A stretch of DNA of 64,000 nucleotides from Armatimonadota bacterium. Lineage in GTDB: Bacteria > Armatimonadota > Fimbriimonadia > Fimbriimonadales > Fimbriimonadaceae. The position numbers were made by a program, and so were the translations under genes. This document shows positions 1-64,000 of this stretch, piece after piece. The stretch lies in the NCBI GenBank assembly GCA_029781035.1, contig JAKOXK010000081.1, positions 1 through 64,000 on the forward strand, written 5' to 3'. The notes below the pieces were generated by a model that was not told where the DNA came from, searched no databases, and saw only the letters and a list, made by a program, of their open reading frames with translations. How positions within the stretch are numbered: the stretch's first letter is position 1; each line of letters opens with the position of its first letter.

Positions 1-432
1 GCGCAGGCCCGCCCCGATCATGCCCGTCGTCGTAGTTTTTCCGTGGGTGCCCGTCACGGCGATCGTCCTCTTGCCTTCCAAGAGCCAACCCAGCACTTGA
101 GACCGTCGAAAAAGGTCACAACCCAGCGATCGCGCCGACGCCACTTCGGGCGAGGTGTTCAAGTCGATGGCATCGGTGAGCACGACTGCGTCTCCTCGCT
201 CCACGAAGTCGCCCGTGTGGCCGATCCAGACATCGATCCCCTCAGTGCGGAGCTCTTCGATCAATGGAGACGGCGTCGAATCCGTGCCTCGCACCCGGTA
301 GCCCCGGTGCTTGAGCATACGCGCGATGCCGCTCATCCCAGCACCGCCGATACCCACGAGGAAAAACGATTCCTTCGACCGCAGTGCGCTCCGGTCGGCA
401 AACTCCGTTTCGATCTCGTGCTTCGTCCTCAA
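1..432 (-). CDS. murC: UDP-N-acetylmuramate--L-alanine ligase MurC (N-terminal 144 codons, cut by window edge)
   Basis: Cytoplasmic ligase that adds L-alanine to UDP-MurNAc, the first amino-acid addition in peptidoglycan stem synthesis. The visible part holds the N-terminal nucleotide-sugar fold with VGIGGAGMSGIARML and the ATP loop TGTHGKTTTTGM, both diagnostic of MurC. The frame has no ATG near the expected start. A TTG overlaps the murG stop as TTGA, with an AAGGGAG ribosome-binding site just upstream, so I take TTG at 430-432. The gene is the last visible member of the dcw operon and continues beyond position 1. The product identity is firm; the TTG start is an inference from spacing and from the overlap style of the neighbours. 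Confidence 0.95.
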   Translation of the reverse strand, partial: MRTKHEIETEFADRSALRSKESFFLVGIGGAGMSGIARMLKHRGYRVRGTDSTPSPLIEELRTEGIDVWIGHTGDFVERGDAVVLTDAIDLNTSPEVASARSLGCDLFRRSQVLGWLLEGKRTIAVTGTHGKTTTTGMIGAGLR

Positions 433-1538
433 GAGACGAACGCTCCCTTTTCGACTGTTTGTCCGACCAGGCTCAAGATCCGGTCGAGGCTGTCAGGCAC
501 GTCCCAGGCTGCCAGTGAGTCGGCAGCCCGTTGCCTGCGCTCGGAGTCCGTGATCCATGCCAGGATCCTAGGCTCAAGGGAACCTGCGACCAGGTCAGTT
601 TGATCGAGGATGTCCGCCGCACCCATGTCGACGAACTCCTGGGCGTTGACCCGTTGGTGGTCTCCAAACGCGTGCGGATACGGCACCAGGACCGAGGGTT
701 TCCTAAAAGCCGCCAGTTCGGCCAGGGTCCCCGCGCCAGACCGGCAAACAGCCAGCGAACACGAAAAGAGCGCCGAAGCCATTTCCTCGGCGTCTAGGTA
801 TGCCTTGATCGTGTAATCCGAACCGACCGCAAGCTTGCGCAGGCTGTCCATTGTGGACTCGTAATGGCTCAGACCTGTCACGTGGAGCCATTGGACTTCG
901 GACCGGGCCATACGGACTGCGGTCGCCAGCGCCACGTCGTTGAGGGCGATCGAGCCCTGAGAGCCCCCCATCACCAAAACGATTGGCGTTGCTCTTTCCA
1001 ATGAGTGGGTCAGGGGCAAGGTGCCCTGTGCGCTGTCCCTCAAGGCCTGTCGGATGGGCATGCCGGTCCGGACGACTTTGCAGCCTGGAAACCACCGAGC
1101 GGTCGAATCGAACACCGTCGCAACGGCCCTGGCTCCGCGGGACAGCAACCGGTTGGTCCGACCGGGCACTGTGTTCTGCTCGTGAATGACGTATGGGATG
1201 CCGAGTTTTCGGGCCGCGTTGACAACGGGCGCACTGGCATACCCTCCCGTCGAAAAGACAGCATCGGGCCGTCTCTCGCTCAAGAGCCGGACGGCACCCT
1301 GCGTCGCCTTCAGGAGGTTGATGATCGATCGATAGCCCTTCGGTGTGTAAGGCCGGTAAACCGGCCCGCTCAGCAGGCCGTCAAACGGCATATCGATCCG
1401 TTCGCACTGAGCTTTTTCAATGCCACGAATGGAGCCGATATAGCGGACTTCCCAGCCCCGTCGGCACGCGCCCTGTGCTGTCTCAAGCGCGGGAAACACG
1501 TGCCCGCCGGTCCCACCGCCGGTCACGACCAGTCTCAT
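429..1538 (-). CDS. murG: MurG, UDP-GlcNAc:lipid I N-acetylglucosaminyl transferase
   Basis: Peripheral membrane GT28 enzyme that converts lipid I to lipid II on the cytoplasmic face. About 369 residues, the usual family length. The N-terminus carries the GGGTGGH glycine loop, followed by FSTGGYASAP and IHEQN, which are typical of the acceptor-binding domain. The C-terminal domain has the donor-site GSQGS and CRSGAGTLAELA segments. The frame opens 17 codons earlier (1589), but the ATG at 1536-1538 begins directly at MRLVVTGGG and has a GAGGAGG ribosome-binding site, so it is preferred. Its start lies inside the ftsW 3' end (56 bp overlap), and its stop overlaps the murC TTG. Confidence 0.96.
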   Translation of the reverse strand: MRLVVTGGGTGGHVFPALETAQGACRRGWEVRYIGSIRGIEKAQCERIDMPFDGLLSGPVYRPYTPKGYRSIINLLKATQGAVRLLSERRPDAVFSTGGYASAPVVNAARKLGIPYVIHEQNTVPGRTNRLLSRGARAVATVFDSTARWFPGCKVVRTGMPIRQALRDSAQGTLPLTHSLERATPIVLVMGGSQGSIALNDVALATAVRMARSEVQWLHVTGLSHYESTMDSLRKLAVGSDYTIKAYLDAEEMASALFSCSLAVCRSGAGTLAELAAFRKPSVLVPYPHAFGDHQRVNAQEFVDMGAADILDQTDLVAGSLEPRILAWITDSERRQRAADSLAAWDVPDSLDRILSLVGQTVEKGAFVS

Positions 1539-2691
1539 CCTCTGTCGCCTCCTCTCGGCCTTCTCGCAAAACTGATTGACACACTCCAATCGCCATCCAA
1601 AGAGCCATGAGGCTTGAACCCCCGGCGCTCACAAAAGGCATGGGGACACCGATCGGCGGAGCAAACCCGTTCGCCATCACGATGTTCGTACATGCTTGAA
1701 TGCCGATCCAACCGGCCACACCGCCAAGGACCAATTTACCGAACCGGTCGTCGGTCGCTCGGGCCAGAGTCATCAACCTCCAGGCGATCCCACCCATGAG
1801 CGCCAGCAAGCCCAAGGTGCCCACGAGTCCGAGTTCCTCAGCGATGGTCGTACTGATGAAGTCGGTCGTCGGTGCGGGCAACGTGTGTTTGGCCCGACCT
1901 TCGCCAAGGCCTACGCCGAACACGCCTCCCTTAGCCATGGCCGCCTCACTCTGGGTGGTCTGGTATCCGATGCCATCTATGTTGTCAACGCTCCAGCGCT
2001 CGCCATGGTGCAAGATCCGATCCATACGATAGGGCTCTTTCCATACGAGGACGCCTACGATCAAAGCACCGACCAAGGCCAGGGTGGCCAAGGAACCGCG
2101 GCTGACACCGCCCAAGACGAGGACGACACCGGAAACTACGACGATGACGACGGCCGTCGCCAAGTCGGGCTCGGCCACGATGAGCCCAGCCGCCACCAGA
2201 ACGAAGATCAAGGGCCACGACCTCGCAACGCGAGGAATCCAAACCCAATCGAGACGCTCGGCCCAATGGCGGGGAGGATGGGGCGGCTTGGGCGACGGTC
2301 GCCGTGAGGCCAGGACGACGGCCAGGAGCAGGATCACCGATACCTTGGCGAATTCGGCCGGTTGCACCATGAGGAGTTTGAGGTCGATCCAGCGCTTTGC
2401 ACCGTTGATCTCGGTTCCAACGACCTTGACCGCCACGAGTCCGAGGATAGTGACGGCGTAGAAGACCCACGACAGAACCCTCCACTTCTTCGGTGCGATG
2501 AGCCAGCAACCGAGCGCGGCCACGAGGGCACCGATCAGAGAAACGAGCTGACTACGAAACTCACGCGGGACGATCATGCCGTCGGCGGCTGCCCGGGCAT
2601 ATCCCGAGTCGAAGATCGCGAGCAGCCCCAAGACCGTTGCTGCCATCGCGAGCCAGAACAGCCAAGGATCCCATCGGATGGACTTTGTCAT
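1483..2691 (-). CDS. ftsW: FtsW-type SEDS peptidoglycan glycosyltransferase
   Basis: Polytopic SEDS protein that polymerises lipid II at the division septum together with its class B PBP partner (ftsI in this operon). About 402 residues with roughly ten hydrophobic segments. Diagnostic blocks are GVGLGEGRAKHTLPAP followed by TTDFISTTIAEELGLVG, and a final block MPFVSAGGSS. The frame begins at 2721, but ATG 2689-2691 has GAGGAG six bases upstream and avoids overlap with murD, so it is preferred. The C-terminal tail is hydrophilic and Arg/Glu rich and overlaps the murG start. The position between murD and murG is the classical dcw location, which favours FtsW over RodA. Confidence 0.94.
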   Translation of the reverse strand: MTKSIRWDPWLFWLAMAATVLGLLAIFDSGYARAAADGMIVPREFRSQLVSLIGALVAALGCWLIAPKKWRVLSWVFYAVTILGLVAVKVVGTEINGAKRWIDLKLLMVQPAEFAKVSVILLLAVVLASRRPSPKPPHPPRHWAERLDWVWIPRVARSWPLIFVLVAAGLIVAEPDLATAVVIVVVSGVVLVLGGVSRGSLATLALVGALIVGVLVWKEPYRMDRILHHGERWSVDNIDGIGYQTTQSEAAMAKGGVFGVGLGEGRAKHTLPAPTTDFISTTIAEELGLVGTLGLLALMGGIAWRLMTLARATDDRFGKLVLGGVAGWIGIQACTNIVMANGFAPPIGVPMPFVSAGGSSLMALWMAIGVCQSVLREGREEATEDETGRDRRWDRRARVSRA

Positions 2692-2701
2692 CTCCTGCTC
2701 C

Positions 2702-4096
2702 TCATCGTGGCGTCGCCGCACCTTGAAGCCAAGTCCCGGCCATTTCCCGAAACGCGTCGCCCCTCTCTCTAAAGTTGCTGTACGGATCTGCGCTCGCGCA
2801 ACCCGGTGCCAACATCACGGTATCTCCACTGACGGCTGCCCCGCAAGCGGCTTCAAAGGCGGACTGCATCGTTTCAAAGTGCGGCCAATCTCCTTGGAGC
2901 ATCGCGTTCATCTTCTCCGGATCGGGGCCGAACAAGTACACACGGTGTCCGGTTTGCCTCAAGTACTCGCCGACAGGGGCAAACTCGAGGTTCTTGGTCA
3001 CACCGCCGATCAGCAGGTGCTGCCGGCCTTTTGTGCTCCGACTGCTGGCGATCACCGCAGCCGGGTTCGTGCACATCGAGTTGTTGATGATGGTAACTCC
3101 GTCACGGACGCCCAGTCTTTCCATCCGGTTCGCCAGGCCCTTGAAGCTGTACAGCGCCTCGAGCATGCCAGCGTTGGGCCGCACGACGCGTGCGACAATC
3201 TCCCAAGCCATCATGGCGTTAGTCACATTGTGCTCACCGAAGAGCGGGAGGTCGTCCAGATTCGCTTCCATGTCCGAGAGCCAAAGGCGGCCGCCTTCCC
3301 TTCGCGCGACGCCGCTGCCCTGTTGACTTCCAGACGGACTGAAAGTCACGAGGGTGGCGGGGCCCGCCAAATTCCTTTCCACGTCGGCGAGCGTGACTGA
3401 TGGTTCGTCCAGGTTGACGATGACCGAATCGCCCGTCGTCATCGCGTTGAAGAGACGGAGTTTCGTTTCGAAGTAGTCCTCGAACCGCCGGTACCGGTCC
3501 ATGTGGTCGGGAGTGACGTTTGTGACGGCGGCCGCAGAAGGGCGAAAGGTGTTGGCCCATTCGAGTTGGTAGCTGCTCACTTCGGCGACCAGAAGTTCGC
3601 CTTCACGTGCCTTGAGGGCTGCCTCGGTCAAAGTCTGCTCGGGATATCCGCTGCCTGCGATGTTGCCGCAAAGGTGGGACGTACGTCCGGCCCCGCTCGC
3701 CAAGAGCCACATCATGACGGTGGTCGTGCTCTTGCCGTTGGTGCCCGTCACGGCGATTATTGGAGCCCGGGCGATGTGATAGGCGAATTCGACTTCGCTC
3801 CAGACTTCCCGCCCCCCACCGACCATGTCCCGGATCGCTGGGTGGTCGCGCGGGAATCCCGGAGAGACCACGAGCAAGTCAAAGTCTGCCGGATCGAGCC
3901 GTCCGTGCCACGCGGTGACCGCCTCGACCCCGGCCGCATCCAGGTCGTCGACAGCCGCGATTAGGGCAGGACTATCGTTCGGCTTTTGATCCAGCACCGT
4001 TGGGCGTCCGCCAAGAGCCAAGACAGCTTTGCCTAGGGCCAGTCCGCTGACTCCCATTCCCGCAACCGCCACTCTACGGCCCGAAAAGTCCCTCAT
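2702..4096 (-). CDS. murD: MurD, UDP-N-acetylmuramoyl-L-alanine--D-glutamate ligase
   Basis: Cytoplasmic ATP-dependent Mur ligase that adds D-glutamate to UDP-MurNAc-L-Ala. The product is 464 residues, within the family range. The N-terminus has a Rossmann-type GMGVSGLALGKAVL, the P-loop is TGTNGKSTTTVM, and NVTPDHMDRY matches the central-domain carbamylated-lysine/His region. The C-terminal domain contains NNSMCTNPAA. In many MurD proteins the corresponding block reads NDSKATN, so the N-S-M-C-T-N version is a small variation. The ATG overlaps the mraY stop by four bases (ATGA at 4093-4096), indicating translational coupling inside the dcw operon. Confidence 0.96.
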   Translation of the reverse strand: MRDFSGRRVAVAGMGVSGLALGKAVLALGGRPTVLDQKPNDSPALIAAVDDLDAAGVEAVTAWHGRLDPADFDLLVVSPGFPRDHPAIRDMVGGGREVWSEVEFAYHIARAPIIAVTGTNGKSTTTVMMWLLASGAGRTSHLCGNIAGSGYPEQTLTEAALKAREGELLVAEVSSYQLEWANTFRPSAAAVTNVTPDHMDRYRRFEDYFETKLRLFNAMTTGDSVIVNLDEPSVTLADVERNLAGPATLVTFSPSGSQQGSGVARREGGRLWLSDMEANLDDLPLFGEHNVTNAMMAWEIVARVVRPNAGMLEALYSFKGLANRMERLGVRDGVTIINNSMCTNPAAVIASSRSTKGRQHLLIGGVTKNLEFAPVGEYLRQTGHRVYLFGPDPEKMNAMLQGDWPHFETMQSAFEAACGAAVSGDTVMLAPGCASADPYSNFRERGDAFREMAGTWLQGAATPR

Positions 4097-5052
4097 CCTT
4101 GACCCCGACTATCCACCAAGATCCGGTACCAGCCCACGGCGAAAACGCTGCACACAAACTGGAAAAGAATGAAGCTCCAGACAACCCGTGATTCAGGCCA
4201 TCCACCAGCTTCGAACCCGTGATGGATGGGAGTCTTGAAGGGAAACAGCCTCTTGCCCTTTCGCAGCTTGGCGGACGCGACTTGAAGGGGCACCGGGACA
4301 ATCTCCAGGATCAGTAACAGCGATGCCAAGAGTCCGGGCCCGAGGAGTGCCCAATCTGCGCGGTTTGGATCGTGGAACACGGTCGACTCGACAAAGACGA
4401 GGCCGAACAAGGCACCGATGGGAAGCGAGCCCACGTCCCCCATGAAGACCTTGGCTGGCGGCGCGTTGAGAAACAGGAATGGCACGAGCGCCATGACAAG
4501 GGAGATCAGTTCGACGGACGATCTCGATCCCATCATCATGAGGCCGAGAGCGAAGACAATGCCGACCCCCCCAGCCAGCCCATCCATCCCGTCAGCGAAG
4601 TTGTAGGCGTTGGCAAAGAACAGGATCGAGAAACCCATCAAGGCGATGACCCCTAAGGGTGTTCGCGGCTGCATGCACCACAGTGCGAGGATCGGGACAA
4701 TCTCCATTCCGAGTTTGGGCATCCATCCTAGTCCTCTCTTCCCGGGGATCATTCTCGGCACCCAGTAGTCATCGAGGAACCCGATGAAAGCGAACCACGC
4801 CACGAGTCCCAATGTGTAGCCCGCACCGTCAACTCGACCCGCCAAGATCCCGGCGATCAACCCGATGACGACCATGAGCCCGCCCATGGTCGGCGTGCCT
4901 TGTTTCACAGCGTGCTCGGGCACATACTCGCTGATCGTCTGACGGCTCTTAGCCCGCTTGAGAAGGTTCAGAACGATTGGAGCAGCAAGTCCGGACGCGA
5001 CAAAGGCAACGACTGCGGCAACTAGAGTCTTGATCCCATCGCCGCCCATCAA
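4093..5052 (-). CDS. mraY: MraY, phospho-N-acetylmuramoyl-pentapeptide transferase
   Basis: Integral membrane enzyme that transfers phospho-MurNAc-pentapeptide to undecaprenyl phosphate to give lipid I. The product is 319 residues with about ten membrane segments. Recognisable blocks are KQGTPTMGGLMVV near residue 50, NAYNFADGMDGLAGG (usual form NxxNLxDGLDGL) and FMGDVGSLPIGA. The C-terminal cytoplasmic loop reads PIHHGFEAGGWPE, where most MraY proteins have PIHHHFE, so the third histidine is replaced by glycine. Start and stop overlap the neighbouring murF and murD by four bases each. The identity is secure from motifs and context between murF and murD. Confidence 0.96.
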   Translation of the reverse strand: MMGGDGIKTLVAAVVAFVASGLAAPIVLNLLKRAKSRQTISEYVPEHAVKQGTPTMGGLMVVIGLIAGILAGRVDGAGYTLGLVAWFAFIGFLDDYWVPRMIPGKRGLGWMPKLGMEIVPILALWCMQPRTPLGVIALMGFSILFFANAYNFADGMDGLAGGVGIVFALGLMMMGSRSSVELISLVMALVPFLFLNAPPAKVFMGDVGSLPIGALFGLVFVESTVFHDPNRADWALLGPGLLASLLLILEIVPVPLQVASAKLRKGKRLFPFKTPIHHGFEAGGWPESRVVWSFILFQFVCSVFAVGWYRILVDSRGQG

Positions 5053-6407
5053 GCCGGCTCCTCGAGCGCCCGCTCAAGGCCAAGGGCCCGGCTCCCTTTG
5101 ACCAAGGCGACGTCCCCTGGCTCCAACTGCTTCAGGAACTCCCGGACATGGGAAATATCAAGGTCGGCGTCGCTCACAATGTTCCGTGCCGGATAGCCAG
5201 CCATCGTAGCCTCGTCGGCGATGAACCGGGTCGGGCCCCCGGTCAAGAGGACAAGTTCGATCGGCGAGGCAGCCAGCGCCTTGCCGACAAGCCGGTGACC
5301 ACTTTCGGTGAAGTCTCCCAGTTCCTTCATCTCTCCGAGCACGGCAATCCGGCGCCCCGAGCACGGCACTTCCGAAACCGCCTGAATTGCGGCGACAGTG
5401 CTGTCAGGACTGGCGTTGTAGGTGTCGAGGATTACCGTAGCGTGCGCTTTCTGCACGACCTCCAGTCGGAGGGGCGGCAGTTGCGCAGACTCGAGGCACT
5501 CGATCGCCACGCGCACGTCCACTCCGGCCGAGTGGGCGGCCAAAACGGCGGCGGCGGCGTTTCTGGCCTGGTGCCTGCCCAAGGCGGACAGCTTGACCTC
5601 ACCCACTTGGCCATCCAACGAAATGCGGACCAGGCACGCGTCCCACGAGAGCGCCCGATAGCCGACGACACGACACTCTGCCTCTTGCGAGAAACCAAAG
5701 GACCTGACTTTGGCATGTGAACGGTCGCAGAGATCGGCCCAGAAGTCGTCTTCGCGCCAGATGACAGCTGTGCCCCGTCGTGGCAACGACGACAGCAGTT
5801 CGGCTTTGGCTTTGAAGATTCCCTCGCGAGAACCTACTTTCTCAATGTGCGCAGTGCCGATGCACGTCACGACACCGATCGTGGGTTTGGCGAAGGCGGC
5901 CAGATGCGCGATCTGGCCAAAGCCTCTCATCGCCATCTCGACGACGGCGACGGCTTTGCCCTCTGCGTCCTCCCAGACCAAAGGTGACGTGTACTCCGTG
6001 TTCTTGTTGGCTGGGCTCTTGAGCACCGGTCCCAGGGTCGAAACGGCGGCAGCGGTCATTTCCTTCGTCGTTGTCTTGCCGTTGCTACCCGTAATCCCAA
6101 TCACGGGCCCTTCAAAAGAAGCTCGCCGCCAAGCCGCAAACTTCGCGAGGGCGTTGACCAGGTTCTTGACCAAGATGTGCGGGACGTCAACCGGGTGTTC
6201 GACGAGCGCGGCAGTCGCACCGGCCTCGGCCGCTTGTTGGACGAAATAGTGCCCGTCGTGAGTGGCGCCCTTGATCGCCAGGAACAGGTCACCGGTCTTG
6301 ACCTCCCGGCTGTCGAGGGCAAAACCGGCGATCATCCGAAATGGCTCGACGCCATGGATGGAACCCCCGCAGGCTTCCGCGAACTCGCCAACCGAGATTG
6401 GCTTCAA
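5049..6407 (-). CDS. murF: MurF, UDP-MurNAc-tripeptide--D-Ala-D-Ala ligase
   Basis: Cytoplasmic Mur ligase that attaches D-Ala-D-Ala to the UDP-MurNAc-tripeptide, completing the pentapeptide. The product is 452 residues. An N-terminal substrate-binding domain contains DSREVKTGDLFLAIKG. The ATP loop GITGSNGKTTTKEM lies near residue 105, with NKNTEYTSPL shortly after and NAAAAVLAAHSAGV in the central domain. The C-terminal part has LDTYNASPDS, a hallmark of MurF (Asn-Pro-Asp-Ser), and VLGEMKELGDF. Four-base ATGA overlaps with murE upstream and mraY downstream place it in one polycistron. Confidence 0.96.
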   Translation of the reverse strand: MKPISVGEFAEACGGSIHGVEPFRMIAGFALDSREVKTGDLFLAIKGATHDGHYFVQQAAEAGATAALVEHPVDVPHILVKNLVNALAKFAAWRRASFEGPVIGITGSNGKTTTKEMTAAAVSTLGPVLKSPANKNTEYTSPLVWEDAEGKAVAVVEMAMRGFGQIAHLAAFAKPTIGVVTCIGTAHIEKVGSREGIFKAKAELLSSLPRRGTAVIWREDDFWADLCDRSHAKVRSFGFSQEAECRVVGYRALSWDACLVRISLDGQVGEVKLSALGRHQARNAAAAVLAAHSAGVDVRVAIECLESAQLPPLRLEVVQKAHATVILDTYNASPDSTVAAIQAVSEVPCSGRRIAVLGEMKELGDFTESGHRLVGKALAASPIELVLLTGGPTRFIADEATMAGYPARNIVSDADLDISHVREFLKQLEPGDVALVKGSRALGLERALEEPA

Positions 6408-7906
6408 ACCCCGACTCCTGACCGCTTCTGCAGTGCCTTGCGCGCCATTTCCTGGTCGCTCATATGATGTTTGACCCTCCCGATGATCTGGTAATCCTCG
6501 TGCCCTTTGCCCGCAATCACGACGACGTCACCTTCGTTCGCGAGCTCGACAGCCTTGGCGATCGCGGCCTCACGGTCTGGCTCCCTCAACCACTCGGCGG
6601 CAGCCACAAGCCCAGGCACGATCTCGTCGATGATTGCGTTGGGATCCTCTGTCCGAGGGTTGTCAGATGTGACGATCGTGAGGTCTGACAACCGGGAGAC
6701 GACATCCGCCATCTTTGGCCGCTTGCTCCGATCCCGGTCACCGCCACAACCGAATACGGTGATGATCCGCGCGGGGCCGATCTCTCTGACCGAGCTCAGC
6801 AGGTTCGCGAGGGCGTCCGGAGTATGGGCATAGTCGACAATGACGCCGAGTCCCAAGTCGTTTTCAACCGCTTCGAACCGGCCAGGAACAGGGGGGACAG
6901 TGCACAAGGCTTCGAGCGACTCCTCAGGGCTGTATCCCAATGCCGTCAGTGCAGAGAGGGCGGCAGTGGCATTGGCCACGTTGTAGTTGCCGCCGAACCG
7001 GAGCTGACCTGCGGGGCCACCGTCGACCGATAAGACCAGACCATCCACTCGAACGTCCGTTCCGACGGCGCGGAGCATGGCGTCGCTCGCCCCAAAAGTG
7101 AATGAAGGGCAGGGCAGGTCGGGAAGCCACCGACGCCCCACTTCGTCGTCGATGTTGAGACAGGCCGCGAAGTCCTTGTTCGATGCCGCCGCATACTCCG
7201 TGAAAAGCAGTTTCTTGGCAGCCTCATAGTCCGCCATCGAGCCATGGAAATCGAGGTGGTCCTGTGACAGGTTCGTGAAGACCCCGACGTCGAACCGAAC
7301 GCCTGCCAGTCTCCGCTGGTAGAGGGCGTGAGACGACGCTTCCAGGACGAAGGCGTCACAGCCGGCAGCCCGGGCTTCATCGAACTTCTGCCAGAGCTCG
7401 ACGGGAAACGGGGTCGTGTTCTCGAGGATCTGCATGTCCCCTGTCGTCTGAAAGCCGAGTGTGCCGAGGTACGCACTTGGGCACCCCAGTTCGACCAAGG
7501 CGTTCCGCACCATCCATGCCGTGGTCGTCTTCCCGTTAGTGCCGGTGATCCCGACCACTGCCATTTCGTCCGATGGCCGGCCAAACGCGGCCTCACAAAT
7601 CCGCCCCAAACCGAAGTTGAAAGCTTGTCCCTCGTCCACGAGACCGAGGACGGCTAGACCCAACGAGCGAGCGACCGCCACGGCTTCGGACCGGTGGATG
7701 ACGCAAGCGACAGCCCCGGACGCGGCCGCATCCGAGAGAAACTCGTGCGTATCGCGCGTGGCGCTCGGCATGCAGACAAAGAGCGAACCGGGCTTTACCG
7801 TGCGTGAGTCGGCTGTGACCCAAGACACCATCGGATCGGCACCCAAATCGGCTGAGCAACGGATGGTCGCCGATTCGACGATCTCGGAGAGACGCTTAGG
7901 AATCAC
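6404..7906 (-). CDS. murE: MurE, UDP-MurNAc-L-Ala-D-Glu--meso-2,6-diaminopimelate ligase
   Basis: Cytoplasmic Mur ligase that adds the third stem residue. The product is 500 residues. The N-terminal domain has DSRTVKPGSLFVCM, the P-loop is GITGTNGKTTTAWM, and NLSQDHLDFHGSM marks the central domain. The C-terminal domain contains TSDNPRTEDP. The D-N-P-R motif is the known determinant for meso-diaminopimelate rather than lysine, so the cell wall is predicted to be DAP-type. VIAGKGHEDYQ near the end is also typical. The stop overlaps murF by four bases and the start lies 9 bp after the ftsI stop. Confidence 0.96.
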   Translation of the reverse strand: MIPKRLSEIVESATIRCSADLGADPMVSWVTADSRTVKPGSLFVCMPSATRDTHEFLSDAAASGAVACVIHRSEAVAVARSLGLAVLGLVDEGQAFNFGLGRICEAAFGRPSDEMAVVGITGTNGKTTTAWMVRNALVELGCPSAYLGTLGFQTTGDMQILENTTPFPVELWQKFDEARAAGCDAFVLEASSHALYQRRLAGVRFDVGVFTNLSQDHLDFHGSMADYEAAKKLLFTEYAAASNKDFAACLNIDDEVGRRWLPDLPCPSFTFGASDAMLRAVGTDVRVDGLVLSVDGGPAGQLRFGGNYNVANATAALSALTALGYSPEESLEALCTVPPVPGRFEAVENDLGLGVIVDYAHTPDALANLLSSVREIGPARIITVFGCGGDRDRSKRPKMADVVSRLSDLTIVTSDNPRTEDPNAIIDEIVPGLVAAAEWLREPDREAAIAKAVELANEGDVVVIAGKGHEDYQIIGRVKHHMSDQEMARKALQKRSGVGV

Positions 7907-7915
7907 TGGACAATC

Positions 7916-9610
7916 CTACCGTCCCTCTTTAACGGTCGGCGGGATGCTGAAACGGCGGATCACCGACTTCGCAATGTCGACAAACACGGGGCCTGCGACC
8001 TGCGCGCCGTAGTACTGGCCAGCCGACGGCGAGTCGATCATGACGAGCACAACGGCCTTGGCGTTCTGCGATGGGACGAGACCGACAAAGTTGGCGACGT
8101 ACTTCCCTTCGGCCGTGCCCACTTTTTGAGCTGTCCCTGTTTTGCCCGCCAACTGGTATCCGGGAATCCGGAGAGTTTTGCCCGTACCGTGGTCGGACTC
8201 GATGACGGATTCCATGAAGTGAACAACAGTGTGTGCTACCTGCGGACTGACCATTTGCCCTCTGGGCTGTGCGGGTATCGTTTGGTCGCCGATCTGCTTG
8301 ATCAGCCTGGGCTTCATCATCAGACCATCGTTAGCCAACATCGCATAGGCCGCGGCCAGGTTGACGGGGACACAACTCATGGACTGACCAAAACCGTTCG
8401 TCGCGGTCTGGAGTTCGGTCGCCGGATCCTTTCGGTTGTAGATTCCGGCACGCTGTGACGGGAGGCCAATGTCGGTCTTCTCGAAGATTCCCAGCTTGTC
8501 CATGAAGGCCAGCAGTCGGTCGTGACCGATCTTGAGGGCCCATCTCGCCGCGCTCACGTTGCAGCTCTTGGCGATGGCCTGGGCCAAGTCCACATCACCG
8601 TGGGCTCGGTTCCCTTCGTGGCTTGCGCAGTGGATCACCCGCTTACCGACAGTCATCTGTCCGGAGCAGTAGTCGTGGTCGGTCGGAGAGAGGGCTCCAC
8701 ACTCGAGGCCTTCGGCGACGGTCAGGATCTTGAAAGTCGAGCCGGGCTCGTATGCGCCCATCGTGGCCATGTTGAAATCGTCGCCTGGATTCCAACTCGC
8801 CTCAGGATCAAACGTCGGCCAGTTAGCGACAGCGAGAAGGTCGCCGGTCTTGGGATCCACGACGACTGCACAGCCGGACTTCGCCTTGTTTGACTCGACT
8901 GCGTTCCGAACCGCCTGCAATGCCGCCGTCTGCAGCGTGGTGTCGATCGTCAGTGTGACGTTCTCGCCGTTGCTCTTCTCTCGGTAGCTCTGATCCTTGT
9001 CCGCGACAAACGTACCGCTCCGATCAATAAACCCACTGTACTGACCGTCTGTGCCCCTCATCAAAGCGTCCTTGCTTTGCTCGATGCCGGAGATCGGCTT
9101 GTCCCCCCGCATCGCACCGACGATGCCGGCGGCGACTTCCGCGAACGGGTAGTCCCGAATCTGACACCGGTCGAGAGAGACTCCGTCGGCACCCCAATCG
9201 CGCCTGACAGACCGCACTTCGTTAGCCTTGTCCACAGAGAGGGGCGTGCGCCAAACGCGCATAGCGGCGTCGTTGCTGGGAGCCTGAAGCTCGGAGGCTG
9301 GAAGTCCGGTGGCTTCGCTGAGCGCGGCAAAGAACGCAGGGCTCTTCGGCATTTTCGTGTAGTGAAGGCCCAGTTCGTAAGCATCTTCACTTTGGGCGAG
9401 GATCTTCCCGTCGGACGAGTACACGGTTCCCCGTCGGGCAGGGACTGTCGTAGACAGGTCGAAATGGGCGTACCGGTCTGCCTCGTAGAGCACCTGGGCC
9501 CGATCAAGGACTTGGACGCGAAGCTGACTAAAGGACGCGACCGCGAAGAGTCCGCTCAGGCTCCAACCGACAAGGTTGAAGCGGGCGGTGTCACCGGTTC
9601 TCTGCGGCAT
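7916..9610 (-). CDS. ftsI: FtsI-type class B penicillin-binding protein (septal transpeptidase)
   Basis: Membrane-anchored class B PBP that cross-links septal peptidoglycan, presumably with FtsW. The product is 564 residues. One hydrophobic anchor lies at about residues 11-30, followed by a pedestal domain containing VPARRGTVYSSDGKILAQS. The transpeptidase motifs are in order: the SxxK serine in YEPGSTFKIL, the SxN motif in KSCNVSAARWA, and KTGT in LAGKTGTAQKVG. No PASTA domains follow, so it is closer to plain FtsI/PBP3 than to a PASTA-bearing SpoVD. The first 20 bases overlap the end of the upstream ftsL-like gene, consistent with coupling. Confidence 0.94.
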   Translation of the reverse strand: MPQRTGDTARFNLVGWSLSGLFAVASFSQLRVQVLDRAQVLYEADRYAHFDLSTTVPARRGTVYSSDGKILAQSEDAYELGLHYTKMPKSPAFFAALSEATGLPASELQAPSNDAAMRVWRTPLSVDKANEVRSVRRDWGADGVSLDRCQIRDYPFAEVAAGIVGAMRGDKPISGIEQSKDALMRGTDGQYSGFIDRSGTFVADKDQSYREKSNGENVTLTIDTTLQTAALQAVRNAVESNKAKSGCAVVVDPKTGDLLAVANWPTFDPEASWNPGDDFNMATMGAYEPGSTFKILTVAEGLECGALSPTDHDYCSGQMTVGKRVIHCASHEGNRAHGDVDLAQAIAKSCNVSAARWALKIGHDRLLAFMDKLGIFEKTDIGLPSQRAGIYNRKDPATELQTATNGFGQSMSCVPVNLAAAYAMLANDGLMMKPRLIKQIGDQTIPAQPRGQMVSPQVAHTVVHFMESVIESDHGTGKTLRIPGYQLAGKTGTAQKVGTAEGKYVANFVGLVPSQNAKAVVLVMIDSPSAGQYYGAQVAGPVFVDIAKSVIRRFSIPPTVKEGR

Positions 9611-10064
9611 CGTTCGCCCTCGCTACCGTCACTGTGACGTCGAACTTTGCACCCTGGGCCTTGGCGACAATCGCCTTGAGCGGCTGAGCTACCTTCGGCA
9701 GGGCTTGATAGGGGGCCACGAATCCACGTGCCAACGACCAGTCGTCGACAGCCTTCATCGTTGTGAGCAGTTCGACCTTGTCACGCAATCGTGCGACCTC
9801 GGCCCGTGCAGTCCGGGCCCTGCCGACGGACCTCACCGAATCGCGACGGGCGTTCTCCTTCATCGATTGACCCAGAAGGGTCGAAGCACCAAAGGTCACA
9901 CCTGTAGAGACGGTGAACAACGCGGAATAGACGGCCAATACTGCCCCTACGCGCTTCGCCTCCGAAATCCCCTTGGCCGGCCTCCGACGGCCTCGCGCGG
10001 CGGGACGCCGACGCTCAGCCGGCCTACGGGGACGATCTGCTGGAAAGACGGGAGCTGCGCTCAC
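9591..10064 (-). CDS. ftsL: FtsL-like bitopic cell-division protein
   Basis: A 157-residue protein with a proline/arginine-rich cytoplasmic N-terminus (about 35 residues), one membrane segment around residues 40-62 (VGAVLAVYSALFTVSTGVTF), and a periplasmic helical stretch rich in Arg, Glu and Ala compatible with a short coiled coil. This architecture, together with its position between rsmH and ftsI, is what defines FtsL, whose sequence is poorly conserved; no residue motif proves it. FtsL normally forms a divisome scaffold with FtsB and FtsQ. The ATG overlaps the rsmH stop by four bases and the 3' end overlaps ftsI by 20. Confidence 0.72.
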   Translation of the reverse strand: MSAAPVFPADRPRRPAERRRPAARGRRRPAKGISEAKRVGAVLAVYSALFTVSTGVTFGASTLLGQSMKENARRDSVRSVGRARTARAEVARLRDKVELLTTMKAVDDWSLARGFVAPYQALPKVAQPLKAIVAKAQGAKFDVTVTVARANDAAENR

Positions 10065-10972
10065 GAGACCCTCCTCAGTGCGCGCAACTTCGCGCTACGG
10101 GCCTTGCTGTTGGCTGCGATCTCTGCATCGGTCGGCACGACAGGCTTTTTATGGACCTCTTCATAGCCGCCTCCGCGACCAAGGTCTCGGAATGCATGCT
10201 TGACGGCCCTGTCCTCGCCACTGTGATAGCTGAGAACGCACATGACGCCTCCCTTTTTTAAAATGTCCGCGATCCGCTTAAGCGCCTCTTCGAGCTCGTC
10301 CAGTTCCTTGTTCGTATGGATGCGCACGGCTTGAAACGTACGGGTTGCAGGATGTATCCGCTTGTCCCGTTTGGCCGCGGGAATCGCGGCGTGGACACAT
10401 TCGACAAGATCTGTGGTCGTGCGCAAAGGCCGGACTTTCCTTCGCTCGACGATGAATTGAGAGATCTTGCGCGCCCACCGCTCGTCGCCCAACGAGAAGA
10501 GGACGTCTTCGATCTCTCGTGCCGAAGCCCGGTTCAGCCAAGCGCTGGCCGGCTCGCCACGGGTCTTATCGAAGCGCATATCGAGCGGCCCCTCCCGCAA
10601 GAAGCTGATTCCATACGCGGGATCCTCGATGTGTACATTGCTGAGGCCGAGGTCTAGCAAAACGGCGTCAGCGACCGGATCGCGCCCTGTTTCGACGCAG
10701 GCGCGCCGAAGGCACTCAGGCAAGGCGCGATAGTCCGAGTGATAAGTCCTGACTTCAACGTTCTTGAGCTCGGCGAGTCGTTTCTTTGCCTTGTCCAACA
10801 TCTCTTTGTCCCAATCGAGGCCGACCAACAGACCGCCTGGCGCGATCATCGTTCCCATCTCCGAGGCGTGCCCGGCGAGACCGAGCGTGCCGTCCACGAC
10901 CGTTGCGCCGGGAACCAGCGCCAACGTCTCGACAACTTCCTGCAACATCACCGGCACGTGGGTGGCGTTCAC
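10061..10972 (-). CDS. rsmH: RsmH, 16S rRNA (cytosine-1402 N4) methyltransferase
   Basis: SAM-dependent methyltransferase (also MraW) that modifies C1402 of 16S rRNA. From the GTG at 10970-10972 the product is 303 residues, the normal length, and begins with the family-typical HVPVMLQEVV. The SAM site is DGTLGLAGHASEM, and LLDLGLSNVHIEDP and GFSF-like GISFLREGPLDMRFD follow. The frame can be extended upstream to 11077 inside mraZ, but the GTG overlaps the mraZ stop as GTGA and has an AGGGGGC ribosome-binding site, matching the overlap style of the operon. It is the second gene of the dcw cluster. Confidence 0.95.
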   Translation of the reverse strand: MNATHVPVMLQEVVETLALVPGATVVDGTLGLAGHASEMGTMIAPGGLLVGLDWDKEMLDKAKKRLAELKNVEVRTYHSDYRALPECLRRACVETGRDPVADAVLLDLGLSNVHIEDPAYGISFLREGPLDMRFDKTRGEPASAWLNRASAREIEDVLFSLGDERWARKISQFIVERRKVRPLRTTTDLVECVHAAIPAAKRDKRIHPATRTFQAVRIHTNKELDELEEALKRIADILKKGGVMCVLSYHSGEDRAVKHAFRDLGRGGGYEEVHKKPVVPTDAEIAANSKARSAKLRALRRVS

Positions 10973-11451
10973 GCTTGCCCCCTGAGTTGGCGGTAAGCCC
11001 GTTCGACCGACTCCCTGCGGTCCTTGTTGTAGGTCTCCGGATTGTCCTGGTAGACCGCGAACTCCTGTGACGCCCAAATCTCCACGCGTCCGGAGATGCC
11101 GATCACGCGGGCGCGGTCCTTGAGCTTGGCGAAGTCCCGCATGTCTTTGGGGACCAAGATCCGCCCCTGCTTGTCGAACGTCTCGCCGACTTGCGCGCCA
11201 CCGAACATCAGTCGCTCAAAGGTGCGGCGTGCGGGATCGAACGGATCGGCCTGCTTGACGATCGCCGCCAACGCGTTCCACTCGTCTCGGGGGTAGAGGA
11301 TCAAACAGCCGACCTCACCGCGTCCGATGACAAAGGGCTCTCCTACCCTGGTCCGGAGATCGCGGCTGACAACGAGGCGGCCTTTGCCGTCGACTGCGAC
11401 ATCGTCGCCGCCAGCCATCTCGCTGAACAGAGGAGTCTCGTTCTCGGCCAT
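10969..11451 (-). CDS. mraZ: MraZ, transcriptional regulator of the dcw cluster
   Basis: DNA-binding AbrB/SpoVT-like protein that assembles into rings and binds short direct repeats upstream of its own gene; it represses or tunes the dcw operon in the species where it has been studied. About 160 residues from ATG 11449-11451 (GGAAG ribosome-binding site); the frame extends to 11517 but the extra residues do not look like MraZ. Two internal swapped-hairpin repeats are visible: VDGKGRLVVSRDLR near residue 20 and FDKQGRILVPKDMR near residue 90. It is the first gene of the operon, with candidate binding repeats 140-365 bp upstream. Confidence 0.93.
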   Translation of the reverse strand: MAENETPLFSEMAGGDDVAVDGKGRLVVSRDLRTRVGEPFVIGRGEVGCLILYPRDEWNALAAIVKQADPFDPARRTFERLMFGGAQVGETFDKQGRILVPKDMRDFAKLKDRARVIGISGRVEIWASQEFAVYQDNPETYNKDRRESVERAYRQLRGQA

Positions 11452-11590
11452 TGCGGTCTTCCGGCCGGCGTGTCGGGGATTAGTGGGGGGCCGCCTTCCG
11501 TGGCAGCCCCGCCGCATTCCGTTCCGAGCACCCCGCCCGGGTCTACGGCCCTCGTTCGCGTCCTGCTCTCTACTGCCGTATTGCTACTCT

Positions 11591-11620
11591 ACACTAAGTC
11601 TTACCACTTCTTACCACTTT
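11591..11620 (-). promoter_or_regulatory. Candidate MraZ box array upstream of mraZ
   Basis: On the minus strand this reads AAAGTGGTAA then GAAGTGGTAA, two direct repeats with an exact 10-bp period, followed by a poorer third unit (GACTTAGTGT). Known MraZ sites are short G/T-rich direct repeats with a period of about ten bases (TGGG-type in enterobacteria, AAAGTG-type in mollicutes), and this match is close to the latter. The array lies 140 bp upstream of the mraZ start and downstream of the presumed promoter. Binding is inferred, not shown. Confidence 0.65.
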
Positions 11621-11795
11621 GCATAGAGTTTTTCATGTTTTTTGCCGCTAACGACTACGAGTTCTGCTATGATTTCTGCTAATTATTGGCATTCTAGTTC
11701 CTTTATGTCTACTATATTTGCCAAGAAAAAACTGGGCCCTTCAACAGATCAACAGGTTCAATGCTGATCAAGTGATACCCGCTTTTCGTCAACTG

Positions 11796-11815
11796 GTGGT
11801 AGAAGGTGGTAAAAA
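11796..11815 (+). promoter_or_regulatory. Second candidate MraZ box pair, opposite orientation
   Basis: GTGGTAGAAG followed by GTGGTAAAAA on the plus strand: again two G-T-G-G-T-A units spaced exactly ten bases, but inverted relative to the mraZ-proximal array about 180 bp away. It lies beside the terminator hairpin of the upstream small gene. It may act as a distal operator, allowing a MraZ ring to bridge both arrays, or it may be chance; the shared core is only five to six bases. Confidence 0.4.
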
Positions 11816-11833
11816 TCGGCCCCCAAAAGCGAG

Positions 11834-11857
11834 CCGGCCCCCAAAAGTGGGGGCCGG
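11834..11857 (-). terminator. GC-rich hairpin, likely terminator of the 37-residue upstream gene
   Basis: A perfect ten-base-pair stem (CCGGCCCCCA pairing with TGGGGGCCGG) closed by a four-base loop lies 32 bp downstream of the stop at 11889-11891. Read on the minus strand it is followed by CTCGCTTTTGG and then ATTTTTACC. The T-tract is not directly adjacent. One arm is repeated at 11817-11829, giving a possible alternative pairing. Confidence 0.6.
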
Positions 11858-11888
11858 TTGAGGGCAGGGACGCGTTTCGAGCGGGATA

Positions 11889-12002
11889 CTAGGGATCTTG
11901 ATGTGGCTCTGACCCCTTAAGCGCTTCCTTCGTCAGGTTCCAAGCGCCAACGATCGAGGCCAATGCCACGGCCATGGCTACAAACGAGTAGAGCATATTC
12001 AT
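11889..12002 (-). CDS. Small single-pass membrane peptide (37 residues)
   Basis: Short reading frame starting MNMLYSFVAMAVALASIVG, with one continuous hydrophobic helix (about residues 4-21) and a charged C-terminus ending KEALKGSEPHQDP. A GGTGG/GGAGGG purine tract precedes the ATG, and a strong hairpin follows the stop, which supports a real transcription unit. Function unknown. It lies between the barrel-protein gene and the dcw operon on the same strand. A second ATG two codons in (11994-11996) could also be used. Composition and signals suggest a genuine small membrane protein, but no family was recognised. Confidence 0.5.
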   Translation of the reverse strand: MNMLYSFVAMAVALASIVGAWNLTKEALKGSEPHQDP

Positions 12003-12173
12003 CGAAATCCACCGCCCTCCCGTGTGTTGTTTTCCACCCCTGTTCAGAATCGGTGTGCAGGGGTTTCCGGTGTCCTTGCGGGTCTTTGGGCGAACTCAGG
12101 CACGGTTGCTGACGGCGAACATGACAGCCGTGAAGTTTCCGGCTAGCAAGAGGACTGGGGGGCCGCGACGGGC

Positions 12174-15100
12174 TCAGAATTTCCAGCTGTAGTCGAACCG
12201 CAGGTTCCAGTTCTGAAGGTTCTGGTCTGCCGGATGGGACAGTTCCCAGTTCAGGTTCGAAAGCTTGAAGCTTAGGGACTGGTTGGCGCCGGGTCTTTGG
12301 ACGAATCCGAGGTTAAAGCCGTGCGAGCGCTGCATCGTGCCGGTGGCGTTCGACTCGGCCATGATGTACTCGAGCACGAGCGGTGAGGGGTTGTTGGCGA
12401 AGAGAGTGGCGCCGAGCTTCAGCGACGTGACCTGCTGGTTGTTCGCCTCATTGTAGAACTCCTCGTAGCCGAACCCGAACTTCGTCCTGGGGTTGCCGTC
12501 ATAGTTGACGCCCCACTTGTTCGACCGTGTGGGCGTGGCGATCGCTCCCAACATGGCGTTGTTGTTATCTTGGAGCGGGTTCGTCAGAAGGGTGTGGGTC
12601 AACTGCCAGTGCTTGAGGGGTTCGGCGGTGATGGTGTAGTTGCGCACCATCACTTGGTCGCCGAACGGAAGCGTGCGCAGGTTGTACTTGACGTCGGCCC
12701 GAAGCCAGCTCTTGCCCGAAGTGTCGGTCGTGAAGCTGAATACTCTGTCGATCGCGCGGTCACCAGCCGGTAGCGACTGGCTCCGGTAGCCGACGGCGAA
12801 GGCGAACGCACCGACCTTCGCGCTGACGCCCATCGTGTTGAGTTCTCTTTGCCAAACGTCCATGTCGTGCACGGTGTCGGCGCTGTAATTCAGCTGCACC
12901 TCCTGCAGGAATCCAAACCGGAACGGCTTGACAGTCGAGAGACTCACTTTGCCCAGACTCTGGTCACGTTGGTCGTCCCACCCGTTGTGCTGGTAGCTGG
13001 CACCGCCCAAGTTGAAATCGCCGATCTGACCCGGGGAAAGGCTGACTTCGCTCTGCGACGTTCCCTGAGTGTCGCCCTTCATGTTCCGGACGGCTTTGTA
13101 GTTGAAGCGGAGGTTCTTGCCAAAGTCCACCCAGAACCCGTAGTCCCGGTGAGTCTCGTCTGGGTTGGCACCGTCCCGGACGATCCGCGTGTCCGTCACA
13201 CTCAGCCCAACCTTGGGTGTCAGGGCCTGCGACAGGCTGTTGCTTGTCGTGGTCTCGTGCTGACCGTTCTCGTACCGGGTAAGGCTGTGCTCGGTCCGGA
13301 TACTCGTCGTCTTTGTCAGTTGGTTCTCGTAGATGACGCTTTGAGTCGTGCTGTCCGGATTCTGATCCTGAGTCCCGTCGAAGGTGGCTGACTGATGCGA
13401 CACAGAGAGTTTGCCAGCCGAACCAAAATCACGGTCCAGTTGCATCGTCTCGATGTGTTGGTCCACCAGCGGTTGAGTCGGATCCGTTTGCTTTGCCATC
13501 GTGTTGGAACCCGTCAGCTGAGTGCGCTTGTCAGGGTTCCACTTGAACGAGAAGAGCGAACCGAACCGGCCAAGGCCGTTCAAGCCAGCAAACGCCTTGT
13601 CGTCCTTGAAGTTGACTGCCAGCGTGGGCAGGATCTGCCAACTCCCTGTCACTTCCGACTGATCGAAGCCGACCATGCCGAGAAGGAAGTCACGTTCTGG
13701 GTCGACCATGCCGGGAAGACTCGCAAAGGTCGAATCTACGTTCCGGTGAGTGTAAGTCAGGTTGAAGTTCTTGTCCGTGAATCCAAACCGGTCGCGACTG
13801 GCCCCACCCGTCATGTCTTCGGCCGACATGCGGCTGTAGGACAGCGCCTTGTGTCCGCCGAGCGCGGCGTTCAGGTTAAAGTCGGTCTTGTCGAGTCCGG
13901 GCGCAGTACCCAGGGTCTTCTGCTCGCTGAAGAGCAGTTTGCCAGCGTCTGTGAAGTTGCTGCCCGCTGATTGCTGCCGGAGCCCGACGGTCACTTTGGG
14001 GGTCGTCAGACCGAACTGACGTACGGTCAGATCGTCTTGCTGGCCTTGGATGTCTTCGGTGCGGGCCGTTAGCGACGATCCTTTGCCCATGTCATAACCG
14101 AGGTTCCAGGAGGATCGAAGCAGCCCGGCCGCGTTCATCCATCCGCCCATGTCCGGACCCTGTGGGTTCATTGTCGGATCGAGCATGTGCACGATCGTGC
14201 CGACATGACCCTGGATCTCGGGGCCGGCGAGGGAACCAAGGGCGGCGAATCCGGGAGCGACGTCGAGGATGCTGTGAGAGACGTCGAACTTTCCGTATTT
14301 CAGCGAGAACGCGCGCGCGTCGAGGTCGCCAGCGTCCGTGCGGACAACATTGTCGGACCAGCTGAGGGCTGGGCCGTTCTTCGGCGCGATGCCGAAGGCC
14401 ATGTTCTGACGGACGAGCCCGCTTTCTCGAGCCAACTGACCTCGGTCGGCCTCACGCAGGTCGTTGAACCGGTTGAAGCCATTCTGAACCTGCTGATCGC
14501 TAAACGCCGCGGTCAGCCATGGGTTCTTGAAATCAAAGTTCCGTCGGTAGAAACCGAACCCATCCAGAGTCTCGACCTTTGTCGAATCGTACTTGAGCGA
14601 GCCAGCTTTCCAATCCTTGCCCAACTGGAACGACTGCCGGTCGAGGCCGCGCTCCTTCATCAACTGGGCTTTGTCGCCCTCGGCTATGTCTTTGAACCGC
14701 GTGAACCCCGGATCGACCTTTTGGGTATCGAGTTTGACGTTGAAGCCGAACAGGTTCGCCCCGTAGTTGCGCCACGTAATGGAGCCTTGGTCGTCCCCGA
14801 CCGTCTTGAACCCAGACGACAGCCCAAGAGACTTGCCACCTAGCCCATTGAACTGCAGTTCAGACCTTTTGAGCCCTCGCTCATTCGCAAACTGCTGAAC
14901 CTGGTCTGGAGTGAACGATGAACCGTCGAACGCTGAGAAGCCACTGAACTTGTCGCCGATGTCTTGGTAGGTGCCCGTGACCTTACCACCCATCAAGTTG
15001 GCGCCGACCTGCTGGATGATCGCCTGGGACTTCCCTTCTTCGATGTTCGGATTGTCCTTGACCTGCTCCCCAAAGAGGTTGCTCGACCGCACTTTCTGGC

Positions 15101-15671
15101 GTTCACCGACCATGAAAAGGCCCTTCAGCGAGCCTCCGCCAGCGAAGTTGAACGCATTGTTGAGGCCGTACACGTTCGACGATAGGACGGTTCCGTCACC
15201 GAGTCGCTCGGTCAGGCCCATTCCGAGGATCATCGACGTGCCCTTGGTCATTTGGTACGTGAAGCCTTGGAACTTGTTGCCGCTCGTTCCCAAGCCGAAC
15301 GTTCCGGTCGACCCCGTGGCCTCGTCATATCGGTACTGGACAGTCACCGTCTGTCCTTGGCGCACCGGAACCTTGAGGTAGACGACGCCGGCGACGTAGT
15401 CCATATAGTAGTCGGTGTCCCGGACGAGAGTCCGCCCGTCCATCTGAACCGACTCTGAACCTGCTTTCAGGTGCCCGTAGCGCAACGTGACGGAAGGACG
15501 CCCGACTGCCACGGTGAGCTGTTCGAAGTTCGTGCGGCCGCCAATCTCATTGGTCTGAGTCGACGTCTTTTCATCGACCGCCGGCAAAGCGATCTGGGCC
15601 GACCCCGATGTTGGGGCCAGCGCCATCACCCCTGTCCCGAGAACCAAAAGGTTCGCCAGCGTAGTGCGCAC
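12174..15671 (-). CDS. Large outer-membrane beta-barrel-like protein with tandem internal repeats
   Basis: A 1165-residue secreted protein starting at GTG 15669-15671. Residues 1-25 form a signal peptide ending TSGSAQ. Residues 60-116 hold a beta domain (GSESVQMDGRTLV, then DYYMDYVAGVVYLK) of the kind seen in large barrel or adhesin-like proteins. Residues about 243-475 contain three roughly 77-residue repeats, each with a GFxxF start, an acidic helix ending E-x-G-L-x-R and alternating beta strands. The remainder is dense in alternating aromatic/polar strands and ends LRFDYSWKF, a terminal Phe as expected for BAM-dependent outer-membrane insertion. Substrate and function are unknown. It is a single gene followed downstream by the 37-residue peptide gene. 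Confidence 0.75.
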   Translation of the reverse strand: MRTTLANLLVLGTGVMALAPTSGSAQIALPAVDEKTSTQTNEIGGRTNFEQLTVAVGRPSVTLRYGHLKAGSESVQMDGRTLVRDTDYYMDYVAGVVYLKVPVRQGQTVTVQYRYDEATGSTGTFGLGTSGNKFQGFTYQMTKGTSMILGMGLTERLGDGTVLSSNVYGLNNAFNFAGGGSLKGLFMVGERQKVRSSNLFGEQVKDNPNIEEGKSQAIIQQVGANLMGGKVTGTYQDIGDKFSGFSAFDGSSFTPDQVQQFANERGLKRSELQFNGLGGKSLGLSSGFKTVGDDQGSITWRNYGANLFGFNVKLDTQKVDPGFTRFKDIAEGDKAQLMKERGLDRQSFQLGKDWKAGSLKYDSTKVETLDGFGFYRRNFDFKNPWLTAAFSDQQVQNGFNRFNDLREADRGQLARESGLVRQNMAFGIAPKNGPALSWSDNVVRTDAGDLDARAFSLKYGKFDVSHSILDVAPGFAALGSLAGPEIQGHVGTIVHMLDPTMNPQGPDMGGWMNAAGLLRSSWNLGYDMGKGSSLTARTEDIQGQQDDLTVRQFGLTTPKVTVGLRQQSAGSNFTDAGKLLFSEQKTLGTAPGLDKTDFNLNAALGGHKALSYSRMSAEDMTGGASRDRFGFTDKNFNLTYTHRNVDSTFASLPGMVDPERDFLLGMVGFDQSEVTGSWQILPTLAVNFKDDKAFAGLNGLGRFGSLFSFKWNPDKRTQLTGSNTMAKQTDPTQPLVDQHIETMQLDRDFGSAGKLSVSHQSATFDGTQDQNPDSTTQSVIYENQLTKTTSIRTEHSLTRYENGQHETTTSNSLSQALTPKVGLSVTDTRIVRDGANPDETHRDYGFWVDFGKNLRFNYKAVRNMKGDTQGTSQSEVSLSPGQIGDFNLGGASYQHNGWDDQRDQSLGKVSLSTVKPFRFGFLQEVQLNYSADTVHDMDVWQRELNTMGVSAKVGAFAFAVGYRSQSLPAGDRAIDRVFSFTTDTSGKSWLRADVKYNLRTLPFGDQVMVRNYTITAEPLKHWQLTHTLLTNPLQDNNNAMLGAIATPTRSNKWGVNYDGNPRTKFGFGYEEFYNEANNQQVTSLKLGATLFANNPSPLVLEYIMAESNATGTMQRSHGFNLGFVQRPGANQSLSFKLSNLNWELSHPADQNLQNWNLRFDYSWKF

Positions 15672-15839
15672 GGCTTCTAAGTACTATTATCGCTCAACTC
15701 GACCGTTCATTACCCCGACCCGGCCGTTCAGCAGCGAAAATACTCGCCTCTGGTAGTAATGACGTCGGTGCTTTGACTAGGTTTCACCTTATTACCTGTG
15801 ACCGTAGAAGACATTTCGCCGATGCTTTAAGGCGGAGTC

Positions 15840-16001
15840 ATGGAAAGGCGAGGGAACGTCACGATCAGCTTCACCGAAGAGGAAGCTTACGAACTTTTGA
15901 CCCGATCGATCGGTAACGACGAAGAGGACAACGCCGCGTTTCAGTCTGCGTTGAAGAAGCTCGCCGCCGCGATCACTTCCGTCCACCTCAGGGCTGCTTA
16001 G
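15840..16001 (+). CDS. Small acidic protein of unknown function (53 residues)
   Basis: Starts [20 protein letters not shown] and continues with a predicted helix-rich acidic segment ([20 protein letters not shown]). An AAGGCGGAG ribosome-binding site sits two to three bases before the ATG. The stop TAG overlaps the TAA of the convergent oxidoreductase gene in the tetranucleotide TTAG. The regular amphipathic pattern, good ribosome-binding site and neat stop overlap argue for a real gene. It contains no membrane segment or cysteine motif. Function unknown; it could be a small regulatory or structural protein. Confidence 0.7.
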
Positions 16002-17152
16002 ACAGCCAACCACGTGCGGGCAGCATGACTTCGTTCGACCGCATCAAGAACCCGCTGGTTCTGATATCCGTCCTCCATGTTCGGGCTCGGGTCTTTCCCA
16101 CTCGCGATCGCTGAGACCGCGTCGGCCACCAAGTTCACAAAGGTGTGCTCGTATCCAATGATGTGACCGACCGGCCAATAGTGCCCGGCATAGGGGTGGT
16201 CAGCTTGAGTGGCCTGGATCATTCTGAAGCCATGGGTCTCGCTGGGATCATCGTTGTTGTAGTACTCGAGCTCGTTCATCCTCTCCAGGTTGAACACCAA
16301 GGACCCTTTGGAGCCATTGATCTCGAACCGGTTGTAGTTCTTTCTACCGACAGCAAACCGACTGGCCTCGAACGTGCCCAAGGCTCCATTCTCGAACCGG
16401 GCTAGGAACATTGCGGCATCGTCCACCGTGACGTCACCGGTTTCCGAACTCGCCTGTGCCCCCAGCTTGTCGTCGATGGCCCCCGCCAACGGTCTCTTCG
16501 TGATGAACGTGTGGAGCGTCCCACAGACTTCTTTGAAACCGCCCACCAGGTGACGGCCAAGGTCGATGATGTGCGAGTTGATGTCCCCATGGGCCCCGCT
16601 TCCCGCTGTCTCCTTCTGCAGTCTCCAGACCAAGGGAAACTCAGGGTCAGCAATCCAATCTTGCAGGTACACCGCCCGCATGTGATAGAGGGTTCCCAGC
16701 CTTCCCTCCGCGATCATCTTCTTCGCCAATGCCACAGCTGGTGCTTTCCGATAGTTGTGGAACACCGCGCTCGGCCTGCCGCTCTGCTTGACCGCGTCCC
16801 GCATCCGTTGCGCCTCCTCGAGCGTGTTTCCGATCGGCTTTTCGCAGAACACGATTTTTCCAGCAGCTGCAGCGGCACACACGATCTCACAATGGCTGCT
16901 CCCAGGGGTGCTCACGTCGACCACGTCGATCTCCGGGTCATTGACCACCCGGCGCCAGTCCGTCTCGTAGCCCTCCCAACCGAGCCCGTCTGCGGCAGCC
17001 TTGACCGCAGCCTCATTGCGACCGCACAAGGTCTTCATCCGCACCTGCAGAGGCAGATCAAAGAACCGGTTCACCTGCCGATAGGCATTGCTGTGGGCTT
17101 TGCCCATGAACTGGTAGCCGATGAGTCCGACGGTCAGAGTGGGTTTCGACAT
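15998..17152 (-). CDS. Gfo/Idh/MocA family NAD(P)-dependent oxidoreductase
   Basis: About 384 residues from ATG 17150-17152; the frame runs further upstream but overlaps the divergent GNAT gene. The N-terminal Rossmann domain begins [18 protein letters not shown] (glycine-rich NAD(P) loop with an aromatic insertion, typical of this family). The family signature [16 protein letters not shown] contains the conserved E-K-P. The C-terminal alpha/beta domain includes [16 protein letters not shown] with the catalytic-region D and H. Such enzymes oxidise or isomerise sugars, inositols or their derivatives; the exact substrate cannot be inferred. It probably acts in sugar catabolism, since several glycosidases lie elsewhere in the window. 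Confidence 0.92.
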
Positions 17153-17213
17153 TTGGGCCGAGTTTATCCTCGGAGGTGAGTGCCGAAGTGCGCGGTGCAC
17201 CAAACTACCCCGC

Positions 17214-18011
17214 ATGACGTCGCCACTGGCTCACCGAATCTATGAGGCATGCTCGCTTCTCGCAGAAGCGACCGGGGCGGCGGTCGAACGGGTCGACCCG
17301 TCGCTCCGACCGGCGTACACGAAGATCGGAACGGGAAGCGCCGTCCTCTGTGGTCCCGGATCGCCCCTCACTCAATGCAACCGGCTCTTCTTCGAATCCG
17401 AGTTCGACCCGAATCAACTCGACGAAGCCGAAGCGTTCTTCGCCGGACGGACCGACCAATGGGAGTACTCCGTCACCCCCTTCCAGGCGCTCGAACTCCT
17501 GCCCGCCGTCATCGAACGTGGATGGACTCAGGTGAGCTACGAGAACGTGATGGTGCTCGAGCTCGCTTCGCTCGACTTGCCCGCAGTGTCGACTTTGCGG
17601 GTGACACGGGTTTCTCCCCACGAGACAGCCACGTGGGCCAGAATCGCGACCGAAGCTTTCTTCGGGTCAGACGTACCTGTTGGACTCGAAAACCTGTCTA
17701 CTGTCATCGCCCACACGGCTGATACGCACGCCTTTCTGGCATGGGAAGGAGACGAGGCAATCGCGGCGGCGACAGTGGCGGTCACGGGCGCGACGGCCTA
17801 TCTGGGTGGCGCGGCGACTCTTCCTCAACATCGGGGCAAAGGTGCCCAGGCCGCCCTCTTGCGTTCGCGTCTCCAGTTCGCTTCCGATAGAGGCTGTGAC
17901 CTAGCAATGTGCGAATGCACTCCGGGATCGCAATCTCAACGGAATCAGGAGCGCGCCGGATTTCGAGTGGCTTACACCAAGCTCGTTCTGACTCGTCCGC
18001 CCCGGAACTGA
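17214..18011 (+). CDS. GNAT family N-acetyltransferase
   Basis: About 265 residues from ATG 17214-17216, which leaves 61 bp to the divergent oxidoreductase start. The C-terminal half carries the acetyl-CoA binding pattern [12 protein letters not shown] (R/Q-x-x-G-x-G/A) preceded by a beta strand [11 protein letters not shown] and followed by [17 protein letters not shown], the typical GNAT motif B. The N-terminal 120 residues form a separate domain of unknown role. The acceptor substrate is not predictable. Single gene, no operon partner on its strand. Confidence 0.88.
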
Positions 18012-18039
18012 CGCAACTTCACCCACCGTGTCATCACCC

Positions 18040-18242
18040 ATGCTCGCTGCTGCTCTGTTTGCCGTTCTCGGCCCACAGTCGGACCGGGCTCGAGTGGGAG
18101 TTCGTGACCGACGAAACTGATGTTGAACAGCTTCGTGTTCGACGTCGTAAGAGATCCGGCGATCTACCTGAACCTCGCCCCTCAGGAGACCAGGGCGAAG
18201 CTCGGAAACACGATGGCCCTCGAGTTGCGCTGCATCGGGTAG
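18040..18242 (+). pseudogene. Possible decayed small gene: two short frames joined at TGATG
   Basis: An ATG at 18040 opens 26 codons starting MLAAALFAVLG, which looks like the start of a signal peptide, and stops at 18118-18120. The stop overlaps a second ATG (TGATG), which opens 40 codons in another frame (MLNSFVFDVVRDPAIYLNL). A third frame between them reads LEWEFVTDETDVEQL. Protein-like pieces in three frames over 200 bases suggest a once-continuous secreted protein broken by indels, though two tiny coupled genes or chance are also possible. No family recognised. The rest of 18012-18312 shows nothing else. Confidence 0.25.
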
Positions 18243-18312
18243 GCCAGTTGCTGTCCCAGTCCAAAGGCGGCGGCCGAATTCGAGAGACGAACTTTGACCC
18301 GTCCAAGCTCGG

Positions 18313-19377
18313 ATGGTTCAGCCTGTCAGAATCATAGAGTTGAAACCGCCTTATCCGGCCTTTCGAATCGGCCCCGTCGACGTGGCGCCCCCTCTCCTCC
18401 TAGCTCCGATGGAGGACGTCACCTCGTTGCCGATGCGACTCCTCGCAAAACGGATCGCTGGCCCAGGACTCGTATTCACCGAGTTCGTGAGCGCCATGGC
18501 CGTTCACTACAAGGCCAGGAAAACGTTCAAAAAGCTCCGCATCCATCCGGACGAGCGACCCTTGGCGATCCAGATTTTCGGTGGCGAACCCGACGTCATG
18601 GCCGAAACAGCCCGTTTGTGCGAGGAAGCCGGTGCCGACGTTCTGGACATCAACATGGGGTGCTGGGTTCCCAAAGTGTGCCGCACCGGCTCTGGAGCAG
18701 CCCTCCTTAAGGATCCTGAAACAGCACAAGCCATCGTCGGGGCCGTGGTCGATTCGGTCGCGATCCCGGTCACTGTCAAGGTCAGGGCTGGCTGGGATTA
18801 TTCGCTGTTCGCTGCGCCCGACCTCGCCAAGCGGTTCCAGGACGTTGGAGCCCGGATGATCACCTTGCACGCCAGGTTCGCCAAGCAGGGCTTTGAGGGC
18901 GAAGCCGATTGGCAGCTCATCCGTGAGCTCCGCAGAGCCGTGACGGTGCCCTTGATCGGAAACGGCGACGTCAGGACACCCGAGGACGCCCGCCGCATGA
19001 TGGACGAGACCGGTTGCGACGGCGTCATGGTCGGTCGTGCCGCGATCAGCAACCCGTGGGCCCTGAGGCGGATCCGCTGCGGTCTGACGGGCGAGCCAGA
19101 ACCGTCGGGACCCACCATACGAGAGCGTGTCATGACCGCCCTTGAGCACGCGAGAATGACCATCGAATACGAGTCCGTGGGCGAGTCGGATCTGAGGGAC
19201 GCTGAAATCCGTGCTATCCGCTCACTGAGGGGGCAACTACCCCTCTATATCAAGGGCGAATTCGGGGCCGCCGAGATCCGAGGGCGCCTTTCGACTCTGG
19301 ACTCTTACGCTGAACTCGAAGACACGCTTAGCCGCTATCTTGAACAGTGCGAGCGCCATGCGCCAGCGACCACCTGA
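18313..19377 (+). CDS. dus: tRNA-dihydrouridine synthase (DusB-like)
   Basis: FMN-dependent enzyme that reduces uridine to dihydrouridine in tRNA D-loops. The product is 354 residues. The TIM barrel opens with LLLAPMEDVTSLPMRLL (A-P-M signature), followed by QIFGGEPDVMAE and the catalytic block DINMGCWVPKVCRTGSGAAL with the active-site cysteine at residue 117. Most Dus proteins have GCP here; this one has GCW with a proline two residues later. GNGDVRTPEDA and GVMVGRAAISNPW complete the FMN phosphate site. The 3' end overlaps the convergent glycosyltransferase gene by 50 bp. Confidence 0.93.
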   Translation: MVQPVRIIELKPPYPAFRIGPVDVAPPLLLAPMEDVTSLPMRLLAKRIAGPGLVFTEFVSAMAVHYKARKTFKKLRIHPDERPLAIQIFGGEPDVMAETARLCEEAGADVLDINMGCWVPKVCRTGSGAALLKDPETAQAIVGAVVDSVAIPVTVKVRAGWDYSLFAAPDLAKRFQDVGARMITLHARFAKQGFEGEADWQLIRELRRAVTVPLIGNGDVRTPEDARRMMDETGCDGVMVGRAAISNPWALRRIRCGLTGEPEPSGPTIRERVMTALEHARMTIEYESVGESDLRDAEIRAIRSLRGQLPLYIKGEFGAAEIRGRLSTLDSYAELEDTLSRYLEQCERHAPATT

Positions 19378-20260
19378 AACCGTGCGGCCCGGGAGGATTG
19401 TCAGTCCGGCCCATGGCCACATCGATCACGGCGGCGAGCCGCATACGCTGTTGAACCCGGTGTGGGCTTCTGACCGCCAGGGCGAAACTCGAAACTAGCA
19501 GCTTCGACCGAACGCGCCCGTAGGCGGCCCGCCCTAGGTTCCGTCTCGCACACAGAAGGCGGTTGCGGGCCATGAGATAGTGACGCCACGCTTCGAACTT
19601 CCCAGTCGTCGGGCTCAGCTCGTGGACGGCCCTGGCGCCCCGGTGCGCCTCGAGCGACCATCCCGCGGCTTTCGCCCGCAGTCCCCAATCGACGTCCTCC
19701 CAGTAGAAACCAAACCCAGGCCACAGGGGCCCGATGGCTTGGCAAGCTTTGACGCGGTACAAGACGGCCGCTCCATCTACCCAATCGACCTCGACAGGAG
19801 CAGCTTCCTGCAAACACGACAAGGGTTCGCCTCCCAAGAGGATCTCGGCCGACCACCGAAAACGGTCAAATCCGCCCCCAGCATGATGGATCGTTGACGG
19901 GTCGTTGGCCCGAATCTGTAGCGGCATCACGGCAGCCAACGTCGGGACGGACTCCAGGCGTTCGACGAGAAGCTCGACAGCACCGGGTTCGAACGCCGCA
20001 TCGTTGGTTAGGAAGAGGAGCGCCTCCGCTCCGCTGACAGCCGCCCTCGCGACGGCGTCGTTCACGACCACGGAAAAGGGCTTGTTCTCGCGCTCGTGGA
20101 TCGACTTCAAGTTCGGAAACTGGTCGCGGACAGCCTCGATGTCCTCCTCTCGTGCCCCGTTGTTGACAATCTCGACGGACTCTAGCGCGGCGACCGAGTC
20201 GACAGCTCGTCGCAAGAGGATCTGCTCACGATAAGTGAGAACCGTGGCTTGCAGCCTCAT
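19328..20260 (-). CDS. Family 2 glycosyltransferase
   Basis: About 310 residues from ATG 20258-20260, which overlaps the upstream heptosyltransferase-like stop as ATGA. The GT-A fold begins with a TVLTYREQILLRRAVDSV strand and helix. ALLFLTNDAAFEPGAVELL replaces the usual DxD segment with N-D, and DWVDGAAVLYRVKA and FYWEDVDWGLRAKAAGW match the acceptor-side ED(x)DW motif of rhamnosyl-type GT2 enzymes. It likely adds a sugar to a cell-surface glycan. The coupled GT9 gene supports a role in lipopolysaccharide or exopolysaccharide assembly. The sugar donor is unknown. Confidence 0.9.
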   Translation of the reverse strand: MRLQATVLTYREQILLRRAVDSVAALESVEIVNNGAREEDIEAVRDQFPNLKSIHERENKPFSVVVNDAVARAAVSGAEALLFLTNDAAFEPGAVELLVERLESVPTLAAVMPLQIRANDPSTIHHAGGGFDRFRWSAEILLGGEPLSCLQEAAPVEVDWVDGAAVLYRVKACQAIGPLWPGFGFYWEDVDWGLRAKAAGWSLEAHRGARAVHELSPTTGKFEAWRHYLMARNRLLCARRNLGRAAYGRVRSKLLVSSFALAVRSPHRVQQRMRLAAVIDVAMGRTDNPPGPHGFRWSLAHGARTVQDSG

Positions 20261-21255
20261 GGTGCCGCCACCTTGTTGTCGAGTAGGCGTGAAACCTCTT
20301 GCCAGACCGTATCGACCGCCAACCCCGCCAGGCACGAGGCGTCGCACTCGTCGTACTGGCGGCAGCTTCGATGGCACTCAGCCTGGATCAGCCTGTTGCC
20401 CGTACCGAACGGACTGTGGTCTTCGGAGTGCGTGGGACCATAGAGCACGACGGCTGGGCATCCAGCAGCCGCGGCCAAGTGGGCTGGCCCGCTATCGTTG
20501 GTGACAAGGCAACGGCATCGCGAGAGGAGTTCGATCGTTTGGGTCAACGAGAGCCGGCCGGCCAAGATCCTGTCGGCGGAGAAATGTGGTCTGAGAGCGA
20601 GGGCCTCCGACGGTCCTCCAATGAACAGGCCGATATGGCCCGAGAAGGAAGCTTGTTCTGCGATCTGAACGAACGAAGCAAGGGGCCACCGTTTTCTGGG
20701 GTCTGAAGCGCCCACGTGAACGCCGACCAACGGGCGATCGAACTCACTGATGGCCGAGTCAACGGCGAGAACGTCCGCTTCGCTGCGATGGACAACCGGT
20801 GTCCAGTCGTGGCAGTCGCAGCCAAGCAGCGTCAGTACGTCGGCAACTTCACCGGGCACTTTGCTCGAGCCGTGCCTCTCGGGGACTGACACGTCCCAGA
20901 CCTCGCCCTTTGGGCTTTGTACGCCCGCAACCGTCCGGACTCCCGCAAGTCGGACCATCCGGAGCAGAGTCCTCTGCGGATACGAGAACACAGCGAGGTC
21001 GTAGGGTTCACGTCGGGCAGCAAGGACGAACCACAGGCGGTCACTCCAAGTGTTGGGGCGCTGGGCGACGCAGTCACACGCTCCACTCGCCATGAAGATC
21101 GGCATCGCGCTGTCGCTTGTCAATACGGTCAGATGGCATTCCGGCCAGCGGTTCCTGATCCACCATGCAGCGGCGGTCAAGTTTACGGCGTCTCCGATGT
21201 GGGGGTGGCACACGAACAGGATGCGGGCAGGCTGTTGGATTGCCGAACCGACCAT
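20257..21255 (-). CDS. GT9 heptosyltransferase-like glycosyltransferase
   Basis: About 332 residues from ATG 21253-21255; a TTG nine codons earlier (21282) is an alternative, and neither has a strong ribosome-binding site. The N-terminus ARILFVCHPHIGDAVNLTAA matches the GT9 start (usually R-x-L-I-V-R-x-x-x-x-G-D). The C-terminal donor domain has VGVHVGASDPRKRWPL and CLVTNDSGPAHLAAAAGCP, the characteristic NDSGPxHLA block of ADP-heptose:LPS heptosyltransferases. The cysteine-rich tail (CHRSCRQYDECDASC) is also common in GT9. It predicts a diderm envelope and is coupled with the GT2 gene. Confidence 0.92.
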   Translation of the reverse strand: MVGSAIQQPARILFVCHPHIGDAVNLTAAAWWIRNRWPECHLTVLTSDSAMPIFMASGACDCVAQRPNTWSDRLWFVLAARREPYDLAVFSYPQRTLLRMVRLAGVRTVAGVQSPKGEVWDVSVPERHGSSKVPGEVADVLTLLGCDCHDWTPVVHRSEADVLAVDSAISEFDRPLVGVHVGASDPRKRWPLASFVQIAEQASFSGHIGLFIGGPSEALALRPHFSADRILAGRLSLTQTIELLSRCRCLVTNDSGPAHLAAAAGCPAVVLYGPTHSEDHSPFGTGNRLIQAECHRSCRQYDECDASCLAGLAVDTVWQEVSRLLDNKVAAP

Positions 21256-21360
21256 TGGCGGCGAGTCTACCGGCAGTGCCAAGCGTCCTGTTTCCCGGCT
21301 CGAAGGGTCTCCGTCATAGTTTCGTCGGGACTTCCAAGTAAACTCCCCCCGGCAACGGCG

Positions 21361-22281
21361 ATGTTGTTCCGTGCATTAATCCTGAGGGCTGCGGGTCTCA
21401 AACCCGTCAAATCGATCGTCACCAAATCGTTCTTGTTCCGGCCCTTGGTCCGGCGCTTCATCGCGGGTGAGTCGCTTCCAGAAGCGCTTCACGCGGCCGA
21501 AGCCCTGGCATCGACGTGCTTGAACGTGACGATGGACCAGCTAGGCGAGAACGTCGGCTCTGTCGAGGAAGCGGAGCGGTCAACCGACTCCTACATTGGC
21601 CTCGTCAAGAAGATCGCCGCGAGCCCCCAACACGAGAAGATCAACATCAGCATCAAGCTCACGATGTTGGGGCTGGACCAGGGCGACGACGTCGCAGAAC
21701 GAAACTACCGCCGGCTGCTGACTGAGGCCGCCCAGCACGGCCTCTTTGTCCGTGCCGACATGGAGGCCAGCGCCTACACGGAACGGACGATTGCGATGGT
21801 CGAGCGGGTGTTCCAGGACTTCAAGAACACGGGGACGGTCCTTCAAAGCTACCTTCACCGGATCGACGCCGACGTCGAGCGGCTAATAAAACTGGGTTGC
21901 CGAGTGCGCATGGTCAAAGGGGCGTACCTTGAGCCTGAGGACATCGCGTTTCAGGAGAAGTCGAAGGTCGACGAGAAGTTCGTTTCGGCCTCCAAACGCC
22001 TGATGCAGGCAGGCAACTACCCGGCGATCGCGACCCACGACGAGAAGATCATCCAAGAGCTCAAAGCGTTTGCCGAGACCGAGGGCATTGACAAGTCGCG
22101 GTTCGAGTGGCAAATGCTCTACGGTATCCGGCGCGACTTACAGGATCAGCTGCGAGATGAAGGCTACAACGTCCGCGTCTACGTCCCGTTCGGCAGCTCT
22201 TGGTACCCCTATTTCTCCCGCCGCTTAGCCGAGCGTCCTGCCAACATGCTGTTCATCGTGCGGAGCCTTTTCAGGAAGTAG
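21361..22281 (+). CDS. Monofunctional proline dehydrogenase
   Basis: FAD enzyme that oxidises L-proline to pyrroline-5-carboxylate, usually membrane-associated. About 306 residues from ATG 21361, the size of single-domain PRODH. The frame can be read from further upstream but only in shadow sequence. The TIM-barrel motifs are SIKLTMLGLD, LQSYLHR, CRVRMVKGAYLEP, AIATHDEKII, FEWQMLYGIRRD and the substrate-binding helix FSRRLAERPANMLF with the conserved Arg pair. No pyrroline-5-carboxylate dehydrogenase lies next to it, so that step must be encoded elsewhere. It is followed after 48 bp by a cyclic-nucleotide-binding gene on the same strand. Confidence 0.94.
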   Translation: MLFRALILRAAGLKPVKSIVTKSFLFRPLVRRFIAGESLPEALHAAEALASTCLNVTMDQLGENVGSVEEAERSTDSYIGLVKKIAASPQHEKINISIKLTMLGLDQGDDVAERNYRRLLTEAAQHGLFVRADMEASAYTERTIAMVERVFQDFKNTGTVLQSYLHRIDADVERLIKLGCRVRMVKGAYLEPEDIAFQEKSKVDEKFVSASKRLMQAGNYPAIATHDEKIIQELKAFAETEGIDKSRFEWQMLYGIRRDLQDQLRDEGYNVRVYVPFGSSWYPYFSRRLAERPANMLFIVRSLFRK

Positions 22282-22329
22282 GAACCTAGTCATTGTCAGG
22301 AGGGGCCATGCCGGTATCCTATCGCACTA

Positions 22330-22773
22330 ATGGAGCTCATTGAGGCGCTCAGGAACAGCTACCTGACGAAAGGCATGACCGACGACGACGTCAAGGAACT
22401 CGTCGCGTTGGCTGAGTTCGTTGAGCGAGATGACCTGCAAGACATCGTCCACGCGAACGAGGTCTCCTTCGATCTCTACGTGCTCCTGGACGGGCATGTC
22501 GAGGTCACGACGGAGTCCGGCGACATCATCAGCCGCCTGAAACCCGGGGCGATCATCGGCGAATTCGCCTTCTTCGAGGACGGGGTGCGGACCGCGACCG
22601 TCATGAGCGTCGGTAAATCCCGCCTCTTGCATGTGAATGGGGCGAAGCTTATGCAACACATCGATGCCCATCCCTCCGTCGGCATGGCCCTCTACCGAAA
22701 CCTCGGCAGGACGCTCTGCGACCGGCTGCGGTCCGCCAACATTCAGATCGAGCGGCTCGTCAGTTCGCTCTAG
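22330..22773 (+). CDS. Cyclic-nucleotide-binding-domain protein (single domain)
   Basis: A 147-residue protein consisting of one CAP_ED/cNMP-binding beta-roll. LYVLLDGHVEVTTESGDIIS is followed by LKPGAIIGEFAFFEDGVRTA, which holds the phosphate-binding-cassette pattern G-E-x-(A)-F. The cassette usually ends R-T/S-A and here ends R-T-A. There is no DNA-binding helix-turn-helix and no kinase or channel domain, so it is a stand-alone sensor or structural domain rather than a Crp-type regulator. It ends in CTAG, shared with the convergent membrane-protein gene. Confidence 0.85.
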   Translation: MELIEALRNSYLTKGMTDDDVKELVALAEFVERDDLQDIVHANEVSFDLYVLLDGHVEVTTESGDIISRLKPGAIIGEFAFFEDGVRTATVMSVGKSRLLHVNGAKLMQHIDAHPSVGMALYRNLGRTLCDRLRSANIQIERLVSSL

Positions 22774-23498
22774 CTTCTCTGCTCGACCTCTTGGTCGGCC
22801 TGTGCTTCCGTCGCCGGATGAAGGGCCGTCGTCTGGGCGATGCGTGCCGCTATCCGCTCTGTCAGGTCGCGGATAGAGGCATGTCCTCTCCGTGCCAGAG
22901 CCATGAAGGCCGACCATCCCACGACGAAGGCGCCTGCAACAATGGCGAGATACCACCAGCCAGGCGACTTCGGCATGTGCTCCGCGAGGTTCGAGCAGGT
23001 AATGATAGTTGCGATAAACGCTGGATAGAGGGTGATCAGCGCGGCAAACAATGGAAACGAGCGGACGCGCAGACGAGTCCGGCCGTCTCGTGAACTGACT
23101 TGAAGCCTCCCGATTCCAATGCCCGACGTCACCTGTGACGTCAACATCCGGCCCACTTGGCTGGCGAAGTGCGACCGACGGCGAGGACCGATCTCCTCCA
23201 TCACGACGTCAAAGTCCTCGAGAGGCAACTCACCGGGGATGACCTTCTCGAACTCTTTGGCGAAAGCGACGCCAAGAACGTGTGGCGTGCCGTCGCCGGG
23301 GCCTTCGAGCCGCTCTTGGATCGCTCGGTCGAGATAGGAACTGTCAATACCCATCTCGCGCGCAACCCGGGCCAGTTCCTCACGGGAGACTCCGGGTACA
23401 TAGCGGGTGGCGTCTGTTCCCGTACGCTCTTGAAGCTCGGCCGCCCGCTTGACGATCTCTCCGACTTCCTTTTCGCTAAAGAACTGCTGGCCGCTCAT
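22770..23498 (-). CDS. Two-TM membrane protein with N-terminal helical domain (paralog of 25094-25774)
   Basis: A 242-residue protein. The N-terminus FFSEKEVGEIVKRAAELQER and VSREELARVAREMGIDSSYL resembles a short helical domain also found in other bacterial membrane proteins. A central beta region (GRLQVSSRDGRTRLRV) is followed by two hydrophobic segments (about residues 145-165 and 180-200). It shares this order and many residues with the protein at 25094-25774, so the two are paralogs separated by the biotin carboxylase gene. An AGGAG ribosome-binding site precedes the ATG. Function unknown. Its position 41 bp after the carboxylase suggests co-transcription. Confidence 0.75.
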   Translation of the reverse strand: MSGQQFFSEKEVGEIVKRAAELQERTGTDATRYVPGVSREELARVAREMGIDSSYLDRAIQERLEGPGDGTPHVLGVAFAKEFEKVIPGELPLEDFDVVMEEIGPRRRSHFASQVGRMLTSQVTSGIGIGRLQVSSRDGRTRLRVRSFPLFAALITLYPAFIATIITCSNLAEHMPKSPGWWYLAIVAGAFVVGWSAFMALARRGHASIRDLTERIAARIAQTTALHPATEAQADQEVEQRS

Positions 23499-23539
23499 GC
23501 GCTCCTATTTGTACGTACCGCGACTGCCATCCGTTTTCC

Positions 23540-25048
23540 TCATGTCCGCGGGCGGGCGATCCGGAAATCATCCCCCAACGTCCATGCGCTGGAATTGGTC
23601 TGTGCTGTCTGGGTTCCGGTACCGTTCCTGGAAACGGCGACCGAAATGAGGTTCCCCAATGCCTCGGGGAGCGAGGACGACGGTTGCCACTCCCCAAACT
23701 CACGAGCCAAGAACCCGGTGTCGAAGGCGCCCGAATTGAACCCGGGGTGGCTCAGAACATCGAGCAAGTACGCGATGTTCGTCTGAATCCCGATTATGTG
23801 AGTGTCTTCCAAGGCACGACGCAGTTTCCGGACCGCGTGGTCACGGTCTTGGCCGCTGGCGATCGCCTTGCCCAAGAGAGAGTCGTAGTGACGCGTGACC
23901 TCACTACCGGTCCTGAAGCCAGTATCGAACCGCACGCCTGGCCCGTCCGGCACAACCATGCCAAGGATCGGTCCAACGCTCGGCAAGTAGCCTCGGGCCG
24001 GGTCTTCAGCCACGACCCGGGCCTCAATCGCGTGCCCCTTGATCGACGACCGGTCGCCCTCAAGCAGTCCGGCAGGCAACCGAAGCGCTTCGTTTGCAGC
24101 GACTCGAATTTGCCATTCGACTAGATCGATTCCCGTGACAGCTTCGGTCACTGGGTGCTCGACTTGAAGGCGTGCGTTCACTTCAAGGAAGAAGAACTCT
24201 CGAGAGAGATCGTCGACCATGAATTCGACAGTGCCGGCCCCCACGTAACCTGCAGCGGCGACTAATCGGCGCGCAGCCTCGCGCATACGCGACCAGAGCT
24301 CGTCCGTCATCACGGGCGACGGTGCCTCTTCGATCACTTTCTGGTGCCTTCGTTGCAGCGAACACTCCCGCTCGAAAAGGCAAGCAACGTTTCCGTGTTG
24401 GTCGGCGAGAACCTGGATTTCGATGTGACGTGGTCTGTCGATGAGCTTCTCGACCATCATCGCGCCGTCGCCAAACGCTTTGAGTGCTTCCTCGCTCGCC
24501 AGTGCCAGCTCGTGGTCAAACTCGCTAGGCTCCCGGACGACCCGCATGCCTCGACCGCCGCCTCCTGCGCTCGCCTTAAGCATCACGGGGAATCCGATCT
24601 TCTCTGCAGCCTCTCTGAGTTGGGCCGCCGTGGCACCCTCTTCGAAGTAACCGGGAGTCACGGGCACCTTGCACTCGACGGCGAGCTTCTTGGCGTCGAT
24701 CTTGGCTCCCAGTCGTTCCATCGCTTCCGGGCTTGGGCCAACAAAGGTCAGACCGGCCTCTCGACACTGCCTCGCGAAGCTGGAACGCTCGCTCAAGAAG
24801 CCGTATCCTGGGTGGATCGAATCGGCTCCCGTCTCTCTCGCTGCCGACAAGATCCGTTCGACGTTAAGATAACTCTGGGCTGGCTCGGGCTCTCCCACAC
24901 AGACCGATTCGTCGGCGAGGCTCCGGTGAAGGGAGTTCTCGTCTGCTTCGCTGAAGATCGCGACTGTCTTAATCCCCAGCTCTTGCGCCGTGCGGAAAAC
25001 GCGAACGGCTATCTCGCCCCGATTGGCGACGAGGAGCTTTCGGATCAT
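23540..25048 (-). CDS. liuD: Biotin carboxylase subunit, methylcrotonyl-CoA-carboxylase type, lacking the biotin-carrier domain
   Basis: A 502-residue ATP-grasp enzyme that carboxylates biotin. The N-terminus MIRKLLVANRGEIAVRVFRT, the ATP loop KASAGGGGRGMR, QRRHQKVIEEAPSP and EVNARLQVEHPVTE are classical. After the carboxylase C-domain (to about residue 447) come only about 50 residues, including SSAWTLGDDFRIA. This resembles the start of the BT domain of methylcrotonyl-CoA carboxylase alpha subunits (SPWALGDGFRL). The rest of the BT domain and the biotinyl (MKM) domain are absent, and no frame in the 41 bp before the next gene continues it. A nearby methylglutaconyl-CoA-hydratase-like gene supports leucine degradation. 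The symbol is tentative. Confidence 0.85.
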   Translation of the reverse strand: MIRKLLVANRGEIAVRVFRTAQELGIKTVAIFSEADENSLHRSLADESVCVGEPEPAQSYLNVERILSAARETGADSIHPGYGFLSERSSFARQCREAGLTFVGPSPEAMERLGAKIDAKKLAVECKVPVTPGYFEEGATAAQLREAAEKIGFPVMLKASAGGGGRGMRVVREPSEFDHELALASEEALKAFGDGAMMVEKLIDRPRHIEIQVLADQHGNVACLFERECSLQRRHQKVIEEAPSPVMTDELWSRMREAARRLVAAAGYVGAGTVEFMVDDLSREFFFLEVNARLQVEHPVTEAVTGIDLVEWQIRVAANEALRLPAGLLEGDRSSIKGHAIEARVVAEDPARGYLPSVGPILGMVVPDGPGVRFDTGFRTGSEVTRHYDSLLGKAIASGQDRDHAVRKLRRALEDTHIIGIQTNIAYLLDVLSHPGFNSGAFDTGFLAREFGEWQPSSSLPEALGNLISVAVSRNGTGTQTAQTNSSAWTLGDDFRIARPRT

Positions 25049-25093
25049 AGACTGGATTGTGGCACGAGAAGCTCTTACGACCCGCCCCGGCGA

Positions 25094-25774
25094 CTATCGG
25101 TTCCGCTCGGCAACGCGCTGAGCGATCGCATCGACCATGTCCGAGACCGTCTGGCGACAACTTGAGGCAACGATCTGGAAGGCCGCCCAAGCCAGGGCCA
25201 TGAGCACGGTGGCCGCGACCAGGAAGTTCATCCCCAACTGAGTGCCTGTCGACGTGCCGATGTTCAGGATCAGCAGGATGAACAACACTCCAGAGGCCGG
25301 CATGAACGAAACCACGCATGCACCAATGGCTGTGGTCTGCGCGTGGATCCTCGTGCGGCCGTCGCGAGAAGTGACGGTCAGTCGTGCTTGGGCAAGGCCC
25401 TTTTCTATGTACGCCTCCATCGACTTTCCGACTAGGGGCCGGACGAGCCTGCGGTGTTTGTGCCCTATGGCTTCCAGTACGAGGTCAAAGTCGTCGATCG
25501 GCAGTTCGCCCTCGACGATCTTCTCTATCTCATAGGCACTCTTGGGCCCGATTGGGCTCGAAATCTTCCTCGCTGGTGCGTGAACCCTCTCGGCGATCGC
25601 TCTATCGATCGATTCGTAGCTGATTCCGATCTCGCCGGCCGCCCGTGCCAGTTCCGATCGGCTGACACCCAGCCCACGACCCGACTCAGATCCCTGGGTC
25701 TCCTCCTCGATCTGAGCGGCTCGCCGGACGATGTCGGCGACTTCTTGGTCGGTGAAGTACTCGTTTTGATTCAT
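25094..25774 (-). CDS. Two-TM membrane protein (paralog of 22770-23498)
   Basis: About 226 residues from ATG 25772-25774; the longer frame to 25849 has no better signals. It starts MNQNEYFTDQEVADIVRRAA and VSRSELARAAGEIGISYESI, closely matching the paralog at 22770-23498. This is followed by a beta region (ARLTVTSRDGRTRIHAQ) and two membrane segments near residues 150-200. The two copies flank the biotin carboxylase on the same strand, with 45 bp to it here. The function is unknown. The conserved SRDGRTR block and EGELPIDDFD/PGELPLEDFD block mark the shared family. Confidence 0.75.
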   Translation of the reverse strand: MNQNEYFTDQEVADIVRRAAQIEEETQGSESGRGLGVSRSELARAAGEIGISYESIDRAIAERVHAPARKISSPIGPKSAYEIEKIVEGELPIDDFDLVLEAIGHKHRRLVRPLVGKSMEAYIEKGLAQARLTVTSRDGRTRIHAQTTAIGACVVSFMPASGVLFILLILNIGTSTGTQLGMNFLVAATVLMALAWAAFQIVASSCRQTVSDMVDAIAQRVAERNR

Positions 25775-25867
25775 CTCGACGTTCGAAGTACTACTGGAGC
25801 GCTCTTTCCTCGGTGGCAGATTGTGGCACTTGTGCCGAACAGCGCCCACTTAGCGTCCTTGAACTTG

Positions 25868-26962
25868 ATGCTGTCGTTGCTCGCAGACGCAGGGACTCCT
25901 CTGATGTGGTTCGGGTTGGTCTACCCGTTTGTGGCCTCCTTTGGCGTCGCGGTGATCGAGGAACAGCTACTGAAGTGGTTTTGGCACGTGCCCACATTTT
26001 TGCTGGGTCGCTGGCGGCCCGTACTGCTCGGCAATCTCGCCACGACCGCTCTTGGGATCATCCTACTCAATGTCGCAGGGGTCTGTGCCGCGCCTTTGCT
26101 GGGATCACGACCGATCGAGCGGGTCGGCGTTTTCACGACCGTTCTCTGGTCGGTTGCGTTTATCCTGACTGTCGCCGTCGAAGCCCCTTTCTTCGGATGG
26201 GTACTGGGCAGAAAGTGGACTTCCAAGAGAACCTGGGTGGCGAGCCTGCTCTGCAATGGGGTGACCTATGCGTTGCTCTGCTCGATCGCTTTGGTCTTAG
26301 GAGTCAATTCGGTGGGTCACTCAGTCAAGGTCGTCGACGCGTCGGCCATACCTGCGTCCATCAGCGGTTGGGTGTACTTTGTCCCGGCCGAGGGCACGAC
26401 AGTCGAGCGAATCCGATTCGACGGCAGTCGGCGGGAAACCACTTCTTTCCGGATCCGGAGCGCCGAGGGGGTGGCCGTAGAGACCCTCGACCTCAAAACC
26501 GCCCGGCTTGTCGCGTTTGAAGGATCTGAAGCCCGGGTGTTGGCTGCTCGTTTGGGTGCGGGCGGTCAAGCGGCCCTTAGCACCTTTCGGAAGGCACCCG
26601 ATTGGGGAGTTCCTGATCATTGGAATCGAGACGACCAGTACTACATGCCCGTGCCCGACTTCACGCACGGCCCTGGATGTGACCCAGCGTTGGCACGGTT
26701 TCGTGCTGTGAACTGGGGCTGGCCCGACCAGGGTGCCGTCTTCACAGACCTGGCCCGGAACCAGTCATTTAATGTTGCCGCGGGAATGCCGTTCCTGTCG
26801 TGGTCGTGGCGCGACTTGACGGTGCTTCCTGACGGGCGGGTGATCGGGGCTCTGGGATCCCAAATCGTGGTCGTGGACATTCCCAGCAAATCGATAGCTT
26901 GGCTGGCCAATGGCCGCTCGCCGGCGGTGCTGCTTGACAAGCCCGCTTGGGTCACTCGATAA
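25868..26962 (+). CDS. Membrane protein with four N-terminal TM helices and a C-terminal beta domain
   Basis: About 364 residues from ATG 25868; the start is uncertain because no ribosome-binding site is obvious and the frame continues into shadow sequence of the divergent gene. Four hydrophobic segments lie at roughly residues 14-32, 50-75, 90-115 and 125-145. The C-terminal 200 residues are beta-rich with propeller-like strands (FRIRSAEGVAVETLDL, LTVLPDGRVIGALGSQIVVV). No family recognised. It resembles membrane-anchored proteins that carry a WD-like or PQQ-like blade set. The 3' end overlaps the convergent hydratase gene by 11 bp. Confidence 0.65.
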   Translation: MLSLLADAGTPLMWFGLVYPFVASFGVAVIEEQLLKWFWHVPTFLLGRWRPVLLGNLATTALGIILLNVAGVCAAPLLGSRPIERVGVFTTVLWSVAFILTVAVEAPFFGWVLGRKWTSKRTWVASLLCNGVTYALLCSIALVLGVNSVGHSVKVVDASAIPASISGWVYFVPAEGTTVERIRFDGSRRETTSFRIRSAEGVAVETLDLKTARLVAFEGSEARVLAARLGAGGQAALSTFRKAPDWGVPDHWNRDDQYYMPVPDFTHGPGCDPALARFRAVNWGWPDQGAVFTDLARNQSFNVAAGMPFLSWSWRDLTVLPDGRVIGALGSQIVVVDIPSKSIAWLANGRSPAVLLDKPAWVTR

Positions 26963-27704
26963 CGAAGCTGGCAGCCCGCTTTTCCAGGAACGCGGCGACA
27001 CCTTCTTGGCCCTCGTCACTGGCGCGGGCACTGGCGAGAAGCCGCGCGTTGTGATCGAGCAGGAACGGGCCCTCGACGCACATCCTCTTGGCGGTGGCGG
27101 CCGCATAGGGCCCGCACTTGAGGACAGCCTTTACCTTGCGTTCGACGGCCGCATCCAGGTCGACGATGTTCGTGACCTCATGGACCAGGCCGATCCGCTG
27201 AGCGACGGTGGAATCGAATGCCTCGCCGGTCGTGAACAGCCACCGGGCGTTTCCTGCCCCGATCTTGGGGAGCACGAAACCGCTGATGGTGGCGGGGACG
27301 AGTCCAAGCTTGACTTCGCTGAAGGCAAAGAGGGTGTTCTCATCGGCAACAGCGACGTCGCTGGCAGCGACGAGCCCACAGCCGCCTCCGAACGCCGCAC
27401 CGTGGACACGGGCGATGACGACCGGCCTGCAGGTGGCGATGGTCTCGAACAGCCGTCCCAGCCGCATCGCGTCCTCGTAGTTCTGATCCTCGGTGTAGGC
27501 GGCGGCCTTCTTCATCCATTCAAGGTCGCCCCCTGCGCTGAACGTCTTTCCCTCACCGCTGAGGACGACGACTCGCGTGCTCTCGGATAGACCGTTGAAC
27601 GCATCAGTGAGCGAGGCGATGAGTTCGTCGTTGAACGCGTTGCGGACTTCCGGGCGATCGAGGGTGATGCGGGCGACCGATCCGTCGGAGACGACTTTGA
27701 GCAT
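26952..27704 (-). CDS. Enoyl-CoA hydratase/isomerase, methylglutaconyl-CoA hydratase-like
   Basis: Crotonase-fold enzyme of about 250 residues from ATG 27702-27704, beginning MLKVVSDGSVARITLDRPEV. The first oxyanion-hole block is GKTFSAGGDLEWMKK; a W-M-K after the A-G-x-D-L is frequent in methylglutaconyl-CoA hydratase (leucine pathway). The second is ARVHGAAFGGGCGLVAASD, followed by FAFSEVKLGLVPATIS, which supplies the catalytic Glu region. With the methylcrotonyl-type biotin carboxylase 2 kb away, this suggests a partial leucine/isovalerate degradation set. A general enoyl-CoA hydratase remains possible. Confidence 0.88.
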   Translation of the reverse strand: MLKVVSDGSVARITLDRPEVRNAFNDELIASLTDAFNGLSESTRVVVLSGEGKTFSAGGDLEWMKKAAAYTEDQNYEDAMRLGRLFETIATCRPVVIARVHGAAFGGGCGLVAASDVAVADENTLFAFSEVKLGLVPATISGFVLPKIGAGNARWLFTTGEAFDSTVAQRIGLVHEVTNIVDLDAAVERKVKAVLKCGPYAAATAKRMCVEGPFLLDHNARLLASARASDEGQEGVAAFLEKRAASFVIE

Positions 27705-27777
27705 AGTACGAGTATGGCGCGGAACTTCTCGGTTCATCGCCCGTGGGACGGAACCCGGCCGGAGGTACGCTGAGGTC

Positions 27778-28383
27778 ATGCCAAAGCTCGTTCTCATCCG
27801 ACATGGAGAGTCGTTATGGAACCTTGAGAACCGCTTCACGGGCTGGATCGACGTTCCGTTGACACAGAAAGGAGAAGAGGAGGCCAAAAGGGCGGGAGAG
27901 CTCATTCGGGGAATCTCCATCGACGTCGCATACACCAGTGCGCTCAAGCGCGCGGCACGCACGCTCGACATCATCATGGCCACGACCCCGCTCAGCGTCC
28001 CCATCATCAGCGACAAAGCGCTTAACGAACGCGACTACGGAGACCTCAGCGGCTTGAACAAGGACGCGATGCGGGAGAAGTACGGCCCTGAGCAGGTTCA
28101 GATCTGGCGACGGAGCTATGACGTCCGGCCACCTGGTGGCGAAGCCTTGAAGGACACAGCGGCTCGGACGTTGCCGTTCTACGAAAGGGCGATCCTGGGT
28201 GACTTGACGCAAGGCAAGAATGTGCTCGTCGTAGCCCACGGAAACAGTAACCGTTCGATGGTCATGAGCCTGGAGAAGATGACGCCCGACGAAATCCTAG
28301 CGTTGGAGTTGCCGACGGGCGTTCCACGGGTGTACGATCTTGAGGCCGACGGAACGGTCCGGTCAGTGACCGTCCTTAAGTGA
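27778..28383 (+). CDS. gpmA: 2,3-bisphosphoglycerate-dependent phosphoglycerate mutase
   Basis: Glycolytic enzyme that interconverts 3- and 2-phosphoglycerate through a phosphohistidine. The product is 201 residues from ATG 27778. The catalytic start is LVLIRHGESLWNLENRFTGW (R-H-G-E with the phospho-acceptor His), followed by DVPLTQKGEEEA, ALNERDYGDLSG (the E-R-x-Y-G-x-L signature) and VLVVAHGNSNRSMVM with the second catalytic His. The protein is shorter than E. coli GpmA (250) but is like many bacterial short forms. The gene is divergent from the hydratase (73 bp) and followed after 3 bp by a small membrane-protein gene. Confidence 0.94.
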   Translation: MPKLVLIRHGESLWNLENRFTGWIDVPLTQKGEEEAKRAGELIRGISIDVAYTSALKRAARTLDIIMATTPLSVPIISDKALNERDYGDLSGLNKDAMREKYGPEQVQIWRRSYDVRPPGGEALKDTAARTLPFYERAILGDLTQGKNVLVVAHGNSNRSMVMSLEKMTPDEILALELPTGVPRVYDLEADGTVRSVTVLK

Positions 28384-28386
28384 CGC

Positions 28387-28824
28387 ATGCCCGACGACCC
28401 GAGCCAACTGACGGTCGAGCAGTACAAGGCTCTGCAGAACAAACAGCAACTTGACCTGCTGGTCGTGCTGTGGTACGTGAACATGGCATTCGGTGCGATA
28501 CCGGCCATGATCGGGTTCTTTTATGCGGGCATCGGACTCCTCGTCGGGTTGATTCCTGAGGAAAACGGACATTCGACTTCTGCGCTCCCATCCGCGATCC
28601 TGTTTGGCTCCTTCGCCCTGCTTGGGCTGTTCCTCGTGTTGGTCAGTGCGGTTCTCGTGACCTTGAGTTACCTGACGGCCCGGTCGATCAAGGCCAGACG
28701 TAACTTGACACTGATCTACGTGGTCGGAGGTCTCAACTGTCTTCACATGCCATTGGGTCTTGCCCTCTCGGTCTTCACCTTCATCGTCGTGACACGACCA
28801 GAGGTCAAGTGCGAGTTTGTTTAG
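28387..28824 (+). CDS. Small three-TM membrane protein
   Basis: A 145-residue protein. A soluble N-terminus (MPDDPSQLTVEQYKALQNKQ) is followed by hydrophobic segments near residues 24-54, 67-92 and 108-132. It starts three bases after the gpmA stop, so the two genes are likely co-transcribed. No family signature was recognised. Helix-rich proteins of this size with a leading QNKQ-type amphipathic stretch are common as hypothetical membrane proteins. Ends in TTAG, shared with the stop of the convergent cyclophilin gene. Confidence 0.75.
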   Translation: MPDDPSQLTVEQYKALQNKQQLDLLVVLWYVNMAFGAIPAMIGFFYAGIGLLVGLIPEENGHSTSALPSAILFGSFALLGLFLVLVSAVLVTLSYLTARSIKARRNLTLIYVVGGLNCLHMPLGLALSVFTFIVVTRPEVKCEFV

Positions 28825-29366
28825 TCTGAGACGCGCCGGATGGTCTTGATCCGGTCCCCACGCTCGATCTTGTCAATGACGGATGTGCCCTTCACGACGC
28901 GCCCGAACACCTCGTACATGCCGTTCAGGCGGAAGTTGTCGGCGAGATTGATGAAGAACTGGCTGTCGCCGCTGTCGTCCATCGGGCTTTCCAAGGCCAT
29001 GCCCACGGTGTACTTCTCGTGGGTGAGGTCGTTGATCTCATAGGGCACGCGTGTGCCGCTGCCTTTGTCCTGAAGGCCCGTCACCTCACCGTACTTGCCA
29101 GCGTGTTTCCTGGCAAATGCCGAGGACACCGTCTTCGAACTGGCGTCGCCCGTTTGGATCACAAATCCGGGGACTTTCCTGTGGATGAGAAGACCGTCGT
29201 AGAACTTGTGATCCACGAGGTCGAGGACATGCGCCACGAGCTTCGGAGCTTGCCCAGGGTATAGCTCGATTACGAACGATCCCTTACTTTGGATGGTGAC
29301 GTCGATCTCAGGCTGGGTCACTGGCGTTGCCACCGTAGCGGCCAAGAGGGCCAAAAGTGCTGGCAT
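28821..29366 (-). CDS. Secreted cyclophilin-type peptidyl-prolyl cis-trans isomerase
   Basis: A 181-residue protein with a short signal-like N-terminus (MPALLALLAATVATPVTQ), pointing to export. The cyclophilin fold is shown by GSFVIELYPGQAPKLVAH, DGLLIHRKVPGFVIQTGD (H-R-V/K-x-x-x-F-x-x-Q-x-G-D core), MALESPMDDSGDSQFFINL (the S-Q-F-F-I block) and YEVFGRVVKGTSVIDKI. It catalyses proline isomerisation during folding, presumably in the periplasm, which would suit a cell exporting many large beta proteins. It is followed by a 61-codon ORF region upstream; its own promoter is not obvious. Confidence 0.92.
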   Translation of the reverse strand: MPALLALLAATVATPVTQPEIDVTIQSKGSFVIELYPGQAPKLVAHVLDLVDHKFYDGLLIHRKVPGFVIQTGDASSKTVSSAFARKHAGKYGEVTGLQDKGSGTRVPYEINDLTHEKYTVGMALESPMDDSGDSQFFINLADNFRLNGMYEVFGRVVKGTSVIDKIERGDRIKTIRRVSD

Positions 29367-29385
29367 CCTCCGATTCTATCCGGCA

Positions 29386-29571
29386 TCAAGCCGGTGCAAG
29401 TGATTTCTCGAGCGACTCAAGTTGGTTTGTCACTTTGTCTTCGAGCGACTCGGTCGATTCCCGCTTTCGCCGCTCTTGCCAGGTGTCGGAGAGCTTGGCA
29501 GCGGCAAAGCCAGCCGCAAACCCGATGAACAAGAGCGCAAAGTTCCTCACCACTCGCAGATTTTGGCTCAA
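29386..29571 (-). CDS. Small single-TM protein with helical tail (up to 61 residues)
   Basis: The frame contains one membrane segment (FALLFIGFAAGFAAAKL) and a charged helical tail (WQERRKRESTESLEDKVTN) compatible with a short coiled coil. The longest start is TTG 29569-29571, but it lies in the T-tract of the preceding terminator. GTG codons at 29551 or 29548 are alternatives. No ribosome-binding site is visible for any of them. The protein-like pattern and the tight spacing to the cyclophilin gene (19 bp) support a real gene of uncertain start and unknown function. Confidence 0.5.
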   Translation of the reverse strand: MSQNLRVVRNFALLFIGFAAGFAAAKLSDTWQERRKRESTESLEDKVTNQLESLEKSLAPA

Positions 29572-29576
29572 AAAGC

Positions 29577-29612
29577 AGAACGCCGAGCCCGTCTCGTAGG
29601 GCCCGGCGTTCT
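29577..29612 (-). terminator. Rho-independent terminator after the 1496-residue surface protein gene
   Basis: On the minus strand AGAACGCCGGGCCC pairs with GGGCTCGGCGTTCT (14 pairs including one G-U) around an eight-base loop. It is followed by GCTTTTTG. It starts 19 bp after the stop at 29632 and is the clearest terminator in the window. Confidence 0.85.
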
Positions 29613-29631
29613 CTGTCTGTCAGTCTCGACC

Positions 29632-32600
29632 TTACGGGTCTATGTAGAGGTAGCCCGATCCAACGCCCAAGGACGACTCGGCTGTGAACTGGACGGCGAT
29701 CGTTCGTGACACCTGGCTGGTCGCCACGTTGAAGTTGCCGGACAGTTTCCCAGCTGGGATCGTGATCTGACTGGATCCCACGACATGTGCGAAGTTCGGA
29801 TCACTGCTTGTGATCGTCACGACCAAGCCGCCACTGGGAGCGGGACCTTCGAGGGTCACTGTTCCAACGCTCGACTTGCCACCTGTCACACGAGACGGGT
29901 TGAAGCTGACGGACCCGATGCCCGGAGCCCGGACCACCAAGGTCGCCTGTTTACTCGTCGGCGCGAGGGCCGCGGTGATCGTCACCGGGCTCGTCACGCT
30001 TGTCGCGTAGGTCTTGATCGAGAAGTTGTACTGACTCAGGCCAGAAGTGACTGCAAGAGTCGCAGGAACCGTAGCCAGGCTCGGGTCACTCGATGTCAGT
30101 GTCACCACCGTACCGCTTGGCACCTTCTGGCTGAAGGTGATCGTTCCCTTCGAGTAGCTGCCGCCCAGGACAGAGTCCGGGCTGAGAACCAAGCCCGTGA
30201 TGGCGGGCGGGTTCACAGTCAGCAACTTGCTGTCCTTGACCTTGGATGAGGCGATTGCCGAGATGGTCGTCGTCCTCTGGACCGGAGTGTTCCGCGTGAA
30301 GACGGTGAACTGGGCCGTCTTGGTGAACTCAGGCACCGTGACGACGCTGCTCGACACGTAGCCGGCTGCCGTGTTGCTTGAGGAGACCGTCACCTTCATG
30401 CCGCCTTGGGGCGCGGCTTTGCTCAGCGTGATGGTTCCTGTCGGGTTGACGGCCGACCCAATGACTGTCGAGGGGTTCAGGCTCAGCGTGAGGCTGTTGC
30501 CCCGCACAGTGACCGCCCGATACTTGTCGGAGTAGCCCGTCTTCTTCGCGTGGATATTCGTGTGCGTATCGACCGGAACCACATTGGTCTGGAAGGTGAA
30601 CGAGGAACTTGACGTTTGTCCTGGCCCGACGGTGACCGTCGGACTCGACAGCGTTCCCGCTGCGGCGTTCGTGTTCACGATGCTGATCGTCAATCCACTC
30701 GGGCCGGCCGGCCTTGTCAAGGTGACTTGACCGGTGATGATCTGCCCACCTTGAACGTCCGTCGACGGGGTCAGCACCACATCAAGGATGTCGATCTGAT
30801 CGATGCTCAAGGTTCCGTTCGCCGACGTCGTACCATCCGTTGCCTTCAACGTCGTGAAGCCCGAAGTGATCGTCAGTGGTGCAGTCACCGTGAAGGAGGT
30901 TGACGAGACGCCAGCCGGGACACTCAGGACGACAGGCAGTGCCTGGCCGTTGACGAGCGCTCCTGCGTCGCCACTCACCTGGGAGATCGTGATGTTCCTG
31001 GCTGCACCCGTTTTGCCGTTGAACCGGACTGTGGCAGTCGAGTCGTCACCACGGTTGACCTCGCTTGGATTGAAAGTGAAGTCCTTGATCGTGGCTGGAT
31101 TGAACGTGATGAGCTTGCTCTTGCTCACCCCCAGGAACGAAGCCGTGATCGTGGCTGTCGTTTGGGCGGTCACGCCGTTCGTCGAGACGGTGATCTGAGC
31201 GTTCTTAGCGTTCTGAGGAACCAGGACTTGCGGCGGTTGCGGCAAGTTGATGATCTCAGGTTTGTCGGTGCTCAAGAGCACGGGCACCCCACTGGCAGGC
31301 GCGACGTCTGACAAGTTTACGCGCACAATCAGGTCGTTGCCACCCTCTGTCACCAACGGTGTGACCGACATGTCTGACAGCCACGGTAGGACGGTCAGTC
31401 GCGTCTCCTTATAGTCGTTGTCCAAGATCGCCTTGATTGAGGTGACCTGGTTCGACGTGACAGGCAACGAGTAGATCGTCGCAGTGGTCGAGGTTGCGCC
31501 CTCCGGCACCGTGATTGGAAGCGAAAGCACGCTGGTGTTCGGATCCCACGACGTGGCCGTCGCATTCGAGGTCGTCAACGTCATGTTGACACCGCCAGCC
31601 GGGGCTGGATCTTCGAGAGACACGGTCACCGTCGAAGTTGCTCCGTAGCCGCCAGCGATGTTCGTCGGGTTGACGCTCAGGCCGCTCATTCGAGGCAGAA
31701 CGACGCGGAGTTTGAATACCCAGCCGTTCGAGGCGCCGTAATTAGGCTGCGACGGGCCAGGGCCACCCAGCGGCATGGAGGTCTTGAACGCGTTCGGGGT
31801 GATGTGGGCTCCGATACCGTTGTTGACGCTGAAGGCAATCGTCGTCACGAAGTTGTTCCAGACGACCTGACTGTATCCTGCGACCCAGCAGCCGCCCACA
31901 GAGTCGACGAATATGTCGTTCACGCGGTCGTCCGAGTCTTCCCCAACATAGCTCGAATACTGCAGGGCAGAACCTGCCGGGTTGAGCACGGTGACGAAGC
32001 CATCAGTCGTTGACGGGACATTAGAGTCCGGAGCGCCCGTGTTGGTCGCGTCCACGCTCTGGTCGCCGCCGTTGTAGTCGGGGTCGATCGCCGTTTCCGG
32101 ATCACCGTTTGCTCGGTCGGTCGTGGTGATGCTGCCCGGAATCGTTGGTATATAGAGTCCTGGGAACGGGCTCGTTATCGTAAAGCCACACACGCCACCC
32201 ACGTAGCAGTTGTCACGACCGTCCACTGAGATGCAGGTCGGCCAGACGTTGCCGGATGTTCGAAGGCCGGTGGAGTACGCGATCTCGCTGGCGTCCGCCG
32301 AGAGCTTGGTCACGTAGACTTGCGGAAGTCCCAGGTCTTGCTGGAACGCGCCTGGAGTCCTCTGGAAGTTGAACGATGCGGTGAAGCCCGTCACATAGAC
32401 GTTGTCTTCGTTGTCGTAGGCCACGGCGCGGGCGTCGTCCTTTCCGGCACCGCCCAAGGTGCACGCCCAGTGGCCCACACCTGTCGGGTCCAGTTGCACG
32501 ACGTAGCAGGTTCGGTTTTGAATCCAGCGGCCGCCTTGGAACACGCCCGTGACGCCTGAGAACACACCGTCCGTCGTGGTGAACGTCGGATCGGCTGCAG

Positions 32601-34122
32601 CGCCCGTGTCTTCGACCGTCGTGGCGTCGATGTAGCCGACCAGCGTGAGATAGTCATCCTTATTGACCGCTCCGTTGTACTGGACGACGTCGACCTTTCC
32701 GCCGACCATCGTCTTGTACAGGACATTGAGGTCGCTGTCGTATCCAATGACCCAGCCAGCCTTTTTCGCACCGACCGAGTTGTTGGACAAGTAGTTCGTA
32801 AAGCCGTTGCCCGTGAGTGTCGTCACCGTGGACTCACCGAGAACGTAGACCCGGTTCGTCTTGGAGACCTTGATCGAACGGAAATTGGCAGGAGTGACGT
32901 TGCCCGGTTCGTTCACATAATGCGAGTACTGCGGTTGCACGCCCCCAGAGGCGAAGATGAACTTGGACATCCAGACGCTGTTCGCGGGAACCTTCGCGTT
33001 GTCGGCACCAGCAAAGTCGGTCGAGTTCGTCGAACCGCCGACCCACAGCGTGCGGGTCGTCTCATCGAAACCGATTCCCATGCCATAGTCGTCGCCGCTG
33101 CCGCCCAGGACAGCGGAATAGGTCACCGTGTACGCGTTGCCATCGAGTTGGCACAGGAATGCGTCGAGTCCGTCGACGTTGTACTTGTCGTACGGGCCAG
33201 CCGAGATCGGAAACGTCGGCGAGCTGGTCACACCTGTCATGTACAGGTTGCCGTTCGACTCGGCCGTGATCGCGGTCACGACCTCGTCGGCGTTTTGCGT
33301 GTCGGTGCCTTCGCTGCCGACATAACTGCCGAAAACGGCGGGGTCAATGACGAGCGGAAGACGGGGGTCGTAGGATCCCACGTCCACTTTTACGGTCTTG
33401 TTGGCAGTCACCACAAACCGGGCTGGAACGGCGCGGTTCGTGTTGCCAACGGGCTGGTACACGTGGAGGTCAGCGAAGTTGAGCGCCCCGACGGAGGTGC
33501 CCAGTTTGAGCTGGGAACCTTGGTTGACGGCGATCGAGTCAGCGCCGTCGAACGACATTTCGACCTGGTGCGGATCATGGCCAGGGTCGACAAGGATGTC
33601 GTATCGGACAGCACCGTTCTTCACATAGTGTCGGACGTGGACTCCCGAGTAGATCGAGCTGAGATAAGCCTCGGCGTAGCTCTTCACGCCTCGGGCCATG
33701 TGGTTCTGGCCCAGGAAATAGTCCATGACGCCAGGCTTGGCACCGTACGCTTGGCTCGCGGGCGTGGGGTTCGCGCCGACAAAACGCATCCGAACGATGT
33801 TCCCCTTGCGTTCGATCTGCTCGAGCGCAGCCACTTTGTCGTAGGCTTCGCCGGTGTTCGGCGGCTTTTGCGTCGTACCAAACTTATACTGGTCGACGAC
33901 GATGCCGTCAGACGTGACCCAATAGTCGAGGCCCGGGAACTGTGCCAGGTATCTCGCCTGCCCGTCCCACTGACCACGGTTTTCACGGAAAGCCATCGCC
34001 TGCTGTGCCAGCGGCGCGTTCATTGGATTCGGCCCCTTTGACGGAGCCTGGGCCAACGCCGCCGATGCCAGGCTGACTGCCCCCAGTCCGAGTGTGAGTA
34101 ACTTCGAATAATTCCTGTTCAT
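29632..34122 (-). CDS. Very large secreted surface protein: DUF7948/SBBP propeller plus seven Ig-like repeats
   Basis: About 1496 residues from ATG 34120-34122 (GGAG ribosome-binding site eight bases upstream); the frame to 34170 adds residues without signals. A signal peptide ends near LASAALAQ. Residues about 40-260 match the DUF7948 pattern (FRENRGQWDGQARYLAQF, VTSDGIVVDQYKF). Next comes a region of SBBP-type propeller blades (AVLGGSGDDYGMGIGFD, GGAGKDDARAVAYDNEDNVY). The C-terminal 680 residues are seven Ig-like units of about 90-95 residues, each opening with a L/V/F-x-x-x-P block followed by V-x-G-G (VNPTNIAGGYG, LSPDSVLGGSY, FNPSRVTGGKS). There is no membrane anchor or sorting signal. 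Likely an adhesive or structural surface protein; function unknown. Confidence 0.88.
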   Translation of the reverse strand: MNRNYSKLLTLGLGAVSLASAALAQAPSKGPNPMNAPLAQQAMAFRENRGQWDGQARYLAQFPGLDYWVTSDGIVVDQYKFGTTQKPPNTGEAYDKVAALEQIERKGNIVRMRFVGANPTPASQAYGAKPGVMDYFLGQNHMARGVKSYAEAYLSSIYSGVHVRHYVKNGAVRYDILVDPGHDPHQVEMSFDGADSIAVNQGSQLKLGTSVGALNFADLHVYQPVGNTNRAVPARFVVTANKTVKVDVGSYDPRLPLVIDPAVFGSYVGSEGTDTQNADEVVTAITAESNGNLYMTGVTSSPTFPISAGPYDKYNVDGLDAFLCQLDGNAYTVTYSAVLGGSGDDYGMGIGFDETTRTLWVGGSTNSTDFAGADNAKVPANSVWMSKFIFASGGVQPQYSHYVNEPGNVTPANFRSIKVSKTNRVYVLGESTVTTLTGNGFTNYLSNNSVGAKKAGWVIGYDSDLNVLYKTMVGGKVDVVQYNGAVNKDDYLTLVGYIDATTVEDTGAAADPTFTTTDGVFSGVTGVFQGGRWIQNRTCYVVQLDPTGVGHWACTLGGAGKDDARAVAYDNEDNVYVTGFTASFNFQRTPGAFQQDLGLPQVYVTKLSADASEIAYSTGLRTSGNVWPTCISVDGRDNCYVGGVCGFTITSPFPGLYIPTIPGSITTTDRANGDPETAIDPDYNGGDQSVDATNTGAPDSNVPSTTDGFVTVLNPAGSALQYSSYVGEDSDDRVNDIFVDSVGGCWVAGYSQVVWNNFVTTIAFSVNNGIGAHITPNAFKTSMPLGGPGPSQPNYGASNGWVFKLRVVLPRMSGLSVNPTNIAGGYGATSTVTVSLEDPAPAGGVNMTLTTSNATATSWDPNTSVLSLPITVPEGATSTTATIYSLPVTSNQVTSIKAILDNDYKETRLTVLPWLSDMSVTPLVTEGGNDLIVRVNLSDVAPASGVPVLLSTDKPEIINLPQPPQVLVPQNAKNAQITVSTNGVTAQTTATITASFLGVSKSKLITFNPATIKDFTFNPSEVNRGDDSTATVRFNGKTGAARNITISQVSGDAGALVNGQALPVVLSVPAGVSSTSFTVTAPLTITSGFTTLKATDGTTSANGTLSIDQIDILDVVLTPSTDVQGGQIITGQVTLTRPAGPSGLTISIVNTNAAAGTLSSPTVTVGPGQTSSSSFTFQTNVVPVDTHTNIHAKKTGYSDKYRAVTVRGNSLTLSLNPSTVIGSAVNPTGTITLSKAAPQGGMKVTVSSSNTAAGYVSSSVVTVPEFTKTAQFTVFTRNTPVQRTTTISAIASSKVKDSKLLTVNPPAITGLVLSPDSVLGGSYSKGTITFSQKVPSGTVVTLTSSDPSLATVPATLAVTSGLSQYNFSIKTYATSVTSPVTITAALAPTSKQATLVVRAPGIGSVSFNPSRVTGGKSSVGTVTLEGPAPSGGLVVTITSSDPNFAHVVGSSQITIPAGKLSGNFNVATSQVSRTIAVQFTAESSLGVGSGYLYIDP

Positions 34123-34302
34123 TCGATCCGCTCCACTGCGCCATCCGCCGCATCCTTGGCTTCGACGCAATGCCTCCGGGCACGACCGAACGGGCCGCGC
34201 CAGGCGTTCCTAGATATTCTAACTCAAACCAAAGACGAAAAGACAGGGGTGGTTTGTTCTCGTGTGTTCTCCCTTTCCAAATAAATCTGGTTTGGGCTCG
34301 GC

Positions 34303-34947
34303 TCAGAGCGGCCGGAGCGGCTCTGGACTGTGGAAGTGGGCGTTGTCGAAGAAAGGCAGGCCGAGGACCGACGAGTACCGATGAGCCAGGGCCGCCATCG
34401 GACCGGCCATGTGGTTCAGCGACGCTCCGGCCGCAAGGCTGTGTAACGATTGGCCAACGACCAAGAGAGGCATCCGGCTGCCCTTCCAGTGCAAAACGAT
34501 CCTGTATACGACGACAGGGCCGGTCGGCAGGATCTTGGCCTCCGACAGCAAGACCACCGCGTCCAAGTCGTTCAAGCGGCCGCGGGTCCACCTTTTGAGC
34601 GGCCCTTTACCTTCGAGGCGGTGAAAAGTCCGCGCCCTCAGATCGCAAGTCATACGCTCGTTCGAGAGGGCAGCCCAGACGCCGGCCAAAACCACCGCGA
34701 TCCCCGTCCAGAGCCGCCACTCCGGCAAACCAAAGCCGTCGAGCCATCGAACGAACAACCCTGATGCAGCGACCAAGGCTCCGCCGACAAGACAGATCAT
34801 GACCAGGCCGTCGTACCAGTGCGGCGGCGCAAAGACCAGCTTCTTGTCTTCGCCGATAAACCGACCCACGAGCGGAGTTTCCAGACCGATCTTCAGACGT
34901 GGCGTCAGACGCCTTCCTTCCCAGCCACGAGGCTCTCCACCAGTCAT
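34303..34947 (-). CDS. Two-TM membrane protein of unknown function
   Basis: About 214 residues from ATG 34945-34947. Two hydrophobic segments lie near residues 47-65 (LVMICLVGGALVAASGLFV) and 76-95 (LWTGIAVVLAGVWAALSNE). The C-terminal half is a soluble domain with RTFHRLEGKGPLKRWTRGRL and VVYRIVLHWKG, a pattern seen in small membrane proteins with a PH-like tail. No diagnostic family motif. Divergent from the MFS gene with only 28 bp between starts. The 180 bp between its stop and the surface-protein start (34123-34302) hold no further gene. Confidence 0.7.
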   Translation of the reverse strand: MTGGEPRGWEGRRLTPRLKIGLETPLVGRFIGEDKKLVFAPPHWYDGLVMICLVGGALVAASGLFVRWLDGFGLPEWRLWTGIAVVLAGVWAALSNERMTCDLRARTFHRLEGKGPLKRWTRGRLNDLDAVVLLSEAKILPTGPVVVYRIVLHWKGSRMPLLVVGQSLHSLAAGASLNHMAGPMAALAHRYSSVLGLPFFDNAHFHSPEPLRPL

Positions 34948-34975
34948 CGCCGACCAGTCTAGGCCAAAATGCGCT

Positions 34976-36202
34976 GTGGCCGCACGACTCCAGTGGACGA
35001 AAGCCGAGAAGCTGGTCGTGTTCGTCGCGTGGCTCGGCTGGACGTTCGACATCATGGATGCGGCGATATTCAACCTGGCCAAGCAGCCTCTTGTGACCGA
35101 GGTGCTGGGTGGACCAGTTGCCTACCAGCGTCAAGGCCCGGCGGTGGAAGCCGACATTCTGCGCGTGTTCCTGATCGGCTGGTCGCTGGGAGGGATCGCG
35201 TTCGGCTGGTTGGCGGACCGCTGGGGCCGTTTGCGCACCCTGACGTTGACCGTTCTCATGTATTCCGTCTTCACCGGGCTCACCGCGCTTTGCCACAGCC
35301 TATGGCAGGTGGAGGCCGTCCGGTTTGTGACCGGACTCGGCATAGGCGGTGAGTGGGCGGCAGGGGCAGCGCTTGTGGCCGAGTCGGTCTCCGAAGACAA
35401 GCGGGCGCGCGCCTCGTCATGGCTCCAAAGCGCCGCTGCGTTTGGTCCCGCCTTTGCCGCGTTCGCCAACTATGGTCTGGCGGGTGCCAGTTGGAGACTG
35501 CTTTTCCTCGTAGGGGTGTTGCCCGCATTCGCCACGACAATCGTCCGCCGATTCGTCCGCGAGCCCGAGCGACCGAGCCAGGAACGGGCTTCCGACCAAA
35601 GATCCGCGTTTCCATGGAAAATGGCCGTGATCGCTCTTGTGCTGGGAACTGCCGGCATCGCAACGGCGCAGAACGTGTCGTTTTGGCTGCCCAACCTGGT
35701 TGCGGCCACAAGCCCGGGAGTCACGAAGGCCGACCTCCAGACCCGCCAAAGCTCGGCTCTTCTCTCCCTACACATCGGGACCCTGATCGGCGTCTTCCTG
35801 GTGCCCTGGCTGTGCAGCCGGTGGGGTCGAAAAAAGACGCTCCTAGCGAGTTATGTGCTGGCGCCGGTCTCCGTCGTGGTTGTCGCCAGCATCGCGAAGA
35901 CTTACGGCCTGCTCCTCATAGCCGCTCCTCTGATGTCCGTCTTCACGATAGGGATCAGCGCTGCCTTCGTCCTCTATTTCCCAGAGCTCTTCCCTAGGGT
36001 GCATCGCGCGACGGGGGCCGGTGTCGCCTACAATGCCGGGCGCATCTTGGCCTCTGCATTCCCCATCTTGACCGCCCAGTTGATAGCCGACAGCCATGGG
36101 GACGTTGCCAAATCGGTGGCCCAGACAGCACTGATCCTCGCGGTCGGCGCTATCGCCCTCGCCTTTGCCCCGGAGACGAAGGGCCAACCGCTTCCCGTGT
36201 AA
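34976..36202 (+). CDS. Major facilitator superfamily transporter
   Basis: About 408 residues from GTG 34976-34978, chosen because the reading frame before it is only shadow of the divergent gene; the start is uncertain. Twelve hydrophobic segments are visible. MFS motif A appears as GWLADRWGRLRTL in the loop between helices 2 and 3 and is repeated as CSRWGRKKTLL in the second half. GLGIGGEWAAGAALVAES is typical of the metabolite:H+ symporter (aromatic acid/sugar) subgroup. Substrate unknown. No soluble catabolic partner lies next to it. Confidence 0.9.
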   Translation: MAARLQWTKAEKLVVFVAWLGWTFDIMDAAIFNLAKQPLVTEVLGGPVAYQRQGPAVEADILRVFLIGWSLGGIAFGWLADRWGRLRTLTLTVLMYSVFTGLTALCHSLWQVEAVRFVTGLGIGGEWAAGAALVAESVSEDKRARASSWLQSAAAFGPAFAAFANYGLAGASWRLLFLVGVLPAFATTIVRRFVREPERPSQERASDQRSAFPWKMAVIALVLGTAGIATAQNVSFWLPNLVAATSPGVTKADLQTRQSSALLSLHIGTLIGVFLVPWLCSRWGRKKTLLASYVLAPVSVVVVASIAKTYGLLLIAAPLMSVFTIGISAAFVLYFPELFPRVHRATGAGVAYNAGRILASAFPILTAQLIADSHGDVAKSVAQTALILAVGAIALAFAPETKGQPLPV

Positions 36203-36224
36203 GGAGTCCCAAATAATGAAGGAA

Positions 36225-36247
36225 GGTGCCCGGCGATGCCGGACACC
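36225..36247. terminator. Inverted repeat between convergent genes, possible bidirectional terminator
   Basis: GGTGCCCGGC and GCCGGACACC flank a three-base loop (nine of ten pairs). It lies 22 bp past the MFS stop and 26 bp past the stop of the convergent secreted-protein gene. On the minus strand a TTCCTTCATTATTT tract follows. Confidence 0.5.
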
Positions 36248-36273
36248 TCGTCGAAAAGTGACTCCGCCGAAAA

Positions 36274-36846
36274 TCAGGGCTTGGGGGCGCTGACCTGAAG
36301 GGCTTGGGTCGCCTCGCTGATCGCTAGGTCGATGAGTTGACTGGCCTCTCTGACGTATCCGCCAAAGGGCTGCGTGACCTTGCCGAGGTCCGCCAGCGCC
36401 GCGCGCAGTTGAACGAGCCCTTGACGCATCATTTCGTCGCTCTTGGCGATCTGTTGAGGTGAATAGCGATTCCTGTTGAACTCCTTGACATTCGTGATCC
36501 TCTTCAACATGGCCTGAGCACTCTCGGTCGGCGCGGGCAAGCCGGGCCGCCAATTGTAGGCGGCACGTAGCTCTTGGATCGCCAGCTTCGTGATCTCCAT
36601 CGCACGGTGGCGGTGTCCGTCATAGATCGGCAGAGCGGCACGCATGGCCTTCTCGGCTGACCGGCAAGCTTTGGCCGCAATTTGGATCGCGGCGTGGTCC
36701 GAATCTTTGCTCGGTACCTTGATCTTGTTGCCTGCCTTCTTCCCTACGTGCGTCGGGTTGGCCGGATGGCCGGGACGGTTTTGGGCCAGGACAGGCGCCG
36801 TGCTGATCGCAAACGCCAGCAGGGCCAGAAACATCGCTCTTCTCAT
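36274..36846 (-). CDS. Secreted helical protein (paralog of 38087-38650)
   Basis: About 190 residues from ATG 36844-36846, with GGAG nine bases upstream (a second ATG at 36861 has no spacing for one). A signal peptide (MRRAMFLALLAFAISTAPVL) ends at AQ. The mature part is almost wholly alpha-helical and basic, with ALPIYDGHRHRAMEITKLA as the most distinctive block and ITNVKEFNRN and SQLIDLAISEATQAL later. The block ALPIYxGxRxR and the later helix recur in the gene at 38087, on the other side of the M28 peptidase. Function unknown; probably periplasmic. Confidence 0.78.
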   Translation of the reverse strand: MRRAMFLALLAFAISTAPVLAQNRPGHPANPTHVGKKAGNKIKVPSKDSDHAAIQIAAKACRSAEKAMRAALPIYDGHRHRAMEITKLAIQELRAAYNWRPGLPAPTESAQAMLKRITNVKEFNRNRYSPQQIAKSDEMMRQGLVQLRAALADLGKVTQPFGGYVREASQLIDLAISEATQALQVSAPKP

Positions 36847-36948
36847 GGTTTCATTCTCCAAACAAAGGCCTAGAAGGCCATGCCTGAGAGGACGCTCGCA
36901 CCTTTCTATTGTTCAGGTGGGACACGGACCAGTCATCATACGGGCATC

Positions 36949-38094
36949 ATGTTCGCGTTCCTCGCTGCCGCCGTAGATGTGACCGACCAAACCTCGATCT
37001 GGGAACAAGTCGACCAGAAACGACTCCAGGCGACTGTTGAAAAGCTGGCCAGCTTTAATACACGGAACACGAACACCCCGGAACTCGGGCAAGCTTGTGA
37101 TTGGGTCGCAAGCCAGTTCCAGGAGATTCCTGGTCTACAGGTCGAAACCATACGGTACACACTGCCCTCCAGTCGCCGCGTGCCCGTCACCAAGGAAGTC
37201 CCTGAGGTCGTGGCGACCTTGCCGGGGAAGACCGACCGGACGCTCCTGGTAGGTGGCCATGTGGACACGATCAACATGCAAGCGGACATCGCGACAGGAC
37301 GGGCTCCTGGTGCCAATGACGATGCCTCCGGCGTGGCCTTGACTCTGGAGTTGGCGCGGCTCATGGCCAAGCATCAATGGAACCAGACCATCAAGTTCGT
37401 CGCGTTCAGCGGCGAGGAACAAGGTCTGGTCGGCTCGACCGCCCTCGCCAAAATCGCGCACGCCCAGAAATGGAACCTTGAGGCGGTCTTGAGCAACGAC
37501 ATGGTCGGCAACAGCTCGAACAAAGCTGGACAAAAGGACAGCAAGCACGTGCGTGTGTTCAGCGAGGAAGGTGCGACCCACGAAAGCCGCGAATTGGCTC
37601 GGGTCGTCGAGTGGCTCGTTCGCCACAACATCAAGGGCTTTGGGGTCAAGCTCGTGTTCCGACGGGACCGTTTCGGACGCGGAGGCGACCACACACCGTT
37701 CGTTGAACAAGGATTCAGCGCCGTGCGGTTCGTCGAAGTCCACGAGGAATACAGTCGCCAACACACACCAGATGACCTTCCGCAGTATGTGGATTTCAGC
37801 TATCTCGCGAACAACGTGCGCGCCAACGCAGTTGCCTTGGCGTCATTAGCCCAGGCGGGACCGGCTCCAACCGACGTGCGGATTGTCCGAGACCAGTCGC
37901 AAGACACCACGATCCACTGGAAGTCGACCCCTGGAACCCGATACGCCCTCTACTGGCGTGAGACGACCAGCCCAGTATGGGAAAGCTACAGGGAGGTTGG
38001 CGAGACGAACGAAGCGAAGGTGACCCTTGTCAACAAAGACGACCATGTGTTCGCTGTCGGCGCCGTCGGGGGCATCCCGCAGGAGGCTAAGTAG
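36949..38094 (+). CDS. M28 family zinc aminopeptidase with C-terminal beta domain
   Basis: About 381 residues from ATG 36949-36951, with a short signal-like start (MFAFLAAAVDVTD). The co-catalytic zinc site is complete: LLVGGHVDTINM supplies His/Asp, GANDDASGVALTLELA the bridging Asp, FSGEEQGLVGS the catalytic Glu and metal Glu, LSNDMVGN an Asp, and EEYSRQHTPDD the last His. The C-terminal 80 residues (VRIVRDQSQDTTIHWKS and onward) look like a fibronectin-III-like beta sandwich, as found in some secreted M28 peptidases. It likely trims peptides in the periplasm or outside the cell. The 3' end overlaps the convergent paralog gene by 8 bp. Confidence 0.92.
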   Translation: MFAFLAAAVDVTDQTSIWEQVDQKRLQATVEKLASFNTRNTNTPELGQACDWVASQFQEIPGLQVETIRYTLPSSRRVPVTKEVPEVVATLPGKTDRTLLVGGHVDTINMQADIATGRAPGANDDASGVALTLELARLMAKHQWNQTIKFVAFSGEEQGLVGSTALAKIAHAQKWNLEAVLSNDMVGNSSNKAGQKDSKHVRVFSEEGATHESRELARVVEWLVRHNIKGFGVKLVFRRDRFGRGGDHTPFVEQGFSAVRFVEVHEEYSRQHTPDDLPQYVDFSYLANNVRANAVALASLAQAGPAPTDVRIVRDQSQDTTIHWKSTPGTRYALYWRETTSPVWESYREVGETNEAKVTLVNKDDHVFAVGAVGGIPQEAK

Positions 38095-38650
38095 CCCGCT
38101 TCTTCGATTTCGGCTTGGCGCCATGAACGGGCCCGACTGCTCGTACGATGTCCGCTAAGGCCAGATCCACCAAGCTCCTGGCGTTTTTGAAGGAGAGGCT
38201 GCTCACGCTTTTGACCCTTGCCAGATCGGTCTTGGCTGCCGACAAAGCCAAGCCGGCTCTATTGAAAGACGCATCACTTGCTGCTGCCTGCACGGCCTTC
38301 ACAGAACTGCGGGGCTTCTCTTTGACATCGGGGATCTTCCTCAGCTGTTCATTGAGGGCGGCCTCTTCTCGCTGTCCGCTCATGGCGCGGTCGCGCGGCC
38401 GGAACTGAAGCGCGACGGTCAAGTCGTCGACGGCCAGCTTGACGAGATAGTGGACCCGGTTCTGGCGACCCCCATAGATGGGAAGAGCCTTGTCCACGAG
38501 TCCTTGGGCTTCCTTGAGGTGGACCATCGCCGAATTCATCGCTTTCGGGTCGTCTTCCTGGTGAAGCCGGGCTCCATTCGCTCGACTGACGTTGACCGCG
38601 AGGACACAGAACGACAAGACCATGATCGCGCCGATCTGGAGACGTGTCAT
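38087..38650 (-). CDS. Secreted helical protein (paralog of 36274-36846)
   Basis: A 187-residue protein with a signal peptide (MTRLQIGAIMVLSFCVLAVN) and a helical, basic mature region. The block ALPIYGGRQNRVHYLVKLA and the following DLTVALQFRPRD match the paralog at 36274, and IPDVKEK parallels its ITNVKEF. It ends GAKPKSKKRAT, a very basic tail. Its role is unknown. Both paralogs sit on the minus strand on either side of the plus-strand M28 peptidase gene, which suggests an ancestral duplication or repeated insertion of the peptidase gene. Confidence 0.78.
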   Translation of the reverse strand: MTRLQIGAIMVLSFCVLAVNVSRANGARLHQEDDPKAMNSAMVHLKEAQGLVDKALPIYGGRQNRVHYLVKLAVDDLTVALQFRPRDRAMSGQREEAALNEQLRKIPDVKEKPRSSVKAVQAAASDASFNRAGLALSAAKTDLARVKSVSSLSFKNARSLVDLALADIVRAVGPVHGAKPKSKKRAT

Positions 38651-38756
38651 CGGCGAGAGTATGAAGGATCCGGATGGGATCTAAGCGGATGTGTCCTTCG
38701 TCACTTCCTCACCTGGGCCCGAAACCGCCACTCGGGTTTCTGCCGTATCCTTAGTC

Positions 38757-40217
38757 GTGGCCAGCAAGCCTTGCCTCGTTCTTGTCGTCGGCCTTCTCGG
38801 TCTGTCCGCTTCCGCTCAAGAGCCGACTCTCGTGACAGAGGCGTACAAGGCTCTTGCCAGCCAGCCGTACTGGATCCACCCCAAGATGAAGGGCACGGTC
38901 GACACGGGGGCCGTAGACGCCATCATCCGCAACACTAAGTCGCTCGCAGTCAAGCTGCTCGTTGTCCCGGAGTTGGGCCAGAAGTGGAGGTCAGGCAGCA
39001 CGGAACTGAGGGGAGCCTATGCCAAATGGCTCTTCAGGAAACAACTACACCTGAGCGACGCGGTGTTGGTAGTCGGCACCCAACATGGCATCACAGCCTA
39101 TAGTGACCGGTTGCCAGAAGCGGCCTTGTTGACCTTGAACAACGATGCGGCCAAAGTAGGCTCAGCCTCGGACATGACTCCAGCCTTCACTTCGCTGATC
39201 GCTGCCGTGGTCCGGGAGCAGGCCGATGCCAGAAAGGCTTTCGGGAAGCAGGTCGATGCCACAAGCCCTCAGGGCCTTCCCGAAGAGAAAGGGTCGGCTG
39301 TTCCCCTGCTCGCAACGGGAGGGATCATCGCCGTGGTCGTCGGTTTGGGATGGTTCGCCACGAAACGCCTCCGGTTCAGCTCGAGCCTCACACGGGCACG
39401 CGGCTACAAGGACAAAGCCATCAACGGCATCGCTTACCTTGACGGTTACATGGATCTGCTGCCCGAGGGCGAAGCAAAGCGGACATTGGAGAACGAGCGG
39501 GAATCGGCCGCGGCCGAGTTTGACACGGGGCTCAAGCTGTTGGAACGGGCAGCAACCCCCAACGACACGGACGGTGCCATCCTCAGGTTCGAAACCGCGC
39601 ATCAGCACGTCTTGGCCGGCAAGTCGGTCATCGAAGAGGCTACCGGCGGAACGTCTGTCGCCTATGCCGAGGCGCCAGCAGGGTTCGAAGACATCGACGA
39701 CCCAAGGATATTCCAGCCGGTCAAGAACGTCTGCTTCTTCTGCTCCCAGCCAGGAAAGGGTGATCTGACTCCGGTGACCATCAATGCGCACGGTCAACGC
39801 AAAACCGTCCTCGCTTGCCCCAGGGACCTCGCCACTCTGAGATCGGGCCAGGAGCCGCAAGTCGCGGGCAGGACGACGAACGGCACGTTTGTCCCATGGT
39901 ATGGCGTCCAGTCGTACAACCCGGTCACGGACTACGGCTCACAGTCGTTCCTTTGGGACATGCTTGCTCTCAGCGCCATCGCCGACGCCGCTTCTTCACA
40001 CCACAGTCACGATGACGGGGGCTCGGGCTGGACGTCGCCCGACCCGTTCGGTTCGCCAAACCTCGGTGGTGACTGGACTACAAGCACAGGGTCTTCGTCG
40101 TTCGACGCCGGTGGTGGCTCCTGGGACGCAGGAGGTTCCTTCGACTCAGGTGGCGGCTCTTGGGATTCAGGCGGGGGCGGATTTGACTCTGGCGGTAGCG
40201 GTGGTGGCGACTTCTGA
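38757..40217 (+). CDS. TPM-domain-like secreted/membrane protein with Gly/Ser-rich C-terminus
   Basis: About 486 residues from GTG 38757-38759; an upstream GTG at 38691 is possible. A signal peptide (VASKPCLVLVVGLLGLSAS) is followed by a domain of about 140 residues (KLLVVPELGQKW, DAVLVVGTQHGITAYSDRL) that resembles the TPM/YgcG fold. A membrane segment at about 200-220 follows (VPLLATGGIIAVVVGLGWF), then a helical region and a three-cysteine patch (NVCFFCSQPGKGD plus LACPRDLATL) that could bind a metal. The last 80 residues are low complexity, rich in G, S, D and W, as in YgcG-like proteins. Function unknown. Confidence 0.72.
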   Translation: MASKPCLVLVVGLLGLSASAQEPTLVTEAYKALASQPYWIHPKMKGTVDTGAVDAIIRNTKSLAVKLLVVPELGQKWRSGSTELRGAYAKWLFRKQLHLSDAVLVVGTQHGITAYSDRLPEAALLTLNNDAAKVGSASDMTPAFTSLIAAVVREQADARKAFGKQVDATSPQGLPEEKGSAVPLLATGGIIAVVVGLGWFATKRLRFSSSLTRARGYKDKAINGIAYLDGYMDLLPEGEAKRTLENERESAAAEFDTGLKLLERAATPNDTDGAILRFETAHQHVLAGKSVIEEATGGTSVAYAEAPAGFEDIDDPRIFQPVKNVCFFCSQPGKGDLTPVTINAHGQRKTVLACPRDLATLRSGQEPQVAGRTTNGTFVPWYGVQSYNPVTDYGSQSFLWDMLALSAIADAASSHHSHDDGGSGWTSPDPFGSPNLGGDWTTSTGSSSFDAGGGSWDAGGSFDSGGGSWDSGGGGFDSGGSGGGDF

Positions 40218-40234
40218 CGGGCCGTTGATCGTGG

Positions 40235-41353
40235 TCACGCCGCCAGCAAGTCGCCCGAGCGTCCGGTGTCCAATTCACGGGTGACACGTTCGACCTTGGA
40301 CCTCACTTCGAGGAAGGCTTCGACGATCATCGGGTCGAAGTGCGTACCAGAAGCGCTCACAAGCGCCGAAATTGCAGCGGCCTCGTTCAATGGCAGCTTG
40401 TAAGGACGTTGAGAGCGCAGGGCATCGTACACGTCGGAAACCGCGACGATCCTGGCCGCAACGGAGATCTCATCGCCCGAAAGCTTGTTCGGATACCCGC
40501 TGCCATCCCACTTCTCATGGTGTTGGAGGGCGATCGCCGAGGCCAAGCTCAAGCACGGCGAAGACAGAGAGCTGACCATCTCAGGATCCGCGTTCACGCA
40601 GTCAGGGAGGAGACACGGGCTGGCCAGAATGTCGTGACCGATCTGGCAGTGCTGTTGCATGACATGACGCTCGTGTCCGGTCAGAGGACCGTTCTTCTTG
40701 AGGATCGCGTCGGGGATTCCGAGCTTGCCGATATCGTGAAGTGGTGCTGCCAGCAAGATCAGATCCATGAAGCTTTGATCGAATCCAAGTGCTTTGGCTA
40801 TCAGCCGTGAGCTGTAACCGACGCGCAACGTATGGTTGCCCGTGTCGGCATCGTGGATCTCGGCCGCCTTGGACAGACGAAGGACCAACTCTAGGTGCGA
40901 CCGTTCCAACTGGACGGTGCGCTCACGGACCAGGTTCTCCAGGTGCGAGTTCTGTTGCGCGAGGTAGTCCTGCAACGCCTTAAGCCGCAGTACCGATTGG
41001 AGTCGAGCCATGAGGTCTTCCGGCTCGACCGGCTTGTTCAACAGGTCGGTCGCTCCGATCTCAAGCGCCTGTCGCTTAAGGTTACGATCGTTACACCCTG
41101 TCAGAACGATGATCGGGATCGACTCCCATTCTGCTTTGGACCGTACTCGTCGGATCAACTCCATTCCGGTCGTGCCCGGCATGTTGTGGTCAGTGACCAG
41201 AACGTCAATGGGTTCGACCGACATCTGGGTGTACGCAGATTCGGCGTCTTCTGCGAAGCGGCAATCCCAGCGCTCCGTCTGATCCCAGAGCATTCGGCTG
41301 ATCCCTTTCCGAACATTGGGCTCGTCATCCACGAACAGGATCACGGGCCTCAT
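40235..41353 (-). CDS. Response regulator with HD-GYP (c-di-GMP phosphodiesterase-type) output domain
   Basis: A 372-residue protein. The receiver domain (1-120) has FVDDEPN, the phospho-acceptor aspartate in VLVTDHNMPGTTG, and the conserved Lys in LLNKPVEPED. A helical linker (QQNSHLENLVRERTVQLE) leads to an HD-GYP domain with HDIGKLGIPDAIL (catalytic His-Asp) and HHEKWDGSGYPNKL (G-Y-P signature). It likely hydrolyses cyclic di-GMP when phosphorylated. The ATG overlaps the upstream histidine-kinase stop (ATGA at 41350-41353), so the two form a coupled two-component system. Confidence 0.95.
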   Translation of the reverse strand: MRPVILFVDDEPNVRKGISRMLWDQTERWDCRFAEDAESAYTQMSVEPIDVLVTDHNMPGTTGMELIRRVRSKAEWESIPIIVLTGCNDRNLKRQALEIGATDLLNKPVEPEDLMARLQSVLRLKALQDYLAQQNSHLENLVRERTVQLERSHLELVLRLSKAAEIHDADTGNHTLRVGYSSRLIAKALGFDQSFMDLILLAAPLHDIGKLGIPDAILKKNGPLTGHERHVMQQHCQIGHDILASPCLLPDCVNADPEMVSSLSSPCLSLASAIALQHHEKWDGSGYPNKLSGDEISVAARIVAVSDVYDALRSQRPYKLPLNEAAAISALVSASGTHFDPMIVEAFLEVRSKVERVTRELDTGRSGDLLAA

Positions 41354-43470
41354 GCCGCATCCTCCAGCGGATCACTTTCACCAAGTTCCAAAGGAACGGA
41401 AACAGGCAAAGCGATCGTGAACTCGGTCCCCTTTCCGAGCACTGACGAGAACTCGATCGTGCCTCCGTGTCTCTCGACCACGTTCCGGGTGATGGCCAAG
41501 CCCATGCCGGTTCCGACTCCGACTCCTTTGGTGGTGAAGAACTGCTCAAAGACCTTCTCACGCAGGTCTTCCGGGATTCCGTTTCCGTTGTCTGTGATCG
41601 TGATCGCCACATGGTCGCCGCCCATCGCGGACCGGATTTCGATCAGTCCTTTTTCATTCGTGTTGCCGACTCGTTCCTTGATTGCGTGGGCCGAATTCAC
41701 GACAAGATTGACAATGACTTGGCCCACTTCGCCCGGATTGCATGGAACCATGGGCAGACTTGGCAGCAGGTCCATCCTGACGTCGGCGACCGATTTCCAC
41801 TCGTGACGCGCGACGATCGTCGAGCTTTCAATGATTTGATTCAAGTTGGCCATTACCCGCCCCGTCACGCCGGGGTGGGCAAAGTCGCGCATCGCCTTGA
41901 CGATCTCTGAGATCCTCCGGATACCGTCGAGGCTCTCCTGTACGGCCTCAGGCACTTCGTGCAGCATCTCACCCAGCCGCATTCGGTGGGCGTCGGCCAA
42001 GACCATCTTGGCATCGGCTGGTTGGAGGCTGTCAGTCGTAGCGTCTTCGAGTGCTCCGGCCATCCTTTCCAGGATGCGCGTGTACCTCTCGCTGACAGTC
42101 TCGAGAAACCGTAAGTTGTCGCCAATGAACTGGACCGGAGTGTTGATCTCGTGTGCGACGCCTGCTGCCAGTTCCCCGACGGCCTGCATCTTCCGGGCGT
42201 GGACCAGGTCGGACGTGCGGGTCACGATCTCCCGCTCAAGGCCCTTGTTGACCTCCTCAAGCTTCTTTCGGGAGCTGCTTGCGAACCCAATGAACGACAC
42301 GGTGATCAGTGAGACGAGTGCGACCATAAGCCCGGCGACCCAATGGAACTGGTTGGCCGCCACAACGTCTGGCCGTGTCGTGAATCCTGTGTCTCTGCGC
42401 CCTACCCAAAGCCACCACGGACTCATGGCGCCTGCGACCCTGACGGGGAGAATCTGACTGTAGACGAGACTATCATCGGGCCGGTCCCCACGACCCTCGC
42501 TAAGGGCCTTTCGAAACGGCCCAGACTCTCGAAAAGACTCCTGGAACCCTGTCTCACTGTTGATGACACCATATTCAGGCGTCGGCAGGGCCTGGATCAG
42601 CTGCGACGTCAGAATGACTCCGGACACACAGCCTTGGAGACGGCCGTCCAGTCCGTAGTAAGGCACTGAGACCACGATTCCCGACCTCGTCCAGTTGTCC
42701 GGGTGTTCCGAGGAGTAGTTGGAGTTGTCGCACGTGATGACCTCGCGGCTGTACTGAATCGGATAGACGAGCTTCTGGACTTGCGCTTCGGTCGGGTACT
42801 TCTTGACGAACCAGTCGAGCTGGTGCCGCATGGCGCGATACTCGTACGTTTCGACCTCGGCCACTTCGTCGGAGTCCCGTTGCCTGACCTTGGAACCAGC
42901 GGTTTTGCCAACGATCCGATCATCGAAAGACTTGAGTGGCGCCCCGTATTTCGCCGACAACGGATCCACCTTGTCAGGCTGCATGTCAACAGGGACAATA
43001 TAGAGCTCGGAAAGGCCGACTGTCGCTCCCAAGCTGTGATAGAGCTCTTCGGTCGCCTGGTTCGAGTCCTCGCCCATTTCCTGGCCCGGTTTCGACAGCC
43101 TGCGGACTCCGGGAAGCCGGGCGATCGTCTTGAGGCCAAGGGCGATTTGACTGAGAGAGGAGCTCAATTGGTCACGGACTTGCTCGGCCGACCTAGCCGC
43201 TTCCTTTCGAAACGATTGCCGAGCCGCCGTCAGATCGGCGTTCTTCTTCCATTCAATACCGCCCCAGGCCAAGGCTGCGACTGCCAGGAATCCGGCAGCT
43301 TGGAGGCGCGGACGAGCACCAAGCCATGACAGGCTCGACCCGTAGCCTCCTCGGCCGAACCAAAGCGGCGGCCGGGGCTCCTTGCGGCAAAGTTGACGAT
43401 ATTGCACGGAAACGGTTATCGAGAGTATCGGTGTTCGAGAGGTGCAACAACAGGTAAGCGTGACTTCCAA
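41350..43470 (-). CDS. Membrane-bound sensor histidine kinase
   Basis: Up to 706 residues; the true start may lie later (a GTG near 43405 is one candidate), because the first 55 residues are not conserved-looking and no ribosome-binding site is seen. A first TM segment (LQAAGFLAVAALAWGGIEW) lies near residues 57-75. A periplasmic sensor region of about 290 residues follows (Cache-like in length and strand pattern, unproven). The second TM is WVAGLMVALVSLITVSFIGF. The HisKA block is AAGVAHEINTPVQFIGDN with the phospho-accepting His, and the ATPase domain has DNGNGIPEDLREKVFEQF and GTGMGLAITRN. The input signal is unknown. Coupled to the HD-GYP regulator. Confidence 0.9.
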   Translation of the reverse strand: MEVTLTCCCTSRTPILSITVSVQYRQLCRKEPRPPLWFGRGGYGSSLSWLGARPRLQAAGFLAVAALAWGGIEWKKNADLTAARQSFRKEAARSAEQVRDQLSSSLSQIALGLKTIARLPGVRRLSKPGQEMGEDSNQATEELYHSLGATVGLSELYIVPVDMQPDKVDPLSAKYGAPLKSFDDRIVGKTAGSKVRQRDSDEVAEVETYEYRAMRHQLDWFVKKYPTEAQVQKLVYPIQYSREVITCDNSNYSSEHPDNWTRSGIVVSVPYYGLDGRLQGCVSGVILTSQLIQALPTPEYGVINSETGFQESFRESGPFRKALSEGRGDRPDDSLVYSQILPVRVAGAMSPWWLWVGRRDTGFTTRPDVVAANQFHWVAGLMVALVSLITVSFIGFASSSRKKLEEVNKGLEREIVTRTSDLVHARKMQAVGELAAGVAHEINTPVQFIGDNLRFLETVSERYTRILERMAGALEDATTDSLQPADAKMVLADAHRMRLGEMLHEVPEAVQESLDGIRRISEIVKAMRDFAHPGVTGRVMANLNQIIESSTIVARHEWKSVADVRMDLLPSLPMVPCNPGEVGQVIVNLVVNSAHAIKERVGNTNEKGLIEIRSAMGGDHVAITITDNGNGIPEDLREKVFEQFFTTKGVGVGTGMGLAITRNVVERHGGTIEFSSVLGKGTEFTIALPVSVPLELGESDPLEDAA

Positions 43471-43589
43471 GACCAGAGGTCGAGCGACGTGACCAAGCGT
43501 GTAAGGTGAGCGCTCAGAGACACCTCACGCTTGCTGACCCTGGAAGTTTGCCAGGCACAATCGGCCGGTCTGTGGCGTATAAAGGTGAC

Positions 43590-44888
43590 ATGTCGCCCAA
43601 GGCCTGGCCCCTGCTCGTGTTGACCCTTCTGTCGCCTCTGGCACACGCCCAATGGGATCGTGTTTACGTGGGTGCGGGCGGTGAACCCAACATTGCGACG
43701 GACGGAAAGGGCAACGTCTACGAAACCTGCCACCTCAACGCACAGTTCTTCACGAGCCACGACTGGGCCGCGAGCTTCACCAGGAAAAAGTCGTTCAGCA
43801 ACGCCTGTTGTGACTTGGCGGTCTTGACCACAGGGACGGGCAGCCTGTTGGTCACCTATCTGGCTGGGTCGGTGACCGGCATCAAGAACTGGGTCTCGAC
43901 TGACTTTGGGGAAACTCTCGTGGCCGGGACGGCACCCTCCGGCAGCCTCGACCGGGAGTGGACCGGGATCGATCCGTCTTCAGGCGCCATCTACATGGAC
44001 TACTCGAACGGATACATCGGTGGGCCGGCGTCCTCAGGTGTCTATTGCTCCAAGTCGACCGACGGCGGGCTGACCTTCAGCGAAACGGCACGATGCGACA
44101 ACGAGACCGGCAATAACCATGCCGTCGACCCATACATGGCCGTTGGTACGACGGGCAGGGTGTACTCGATGTGGACGTCGACGTCTGACCTCAACACGAT
44201 CGACAAGGTCGGGTTTTCGTATTCGACGGATGGCGGTGCCAGCTTTACTGGACACAAGACTCTGTTGACGTTGAACAAGGCTGGTGACACCCAAGAGCGC
44301 TGGATGCTCGGATCCATTGTCGCGACTGGACCGAAGCGTGTCGTCGCCTTTTTTGCGAACTACATGACGGTGAACGTGGACGGGGTGGACTACCTTCCGT
44401 TGCTTGTCTTCTACTCGATGAGCCTTGACGGTGGCGTGACATTCACGGCACCGATGCCCTTGTCACCGATGGAAGAGATCCAAACCGCGATCCGCTCGTT
44501 TGTGGCCAATAAGCTTGGCAACGCTAATGTTCCGTACTACGTGCAAACTTTGGCGTGGGCCTGTGCCGACCCATTTGGCCGCCTTCACGTCGTCTGGTGG
44601 GACAACCGCGACGGACAAGCGCTCTTGAACGCTCAACCCTATGACCAGTGGCACGTTCGGCACGCGGAAGGCCTCGTCCCATTCGGCAAGAGCGAGCGCG
44701 TCAGTGGCGACGTCGTGATGCTTCGACCTCCCCTCGACTTCATCGGCTGCGCCGCCGATCAGTCGTACACGTACGTGACATATGTCGAGACGCCCAACTC
44801 GACGAACGACTGGAACTTCACGGGAAACCTGTATGTCGCCCGGAAGCCAACAACACCGATTGGGCCGATCCGAGTGTTCGCTCATTGA
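43590..44888 (+). CDS. Secreted Asp-box (sialidase/BNR-like) propeller protein
   Basis: About 432 residues from ATG 43590 with an AAAGGTG ribosome-binding site. A signal peptide (MSPKAWPLLVLTLLSPLAHA) is followed by beta-propeller strands with Asp-box motifs: SKSTDGGLTFSE, SYSTDGGASFTG and SMSLDGGVTFTA (S-x-D-x-G-x-x-F). This repeat set is typical of sialidase-like proteins and BNR proteins. The catalytic Arg triad and Asp/Tyr pair of true sialidases cannot be assigned, so enzymatic activity is not established. It opens the plus-strand carbohydrate gene group and is likely exported. It has several paired cysteines. Confidence 0.78.
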   Translation: MSPKAWPLLVLTLLSPLAHAQWDRVYVGAGGEPNIATDGKGNVYETCHLNAQFFTSHDWAASFTRKKSFSNACCDLAVLTTGTGSLLVTYLAGSVTGIKNWVSTDFGETLVAGTAPSGSLDREWTGIDPSSGAIYMDYSNGYIGGPASSGVYCSKSTDGGLTFSETARCDNETGNNHAVDPYMAVGTTGRVYSMWTSTSDLNTIDKVGFSYSTDGGASFTGHKTLLTLNKAGDTQERWMLGSIVATGPKRVVAFFANYMTVNVDGVDYLPLLVFYSMSLDGGVTFTAPMPLSPMEEIQTAIRSFVANKLGNANVPYYVQTLAWACADPFGRLHVVWWDNRDGQALLNAQPYDQWHVRHAEGLVPFGKSERVSGDVVMLRPPLDFIGCAADQSYTYVTYVETPNSTNDWNFTGNLYVARKPTTPIGPIRVFAH

Positions 44889-44943
44889 AGAATGTCGGTC
44901 GCGAAGCCGCAGCAGGCAGCCTAGGTCCGGCCAGAATCAGGTT

Positions 44944-45654
44944 GTGATTGGAACGTATGCGTTTATAGGCCTCTTGGGTCTCCTGTCCGCCCATTTCCAG
45001 GACAACGTCGCCATCAAGCCAGCTGACCGTCTCGGAGAAGATTGGTGGAAGCAGCGCCATGAACATTGCGTCGAACTGACCAAGCAGGGCGGTTTCGACC
45101 TCGTCTTCCTTGGGGATTCGATCACCCAGGGATGGGAGGGAGGTGGCAAAGCCGTCTGGGACCGCGAATACGCGCCGCTGAAGGCGGCCAACTTCGGCTT
45201 CAGCGGCGACCGGACCGAGCACGTCCTTTGGCGTCTTGACCACGGAGAGCTGTTGGGCCTCAAGCCAAAAGTGATCGTCATCATGATCGGGACCAACAAC
45301 GTCGGTCACGGATCTTCCAACCCTCAGCAGACCAGTGTCGGAGTCAAGGCCATCATTGGCAAACTTCTCACCGCCATCCCTACCACCAAGATCCTCCTTT
45401 TGGGCGTGTTTCCTCGCAGCAACCAGCCGGACGATGGTATGCGCAAAGCCGTGGATCAGATCAATGGGCTCATCAAAGGATTCGCTGATGGAAAGAGAGT
45501 GTTCTGGGACGACATCGGCTACGCGTTCCTGCGACCAGATGGAACGCTGAGGACCCCTTTGATGCCGGATCAACTTCATCCCAACGATGCCGGGTACGAG
45601 ATCTGGGCCAAAGCCATGAAGCCCGAACTCGACAGACTGATGGGTGGGAAGTGA
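44944..45654 (+). CDS. SGNH/GDSL-family hydrolase
   Basis: About 236 residues from GTG 44944-44946 with an AGG a few bases upstream; a signal-like hydrophobic start follows (YAFIGLLGLLSA). The SGNH blocks are clear: VFLGDSITQGWEGGGKA (block I with nucleophile Ser), FGFSGDRTEHVLWRL (block II), VIVIMIGTNNVGHGSS (block III, N) and PDQLHPNDAGY (block V with the catalytic Asp-x-x-His). This is the platelet-activating-factor-acetylhydrolase-like subgroup, often esterases acting on acetylated glycans. Its place between an Asp-box protein and a GH95-like enzyme supports polysaccharide deacetylation, as an inference. Confidence 0.92.
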   Translation: MIGTYAFIGLLGLLSAHFQDNVAIKPADRLGEDWWKQRHEHCVELTKQGGFDLVFLGDSITQGWEGGGKAVWDREYAPLKAANFGFSGDRTEHVLWRLDHGELLGLKPKVIVIMIGTNNVGHGSSNPQQTSVGVKAIIGKLLTAIPTTKILLLGVFPRSNQPDDGMRKAVDQINGLIKGFADGKRVFWDDIGYAFLRPDGTLRTPLMPDQLHPNDAGYEIWAKAMKPELDRLMGGK

Positions 45655-45658
45655 GTCT

Positions 45659-48544
45659 GTGCGCCCCGCCCTCGGACTCATTGTGACGTTGTTCGTCGCA
45701 TCCATGGCCACGGCAACCACCCACAAGGGCGCGACAGTACCTGGTGTGGCCCAGGCGCTGGCCCATCTGGACAGTTACAACGTCGTCTGGAGCACCCCCA
45801 GCCAGGATGCTTCGGGCTCGATGCCCATTGGAAATGGCGCCGTCGGGCTGAATGCTTGGGTCGAGCCTAACGGCGACCTGGTCTTCCTCATCTCTAGAAC
45901 TGACTCCTGGAGCGAGTGCAACCGACTGTTGAAGGTCGGACGAGTGCGTGTGAGTGTCCGTCCCAATCCGTTCGTGGCTGGGAGATTCAAGCAGGAACTG
46001 CTTCTCCGAGACGGGCGGATCCAGGTGACCGAGGGCCGAACAAAGGTGACTCTGCTCGTGGACTCCGGCCAAGACGTCGCTTGGGTGAGCGTCAAGAGCC
46101 CAACCCGAGTCCAGGTTGTGGCCAAGCTCGAGGACTGGAGGTCTGAGCGGAGAGTTCTTCAAGGGGACGAGCTGTCCTCGAGTTGGACCATGCGTGACGC
46201 CCCCTCGACCATCGAAGTCTGGGAGTCTCCAGACACGGTCGAGACCGGGCCGACAGGAGTGCTCTGGTACCACCGCAACGCTTACTCCGTGGCCCCGATG
46301 ACCCTCGAGAGGCAGGGGCTCGAATCCATCGCGCACCTGGCACCGGATCCCATGCTCAACAACACCTTTGGTGGACTGATGTGGGGTCCCACGTTCAAGA
46401 AGACGGGAGACGGCGCGCTGACGTCACGATTGGCTCAGGAACACGAACTAGCCATCGCAACCCTTCGATCACAAGTGCCGACGGCACAAGAGTGGGTACG
46501 GAGCATTCAGGTGTTGCGCTCGAAGGCAGGCACGTTCACAGCGGCCAAGGCGAGGACTGCCGATTGGTGGAAGGCGTTTTGGAGCCGAAGCTGGGTGTTC
46601 GCCTCGGGAGACACGGCCTTTGACGTGCCCGTGAACAACCATCCATTGCGGCTCGGAGCCGATTCAAGCGGAGGCAGCACCTACGACGGGACGATCAAAG
46701 CAGTCCGCGTTTTCGACGGTCCGTTGGCGGACGAAAGGGTCCACCAAGTCTACGGCGACATTCCTGTCGCCACGCCACCTGGGGTCCAGATGGTTCTTGC
46801 GGTCTGGGCCGACGGCGACCGGGCTGCGGTTCGAACCCTCGACACATTCGACCATCTTGCGACGAGCACCCTGGACGATCCGAGCCCCTACCGCATGACC
46901 TCCCGGTCGCTCGACTTCTCGGGCAAGGGACTCGACGTCCTCAAGAAGGTCCGCTGGCAGCACGGCTTCACGATCACGGCGTTGGTCAAACCACGAAAGC
47001 TTGGTGGACGGATTGTCGACAATGTGACTCCGGGAGGGAGTGACGGCTTTCTCTTCGACACGTACGCTGGAAAGTTGCGCTTGATCGTCGGGCCGCAGAC
47101 TCTCGTTGGTCCCGCGCTGAAGTCAGAGGTTTGGCAGGAACTCGGTGCATCATACGACGGTCGTACCGGCCAAATGAAGCTCTTTGTCGGCGGGAAGCTC
47201 GTTGCCGAGAGTCCGTCGGATTCAACGACCAAGAGCCTGGCGACCCGTGGCTATGTTCTTCAGAGGTGGATGACGGCCTGTGCAGGTCGTGGTGCGTTCC
47301 CCATCAAGTTCAACGGCTCTATTTTCACGGTGGATCCGAAGTACGCTGGCGGTCCCGACTTCAACCCTGACTGGCGCCGTTGGGGCGACTCCTACTGGTG
47401 GCAAAACACGCGGTTTCCCTATGAGCCCATGCCCATGAACGGTGACACCGATCTGATGCGCCCTCTCTTCCGCATGTTTGAGGCGATTGAGCCGATCTGC
47501 AAGGCAAGGGCCAAGCTGTACTATGGGGCCGACGGAGCGTACTTCCCGGAGACCGTGACGAACTTCGGCACCTATGCGAACGGTGACTACCAATGGAACC
47601 GCGAGGGCCATGCCAGTAGTGAGATCCTGAGTCCATGGTGGCAGTACGCCTGGCAGCAAGGGCTGGAGCTCGTCAGCTTGATGATCGACGCCTATGATCA
47701 GACTGAAGACAAGACGTTCCTGCAACACGAACTCTTTCCTATGGCGACCGACGTGCTCCGCTACTACGATCTTCGATTCAAGCGGGACGCAAAGGGCAAG
47801 CTCGTCATCGCGCCGACGCAGGCCGTCGAGACGTATTGGTCGGGAGTGGAAAACGACATGCCCAGTGTGGCGGGCCTCGCCTACGTGACGGACCGCCTCC
47901 TGAGGCTGCCCGGACTCAGCGGTCAAGACCGGAGCTTCTTCAAGAGAATGAAGGACGCTTGCCCCAACATTCCGACGACCGTTCGCGAGGGCGCCAAGAC
48001 CCTGCTGCCTGCAGCCAAATTCGAGGACAAGCGGTCCAACGTCGAGAACCCGGAGTTGTACGCCGTCTGGCCGTTCAAGCTGTTCGGAATCGGACACGGG
48101 AACGAGGCAGTCGCTCAGACAGCCTGGAAGAGTCGGATCGCTCAGGACAACCACGGCTGGCAGTACGACGGTCAGTGTGCGGCCCTGGCAGGACTGACCG
48201 ACGAAGCCAAAGCGTCCCTCATGGAGAAGGCGCGCAACTCAAACCCAGGGTTCCGTTTTCCTGCCATGTGGGGGCCGAACTACGACTGGCTGCCCGACCA
48301 GTGTCACGGTGGCAATCTGATGCTCACCATGCAGAACATGCTGATGCAATGTGTCGGGGACAAGATCTACGTGCTCCCGGCTTGGCCGAAGGACTGGGAC
48401 GTCAGCTTCAAGCTCCACGCCCCACGGAAAACGACCGTCGAGGTTGAGTATGCAGGCGGCAAGGTGAGGTCTGTGAAGGTGACGCCCTCCTCCCGTCGAA
48501 AGGACGTGGTCGTGCAGCCAACCCTCTCGACGTCGGAGCGGTGA
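45659..48544 (+). CDS. GH95-like (DUF5703-type) glycoside hydrolase with inserted LamG domain
   Basis: About 961 residues from GTG 45659-45661; GTG 45644 is the longest alternative and overlaps the upstream stop. A signal peptide ends near ATATT. The N-terminal beta domain contains NVVWSTPSQDASGSMPIGNG, typical of the DUF5703/GH95-like family. At about 306-535 a concanavalin A-like LamG domain interrupts the catalytic domain. The (alpha/alpha) barrel then resumes with GYVLQRWMTACAGRGAFPI and includes MWGPNYDWLPDQCHGGN. The LamG strands appear in permuted order (C-terminal half first). Likely a secreted fucosidase or galactosidase-type enzyme. The family assignment is by motif memory, not by search. 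Confidence 0.82.
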   Translation: MRPALGLIVTLFVASMATATTHKGATVPGVAQALAHLDSYNVVWSTPSQDASGSMPIGNGAVGLNAWVEPNGDLVFLISRTDSWSECNRLLKVGRVRVSVRPNPFVAGRFKQELLLRDGRIQVTEGRTKVTLLVDSGQDVAWVSVKSPTRVQVVAKLEDWRSERRVLQGDELSSSWTMRDAPSTIEVWESPDTVETGPTGVLWYHRNAYSVAPMTLERQGLESIAHLAPDPMLNNTFGGLMWGPTFKKTGDGALTSRLAQEHELAIATLRSQVPTAQEWVRSIQVLRSKAGTFTAAKARTADWWKAFWSRSWVFASGDTAFDVPVNNHPLRLGADSSGGSTYDGTIKAVRVFDGPLADERVHQVYGDIPVATPPGVQMVLAVWADGDRAAVRTLDTFDHLATSTLDDPSPYRMTSRSLDFSGKGLDVLKKVRWQHGFTITALVKPRKLGGRIVDNVTPGGSDGFLFDTYAGKLRLIVGPQTLVGPALKSEVWQELGASYDGRTGQMKLFVGGKLVAESPSDSTTKSLATRGYVLQRWMTACAGRGAFPIKFNGSIFTVDPKYAGGPDFNPDWRRWGDSYWWQNTRFPYEPMPMNGDTDLMRPLFRMFEAIEPICKARAKLYYGADGAYFPETVTNFGTYANGDYQWNREGHASSEILSPWWQYAWQQGLELVSLMIDAYDQTEDKTFLQHELFPMATDVLRYYDLRFKRDAKGKLVIAPTQAVETYWSGVENDMPSVAGLAYVTDRLLRLPGLSGQDRSFFKRMKDACPNIPTTVREGAKTLLPAAKFEDKRSNVENPELYAVWPFKLFGIGHGNEAVAQTAWKSRIAQDNHGWQYDGQCAALAGLTDEAKASLMEKARNSNPGFRFPAMWGPNYDWLPDQCHGGNLMLTMQNMLMQCVGDKIYVLPAWPKDWDVSFKLHAPRKTTVEVEYAGGKVRSVKVTPSSRRKDVVVQPTLSTSER

Positions 48545-48545
48545 C

Positions 48546-49544
48546 ATGACGAAGCCGGCCGTGCCCAGGATCGACGGGATCATCGCCCGTGATGCTCCGG
48601 TCGCGGTGGTGTTCCGCAGGGGCCCTTCGCGCTGGACGCAGTTGTTGAAGTGGAACCTCGAATCGGACGAGGTCACGGCTGGTCAGTGGATCCGAGCCCG
48701 GGTGTACACCGATTTCTGTGACTTGAGCCCAGACGGTCGTCGGTTGATCGCCTCGTTCTCGGACTACAGCCAGCGACGCCGCGACATGGCCGCCCAGCAC
48801 AACCTGAAGTACGACTTCATGGCCTGCACCTGGACGGCGGTCAGCCGGCTTCCCTACTTCACCGCCACAGCCTTGTGGTTTGGAGACTCGTGCGGTGGAG
48901 GTGGAGGCTACTGGGAAGCCGACGATATCCTGAAGTTACACGGACATCCAGAACCGGCAGAAAGGGCCAGCCAGCCGCCACCCTCTGTGACCGTCAAAAA
49001 AATCGGCCGAAACGAAGGACGCGACGCCGTTCTGGACCACCGGCGCCGAGCGCGCGGCTGGGAGACTGTCTCAGCCTTCACTACGACCATGGAGCCCCCA
49101 CGCTTGACGTTCAAAGAGGTCAAGCGGGACTTGATGGATCTACTGAAGGGCGATCCCAAGACCCGTTCGAACGCCGTGTTCGATCTCTTCGCTGGTGCCG
49201 TGATGCCGCGCTGGGAGATGAAGGACAAAGGGATCTATATCAAGCCTTTCAAGGGCGGAAGCCTCCGCCACGAGGAAGGGCTCCGCCGCGAAAGTCGCTG
49301 GCCAGAGCACCGCCATGTCTGGCAGTTGTGCGGACTCGGAGGCGACGTCGTGAAGGAGTGGCGTCCCCTGCCCTTCCAGCCCCAGTTCCTCGATGTCGAC
49401 CACTCTGGCCGGGTGGTCTATGGCGAAGACGGCTGTCTGTGGGCCTGGGCCGACTTTCCATGGGGTGCCCCTACCCTTGTCGCCGACCTGCGCGGAAACA
49501 AGCCCACGAACGTGCCGCCACCCGACTGGGCTCGCGAATGGTGA
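48546..49544 (+). CDS. Conserved protein of unknown function, propeller-like
   Basis: A 332-residue protein with no signal peptide, starting one base after the GH95-like stop. The N-terminus has CDLSPDGRRLIASFSD, a WD/TolB-like blade. It is followed by WTAVSRLPYFTATALW and FGDSCGGGGGYWEADD, which recur in a widespread uncharacterised bacterial family. The C-terminal third has LDVDHSGRVVYGEDGCLW, another blade-like strand set. No catalytic motif is visible. The tight junction to the glycosidase gene suggests co-transcription, but the cytoplasmic prediction means it need not act on polysaccharide. Confidence 0.72.
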   Translation: MTKPAVPRIDGIIARDAPVAVVFRRGPSRWTQLLKWNLESDEVTAGQWIRARVYTDFCDLSPDGRRLIASFSDYSQRRRDMAAQHNLKYDFMACTWTAVSRLPYFTATALWFGDSCGGGGGYWEADDILKLHGHPEPAERASQPPPSVTVKKIGRNEGRDAVLDHRRRARGWETVSAFTTTMEPPRLTFKEVKRDLMDLLKGDPKTRSNAVFDLFAGAVMPRWEMKDKGIYIKPFKGGSLRHEEGLRRESRWPEHRHVWQLCGLGGDVVKEWRPLPFQPQFLDVDHSGRVVYGEDGCLWAWADFPWGAPTLVADLRGNKPTNVPPPDWAREW

Positions 49545-49546
49545 GT

Positions 49547-50683
49547 TCAAATCCCGGCATGGGTGGCTCGGCGCTTGTTGACCTTGTCTCGAACGACCAG
49601 TCCGCCGACCCCAAGAAGGATCATGACCGCGAACAGAATTCCATTGACGAACTTCTGACTACGGACCAGGTGTTCGAACTCGTCCTGCAACCAGGGCGGC
49701 TCGTAGTGCGGCACAGGCTGATAGCCGTTCCAAAAGTCCGGGTCGGTGTCTGGATGACGGCCTTGACGCAAACGTACCAACATGAAGTCTTGCCGGTGTT
49801 TGACATAGGAATCGGCGTTGGCCCTCAATGCCTGAAACTCACGCTCCTCCAACGAGTCGAATGTGAGGTGTAGAAACGAGCTTCTGTCCGTCCAGATGGC
49901 TTTCCTGCCCTGTCTGAACAACTCTCGTGCCCGTAATTCTGCCAGGTAGAAGGTTGTCTTGCTCTTGACTATCAGCCATCCGCTCTTCGCCAATTCGGCG
50001 AAAGCATCCGGACTCTCCCACGCCCCGCCGAGGACGATCAGTCCGGCCCAGCCGTTGACGATCTCCTTTTTCTTGAGCCCGTCGACGGCCAGGGCACCGG
50101 ATTCGGTTGGCTTCTCGGTTCCCCCTACGACGGCGATGATCCTGTCCATGGCGGCCAGCTGCACAGGCTCCCTTCCAAAGTGCGCGTCAGGCTTGATCCG
50201 GATGGCTTTGGCAATGTGGTCGCGACCGGCTCTGGCCTCCTCGACTGACCGGATGCTGGCACCTTTGTGCATCCAATCGTGAAAGAGCACGGTGCCTAAG
50301 TTAGCGTGGTAGCTGTACCAATGGTAGCTGGGAGCCTGGTTTCCCAATTTGTCGAGGACTTTCCTCTTCCGATCCATCCAGATGACCGCCATTTCATCTT
50401 GGCCAAGCCTGTCGAAGGCGACGGCTATGTCGTCGTAGTTCTGAAGGTTGGTCGGATCAGAGACCACGGCTGGAATGAGACGGTCGATGCGCATCCGATA
50501 GTACAAGGTTGGATTGCGGTCAAAACGGCCGACAATCGTGTCGATGAGGCTTGGAAACTGGCGTTGCGCTTGTCGCAGAGAGTCCGAATCGTTGAGGCAT
50601 GCAGTAGACGATGCCGCGAAAACCAATGCCAAGCCAAGGGTGGCTTGAGCGCGGACCAGAGACGTTCGGCTCGGATCAATCAT
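49547..50683 (-). CDS. Putative lipoprotein with C-terminal membrane segment
   Basis: About 378 residues from ATG 50681-50683. The longer frame to 50776 is the shadow of the selenoprotein gene. The N-terminus TLGLALVFAASSTACLNDSD resembles a lipoprotein signal with Cys after S-T-A, though the -3 serine is not optimal. The body is helical with TPR-like stretches (NYDDIAVAFDRLGQDEMAVI, and a block near VEEARAGRDHIAKAIRIKP). One membrane helix lies near the C-terminus (GILFAVMILLGVGGLVV). Its start overlaps the upstream SelW-like gene by eight bases, implying coupled translation. The function is unknown. Confidence 0.78.
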   Translation of the reverse strand: MIDPSRTSLVRAQATLGLALVFAASSTACLNDSDSLRQAQRQFPSLIDTIVGRFDRNPTLYYRMRIDRLIPAVVSDPTNLQNYDDIAVAFDRLGQDEMAVIWMDRKRKVLDKLGNQAPSYHWYSYHANLGTVLFHDWMHKGASIRSVEEARAGRDHIAKAIRIKPDAHFGREPVQLAAMDRIIAVVGGTEKPTESGALAVDGLKKKEIVNGWAGLIVLGGAWESPDAFAELAKSGWLIVKSKTTFYLAELRARELFRQGRKAIWTDRSSFLHLTFDSLEEREFQALRANADSYVKHRQDFMLVRLRQGRHPDTDPDFWNGYQPVPHYEPPWLQDEFEHLVRSQKFVNGILFAVMILLGVGGLVVRDKVNKRRATHAGI

Positions 50684-50939
50684 GGAACGACCGTATCTCA
50701 CGAAGACGGGCCAAGACCTCGCCAGGTTCGGCGTGGCGGCCGAGTGCTTTCTTGGAGAATATGTCGACGCCGTCACAACTGACTTCGAAGACTCCGGCTC
50801 CAGACGGTACGAGCAGAATGCTTTTGACAGGGTGGACTTCGCTGACAGTGGGACGGAACGCCTCGATGATTTCGGCCGCCAGACCGACGGCCCGTGGGGT
50901 GTAGTTTCAAGCTACGCAGAAGGCGATCTCGATCTTCAT
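50676..50939 (-). CDS. SelW/Rdx-family selenoprotein with in-frame UGA (C-V-A-Sec)
   Basis: An 87-residue thioredoxin-fold protein whose 11th codon is TGA (50907-50909). It begins MKIEIAFCVA, then Sec, then NYTPRAVGLAAEIIEAF. It continues with ILLVPSGAGVFEVSCDG and DIFSKKALGRHAEPGE, matching the SelW/Rdx family (C-x-x-U/C, Y-x-P-R-A, G-x-F-E-V, F-S-K-K-x-x-G-R). The four-residue redox motif C-V-A-U sits at the usual place after the first strand. A stem-loop with GGUCU in its loop follows 21 nt after the UGA. Such proteins are thought to act in thiol redox reactions. Translation of UGA as Sec is inferred, and requires SelA/B/D and tRNA-Sec, which are not in the window. The gene overlaps the lipoprotein start. 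ATG 50937-50939 has only a weak GGGA upstream. Confidence 0.88.
50874..50892 (-). promoter_or_regulatory. Candidate bacterial SECIS hairpin in the selW-like mRNA
   Basis: In the mRNA, GGCCGUC (50892-50886) pairs with GGCGGCC (50880-50874), seven pairs including one G-U, closing the loop GGUCU. The loop begins 21 nt after the UGA, inside the reading frame. E. coli fdhF has a GGUC(U) apical loop at a similar distance, and a guanine in that loop is needed for SelB binding. The fit is by eye, without a covariance search. Confidence 0.72.
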
Positions 50940-51015
50940 GTCCCAGCATAGCAGGCAGCATGAGCGTCCTTGATGGCGCTCAGTGCCGACCACGCTAAAC
51001 TGGGTCAGGTGTCGG

Positions 51016-52494
51016 ATGTTGGCTTTCTTGCTCGCTGCGACCGTCTCCCTCGCGCCCCAGGTCGTTGTGGTCGACGCCAGACACGAGGATGAGGGATCCC
51101 AAGTGGCCCTTGCGACTCTCGAGGGCCAGGTCAACGTCAAGACGGCCCGGCTCTTCGTGGTCTACCGTGACGAAGACGCACCTTGGGTGCCTGTCCTTGA
51201 GAAGCGTCTAGGATGCCGGTTCGAGCCAATGAGTCTGAACCAAGCGCTCGAGCACTTCCGTACGGACGTGAAGGGTCAAGTCTGGTACAACCCCGACCCT
51301 CTGTTCCGGTTCCAAGTCAACTTAGCGACGACGATCGCTGGTCTGGAGCACGCCATAGCCACGCCGCGTGACCTCGGGCTCAAGACGCTCGTTGATTTGC
51401 ACGACAACTGGCTTCCCAAGGACGATCTGACCGTGTCGGCAATCGAGAACTGGCTGCCGAAGACGAACCTGAGTGCGGTCGCGTATCTTGACGACGGCCT
51501 TCCGTTCTTTCGGGACTTGATTGCCCAAAAGGAGTGGTTTGTCTTTGACCTCGACCCGCTCAACAACGAGTTTGAAAAGGGGCAACTCGCCAAGGTGCTT
51601 GCTCGGTACCCACCACTGACCCCTGTCTTTGGCTGGGGCTCGGCCAAGTACGCCGATCCCCAAAAGGGCCAGAACGATGTGGCGGTCGAAGACGCCCTTG
51701 TGGACCGGCTCTCGCGGCGAGACCAATTCCTGGTTCCGGCCGACTTCGCCGACAACGTCAGCTTCTTCTCGAGGCTGCCTGCTCCCAAGAGGCTCGAACA
51801 GGCCAAGACGGGCCGAAAGGTGCCAACGGCCCGTGCCTATGTGACGTTGATCGTGAGCGACGGGGACAACCTACAGTACGATCTCAACCACATGAGGGCA
51901 ACGTGGAGCGACCCGGCGCGGCCCAAAATCCCGCTGGGCTGGACGGTCTCACCGCAGTGGGCGAACCTTGCCCCGGCCGTACTCGACCAGTACTACCAAG
52001 AGGCCAAAGAAAGAGGAGGTTGGGACGAGCTTGTAGCAGGGCCGAGCGGCTTTGGGTATGTGAACCCAGGCTCGATGACTGCGGACGCCCTGGGAGCGTT
52101 CTGCAAGAAGACAGCGGACGCGAGCCGCAAGGCCGACTTGACGTCCGTGGTGACATTGGACCAGCGGGGTCGACGGATCGAGGACGTGCGTCGTTGGGTC
52201 GCAGCCTATGGAAAGGCGGGAGTCAAGGCTCTGTGGCTCGCCGACATGCCTCCCCACGAAGGCGAAGCAGGAGGGACAACGTATCTGGGCGAAGCCGTGC
52301 GGCTGGGCAAGGACGCGGCAACGGCGGCCAGAGCCGTGAACGGGCGCGCCAAGGACCACAGATTCACGTTCGTTTACGTCTTCGCCTGGGAGCTGTCTGC
52401 CCCGATGCTAGCCGACTTTGTCGCGGGCCTGGATAAGGACATCGCCATCGTGTCGCCCTCCGAGATGGCGGGTTTGATGCGGGCCAAGAGCTAG
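51016..52494 (+). CDS. Secreted GxGYxYP-family protein
   Basis: About 492 residues from ATG 51016-51018 with CAGGTG eight bases upstream. A signal peptide (MLAFLLAATVSLAPQ) is followed by a domain of strands and helices (TARLFVVYRDEDAPW, LVDLHDNWLPKDDL). The family-naming motif appears as GPSGFGYVNPGSM, with N in the place of the second aromatic. TLIVSDGDNLQYDLNH and GWTVSPQWANL are also typical. These proteins are found near glycosidases and are thought to act in polysaccharide processing, with no firm activity. It is divergent from the SelW-like gene (76 bp between starts) and ends in CTAG, shared with rnhA. Confidence 0.85.
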   Translation: MLAFLLAATVSLAPQVVVVDARHEDEGSQVALATLEGQVNVKTARLFVVYRDEDAPWVPVLEKRLGCRFEPMSLNQALEHFRTDVKGQVWYNPDPLFRFQVNLATTIAGLEHAIATPRDLGLKTLVDLHDNWLPKDDLTVSAIENWLPKTNLSAVAYLDDGLPFFRDLIAQKEWFVFDLDPLNNEFEKGQLAKVLARYPPLTPVFGWGSAKYADPQKGQNDVAVEDALVDRLSRRDQFLVPADFADNVSFFSRLPAPKRLEQAKTGRKVPTARAYVTLIVSDGDNLQYDLNHMRATWSDPARPKIPLGWTVSPQWANLAPAVLDQYYQEAKERGGWDELVAGPSGFGYVNPGSMTADALGAFCKKTADASRKADLTSVVTLDQRGRRIEDVRRWVAAYGKAGVKALWLADMPPHEGEAGGTTYLGEAVRLGKDAATAARAVNGRAKDHRFTFVYVFAWELSAPMLADFVAGLDKDIAIVSPSEMAGLMRAKS

Positions 52495-52967
52495 TTCTCG
52501 TAGCCCTCATCAACCGGCAGGCCCTTCTTGGCGGCTGCCTCGACCGACCGGCGGTCACAGGTCTCGTTCTCCTCATGGCCAGCGTGGCCTTTCAGCCACC
52601 TGAACTCGACGTCATGGCCATCACAGAGCGAGAGGAGGCGTTCCCATAGGTCGACGTTAGCGGCGCGCTCACCACTCTTGACGACCCATCCCTTCGATCG
52701 CCAACGCTTGGCCCAACCAAGTTCCACACTGTCCCTAAGGTACTTTGAGTCGGTCCAAACCGTGACACGGCAGCGATAGTTCAGGGCTTCCAAGGCGGCG
52801 ATCGCCGCCATGAGCTCCATCCGGTTGTTCGTTGTCCGACGAAAACCCCCGACGATCTCGCGGCGCTTCTCACCATGAACCAGAACCGCACAGTAGCCGC
52901 CCGGTCCTGGATTGCCCTGGCAGGCACCATCGGTGAAGACAGTGACTTCCTTGAGCGGGCCGGGCAC
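52491..52967 (-). CDS. rnhA: Ribonuclease HI
   Basis: Degrades the RNA strand of RNA-DNA hybrids. About 158 residues from GTG 52965-52967, the family length; a longer frame starts at 53030. The catalytic carboxylates are visible: Asp in VTVFTDGACQGNPGPGG, Glu in NRMELMAAIAALEAL, Asp in VTVWTDSKYLRDSV and the final Asp in KGHAGHEENETCDRRSVEAA. The basic handle helix GWAKRWRSKGW is present, typical of the E. coli-like class. Neither candidate start has a strong ribosome-binding site. The 3' end overlaps the convergent GxGYxYP gene in CTAG. Confidence 0.93.
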   Translation of the reverse strand: MPGPLKEVTVFTDGACQGNPGPGGYCAVLVHGEKRREIVGGFRRTTNNRMELMAAIAALEALNYRCRVTVWTDSKYLRDSVELGWAKRWRSKGWVVKSGERAANVDLWERLLSLCDGHDVEFRWLKGHAGHEENETCDRRSVEAAAKKGLPVDEGYEN

Positions 52968-53064
52968 GCGTGAATGATACTCCGGTCTGCTCCGCTGCCC
53001 TGCATCGTTGCAGGATTCGTGCGATCTCATTGGCCCATGGCCTCCAGTTGGCCCAAAGTGACCC

Positions 53065-53223
53065 TATAATGTTGAGTGACCAAAGCGCTAAATCCCGGTG
53101 AAACCGGTCCAAGAGCTTTGAGACACGGGGTAGTGGCCCCGAAAATCACTTGCGCTCGCCGCGATCCTTCGGGGCGGGCGCCATATCTTCAGCACCCCTT
53201 TCTGTCCGCTTAGCATCGGACAG
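53065..53223 (+). other. Unassigned structured leader region upstream of the SAH riboswitch
   Basis: A TATAAT hexamer at 53065-53070 (no good -35 at 16-18 bp) precedes several perfect helices on the plus strand: CCGGT/ACCGG around GAA, CGGGG/CCCCG around TAGTGG, the nine-pair GCGCTCGCC/GGCGGGCGC hairpin (53152-53181) and CTGTCCG/CGGACAG (53202-53223). AGCGC at 53084-53088 can instead pair with GCGCT of the third hairpin, and AAAGC with GCTTT at 53115-53119, giving competing folds. It resembles no riboswitch class I know. It could also be the 5' region of a minus-strand transcript for rnhA. No gene is seen in 53031-53454 apart from regulatory RNA. Confidence 0.35.
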
Positions 53224-53263
53224 ACTCTCATGATCGGGACTATCCCCGGCGGGTGTCGCACGT

Positions 53264-53269
53264 CATAAT
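53264..53269 (+). promoter_or_regulatory. Possible -10 box for ahcY
   Basis: CATAAT at 53264-53269 lies about nine bases before the first paired base of the SAH riboswitch, so a start site near 53276-53278 would place the aptamer at the very 5' end of the transcript. No convincing -35 hexamer is visible, so this is tentative. Confidence 0.35.
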
Positions 53270-53277
53270 AGAGGATG

Positions 53278-53375
53278 ACAGGGCTTGAGGGGCGCTGCGA
53301 CCCCGAGGGGCCAGGCTCAAGCCTGTCGAGCCGCCGAGAAAAAGGGGCGGCGAACAACGGCGCTCGCGATCATGC
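53278..53375 (+). promoter_or_regulatory. S-adenosylhomocysteine (SAH) riboswitch
   Basis: The conserved core is present in order: CTTGAG of helix P1, then GGGCGCTGCGAC, a short P2 with CCC/GGG, GCCAGGCTCAAG closing P1, a second hairpin, and AACAACGGCGCTC, whose GCGCT can pair with the 5' GGCGC to make the pseudoknot. This matches the published consensus (GAGGAGCGCUGC, CCAGGCUC) found upstream of ahcY genes. It lies 80-177 bases upstream of ahcY on the same strand. SAH accumulation is expected to turn expression on. Confidence 0.85.
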
Positions 53376-53398
53376 CGGTCGCGGGCGCCCTTTCTTTT
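53359..53398 (+). terminator. Intrinsic terminator overlapping the riboswitch pseudoknot strand
   Basis: GGCGCTCGCGA (53359-53369) pairs with TCGCGGGCGCC (53379-53389), eleven pairs with one G-U, followed by CTTTCTTTT. The 5' arm is the same GGCGCTC segment that the SAH riboswitch needs for its pseudoknot, so ligand-bound aptamer and terminator are mutually exclusive, giving an ON switch for ahcY. Confidence 0.8.
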
Positions 53399-53454
53399 GA
53401 GCGTACGCGCGTCCTAGAAAGGGCACCCAGACCGGCGACAGGAGCCATGAAAGT

Positions 53455-54864
<1,410 letters not shown>

Positions 54865-54873
54865 TGCGCCGAA

Positions 54874-55356
54874 CTAGTCAGGAAACCCGGGCGCAGACTT
54901 CACAAGCTGCGCCTGGCCCTGGTGGTAGCCTGGGTGGTAGGCGAGTCTCGCCAGAGCACCTCTCCCATCCACGATCGGGCCCAGTGCGCTAACGATGTTT
55001 TTCCCTAGAACGTGCTCGGAAGGCTCCGTGATCGTTGCTGTCGCCATTGCACGCGCATCGGCCAGAACCTGGGAGATGAAACGAGGCGTGATTTCCTCCG
55101 ACGTGAAGGGAAACGGCTTCTCGTTGACCACTCCGTCCGTGGCCGCGGCTTTGACTCGGGCCTGCATCCCATCCAACTCCAGATCAAGGAGTTGCGACAC
55201 GAACGACACCTCCACTCCGGCGACGTGGATCGCCATCTCACCGATCGTGAGTGCTTGGTCGTGAAGACGCCAGTTGAGTTGCTCGGTTGTCAGGCCGTCC
55301 ACTATGTCGTCGAACCGCTTGCGGATCAAAAGCCACGTTTCTCCGAATTCGCCCAT
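54874..55356 (-). CDS. DinB-like four-helix-bundle protein
   Basis: A 160-residue all-helical protein. Histidines in GEMAIHVAGVEVSFVSQL and in the C-terminal AYHPGYHQGQAQLVKSAPGF match the DinB/YfiT fold, where three His residues bind a divalent metal (here His in IHVAG and the H-x-x-x-H of HPGYHQGQ). Members serve as thiol transferases or metal-dependent hydrolases; the exact activity is unknown. Divergent to the plus-strand PhyH gene (69 bp between starts); its 3' end faces the ahcY stop across 9 bp. Confidence 0.85.
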   Translation of the reverse strand: MGEFGETWLLIRKRFDDIVDGLTTEQLNWRLHDQALTIGEMAIHVAGVEVSFVSQLLDLELDGMQARVKAAATDGVVNEKPFPFTSEEITPRFISQVLADARAMATATITEPSEHVLGKNIVSALGPIVDGRGALARLAYHPGYHQGQAQLVKSAPGFPD

Positions 55357-55425
55357 ACCGTCAAGTTACCCTTCACGTCGTCGAGCACAGATCAGCCGTC
55401 CCAATCGCCCGTGTACACTCCGGAC

Positions 55426-56220
55426 GTGTCCCAACCCACGGTCTCATTGACGCCGGAACAGGTGGCCTTCTACCATGAAAATGGCTACCTGTCCATCCCT
55501 AACATCATGCCTCTTGACGAGGTCGCGTGGATGCGCGACGTATACGACCGGTTGTTCGCCGAGCAGGCGGGCCGGGCCGTTGGTGACCAGTTCGACCTGG
55601 CAGGCACCGACGAAGAGGGTCAGGCGGCGGTGCTTCCCCAGATACTCGGTCCGGCCAAGTACGCCCCGGAGCTCCGCGACAGCAAGTTGTGGGTCAACGC
55701 TGCCCACATCGTCCACCAATTGCTCGGTCAAGACGCGCTCTTTGGCGACGGACACATGATCTTCAAGCCCGCGCGCACGGGGGCCGAGACTCCTTGGCAC
55801 CAGGACGAGGCGTATTGGGATCCCACACTCGACTATACGAGCCTCAGCGTCTGGGTTCCGCTGCAAGAAGCCACGGTCGAAAACGGTTGCATGTGGTTTG
55901 TGCCCGGTTCCCATCACCTTGAGGTCTTGCCTCATCAGAGCATCGGAGGAGATGTCCGGATTCACGCGCTCGAGGTTCTTGGCGCAGATATAGGATCAGC
56001 GGTCGCGTGCCCGTTGCCGGCTGGAGGTGCCACCTTTCACGGGTCACGTACCCTGCACGCAACAGGGCCGAACCGCTCTGACGTCCCTCGGCGGGCCTAC
56101 ATCCTTTCGGGCGGACTGCCGGCCGTGCCCCGGCCAGACGACCGCCGATTCCAATGGAACGAGGCGAAACAGACGGCCCGCGAGGCCAGAGCCAAAGCCT
56201 CCAGAGGCTCGTCAGACTAA
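55426..56220 (+). CDS. Phytanoyl-CoA dioxygenase (PhyH)-family Fe(II)/2-oxoglutarate oxygenase
   Basis: About 264 residues from GTG 55426-55428; the frame upstream is shadow of the divergent DinB-like gene. FYHENGYLSIPNIMPLDEVA is the usual PhyH start. The iron site is formed by TPWHQDEAYWDP (H-x-D) and the distal His in RTLHATGPNRSDVPRRAY, whose Arg would bind 2-oxoglutarate. ENGCMWFVPGSHH is the conserved strand and turn. It hydroxylates an unknown small molecule, perhaps a lipid or a secondary metabolite precursor. The stop shares CTAA with the convergent GNAT gene. Confidence 0.9.
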   Translation: MSQPTVSLTPEQVAFYHENGYLSIPNIMPLDEVAWMRDVYDRLFAEQAGRAVGDQFDLAGTDEEGQAAVLPQILGPAKYAPELRDSKLWVNAAHIVHQLLGQDALFGDGHMIFKPARTGAETPWHQDEAYWDPTLDYTSLSVWVPLQEATVENGCMWFVPGSHHLEVLPHQSIGGDVRIHALEVLGADIGSAVACPLPAGGATFHGSRTLHATGPNRSDVPRRAYILSGGLPAVPRPDDRRFQWNEAKQTAREARAKASRGSSD

Positions 56221-57065
56221 CCCAAGTTCATGGCCATTTCGAACTGGCTGATGGCCATGTCTTCAAAGCCGGCTTCTCGCATGAAGCCGGGGCTGAGGTC
56301 ATCCGGAACGGCGACTGGCGTCACGATGGCATGACCAGGGAACTCGGCCTGAAGGCCCTCGATCATTCTGCGGCCCAGCCCATGCCTGCGGTTGGCAGGC
56401 AACGTGAGGACGGTCCACAGAATCAACTTCTCATGGGAGACAGGCGTCACCAGCGACCAACTGACGCCTGCCAGCTCAAACCCCCTTGTCGGGGGACCCA
56501 GAGCGCCCAAGCTCATGGCGTTCAGCTCCCATGGCAAGTCTGGAGGGCCATGTCGCGCCACTTGTCGGCAGACAAACGACGGGTCGACAGAAAGAAGGGC
56601 GACCGGGTCACCAAGCCCGGCCGAACGCTGGTATCCGACCAGTCTTCTCGACTTGCTGAACCCGACCGCTTCGTAGAGGCCGATGGCCGCCGGGTTCTGC
56701 TCGATGACTTCAAGGACGAACCTCCGGTCGCTGCGCGCACGTGCTTCGTTCACGCAAGTCTCCATGACGAAGCGTCCAACCCCCTGGCGTCGAAATGGCT
56801 TGGCGACGCCCATGGCCGCCAGCCGGCAGGTCCAGCCCCTTCTTGCGATCAAGGTCACGGCAGCAGGATCGTCACCGACCCTCCACACGGTGCTGGCCTC
56901 TCCATCCAGACTGTCGCGCCGGAACCGCCTGTCGGCCAGTTCGGGGGTCAGGCGAAAGGGTATGACGTAGTCCTCAAAGCACAGATTCATTGCGTCGGCG
57001 AGTTCTGCCGCCGAAAGATCCATGACCCGACGCCTGCTCAGGCGATCGATGCACTCGTTCGTCAT
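56217..57065 (-). CDS. Tandem GNAT protein (two acetyltransferase domains)
   Basis: About 282 residues from ATG 57063-57065; ATG 57021 is an equally reasonable start, since the family often begins near MDLSAAELADAMNLCFEDY. The N-terminal GNAT domain has the full acetyl-CoA loop MGVAKPFRRQGVGRFVMET and a motif-B stretch EQNPAAIGLYEAVGF. The C-terminal domain has a second copy, LTLPANRRHGLGRRMIEGL, with PGFMREAGF after it. Two-domain GNATs occur in several small-molecule acetyltransferases. The acceptor is unknown. The 3' end shares CTAA with the PhyH gene. Confidence 0.87.
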   Translation of the reverse strand: MTNECIDRLSRRRVMDLSAAELADAMNLCFEDYVIPFRLTPELADRRFRRDSLDGEASTVWRVGDDPAAVTLIARRGWTCRLAAMGVAKPFRRQGVGRFVMETCVNEARARSDRRFVLEVIEQNPAAIGLYEAVGFSKSRRLVGYQRSAGLGDPVALLSVDPSFVCRQVARHGPPDLPWELNAMSLGALGPPTRGFELAGVSWSLVTPVSHEKLILWTVLTLPANRRHGLGRRMIEGLQAEFPGHAIVTPVAVPDDLSPGFMREAGFEDMAISQFEMAMNLG

Positions 57066-57185
57066 CGTGCGAGACCTGACTCTGTTATCACCATTGATCA
57101 TAGCCAAGGCAAGGCCGATCATTGAGGGCCTGTGGAGATCGGATCCCTGACGATCTTCGCCTCAATCCGGGTATCCGTTAACGCT

Positions 57186-57941
57186 GTGCCGACTCTTGCC
57201 TACGGTGCCGACTTGGCTTACATTCACGACGTCGGTTACTCGGGTTTCGCGAACGAAGTGGCCCCAGAGGTAGGCAACATCCTGTGCGACCATGGGATCG
57301 TCCGTTCGACTGTCGTCGAGTTAGGGTGCGGCCCTGGTACGGTCGCACGTTATTTAGCGCGTCGCTCCTATCGCATGATCGGGTTTGATCAGTCGCGCCA
57401 CAACCTTCGGATCGCCCGATCTCGGGCGCGTTCGGAGTCCTATCACTGTGCCTCGTTTTTCGAGTGTCCACTCCCCCGTTGCAGCGCCGTGATCGCGGTC
57501 GGTGAGTGCCTCAACTATGACTTTGACGACGGCTCGAACCTCGAGCAACACTGGGTCAAGTTACTCGCGCTGTTCGAGAAGGTAGGCACGGCTCTGGATG
57601 TGGGTGGAATCTTCCTTTTCGATTTCCTTGGGCCGGGCCAAGTCTCCCCTGGGGTTGAAAGGCTTCATCACCGCGTCGGGGAGGACTGGGCGTGCATGGC
57701 TCGATCCACGGAAGGCGTCGCGACCCAAACTCTGGCCCGTCAGATCACGGCTTTTCGGCGAATAGGTACTCGGTACCGGCGCTCTGACGAGATCCACATC
57801 CAACGACTGCACAAACTGGACAAAGTTTGCCGCGCTCTGGAAAGCAGGGGATTCGAGGTAGTGTTCAGCCGCTCGCTTGGTCATGTGCAGTTGCCGCCAC
57901 CATCACGCTGGTTCGTTTGTCGCAAGGCCCATTCGGACTAA
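57186..57941 (+). CDS. SAM-dependent methyltransferase (class I)
   Basis: About 251 residues from GTG 57186-57188; the frame opens at 57132 but the extra residues lack signals. Motif I is VVELGCGPGTVARYLA, the acidic motif II region is RMIGFDQSRHNLRIAR, and CSAVIAVGECLNYDFD fits motif IV. GIFLFDFLGPGQVSPG follows. The fold is the typical class I methyltransferase. The substrate cannot be inferred. A DUF-type small-molecule methylase is likely. Its SAH product links it functionally to ahcY, which lies 2 kb upstream, only in the general sense of SAM metabolism. Confidence 0.88.
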   Translation: MPTLAYGADLAYIHDVGYSGFANEVAPEVGNILCDHGIVRSTVVELGCGPGTVARYLARRSYRMIGFDQSRHNLRIARSRARSESYHCASFFECPLPRCSAVIAVGECLNYDFDDGSNLEQHWVKLLALFEKVGTALDVGGIFLFDFLGPGQVSPGVERLHHRVGEDWACMARSTEGVATQTLARQITAFRRIGTRYRRSDEIHIQRLHKLDKVCRALESRGFEVVFSRSLGHVQLPPPSRWFVCRKAHSD

Positions 57942-58543
57942 CCGCGACCGGCTAAGTACGTGTTGATGGCGTCGCAGACTTGAGCCCTCCACTCGGGATC
58001 GGCAGCCGTGCCAAATGAATGCTGTCGGCCATCCGTGTCCCTTACGATCACGCTTGGCTGGCCACCACGGCTGCCTCCCAAAGTTCCTGGTCGCAGCCCA
58101 ATGCGAGCGCGTGAGCGCATCATCAGTTCCACCTTCCTCCGGATCATGATCGGACCTAGTATCCTGAGCACGGTCAGCGAGTGCCCTTCCATGACCACGA
58201 CCTCCCTACAGGCAGTGACGAACGCGCCGCACAGGATCGCGATGCCGACACTGAGGAAGACACAGTAGGTGCCGACCAGACCCAGCGCAGACCATCCGAT
58301 TCCTCGTGACGAGCCAAACATCAGGACGGCATGCAGGAAGGTGAAACCGATCCATCCGAGGCCGAATACACCCATCGAAGCGGCTGCAGCCCAGTCCCCG
58401 TGACACCCGTCAGACATCAGCGGAGCGATCGGGCTCTCCCTGTCCGTCACGAACGAGGTGGAGGACGTGACCCGGTACATCGCTTCGTCGGCCGCCTGCT
58501 CCGCCGGTTCCGGATCGGGGCCGTAAGCACTCGGGAGGGCCAT
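57938..58543 (-). CDS. Two-TM membrane protein of unknown function
   Basis: About 201 residues from ATG 58541-58543, preceded by GAGGGA; a TTG at 58567 would add eight residues. Two membrane helices lie near residues 58-80 and 90-115 (LGLVGTYCVFLSVGIAILC). A C-terminal soluble domain with VVVMEGHSLTVLRILGP and VIVRDTDGRQHSFGTA looks like a small PH-like beta fold, as in the protein at 34303-34947. Function unknown. The stop shares CTAA with the methyltransferase gene. Confidence 0.7.
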   Translation of the reverse strand: MALPSAYGPDPEPAEQAADEAMYRVTSSTSFVTDRESPIAPLMSDGCHGDWAAAASMGVFGLGWIGFTFLHAVLMFGSSRGIGWSALGLVGTYCVFLSVGIAILCGAFVTACREVVVMEGHSLTVLRILGPIMIRRKVELMMRSRARIGLRPGTLGGSRGGQPSVIVRDTDGRQHSFGTAADPEWRAQVCDAINTYLAGRG

Positions 58544-58601
58544 TCCCTCAATTGTCGGGGGATTCAATCAAGATGTCCACTTATCGGTGCAGTATCTTCG
58601 C

Positions 58602-60485
58602 CTAGCGCCCCGGCAGCAGCTCCAGCTTGACCCAGGCGAGGTTCACCGGGTTCCATGTCTCGGGAAAGGCGGCTCGAACTTCGAGCTGTGCGGCACTGGC
58701 CCGCGACAGCGCGACCTCTCCCAGAACGACGGTGTGGAAGTCGTCCCAGTCCTTCGTCTGTGGTACGGCCGCTTCCATGAGCTTCCCTGCGACTGAGACT
58801 CGGACGGCAGACCCGCCCTTGGCGGCCGCGAACGAGCCCACGATCCGATAGCGACCTGAACGGGGGATCGACAAGGACCATGATGCCCAGTCTCGAGGAT
58901 CGTCCCAAAAACCAACCGTGTCCTGTCCGATGCGCGACTCATAGCTGATCTTGTTTCCGTGGAGGCGGGCCCCGTCACCGGAAAGTCGCAGGGAACCCGA
59001 GAGCCATCCCAATTCCGGAACGTAAGGATCCAGCCCCTCGATCTTCAAGACAAAGGCATGGTCGCAGGGCCGTTGAGATGGCATCTCGACCGTCAGGCCC
59101 GTCGTATCTTGGGTGAAGTGGAGGCGGCCTTTGTGCCCGAGAAGCGAGACGCTCCGAACCTCACCTTGGTCGAGGGGCAGAGCACGTACAACCGCCCTGT
59201 CTCCCGGCCAAGACAGTAGCGTCGCGTAGAGCACACGATGCTTCTGGGTGAACCGAATGTCGGCACCGGTGAAATCGGGGCGCTTGGTATCGGTGAAGGC
59301 TCCGCCTGACACTGAAGTCGGCCCTTCGCCGAACACCTTCCAGGGACGTGTGCCGTAGATGGCCTCACCGTTGACCTTCAACCACTTCCCTATTTGCAGC
59401 AGCAACTTTCGCTCGGCATCAGGAATGGTTCCGTCAGGCTTCGGCCCGATGTTCAGTAGAAGGGCACCGTTCTTGGAAACGATGTCGACGAGGTCTTGAA
59501 CCAGCGAGGTGGCCGACTTGTAGTCTTGAGCCTGAACATATCCCCACGAGTTCTTCGAGATCGACGTGTCGGTCTGCCAAAACCGCGGCCGGGTCTCAGA
59601 AAGCTGCCCACGTTCAATGTCGAGGACCGCGGCGTAAGGAGGAAATGCACCGTACTTGTAATTGATCGCGACCGACTGATGGTTAGCCTTGGCCCGGTCG
59701 TAGTAATACGACGCAAAGCGCTCCAGGTACGGTTTGAACGCTGGCTCCTGAATCCACCAATCGAACCACACCAGGCTCGGCCGATACTTGTCCACGAGTT
59801 CGCAAATGCGCGCAAGCCAATCGTCCAGGAACGCTTTGCTGGGTGCGACGCTTTCTGGCTGAGCCGGGCCATAGAAGTCTTGGAGCGACGGGTCTTGAAC
59901 GTCCGACGGAAACTCTCGACCGCCGTTGAAGAAGAACCAGTGCTCGGCTCGGTGGCTGGAGAGCCCGAAAACCAGGCCCTCCTTTCGGACAGCGGTCGCC
60001 AGTTCGCCGATGACGTCACGGTGGGGGCCCATTTGCTTGGCATCCCATCGAGTGATGGACGAGTCGTACATGGCGAAGCCGTCGTGGTGCTCAGCCACCG
60101 GCACGACGAACTTGGCGCCTGCAGCGACGAACAAGCGGGCCCAAACTGTCGGGTCGAATTGGGCGGCCGTCAGCTTTGGGATGAAGTCCTTGTATCCAAA
60201 AGTGGTTTGGTAGCCGTATGTCTCCACGTGATGTTTGAAGGTGTCGGAACCTTTCCTGTACATCTCCCTCGGATACCATTCGCTTCCGTAAGCCGGCACC
60301 GAGTACACACCCCAGTGAATGAAGATCCCGAACTTGCCGTCCTCGTACCATTCGGGAACGTCTATGTCGGGCCAATGCTCCCAGCCGGGTCGATATGGAC
60401 CCCGACTGATGGTCTGGTCCACACGTCGAAGCGTCTCTTGAACTCTTGCATCGTCGACTTTCACGACGGCTTGACTTGCCAGCAT
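58602..60485 (-). CDS. Secreted alpha-L-fucosidase (GH29)
   Basis: About 627 residues from ATG 60483-60485; an ATG at 60498 is an alternative. The N-terminus is hydrophobic but short. The GH29 barrel shows GKFGIFIHWGVYSVPAYGSE, VPVAEHHDGFAMYDSS and LVWFDWWIQEP, in which the Asp of W-F-D-W is the catalytic nucleophile. After the barrel, two beta modules follow, the last (SIPRSGRYRIVGSFAAAKGG) resembling a carbohydrate-binding domain. It would release fucose from glycans, in line with the other polysaccharide enzymes in the window. 165 bp without a gene (60486-60650) separate it from livG. Confidence 0.93.
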   Translation of the reverse strand: MLASQAVVKVDDARVQETLRRVDQTISRGPYRPGWEHWPDIDVPEWYEDGKFGIFIHWGVYSVPAYGSEWYPREMYRKGSDTFKHHVETYGYQTTFGYKDFIPKLTAAQFDPTVWARLFVAAGAKFVVPVAEHHDGFAMYDSSITRWDAKQMGPHRDVIGELATAVRKEGLVFGLSSHRAEHWFFFNGGREFPSDVQDPSLQDFYGPAQPESVAPSKAFLDDWLARICELVDKYRPSLVWFDWWIQEPAFKPYLERFASYYYDRAKANHQSVAINYKYGAFPPYAAVLDIERGQLSETRPRFWQTDTSISKNSWGYVQAQDYKSATSLVQDLVDIVSKNGALLLNIGPKPDGTIPDAERKLLLQIGKWLKVNGEAIYGTRPWKVFGEGPTSVSGGAFTDTKRPDFTGADIRFTQKHRVLYATLLSWPGDRAVVRALPLDQGEVRSVSLLGHKGRLHFTQDTTGLTVEMPSQRPCDHAFVLKIEGLDPYVPELGWLSGSLRLSGDGARLHGNKISYESRIGQDTVGFWDDPRDWASWSLSIPRSGRYRIVGSFAAAKGGSAVRVSVAGKLMEAAVPQTKDWDDFHTVVLGEVALSRASAAQLEVRAAFPETWNPVNLAWVKLELLPGR

Positions 60486-60650
60486 CACGGCCCACACCAC
60501 AGAGCCTGTTTACCCTACACTCGCCAACTTCCGACCGTAGACCAAATCTCGGGTAGCGACACTTCGGTGTCGTTCGGTTGGTGGCGAACTTGGAGACGCT
60601 CGTAGGCCGATTTTGGCGACAGCCTGAAGTTGATGCGTGAGGATCAGCCC

Positions 60651-61421
60651 TCAGACGGCTTCGCCGAGGTACGCCTCGATCACCTTCGGATCGTTCCGGA
60701 TCGCTTCGGGCGGCCCTTGGGCTATTTCCTCACCATGATCCAAGACGAAGATCCGCTCACAGAGTCCCATGACGAAGCGCATGTCGTGTTCGATCAAGAG
60801 AACAGTCTTACCAAAGTCGTCCCGTATCCTGCGCACCGTCGACTGAAGGTCTTCTTTCTCCTTCTGGTTCATGCCCGCGGCAGGTTCGTCGAGCAGGATG
60901 AGCTCAGGCTGGGTCGCCATCGCCCGGGCGATTTCCAGGCGGCGTTGCTTGCCATACGGCAGGTCCGCTGAGCGCACCGAAGCCACATCGCTCAAGTCCA
61001 TGACTTCGAGGAGTTCGAACGCTTCTTGTCGCAGGGCTCGAGTCTCCTTGATCGAGGGCGGTAGGTAGCACAAGGCGCTGGCTAGTGAGGTCGTGTGCCG
61101 AAGGAACGCCCCCACGACCACGTTTTCCAGGACAGACAAGGCGGGAAACAGGCGGATGTTTTGGAAAGTGCGGCAGATACCGAGGGTCGCGATTTTCGCG
61201 GGGGGAAGTCCGCCGATGTTTTGGCCCTTGAAGTCGATGACTCCACTGGTCGGCCGGTAGACGCCCGTGATGAGGTTGAAGCATGTGGTCTTGCCCGCGC
61301 CGTTCGGCCCGATCAGGCCGAAAAGGTCTCCCTTTTGGAGCGAGAACGACACGTTGTTTACGGCGACCAAGCCACCAAACCGGATTGTCGCGTTGGTCAA
61401 AGTCAGGACGGTCTCGTTCAC
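60651..61421 (-). CDS. livG: LivG, branched-chain amino-acid ABC transporter ATPase
   Basis: About 256 residues from GTG 61419-61421, which overlaps the livM stop as GTGA. It has Walker [20 protein letters not shown], the signature region [17 protein letters not shown] (S replaced by P-Y-G-K in the usual LSYGQQR form), Walker [13 protein letters not shown] and the switch His in [10 protein letters not shown]. The longer C-terminal region ending [18 protein letters not shown] is typical of LivG. It drives import of leucine, isoleucine and valine or related amino acids. LivF is not seen before the fucosidase gene, so it is encoded elsewhere or missing. Confidence 0.94.
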
Positions 61422-62611
61422 GCCGTGACTCCCTTGCGCGCACGCAGGACCTTGGACAGCCAGTCCCAACTGAACTCATGGTGAGCAAACACGCCTTGCG
61501 GACGAAGGAGCATGAGGATGATCAAGACCATTGAGAAGATGACCATTCGCAGCATGGCGACGTCGAGACGCTGCTGTGCCAACTGGGGAATGAAGGCGAG
61601 CACGAACGACAATACAACGGCAGCGACCGCTGCTCCCACGACGCAGGCAAGATAGGCGCCAATGCGTTTCGAGACCGACTCGTGATAGTTGTTCTGTACC
61701 CAGCGGAAGCCACTGACCATGATTCCGACCGCGAGGATGCCCGCGACAATGGATGAACCTGGAATCATGACCTGCATCGTCCTCAGCCATTCGGGAATGG
61801 CAAACAGGGCCACAGCCGCCATGATTGAACCGGTGATCGACCCTGTGCCGCCCAGGACGACCATCGTCAAGATGATGAACGAGACGTCCATCTTGAATGT
61901 GTCCGGCGAGATGAAGGTCTCCGAGTGGGCCAGGAGAGCACCGGCCGCGCCAGCGAACGCAGACCCGATGACAAAGGCGGTCACCTTGACCGACGAGGTC
62001 TTGACACCCATGGCGGCGCTCGCGACTTCGTCCTCTCTGACGGCGATGAACGGCAGCCCGTGCGACGTCTTCAGCAGGTTTCGGCACACTGCGATGCAAA
62101 GCACCGCCAGCAACCATACGAGCCACAGGATCTTCGGTGGCTCGCCAAACGGCTTCACGTTCAGGCCGTAAGCGCCACCGAGGGGATCGACATTTTGAAC
62201 GACGATCCGCATGATTTCACCGAAGCCCAGCGTCACGATCGCCAGATAGTCGCCCCGTAGCCGCAGGCTTGGCAAGCCGACAACGATGCCGGCGATCGCG
62301 GCGAAGACGGCACCGACTGCCATCATGACGACGAGCCAAAGAACTGGCCCAAGCGGCTGAGAAGCGTACATGTGCTGGGACACGAACCCGGCCGCGTACG
62401 CACCGATCATGTAGAAAGCCGCATGGCCGATCGAAAACTGTCCCGTGATCCCGTTGATCAAGTTCAGGCTGACGGCCAAGGTCACATAGAGTCCGGCCAG
62501 AACTGCCAAACGGTAGAGGTTGGGAAACGCGGTCTGCGTGACCACGTCCAGACCGTAAACGAACCCAAACGCCAGGACAAAAGACAAGAGCCTGACGCCC
62601 CAAAACTTCAT
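61418..62611 (-). CDS. livM: LivM, branched-chain amino-acid ABC transporter permease
   Basis: A 397-residue integral membrane protein. [20 protein letters not shown] is the classical LivM motif, [20 protein letters not shown] is the conserved G-L-x-x-L-R-L-x-G-x-Y-x-A block, and [16 protein letters not shown] is the EAA-like loop that contacts the ATPase. About ten membrane segments are visible. The ATG overlaps the livH stop by four bases, and the stop overlaps the livG GTG. Confidence 0.94.
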
Positions 62612-63783
62612 ACCTTCTCCACCTTGGACGAACCGAGAAGCCCGCCTGGTCGGAACAGGAGCACCGCGATCAGCACGACGAAGGCCACGGCATCTTTGTA
62701 GCCGCTGAATCCAAGCCAGATGACCAGAGTTTCGACGACACCCATCAGGATCCCGCCAAGGGCAGCGCCGGGGATGTTGCCGATTCCTCCGAGCACTGCG
62801 GCGACGAACGCCTTGACACCGGGCGTGACGCCGAGGAACGGGGTCAGGTTGGTCCTCAGGAACGTTGCGTACATCATCGCTCCGGCCCCGGCTAGGGCCG
62901 AACCGATGAGGAACGTCACGGTCACGACGTTGTTGACGTCGATGCCCATCAGTGAGGCGGAATCGAAATCGTGAGAGACGGCGCGCATGGCGCGACCAGT
63001 CCTCGTGTACATGACGATGTGCCGGAGAATGAGCATCAGCACGATCGTCGTGATCAGCATGATCAACTGGCCGAACGGGATATTCAGCTTGACTGATTGT
63101 CCGTTGACTTCGCCCTCGACCTTCTGCGCACTGCGTTCGAGGGTTTGGTACTTCTGTCGAAGGTCTTCGGTCGCAGCTGTCGTGTGTCCCGGCGGGTCTT
63201 GCTGCTCGGACGCGCGATACGCCGCTTCAGCCTTGCCTGCCTCGGCGTCGAGAAGCTTGGCCTGCGCTTTCAGCGCCGCTGGTGCGTCTTTGAGTGTCAG
63301 GCGGACGTTGTCAGAGTCCTTGCGGTAAGGATTCACCTGCTCGGAAATCGCGGGGGGCGGCGACTGAGGCAGGAACAAGCCTCCAGCGTACTGAAGGAAG
63401 AGCGACACACCGATCGCTGTAATGAGCGACGCGATGCGGGGCTGGTTCCGCATTGGACGGTAAGCCAGGCGCTCGATGACGACTCCGATCAACCCGCAAA
63501 CAACCATGCTGACGACCAGCATGAGAGCCAAGACCATCCAAGACGACGGTTTCTCAGCCCCGTTCTTGAGCGCCTCTGGAGTGAATCCGAGCGCCCATGA
63601 CGTGAACAAAGCGGCGTACGATCCAAGCATGAAAACCTCGCCGTGGGCAAAGTTGATCAGGCGTAGCACGCCGTAGACCATCGTGTAGCCCAAGGCGATC
63701 AGGGCGTAGATGGCGCCGAGCAGCAGACCGTTAGCCAACTGTTGTGGCAGGATGGAAAAGTCCAGTCCTGCCACAAGGTTCAT
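62608..63783 (-). CDS. livH: LivH, branched-chain amino-acid ABC transporter permease with an inserted helical segment
   Basis: About 391 residues from ATG 63781-63783 (TTG 63796 is an alternative), long for LivH, which is usually about 290-310. The N-terminal half is normal (LLLGAIYALIALGYTMVYGV, LINFAHGEVFMLGSY, and RNQPRIASLITAIGVS). After FLPQSPPPA comes an insertion of about 85 residues rich in Ala, Glu, Lys and Gln (LKAQAKLLDAEAGKAEAAYR), predicted to be a periplasmic coiled coil. The normal sequence resumes at QLIMLITTIVLMLILR with RTGRAMRAVSHDFDSASLMG and GGIGNIPGAALGGILMG. Confidence 0.93.
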   Translation of the reverse strand: MNLVAGLDFSILPQQLANGLLLGAIYALIALGYTMVYGVLRLINFAHGEVFMLGSYAALFTSWALGFTPEALKNGAEKPSSWMVLALMLVVSMVVCGLIGVVIERLAYRPMRNQPRIASLITAIGVSLFLQYAGGLFLPQSPPPAISEQVNPYRKDSDNVRLTLKDAPAALKAQAKLLDAEAGKAEAAYRASEQQDPPGHTTAATEDLRQKYQTLERSAQKVEGEVNGQSVKLNIPFGQLIMLITTIVLMLILRHIVMYTRTGRAMRAVSHDFDSASLMGIDVNNVVTVTFLIGSALAGAGAMMYATFLRTNLTPFLGVTPGVKAFVAAVLGGIGNIPGAALGGILMGVVETLVIWLGFSGYKDAVAFVVLIAVLLFRPGGLLGSSKVEKV

Positions 63784-63799
63784 TCCCAGGTCGTGCAAC

Positions 63800-64000
63800 T
63801 CAGTTCTCGATTTCCTCGGGCTTGTACGACTTTCTCCAGACGAAGCCGTTCTTCGTCACTTCGACGACCAGCGCAGGCTTTCTCGGGTTGCCCCCCTGGC
63901 CCTTGAGCGTGATGTTGCCGGTCACGCCAGGGTAGTTCTCAGTGTCCTCGATGGCTTTGGTGACGTCGCGCGACTTGGTACCGTTGGCCTTCATCGCCTT
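63800..64000 (-). CDS. livK: LivK-type periplasmic substrate-binding protein (C-terminal 66 residues, cut by window edge)
   Basis: The C-terminal tail of a type I periplasmic binding protein for branched-chain amino acids. GVTGNITLKGQGGNPRKPAL matches the conserved G-x-T-G-x-I-x-F-x-x-x-G-(D/N) end of LivJ/LivK proteins, followed by the last strand FVWRKSYKPEEIEN. The order livK-livH-livM-livG is a standard transporter operon. The frame runs off the window at 64000, and the stop lies one base from the longest livH frame. Confidence 0.9.
   Translation of the reverse strand, partial: KAMKANGTKSRDVTKAIEDTENYPGVTGNITLKGQGGNPRKPALVVEVTKNGFVWRKSYKPEEIEN

Follow-up and report, generated by a model that had tools for sequence, protein, structure and literature searches.

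What is encoded by a minus-strand frame broken by a single in-frame TGA, at a locus where the standard-code listing of open reading frames returns only short fragments or antisense frames? The locus lies in the window, the whole stretch of 64,000 nucleotides analysed here. The initial annotation had described a continuous frame with TGA at codon 11, the TGA falling on the second redox position of a C-x-x-U/C motif with family residues on both sides, and had argued that ordinary gene calling reports mere shadows of it; it read the locus as a SelW/Rdx selenoprotein gene. Translation with TGA as U gives MKIEIAFCVAUNYTPRAVGL...LREIRSFHD, 87 residues followed by a terminal TGA, and the sole internal TGA is indeed codon 11, at the second place of the CVAU motif (C8 to U11), while the fragments of the standard-code listing are the shadows described. 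A selenocysteine codon is normally a stop, and this is why ordinary gene finders miss selW. Inspection by eye revealed no clear ribosome-binding site before the ATG. The frame is not a product of chance, since an identically placed TGA occurs in 17 other genomes. Other read-through frames within the window are mechanical candidates, none of which is convincing. The features of the locus and its neighbours are collected in Table 1.

Table 1. Positions of selW, its recoding elements and neighbouring features in the window
Feature	Position	Strand	Remarks
selW, 87-codon selenoprotein W (Rdx family) gene	50676..50939	(-)	ATG start; TGA stop 50678-50676
In-frame UGA, codon 11, read as selenocysteine	50907..50909	(-)	C8-V-A-U11
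SECIS hairpin core within coding sequence	50874..50892	(-)	7-base-pair stem; numbered from the UGA (its U = 1), the stem joins bases 18-24 to 30-36 (50892-50886 to 50880-50874); apical loop GGUCU 50885-50881; invariant G 50884
Lipoprotein-like gene, 378 aa	49547..50683	(-)	No Pfam match; downstream of selW, 8-base overlap with its stop (ATGATTGA)
GxGYxYP putative glycoside hydrolase gene	50983-52494	(+)	Carbohydrate-active neighbour; divergent from selW
SAH riboswitch (RF01057, 45.9 bits)	53281-53372	(+)	Directly upstream of S-adenosylhomocysteine hydrolase gene, 53455-54864
DUF5703/GH95-like protein gene	45644-48544	(+)	Carbohydrate-active neighbour; protein with LamG domain

Read through the TGA, the product matches the Pfam Rdx profile (PF10262) with an E-value of 1.8e-15 and 57.3 bits (cut-off 22.6), and because profile positions 1-73 align to residues 2-80, the family resemblance spans both sides of the TGA. 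This alignment with the Rdx/SelW families had been proposed as a check, and SelW also passes the cut-off of TIGR02174, the SelTWH subfamily (46.3 bits, cut-off 34.2). Its score against the NCBIfam equivalog SelTWH_Campy (NF041051) is 73.7 bits, below the cut-off of 88, and by profile scores SelW is assigned to the wider SelTWH subfamily and not to the SelTWH_Campy equivalog. The solved Rdx protein 2fa8 matches it at an E-value of 5e-9. An AlphaFold2 model, for which 16 sequences were the input, has a pLDDT of 95.6 and consists at its N-terminus of a strand (residues 2-8) and a helix (residues 14-27), with C8 and U11 between them. The best Foldseek matches of the model are 2oka, 2obk, 2fa8, 2p0g, 2ojl and 3dex, all of them Rdx/SelW-like, and mouse SelW (2npb) ranks lower. 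The predicted fold is the thioredoxin-like fold of Rdx proteins.

Is the host equipped to decode UGA as selenocysteine? Its genome (3.42 Mb, 96% complete) encodes a tRNA-Sec (74.7 bits, cut-off 47) with an ARAGORN anticodon of TCA (UCA); the Rfam tRNA-Sec search also picks up ordinary tRNAs, and the weight is carried by the score together with the ARAGORN call. SelA (448 bits, cut-off 268), SelB (310.7 bits, cut-off 242, with the C-terminal SelB winged helix PF09107) and SelD (336 bits, cut-off 125) are likewise present. The initial annotation had called for a genome search for these four components and had named their absence as an outcome that would speak against its reading; all four were found. 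The formate dehydrogenase-like genes of the host have no in-frame stop, and hence give no sign of Sec. The host SelD itself has an in-frame TGA in its catalytic region (gene L016, G000:C64:3179-4108), as do, at the catalytic region, the SelD genes of nearly all Sec-trait relatives above the cut-off (L037-L065); SelD genes without an in-frame TGA occur in at least G040, G004 and G008.

The TGA is a stable property of the gene across the phylum. In a set of 61 genomes, comprising the host genome and its relatives, all 18 SelW homologues have one TGA each, at the same place. Applied to 291 genomes of the phylum, the Rdx profile retrieved 39 genes; one TGA is present in 38 of them, and the sole exception has a Cys codon (L079, in genome G122). 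The G122 genome carries selA, so that Sec was lost from its Rdx gene and the trait was not. A bacterial selenoprotein is recognised by an in-frame UGA that is kept, or exchanged for Cys, in homologues, and this is the pattern of the 38 UGA genes and the one Cys gene. Homologues lacking any Sec or Cys codon at this position and showing decay had been the other outcome named as adverse, and what the relatives have is a retained TGA and no decay. Among the 61 genomes, SelW was detected in 17 of 36 that are selA-positive versus 1 of 25 that are selA-negative (Fisher p 2e-4, uncorrected for kinship), the selA-less genome with SelW being G054, which is 73% complete. A profile search added three further SelW genes in this set (G032, G048 and G050), all in selA-positive genomes. 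The median dN/dS of SelW is 0.35, a value that is indicative only, synonymous distances being near saturation. In genome G010, selA lies approximately 0.6 kb from selW. A peptide-pattern scan of genome contigs returned only distant relatives, one of them with TGA: the Acidimicrobiia MAG CP070681.1 encodes a SelW homologue (L066) of 42% identity in which the TGA is identically placed.

The coding sequence just past the UGA folds into a SECIS hairpin, and its covariation is evidence beyond what the initial annotation had to hand. Across 18 species 89% of the cells of the structure are paired, rising to 97% across 29 species for the inner stem and loop pair. The covariation score in the 29 species is 0.447, versus 0.189 in shuffles, and slid controls gave 0.03-0.172. 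The apical loop is mainly GGUCU or AGUUU: loop base 2 is G in all 29 species, and bases 1 and 4 are A-U, G-C or C-G in 27 of them. Leucine codon choice (CTN or TTR) tracks loop base 1 (Fisher p 6e-6, uncorrected for kinship). With the protein kept constant, the hairpin is more stable than synonymous codons would predict (combined Z -6.6), and synonymous-codon draws revealed no such excess at the other offsets scanned along selW. In the Cys gene of G122 the hairpin has gone (-1.2 kcal/mol, the mean of the Sec forms being -11.8). Three more distant Cys Rdx genes have intermediate folding energies (-7.8 to -10.4), and so folding energy by itself does not discriminate. The apical G of the hairpin is the counterpart of the E. 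coli G23 that SelB binds (PMC8659212). We regard as evenly balanced the joint reading that Sec is ancestral and hard to replace in the SelW of this phylum, given Sec in 38 of 39 genes, and that the covarying loop pair 1-4 would allow the geometry of SelB recognition to be read from sequence alone. A genome-wide search for more SECIS elements with a SelW-trained covariance model found SelW alone to be significant. The next-ranking hit of that search, a SECIS-like hairpin (L108:1501, G000:C10:41688-41726; E-value 0.8) was rejected, as it follows the ordinary TGA stop of a peroxiredoxin/TlpA-like frame; read-through there would gain about a dozen residues with no Cys close by, and the hairpin probably arose by chance.

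Might the TGA instead mark a damaged gene? An ordinary CxxC Rdx gene that had acquired a nonsense codon, or been misread in sequencing, would look just like selW in one genome, as a single base change turns TGC or TGT into TGA. However, the same TGA is present in 18 of 18 homologues from 61 genomes and in 38 of 39 from 291, the protein sequence is conserved on either side of it, and the hairpin covaries. Independent genomes sharing the TGA in effect refute this explanation, for which we see scarcely any room. A general reassignment of UGA to Trp or Gly in the host would likewise open the selW frame, but a dedicated tRNA-Sec, SelA, SelB and SelD exist, the anticodon of the Trp tRNA that was found is the usual CCA, and the internal TGAs found in the lineage occur in SelW and SelD, in each case at the catalytic region. 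Both selW and the S-adenosylhomocysteine hydrolase gene of the window terminate at TGA, and a codon that terminates genes in the same window in effect refutes general reassignment, which we consider even less credible than a damaged gene. We consider a pseudogene, a sequencing error or a general reassignment of UGA practically excluded.

A further alternative accepts a true selenoprotein gene and gives its UGA an additional role as a regulated switch: full SelW would be produced when selenium is present, and otherwise the stop at codon 11 would reduce translation of the downstream lipoprotein gene. Polar effects are plausible, given the 8-base overlap between the downstream start and the selW stop, but other SelW genes lack this neighbour, and we judge the switch unlikely. 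The overlap (ATGATTGA) suggests translational coupling of selW and the lipoprotein-like gene in the host genome. The coupling claimed in the initial annotation is sound with respect to a genuine overlap, and does not extend to relatives: no homologue of the lipoprotein gene adjoins other SelW genes, and a conserved selW-lipoprotein operon was rejected.

The preferred reading is that the minus-strand frame 50939-50676 is a functional gene for selenoprotein W, with its UGA decoded as Sec via SelB, Sec-tRNA(UCA) and the SECIS, with a probability of about 0.97. The overall reading of the initial annotation is thus supported by the machinery, the conserved TGA and the covarying SECIS. At the ribosome, a SECIS hairpin engages SelB together with Sec-tRNA, which leads to the decoding of UGA as Sec (PMC9312934). 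In the host, the hairpin within the coding sequence, beginning 14 nucleotides past the UGA, would recruit SelB, which with Sec-tRNA(UCA) would decode codon 11 as selenocysteine. The product would be an 87-residue thioredoxin-like (Rdx) protein in which the C-x-x-U loop joining strand 1 to helix 1 is expected to serve as a thiol/selenol redox centre. From what was observed (frame, family, fold prediction, Sec machinery, conserved UGA and SECIS covariation), we infer Sec insertion in the host organism; redox activity of SelW is presumed by analogy with the family, and its substrates are probably protein or small-molecule thiols.

How does this gene compare with known systems? The SelW selenoprotein kind is already established in bacteria, as had been claimed: Sec-containing SelW-like proteins have been catalogued since 2006, with few Cys forms in Sec-using organisms (PMC1794560), unannotated selW genes were reported in epsilonproteobacteria (PMC4607533), and for Campylobacter jejuni selW full-length translation past the UGA was detected by Ribo-seq and proteomics (PMC11955535). 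What is added here is conservation across the host phylum. In the literature searched we found no report of a SelW selenoprotein for the host lineage or phylum, and the phylum gains a real, systematically overlooked selenoprotein. Together with their SECIS elements, the approximately 38 natural Sec-SelW genes form a clean set for studying SelB recognition and the retention of Sec over Cys. Like C. jejuni selW (PMC11955535) and the catalogued genes (PMC1794560), the host gene encodes a small, single-domain PF10262 protein with Sec at the CxxU position and had been left unannotated; unlike the known bacterial SelW-like selenoproteins, it is from another lineage, and it scores under the Campylobacter equivalog cut-off. 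It shares the fold of the Cys Rdx proteins of proteobacteria (2fa8, 2oka, 2obk and 2p0g) at approximately 30% identity, whereas those proteins have Cys where the host SelW has Sec and need no SECIS; compared with solved Rdx proteins, the host SelW has approximately six extra residues before strand 2. The bulged U17 of the E. coli SECIS was not identified in the selW SECIS. Like the SECIS of the E. coli formate dehydrogenase genes, that of selW is an intragenic hairpin just past the UGA with an apical G that SelB binding requires (PMC8659212), but in the host phylum the loop is mainly GGUCU or AGUUU, and its bases 1 and 4 covary.
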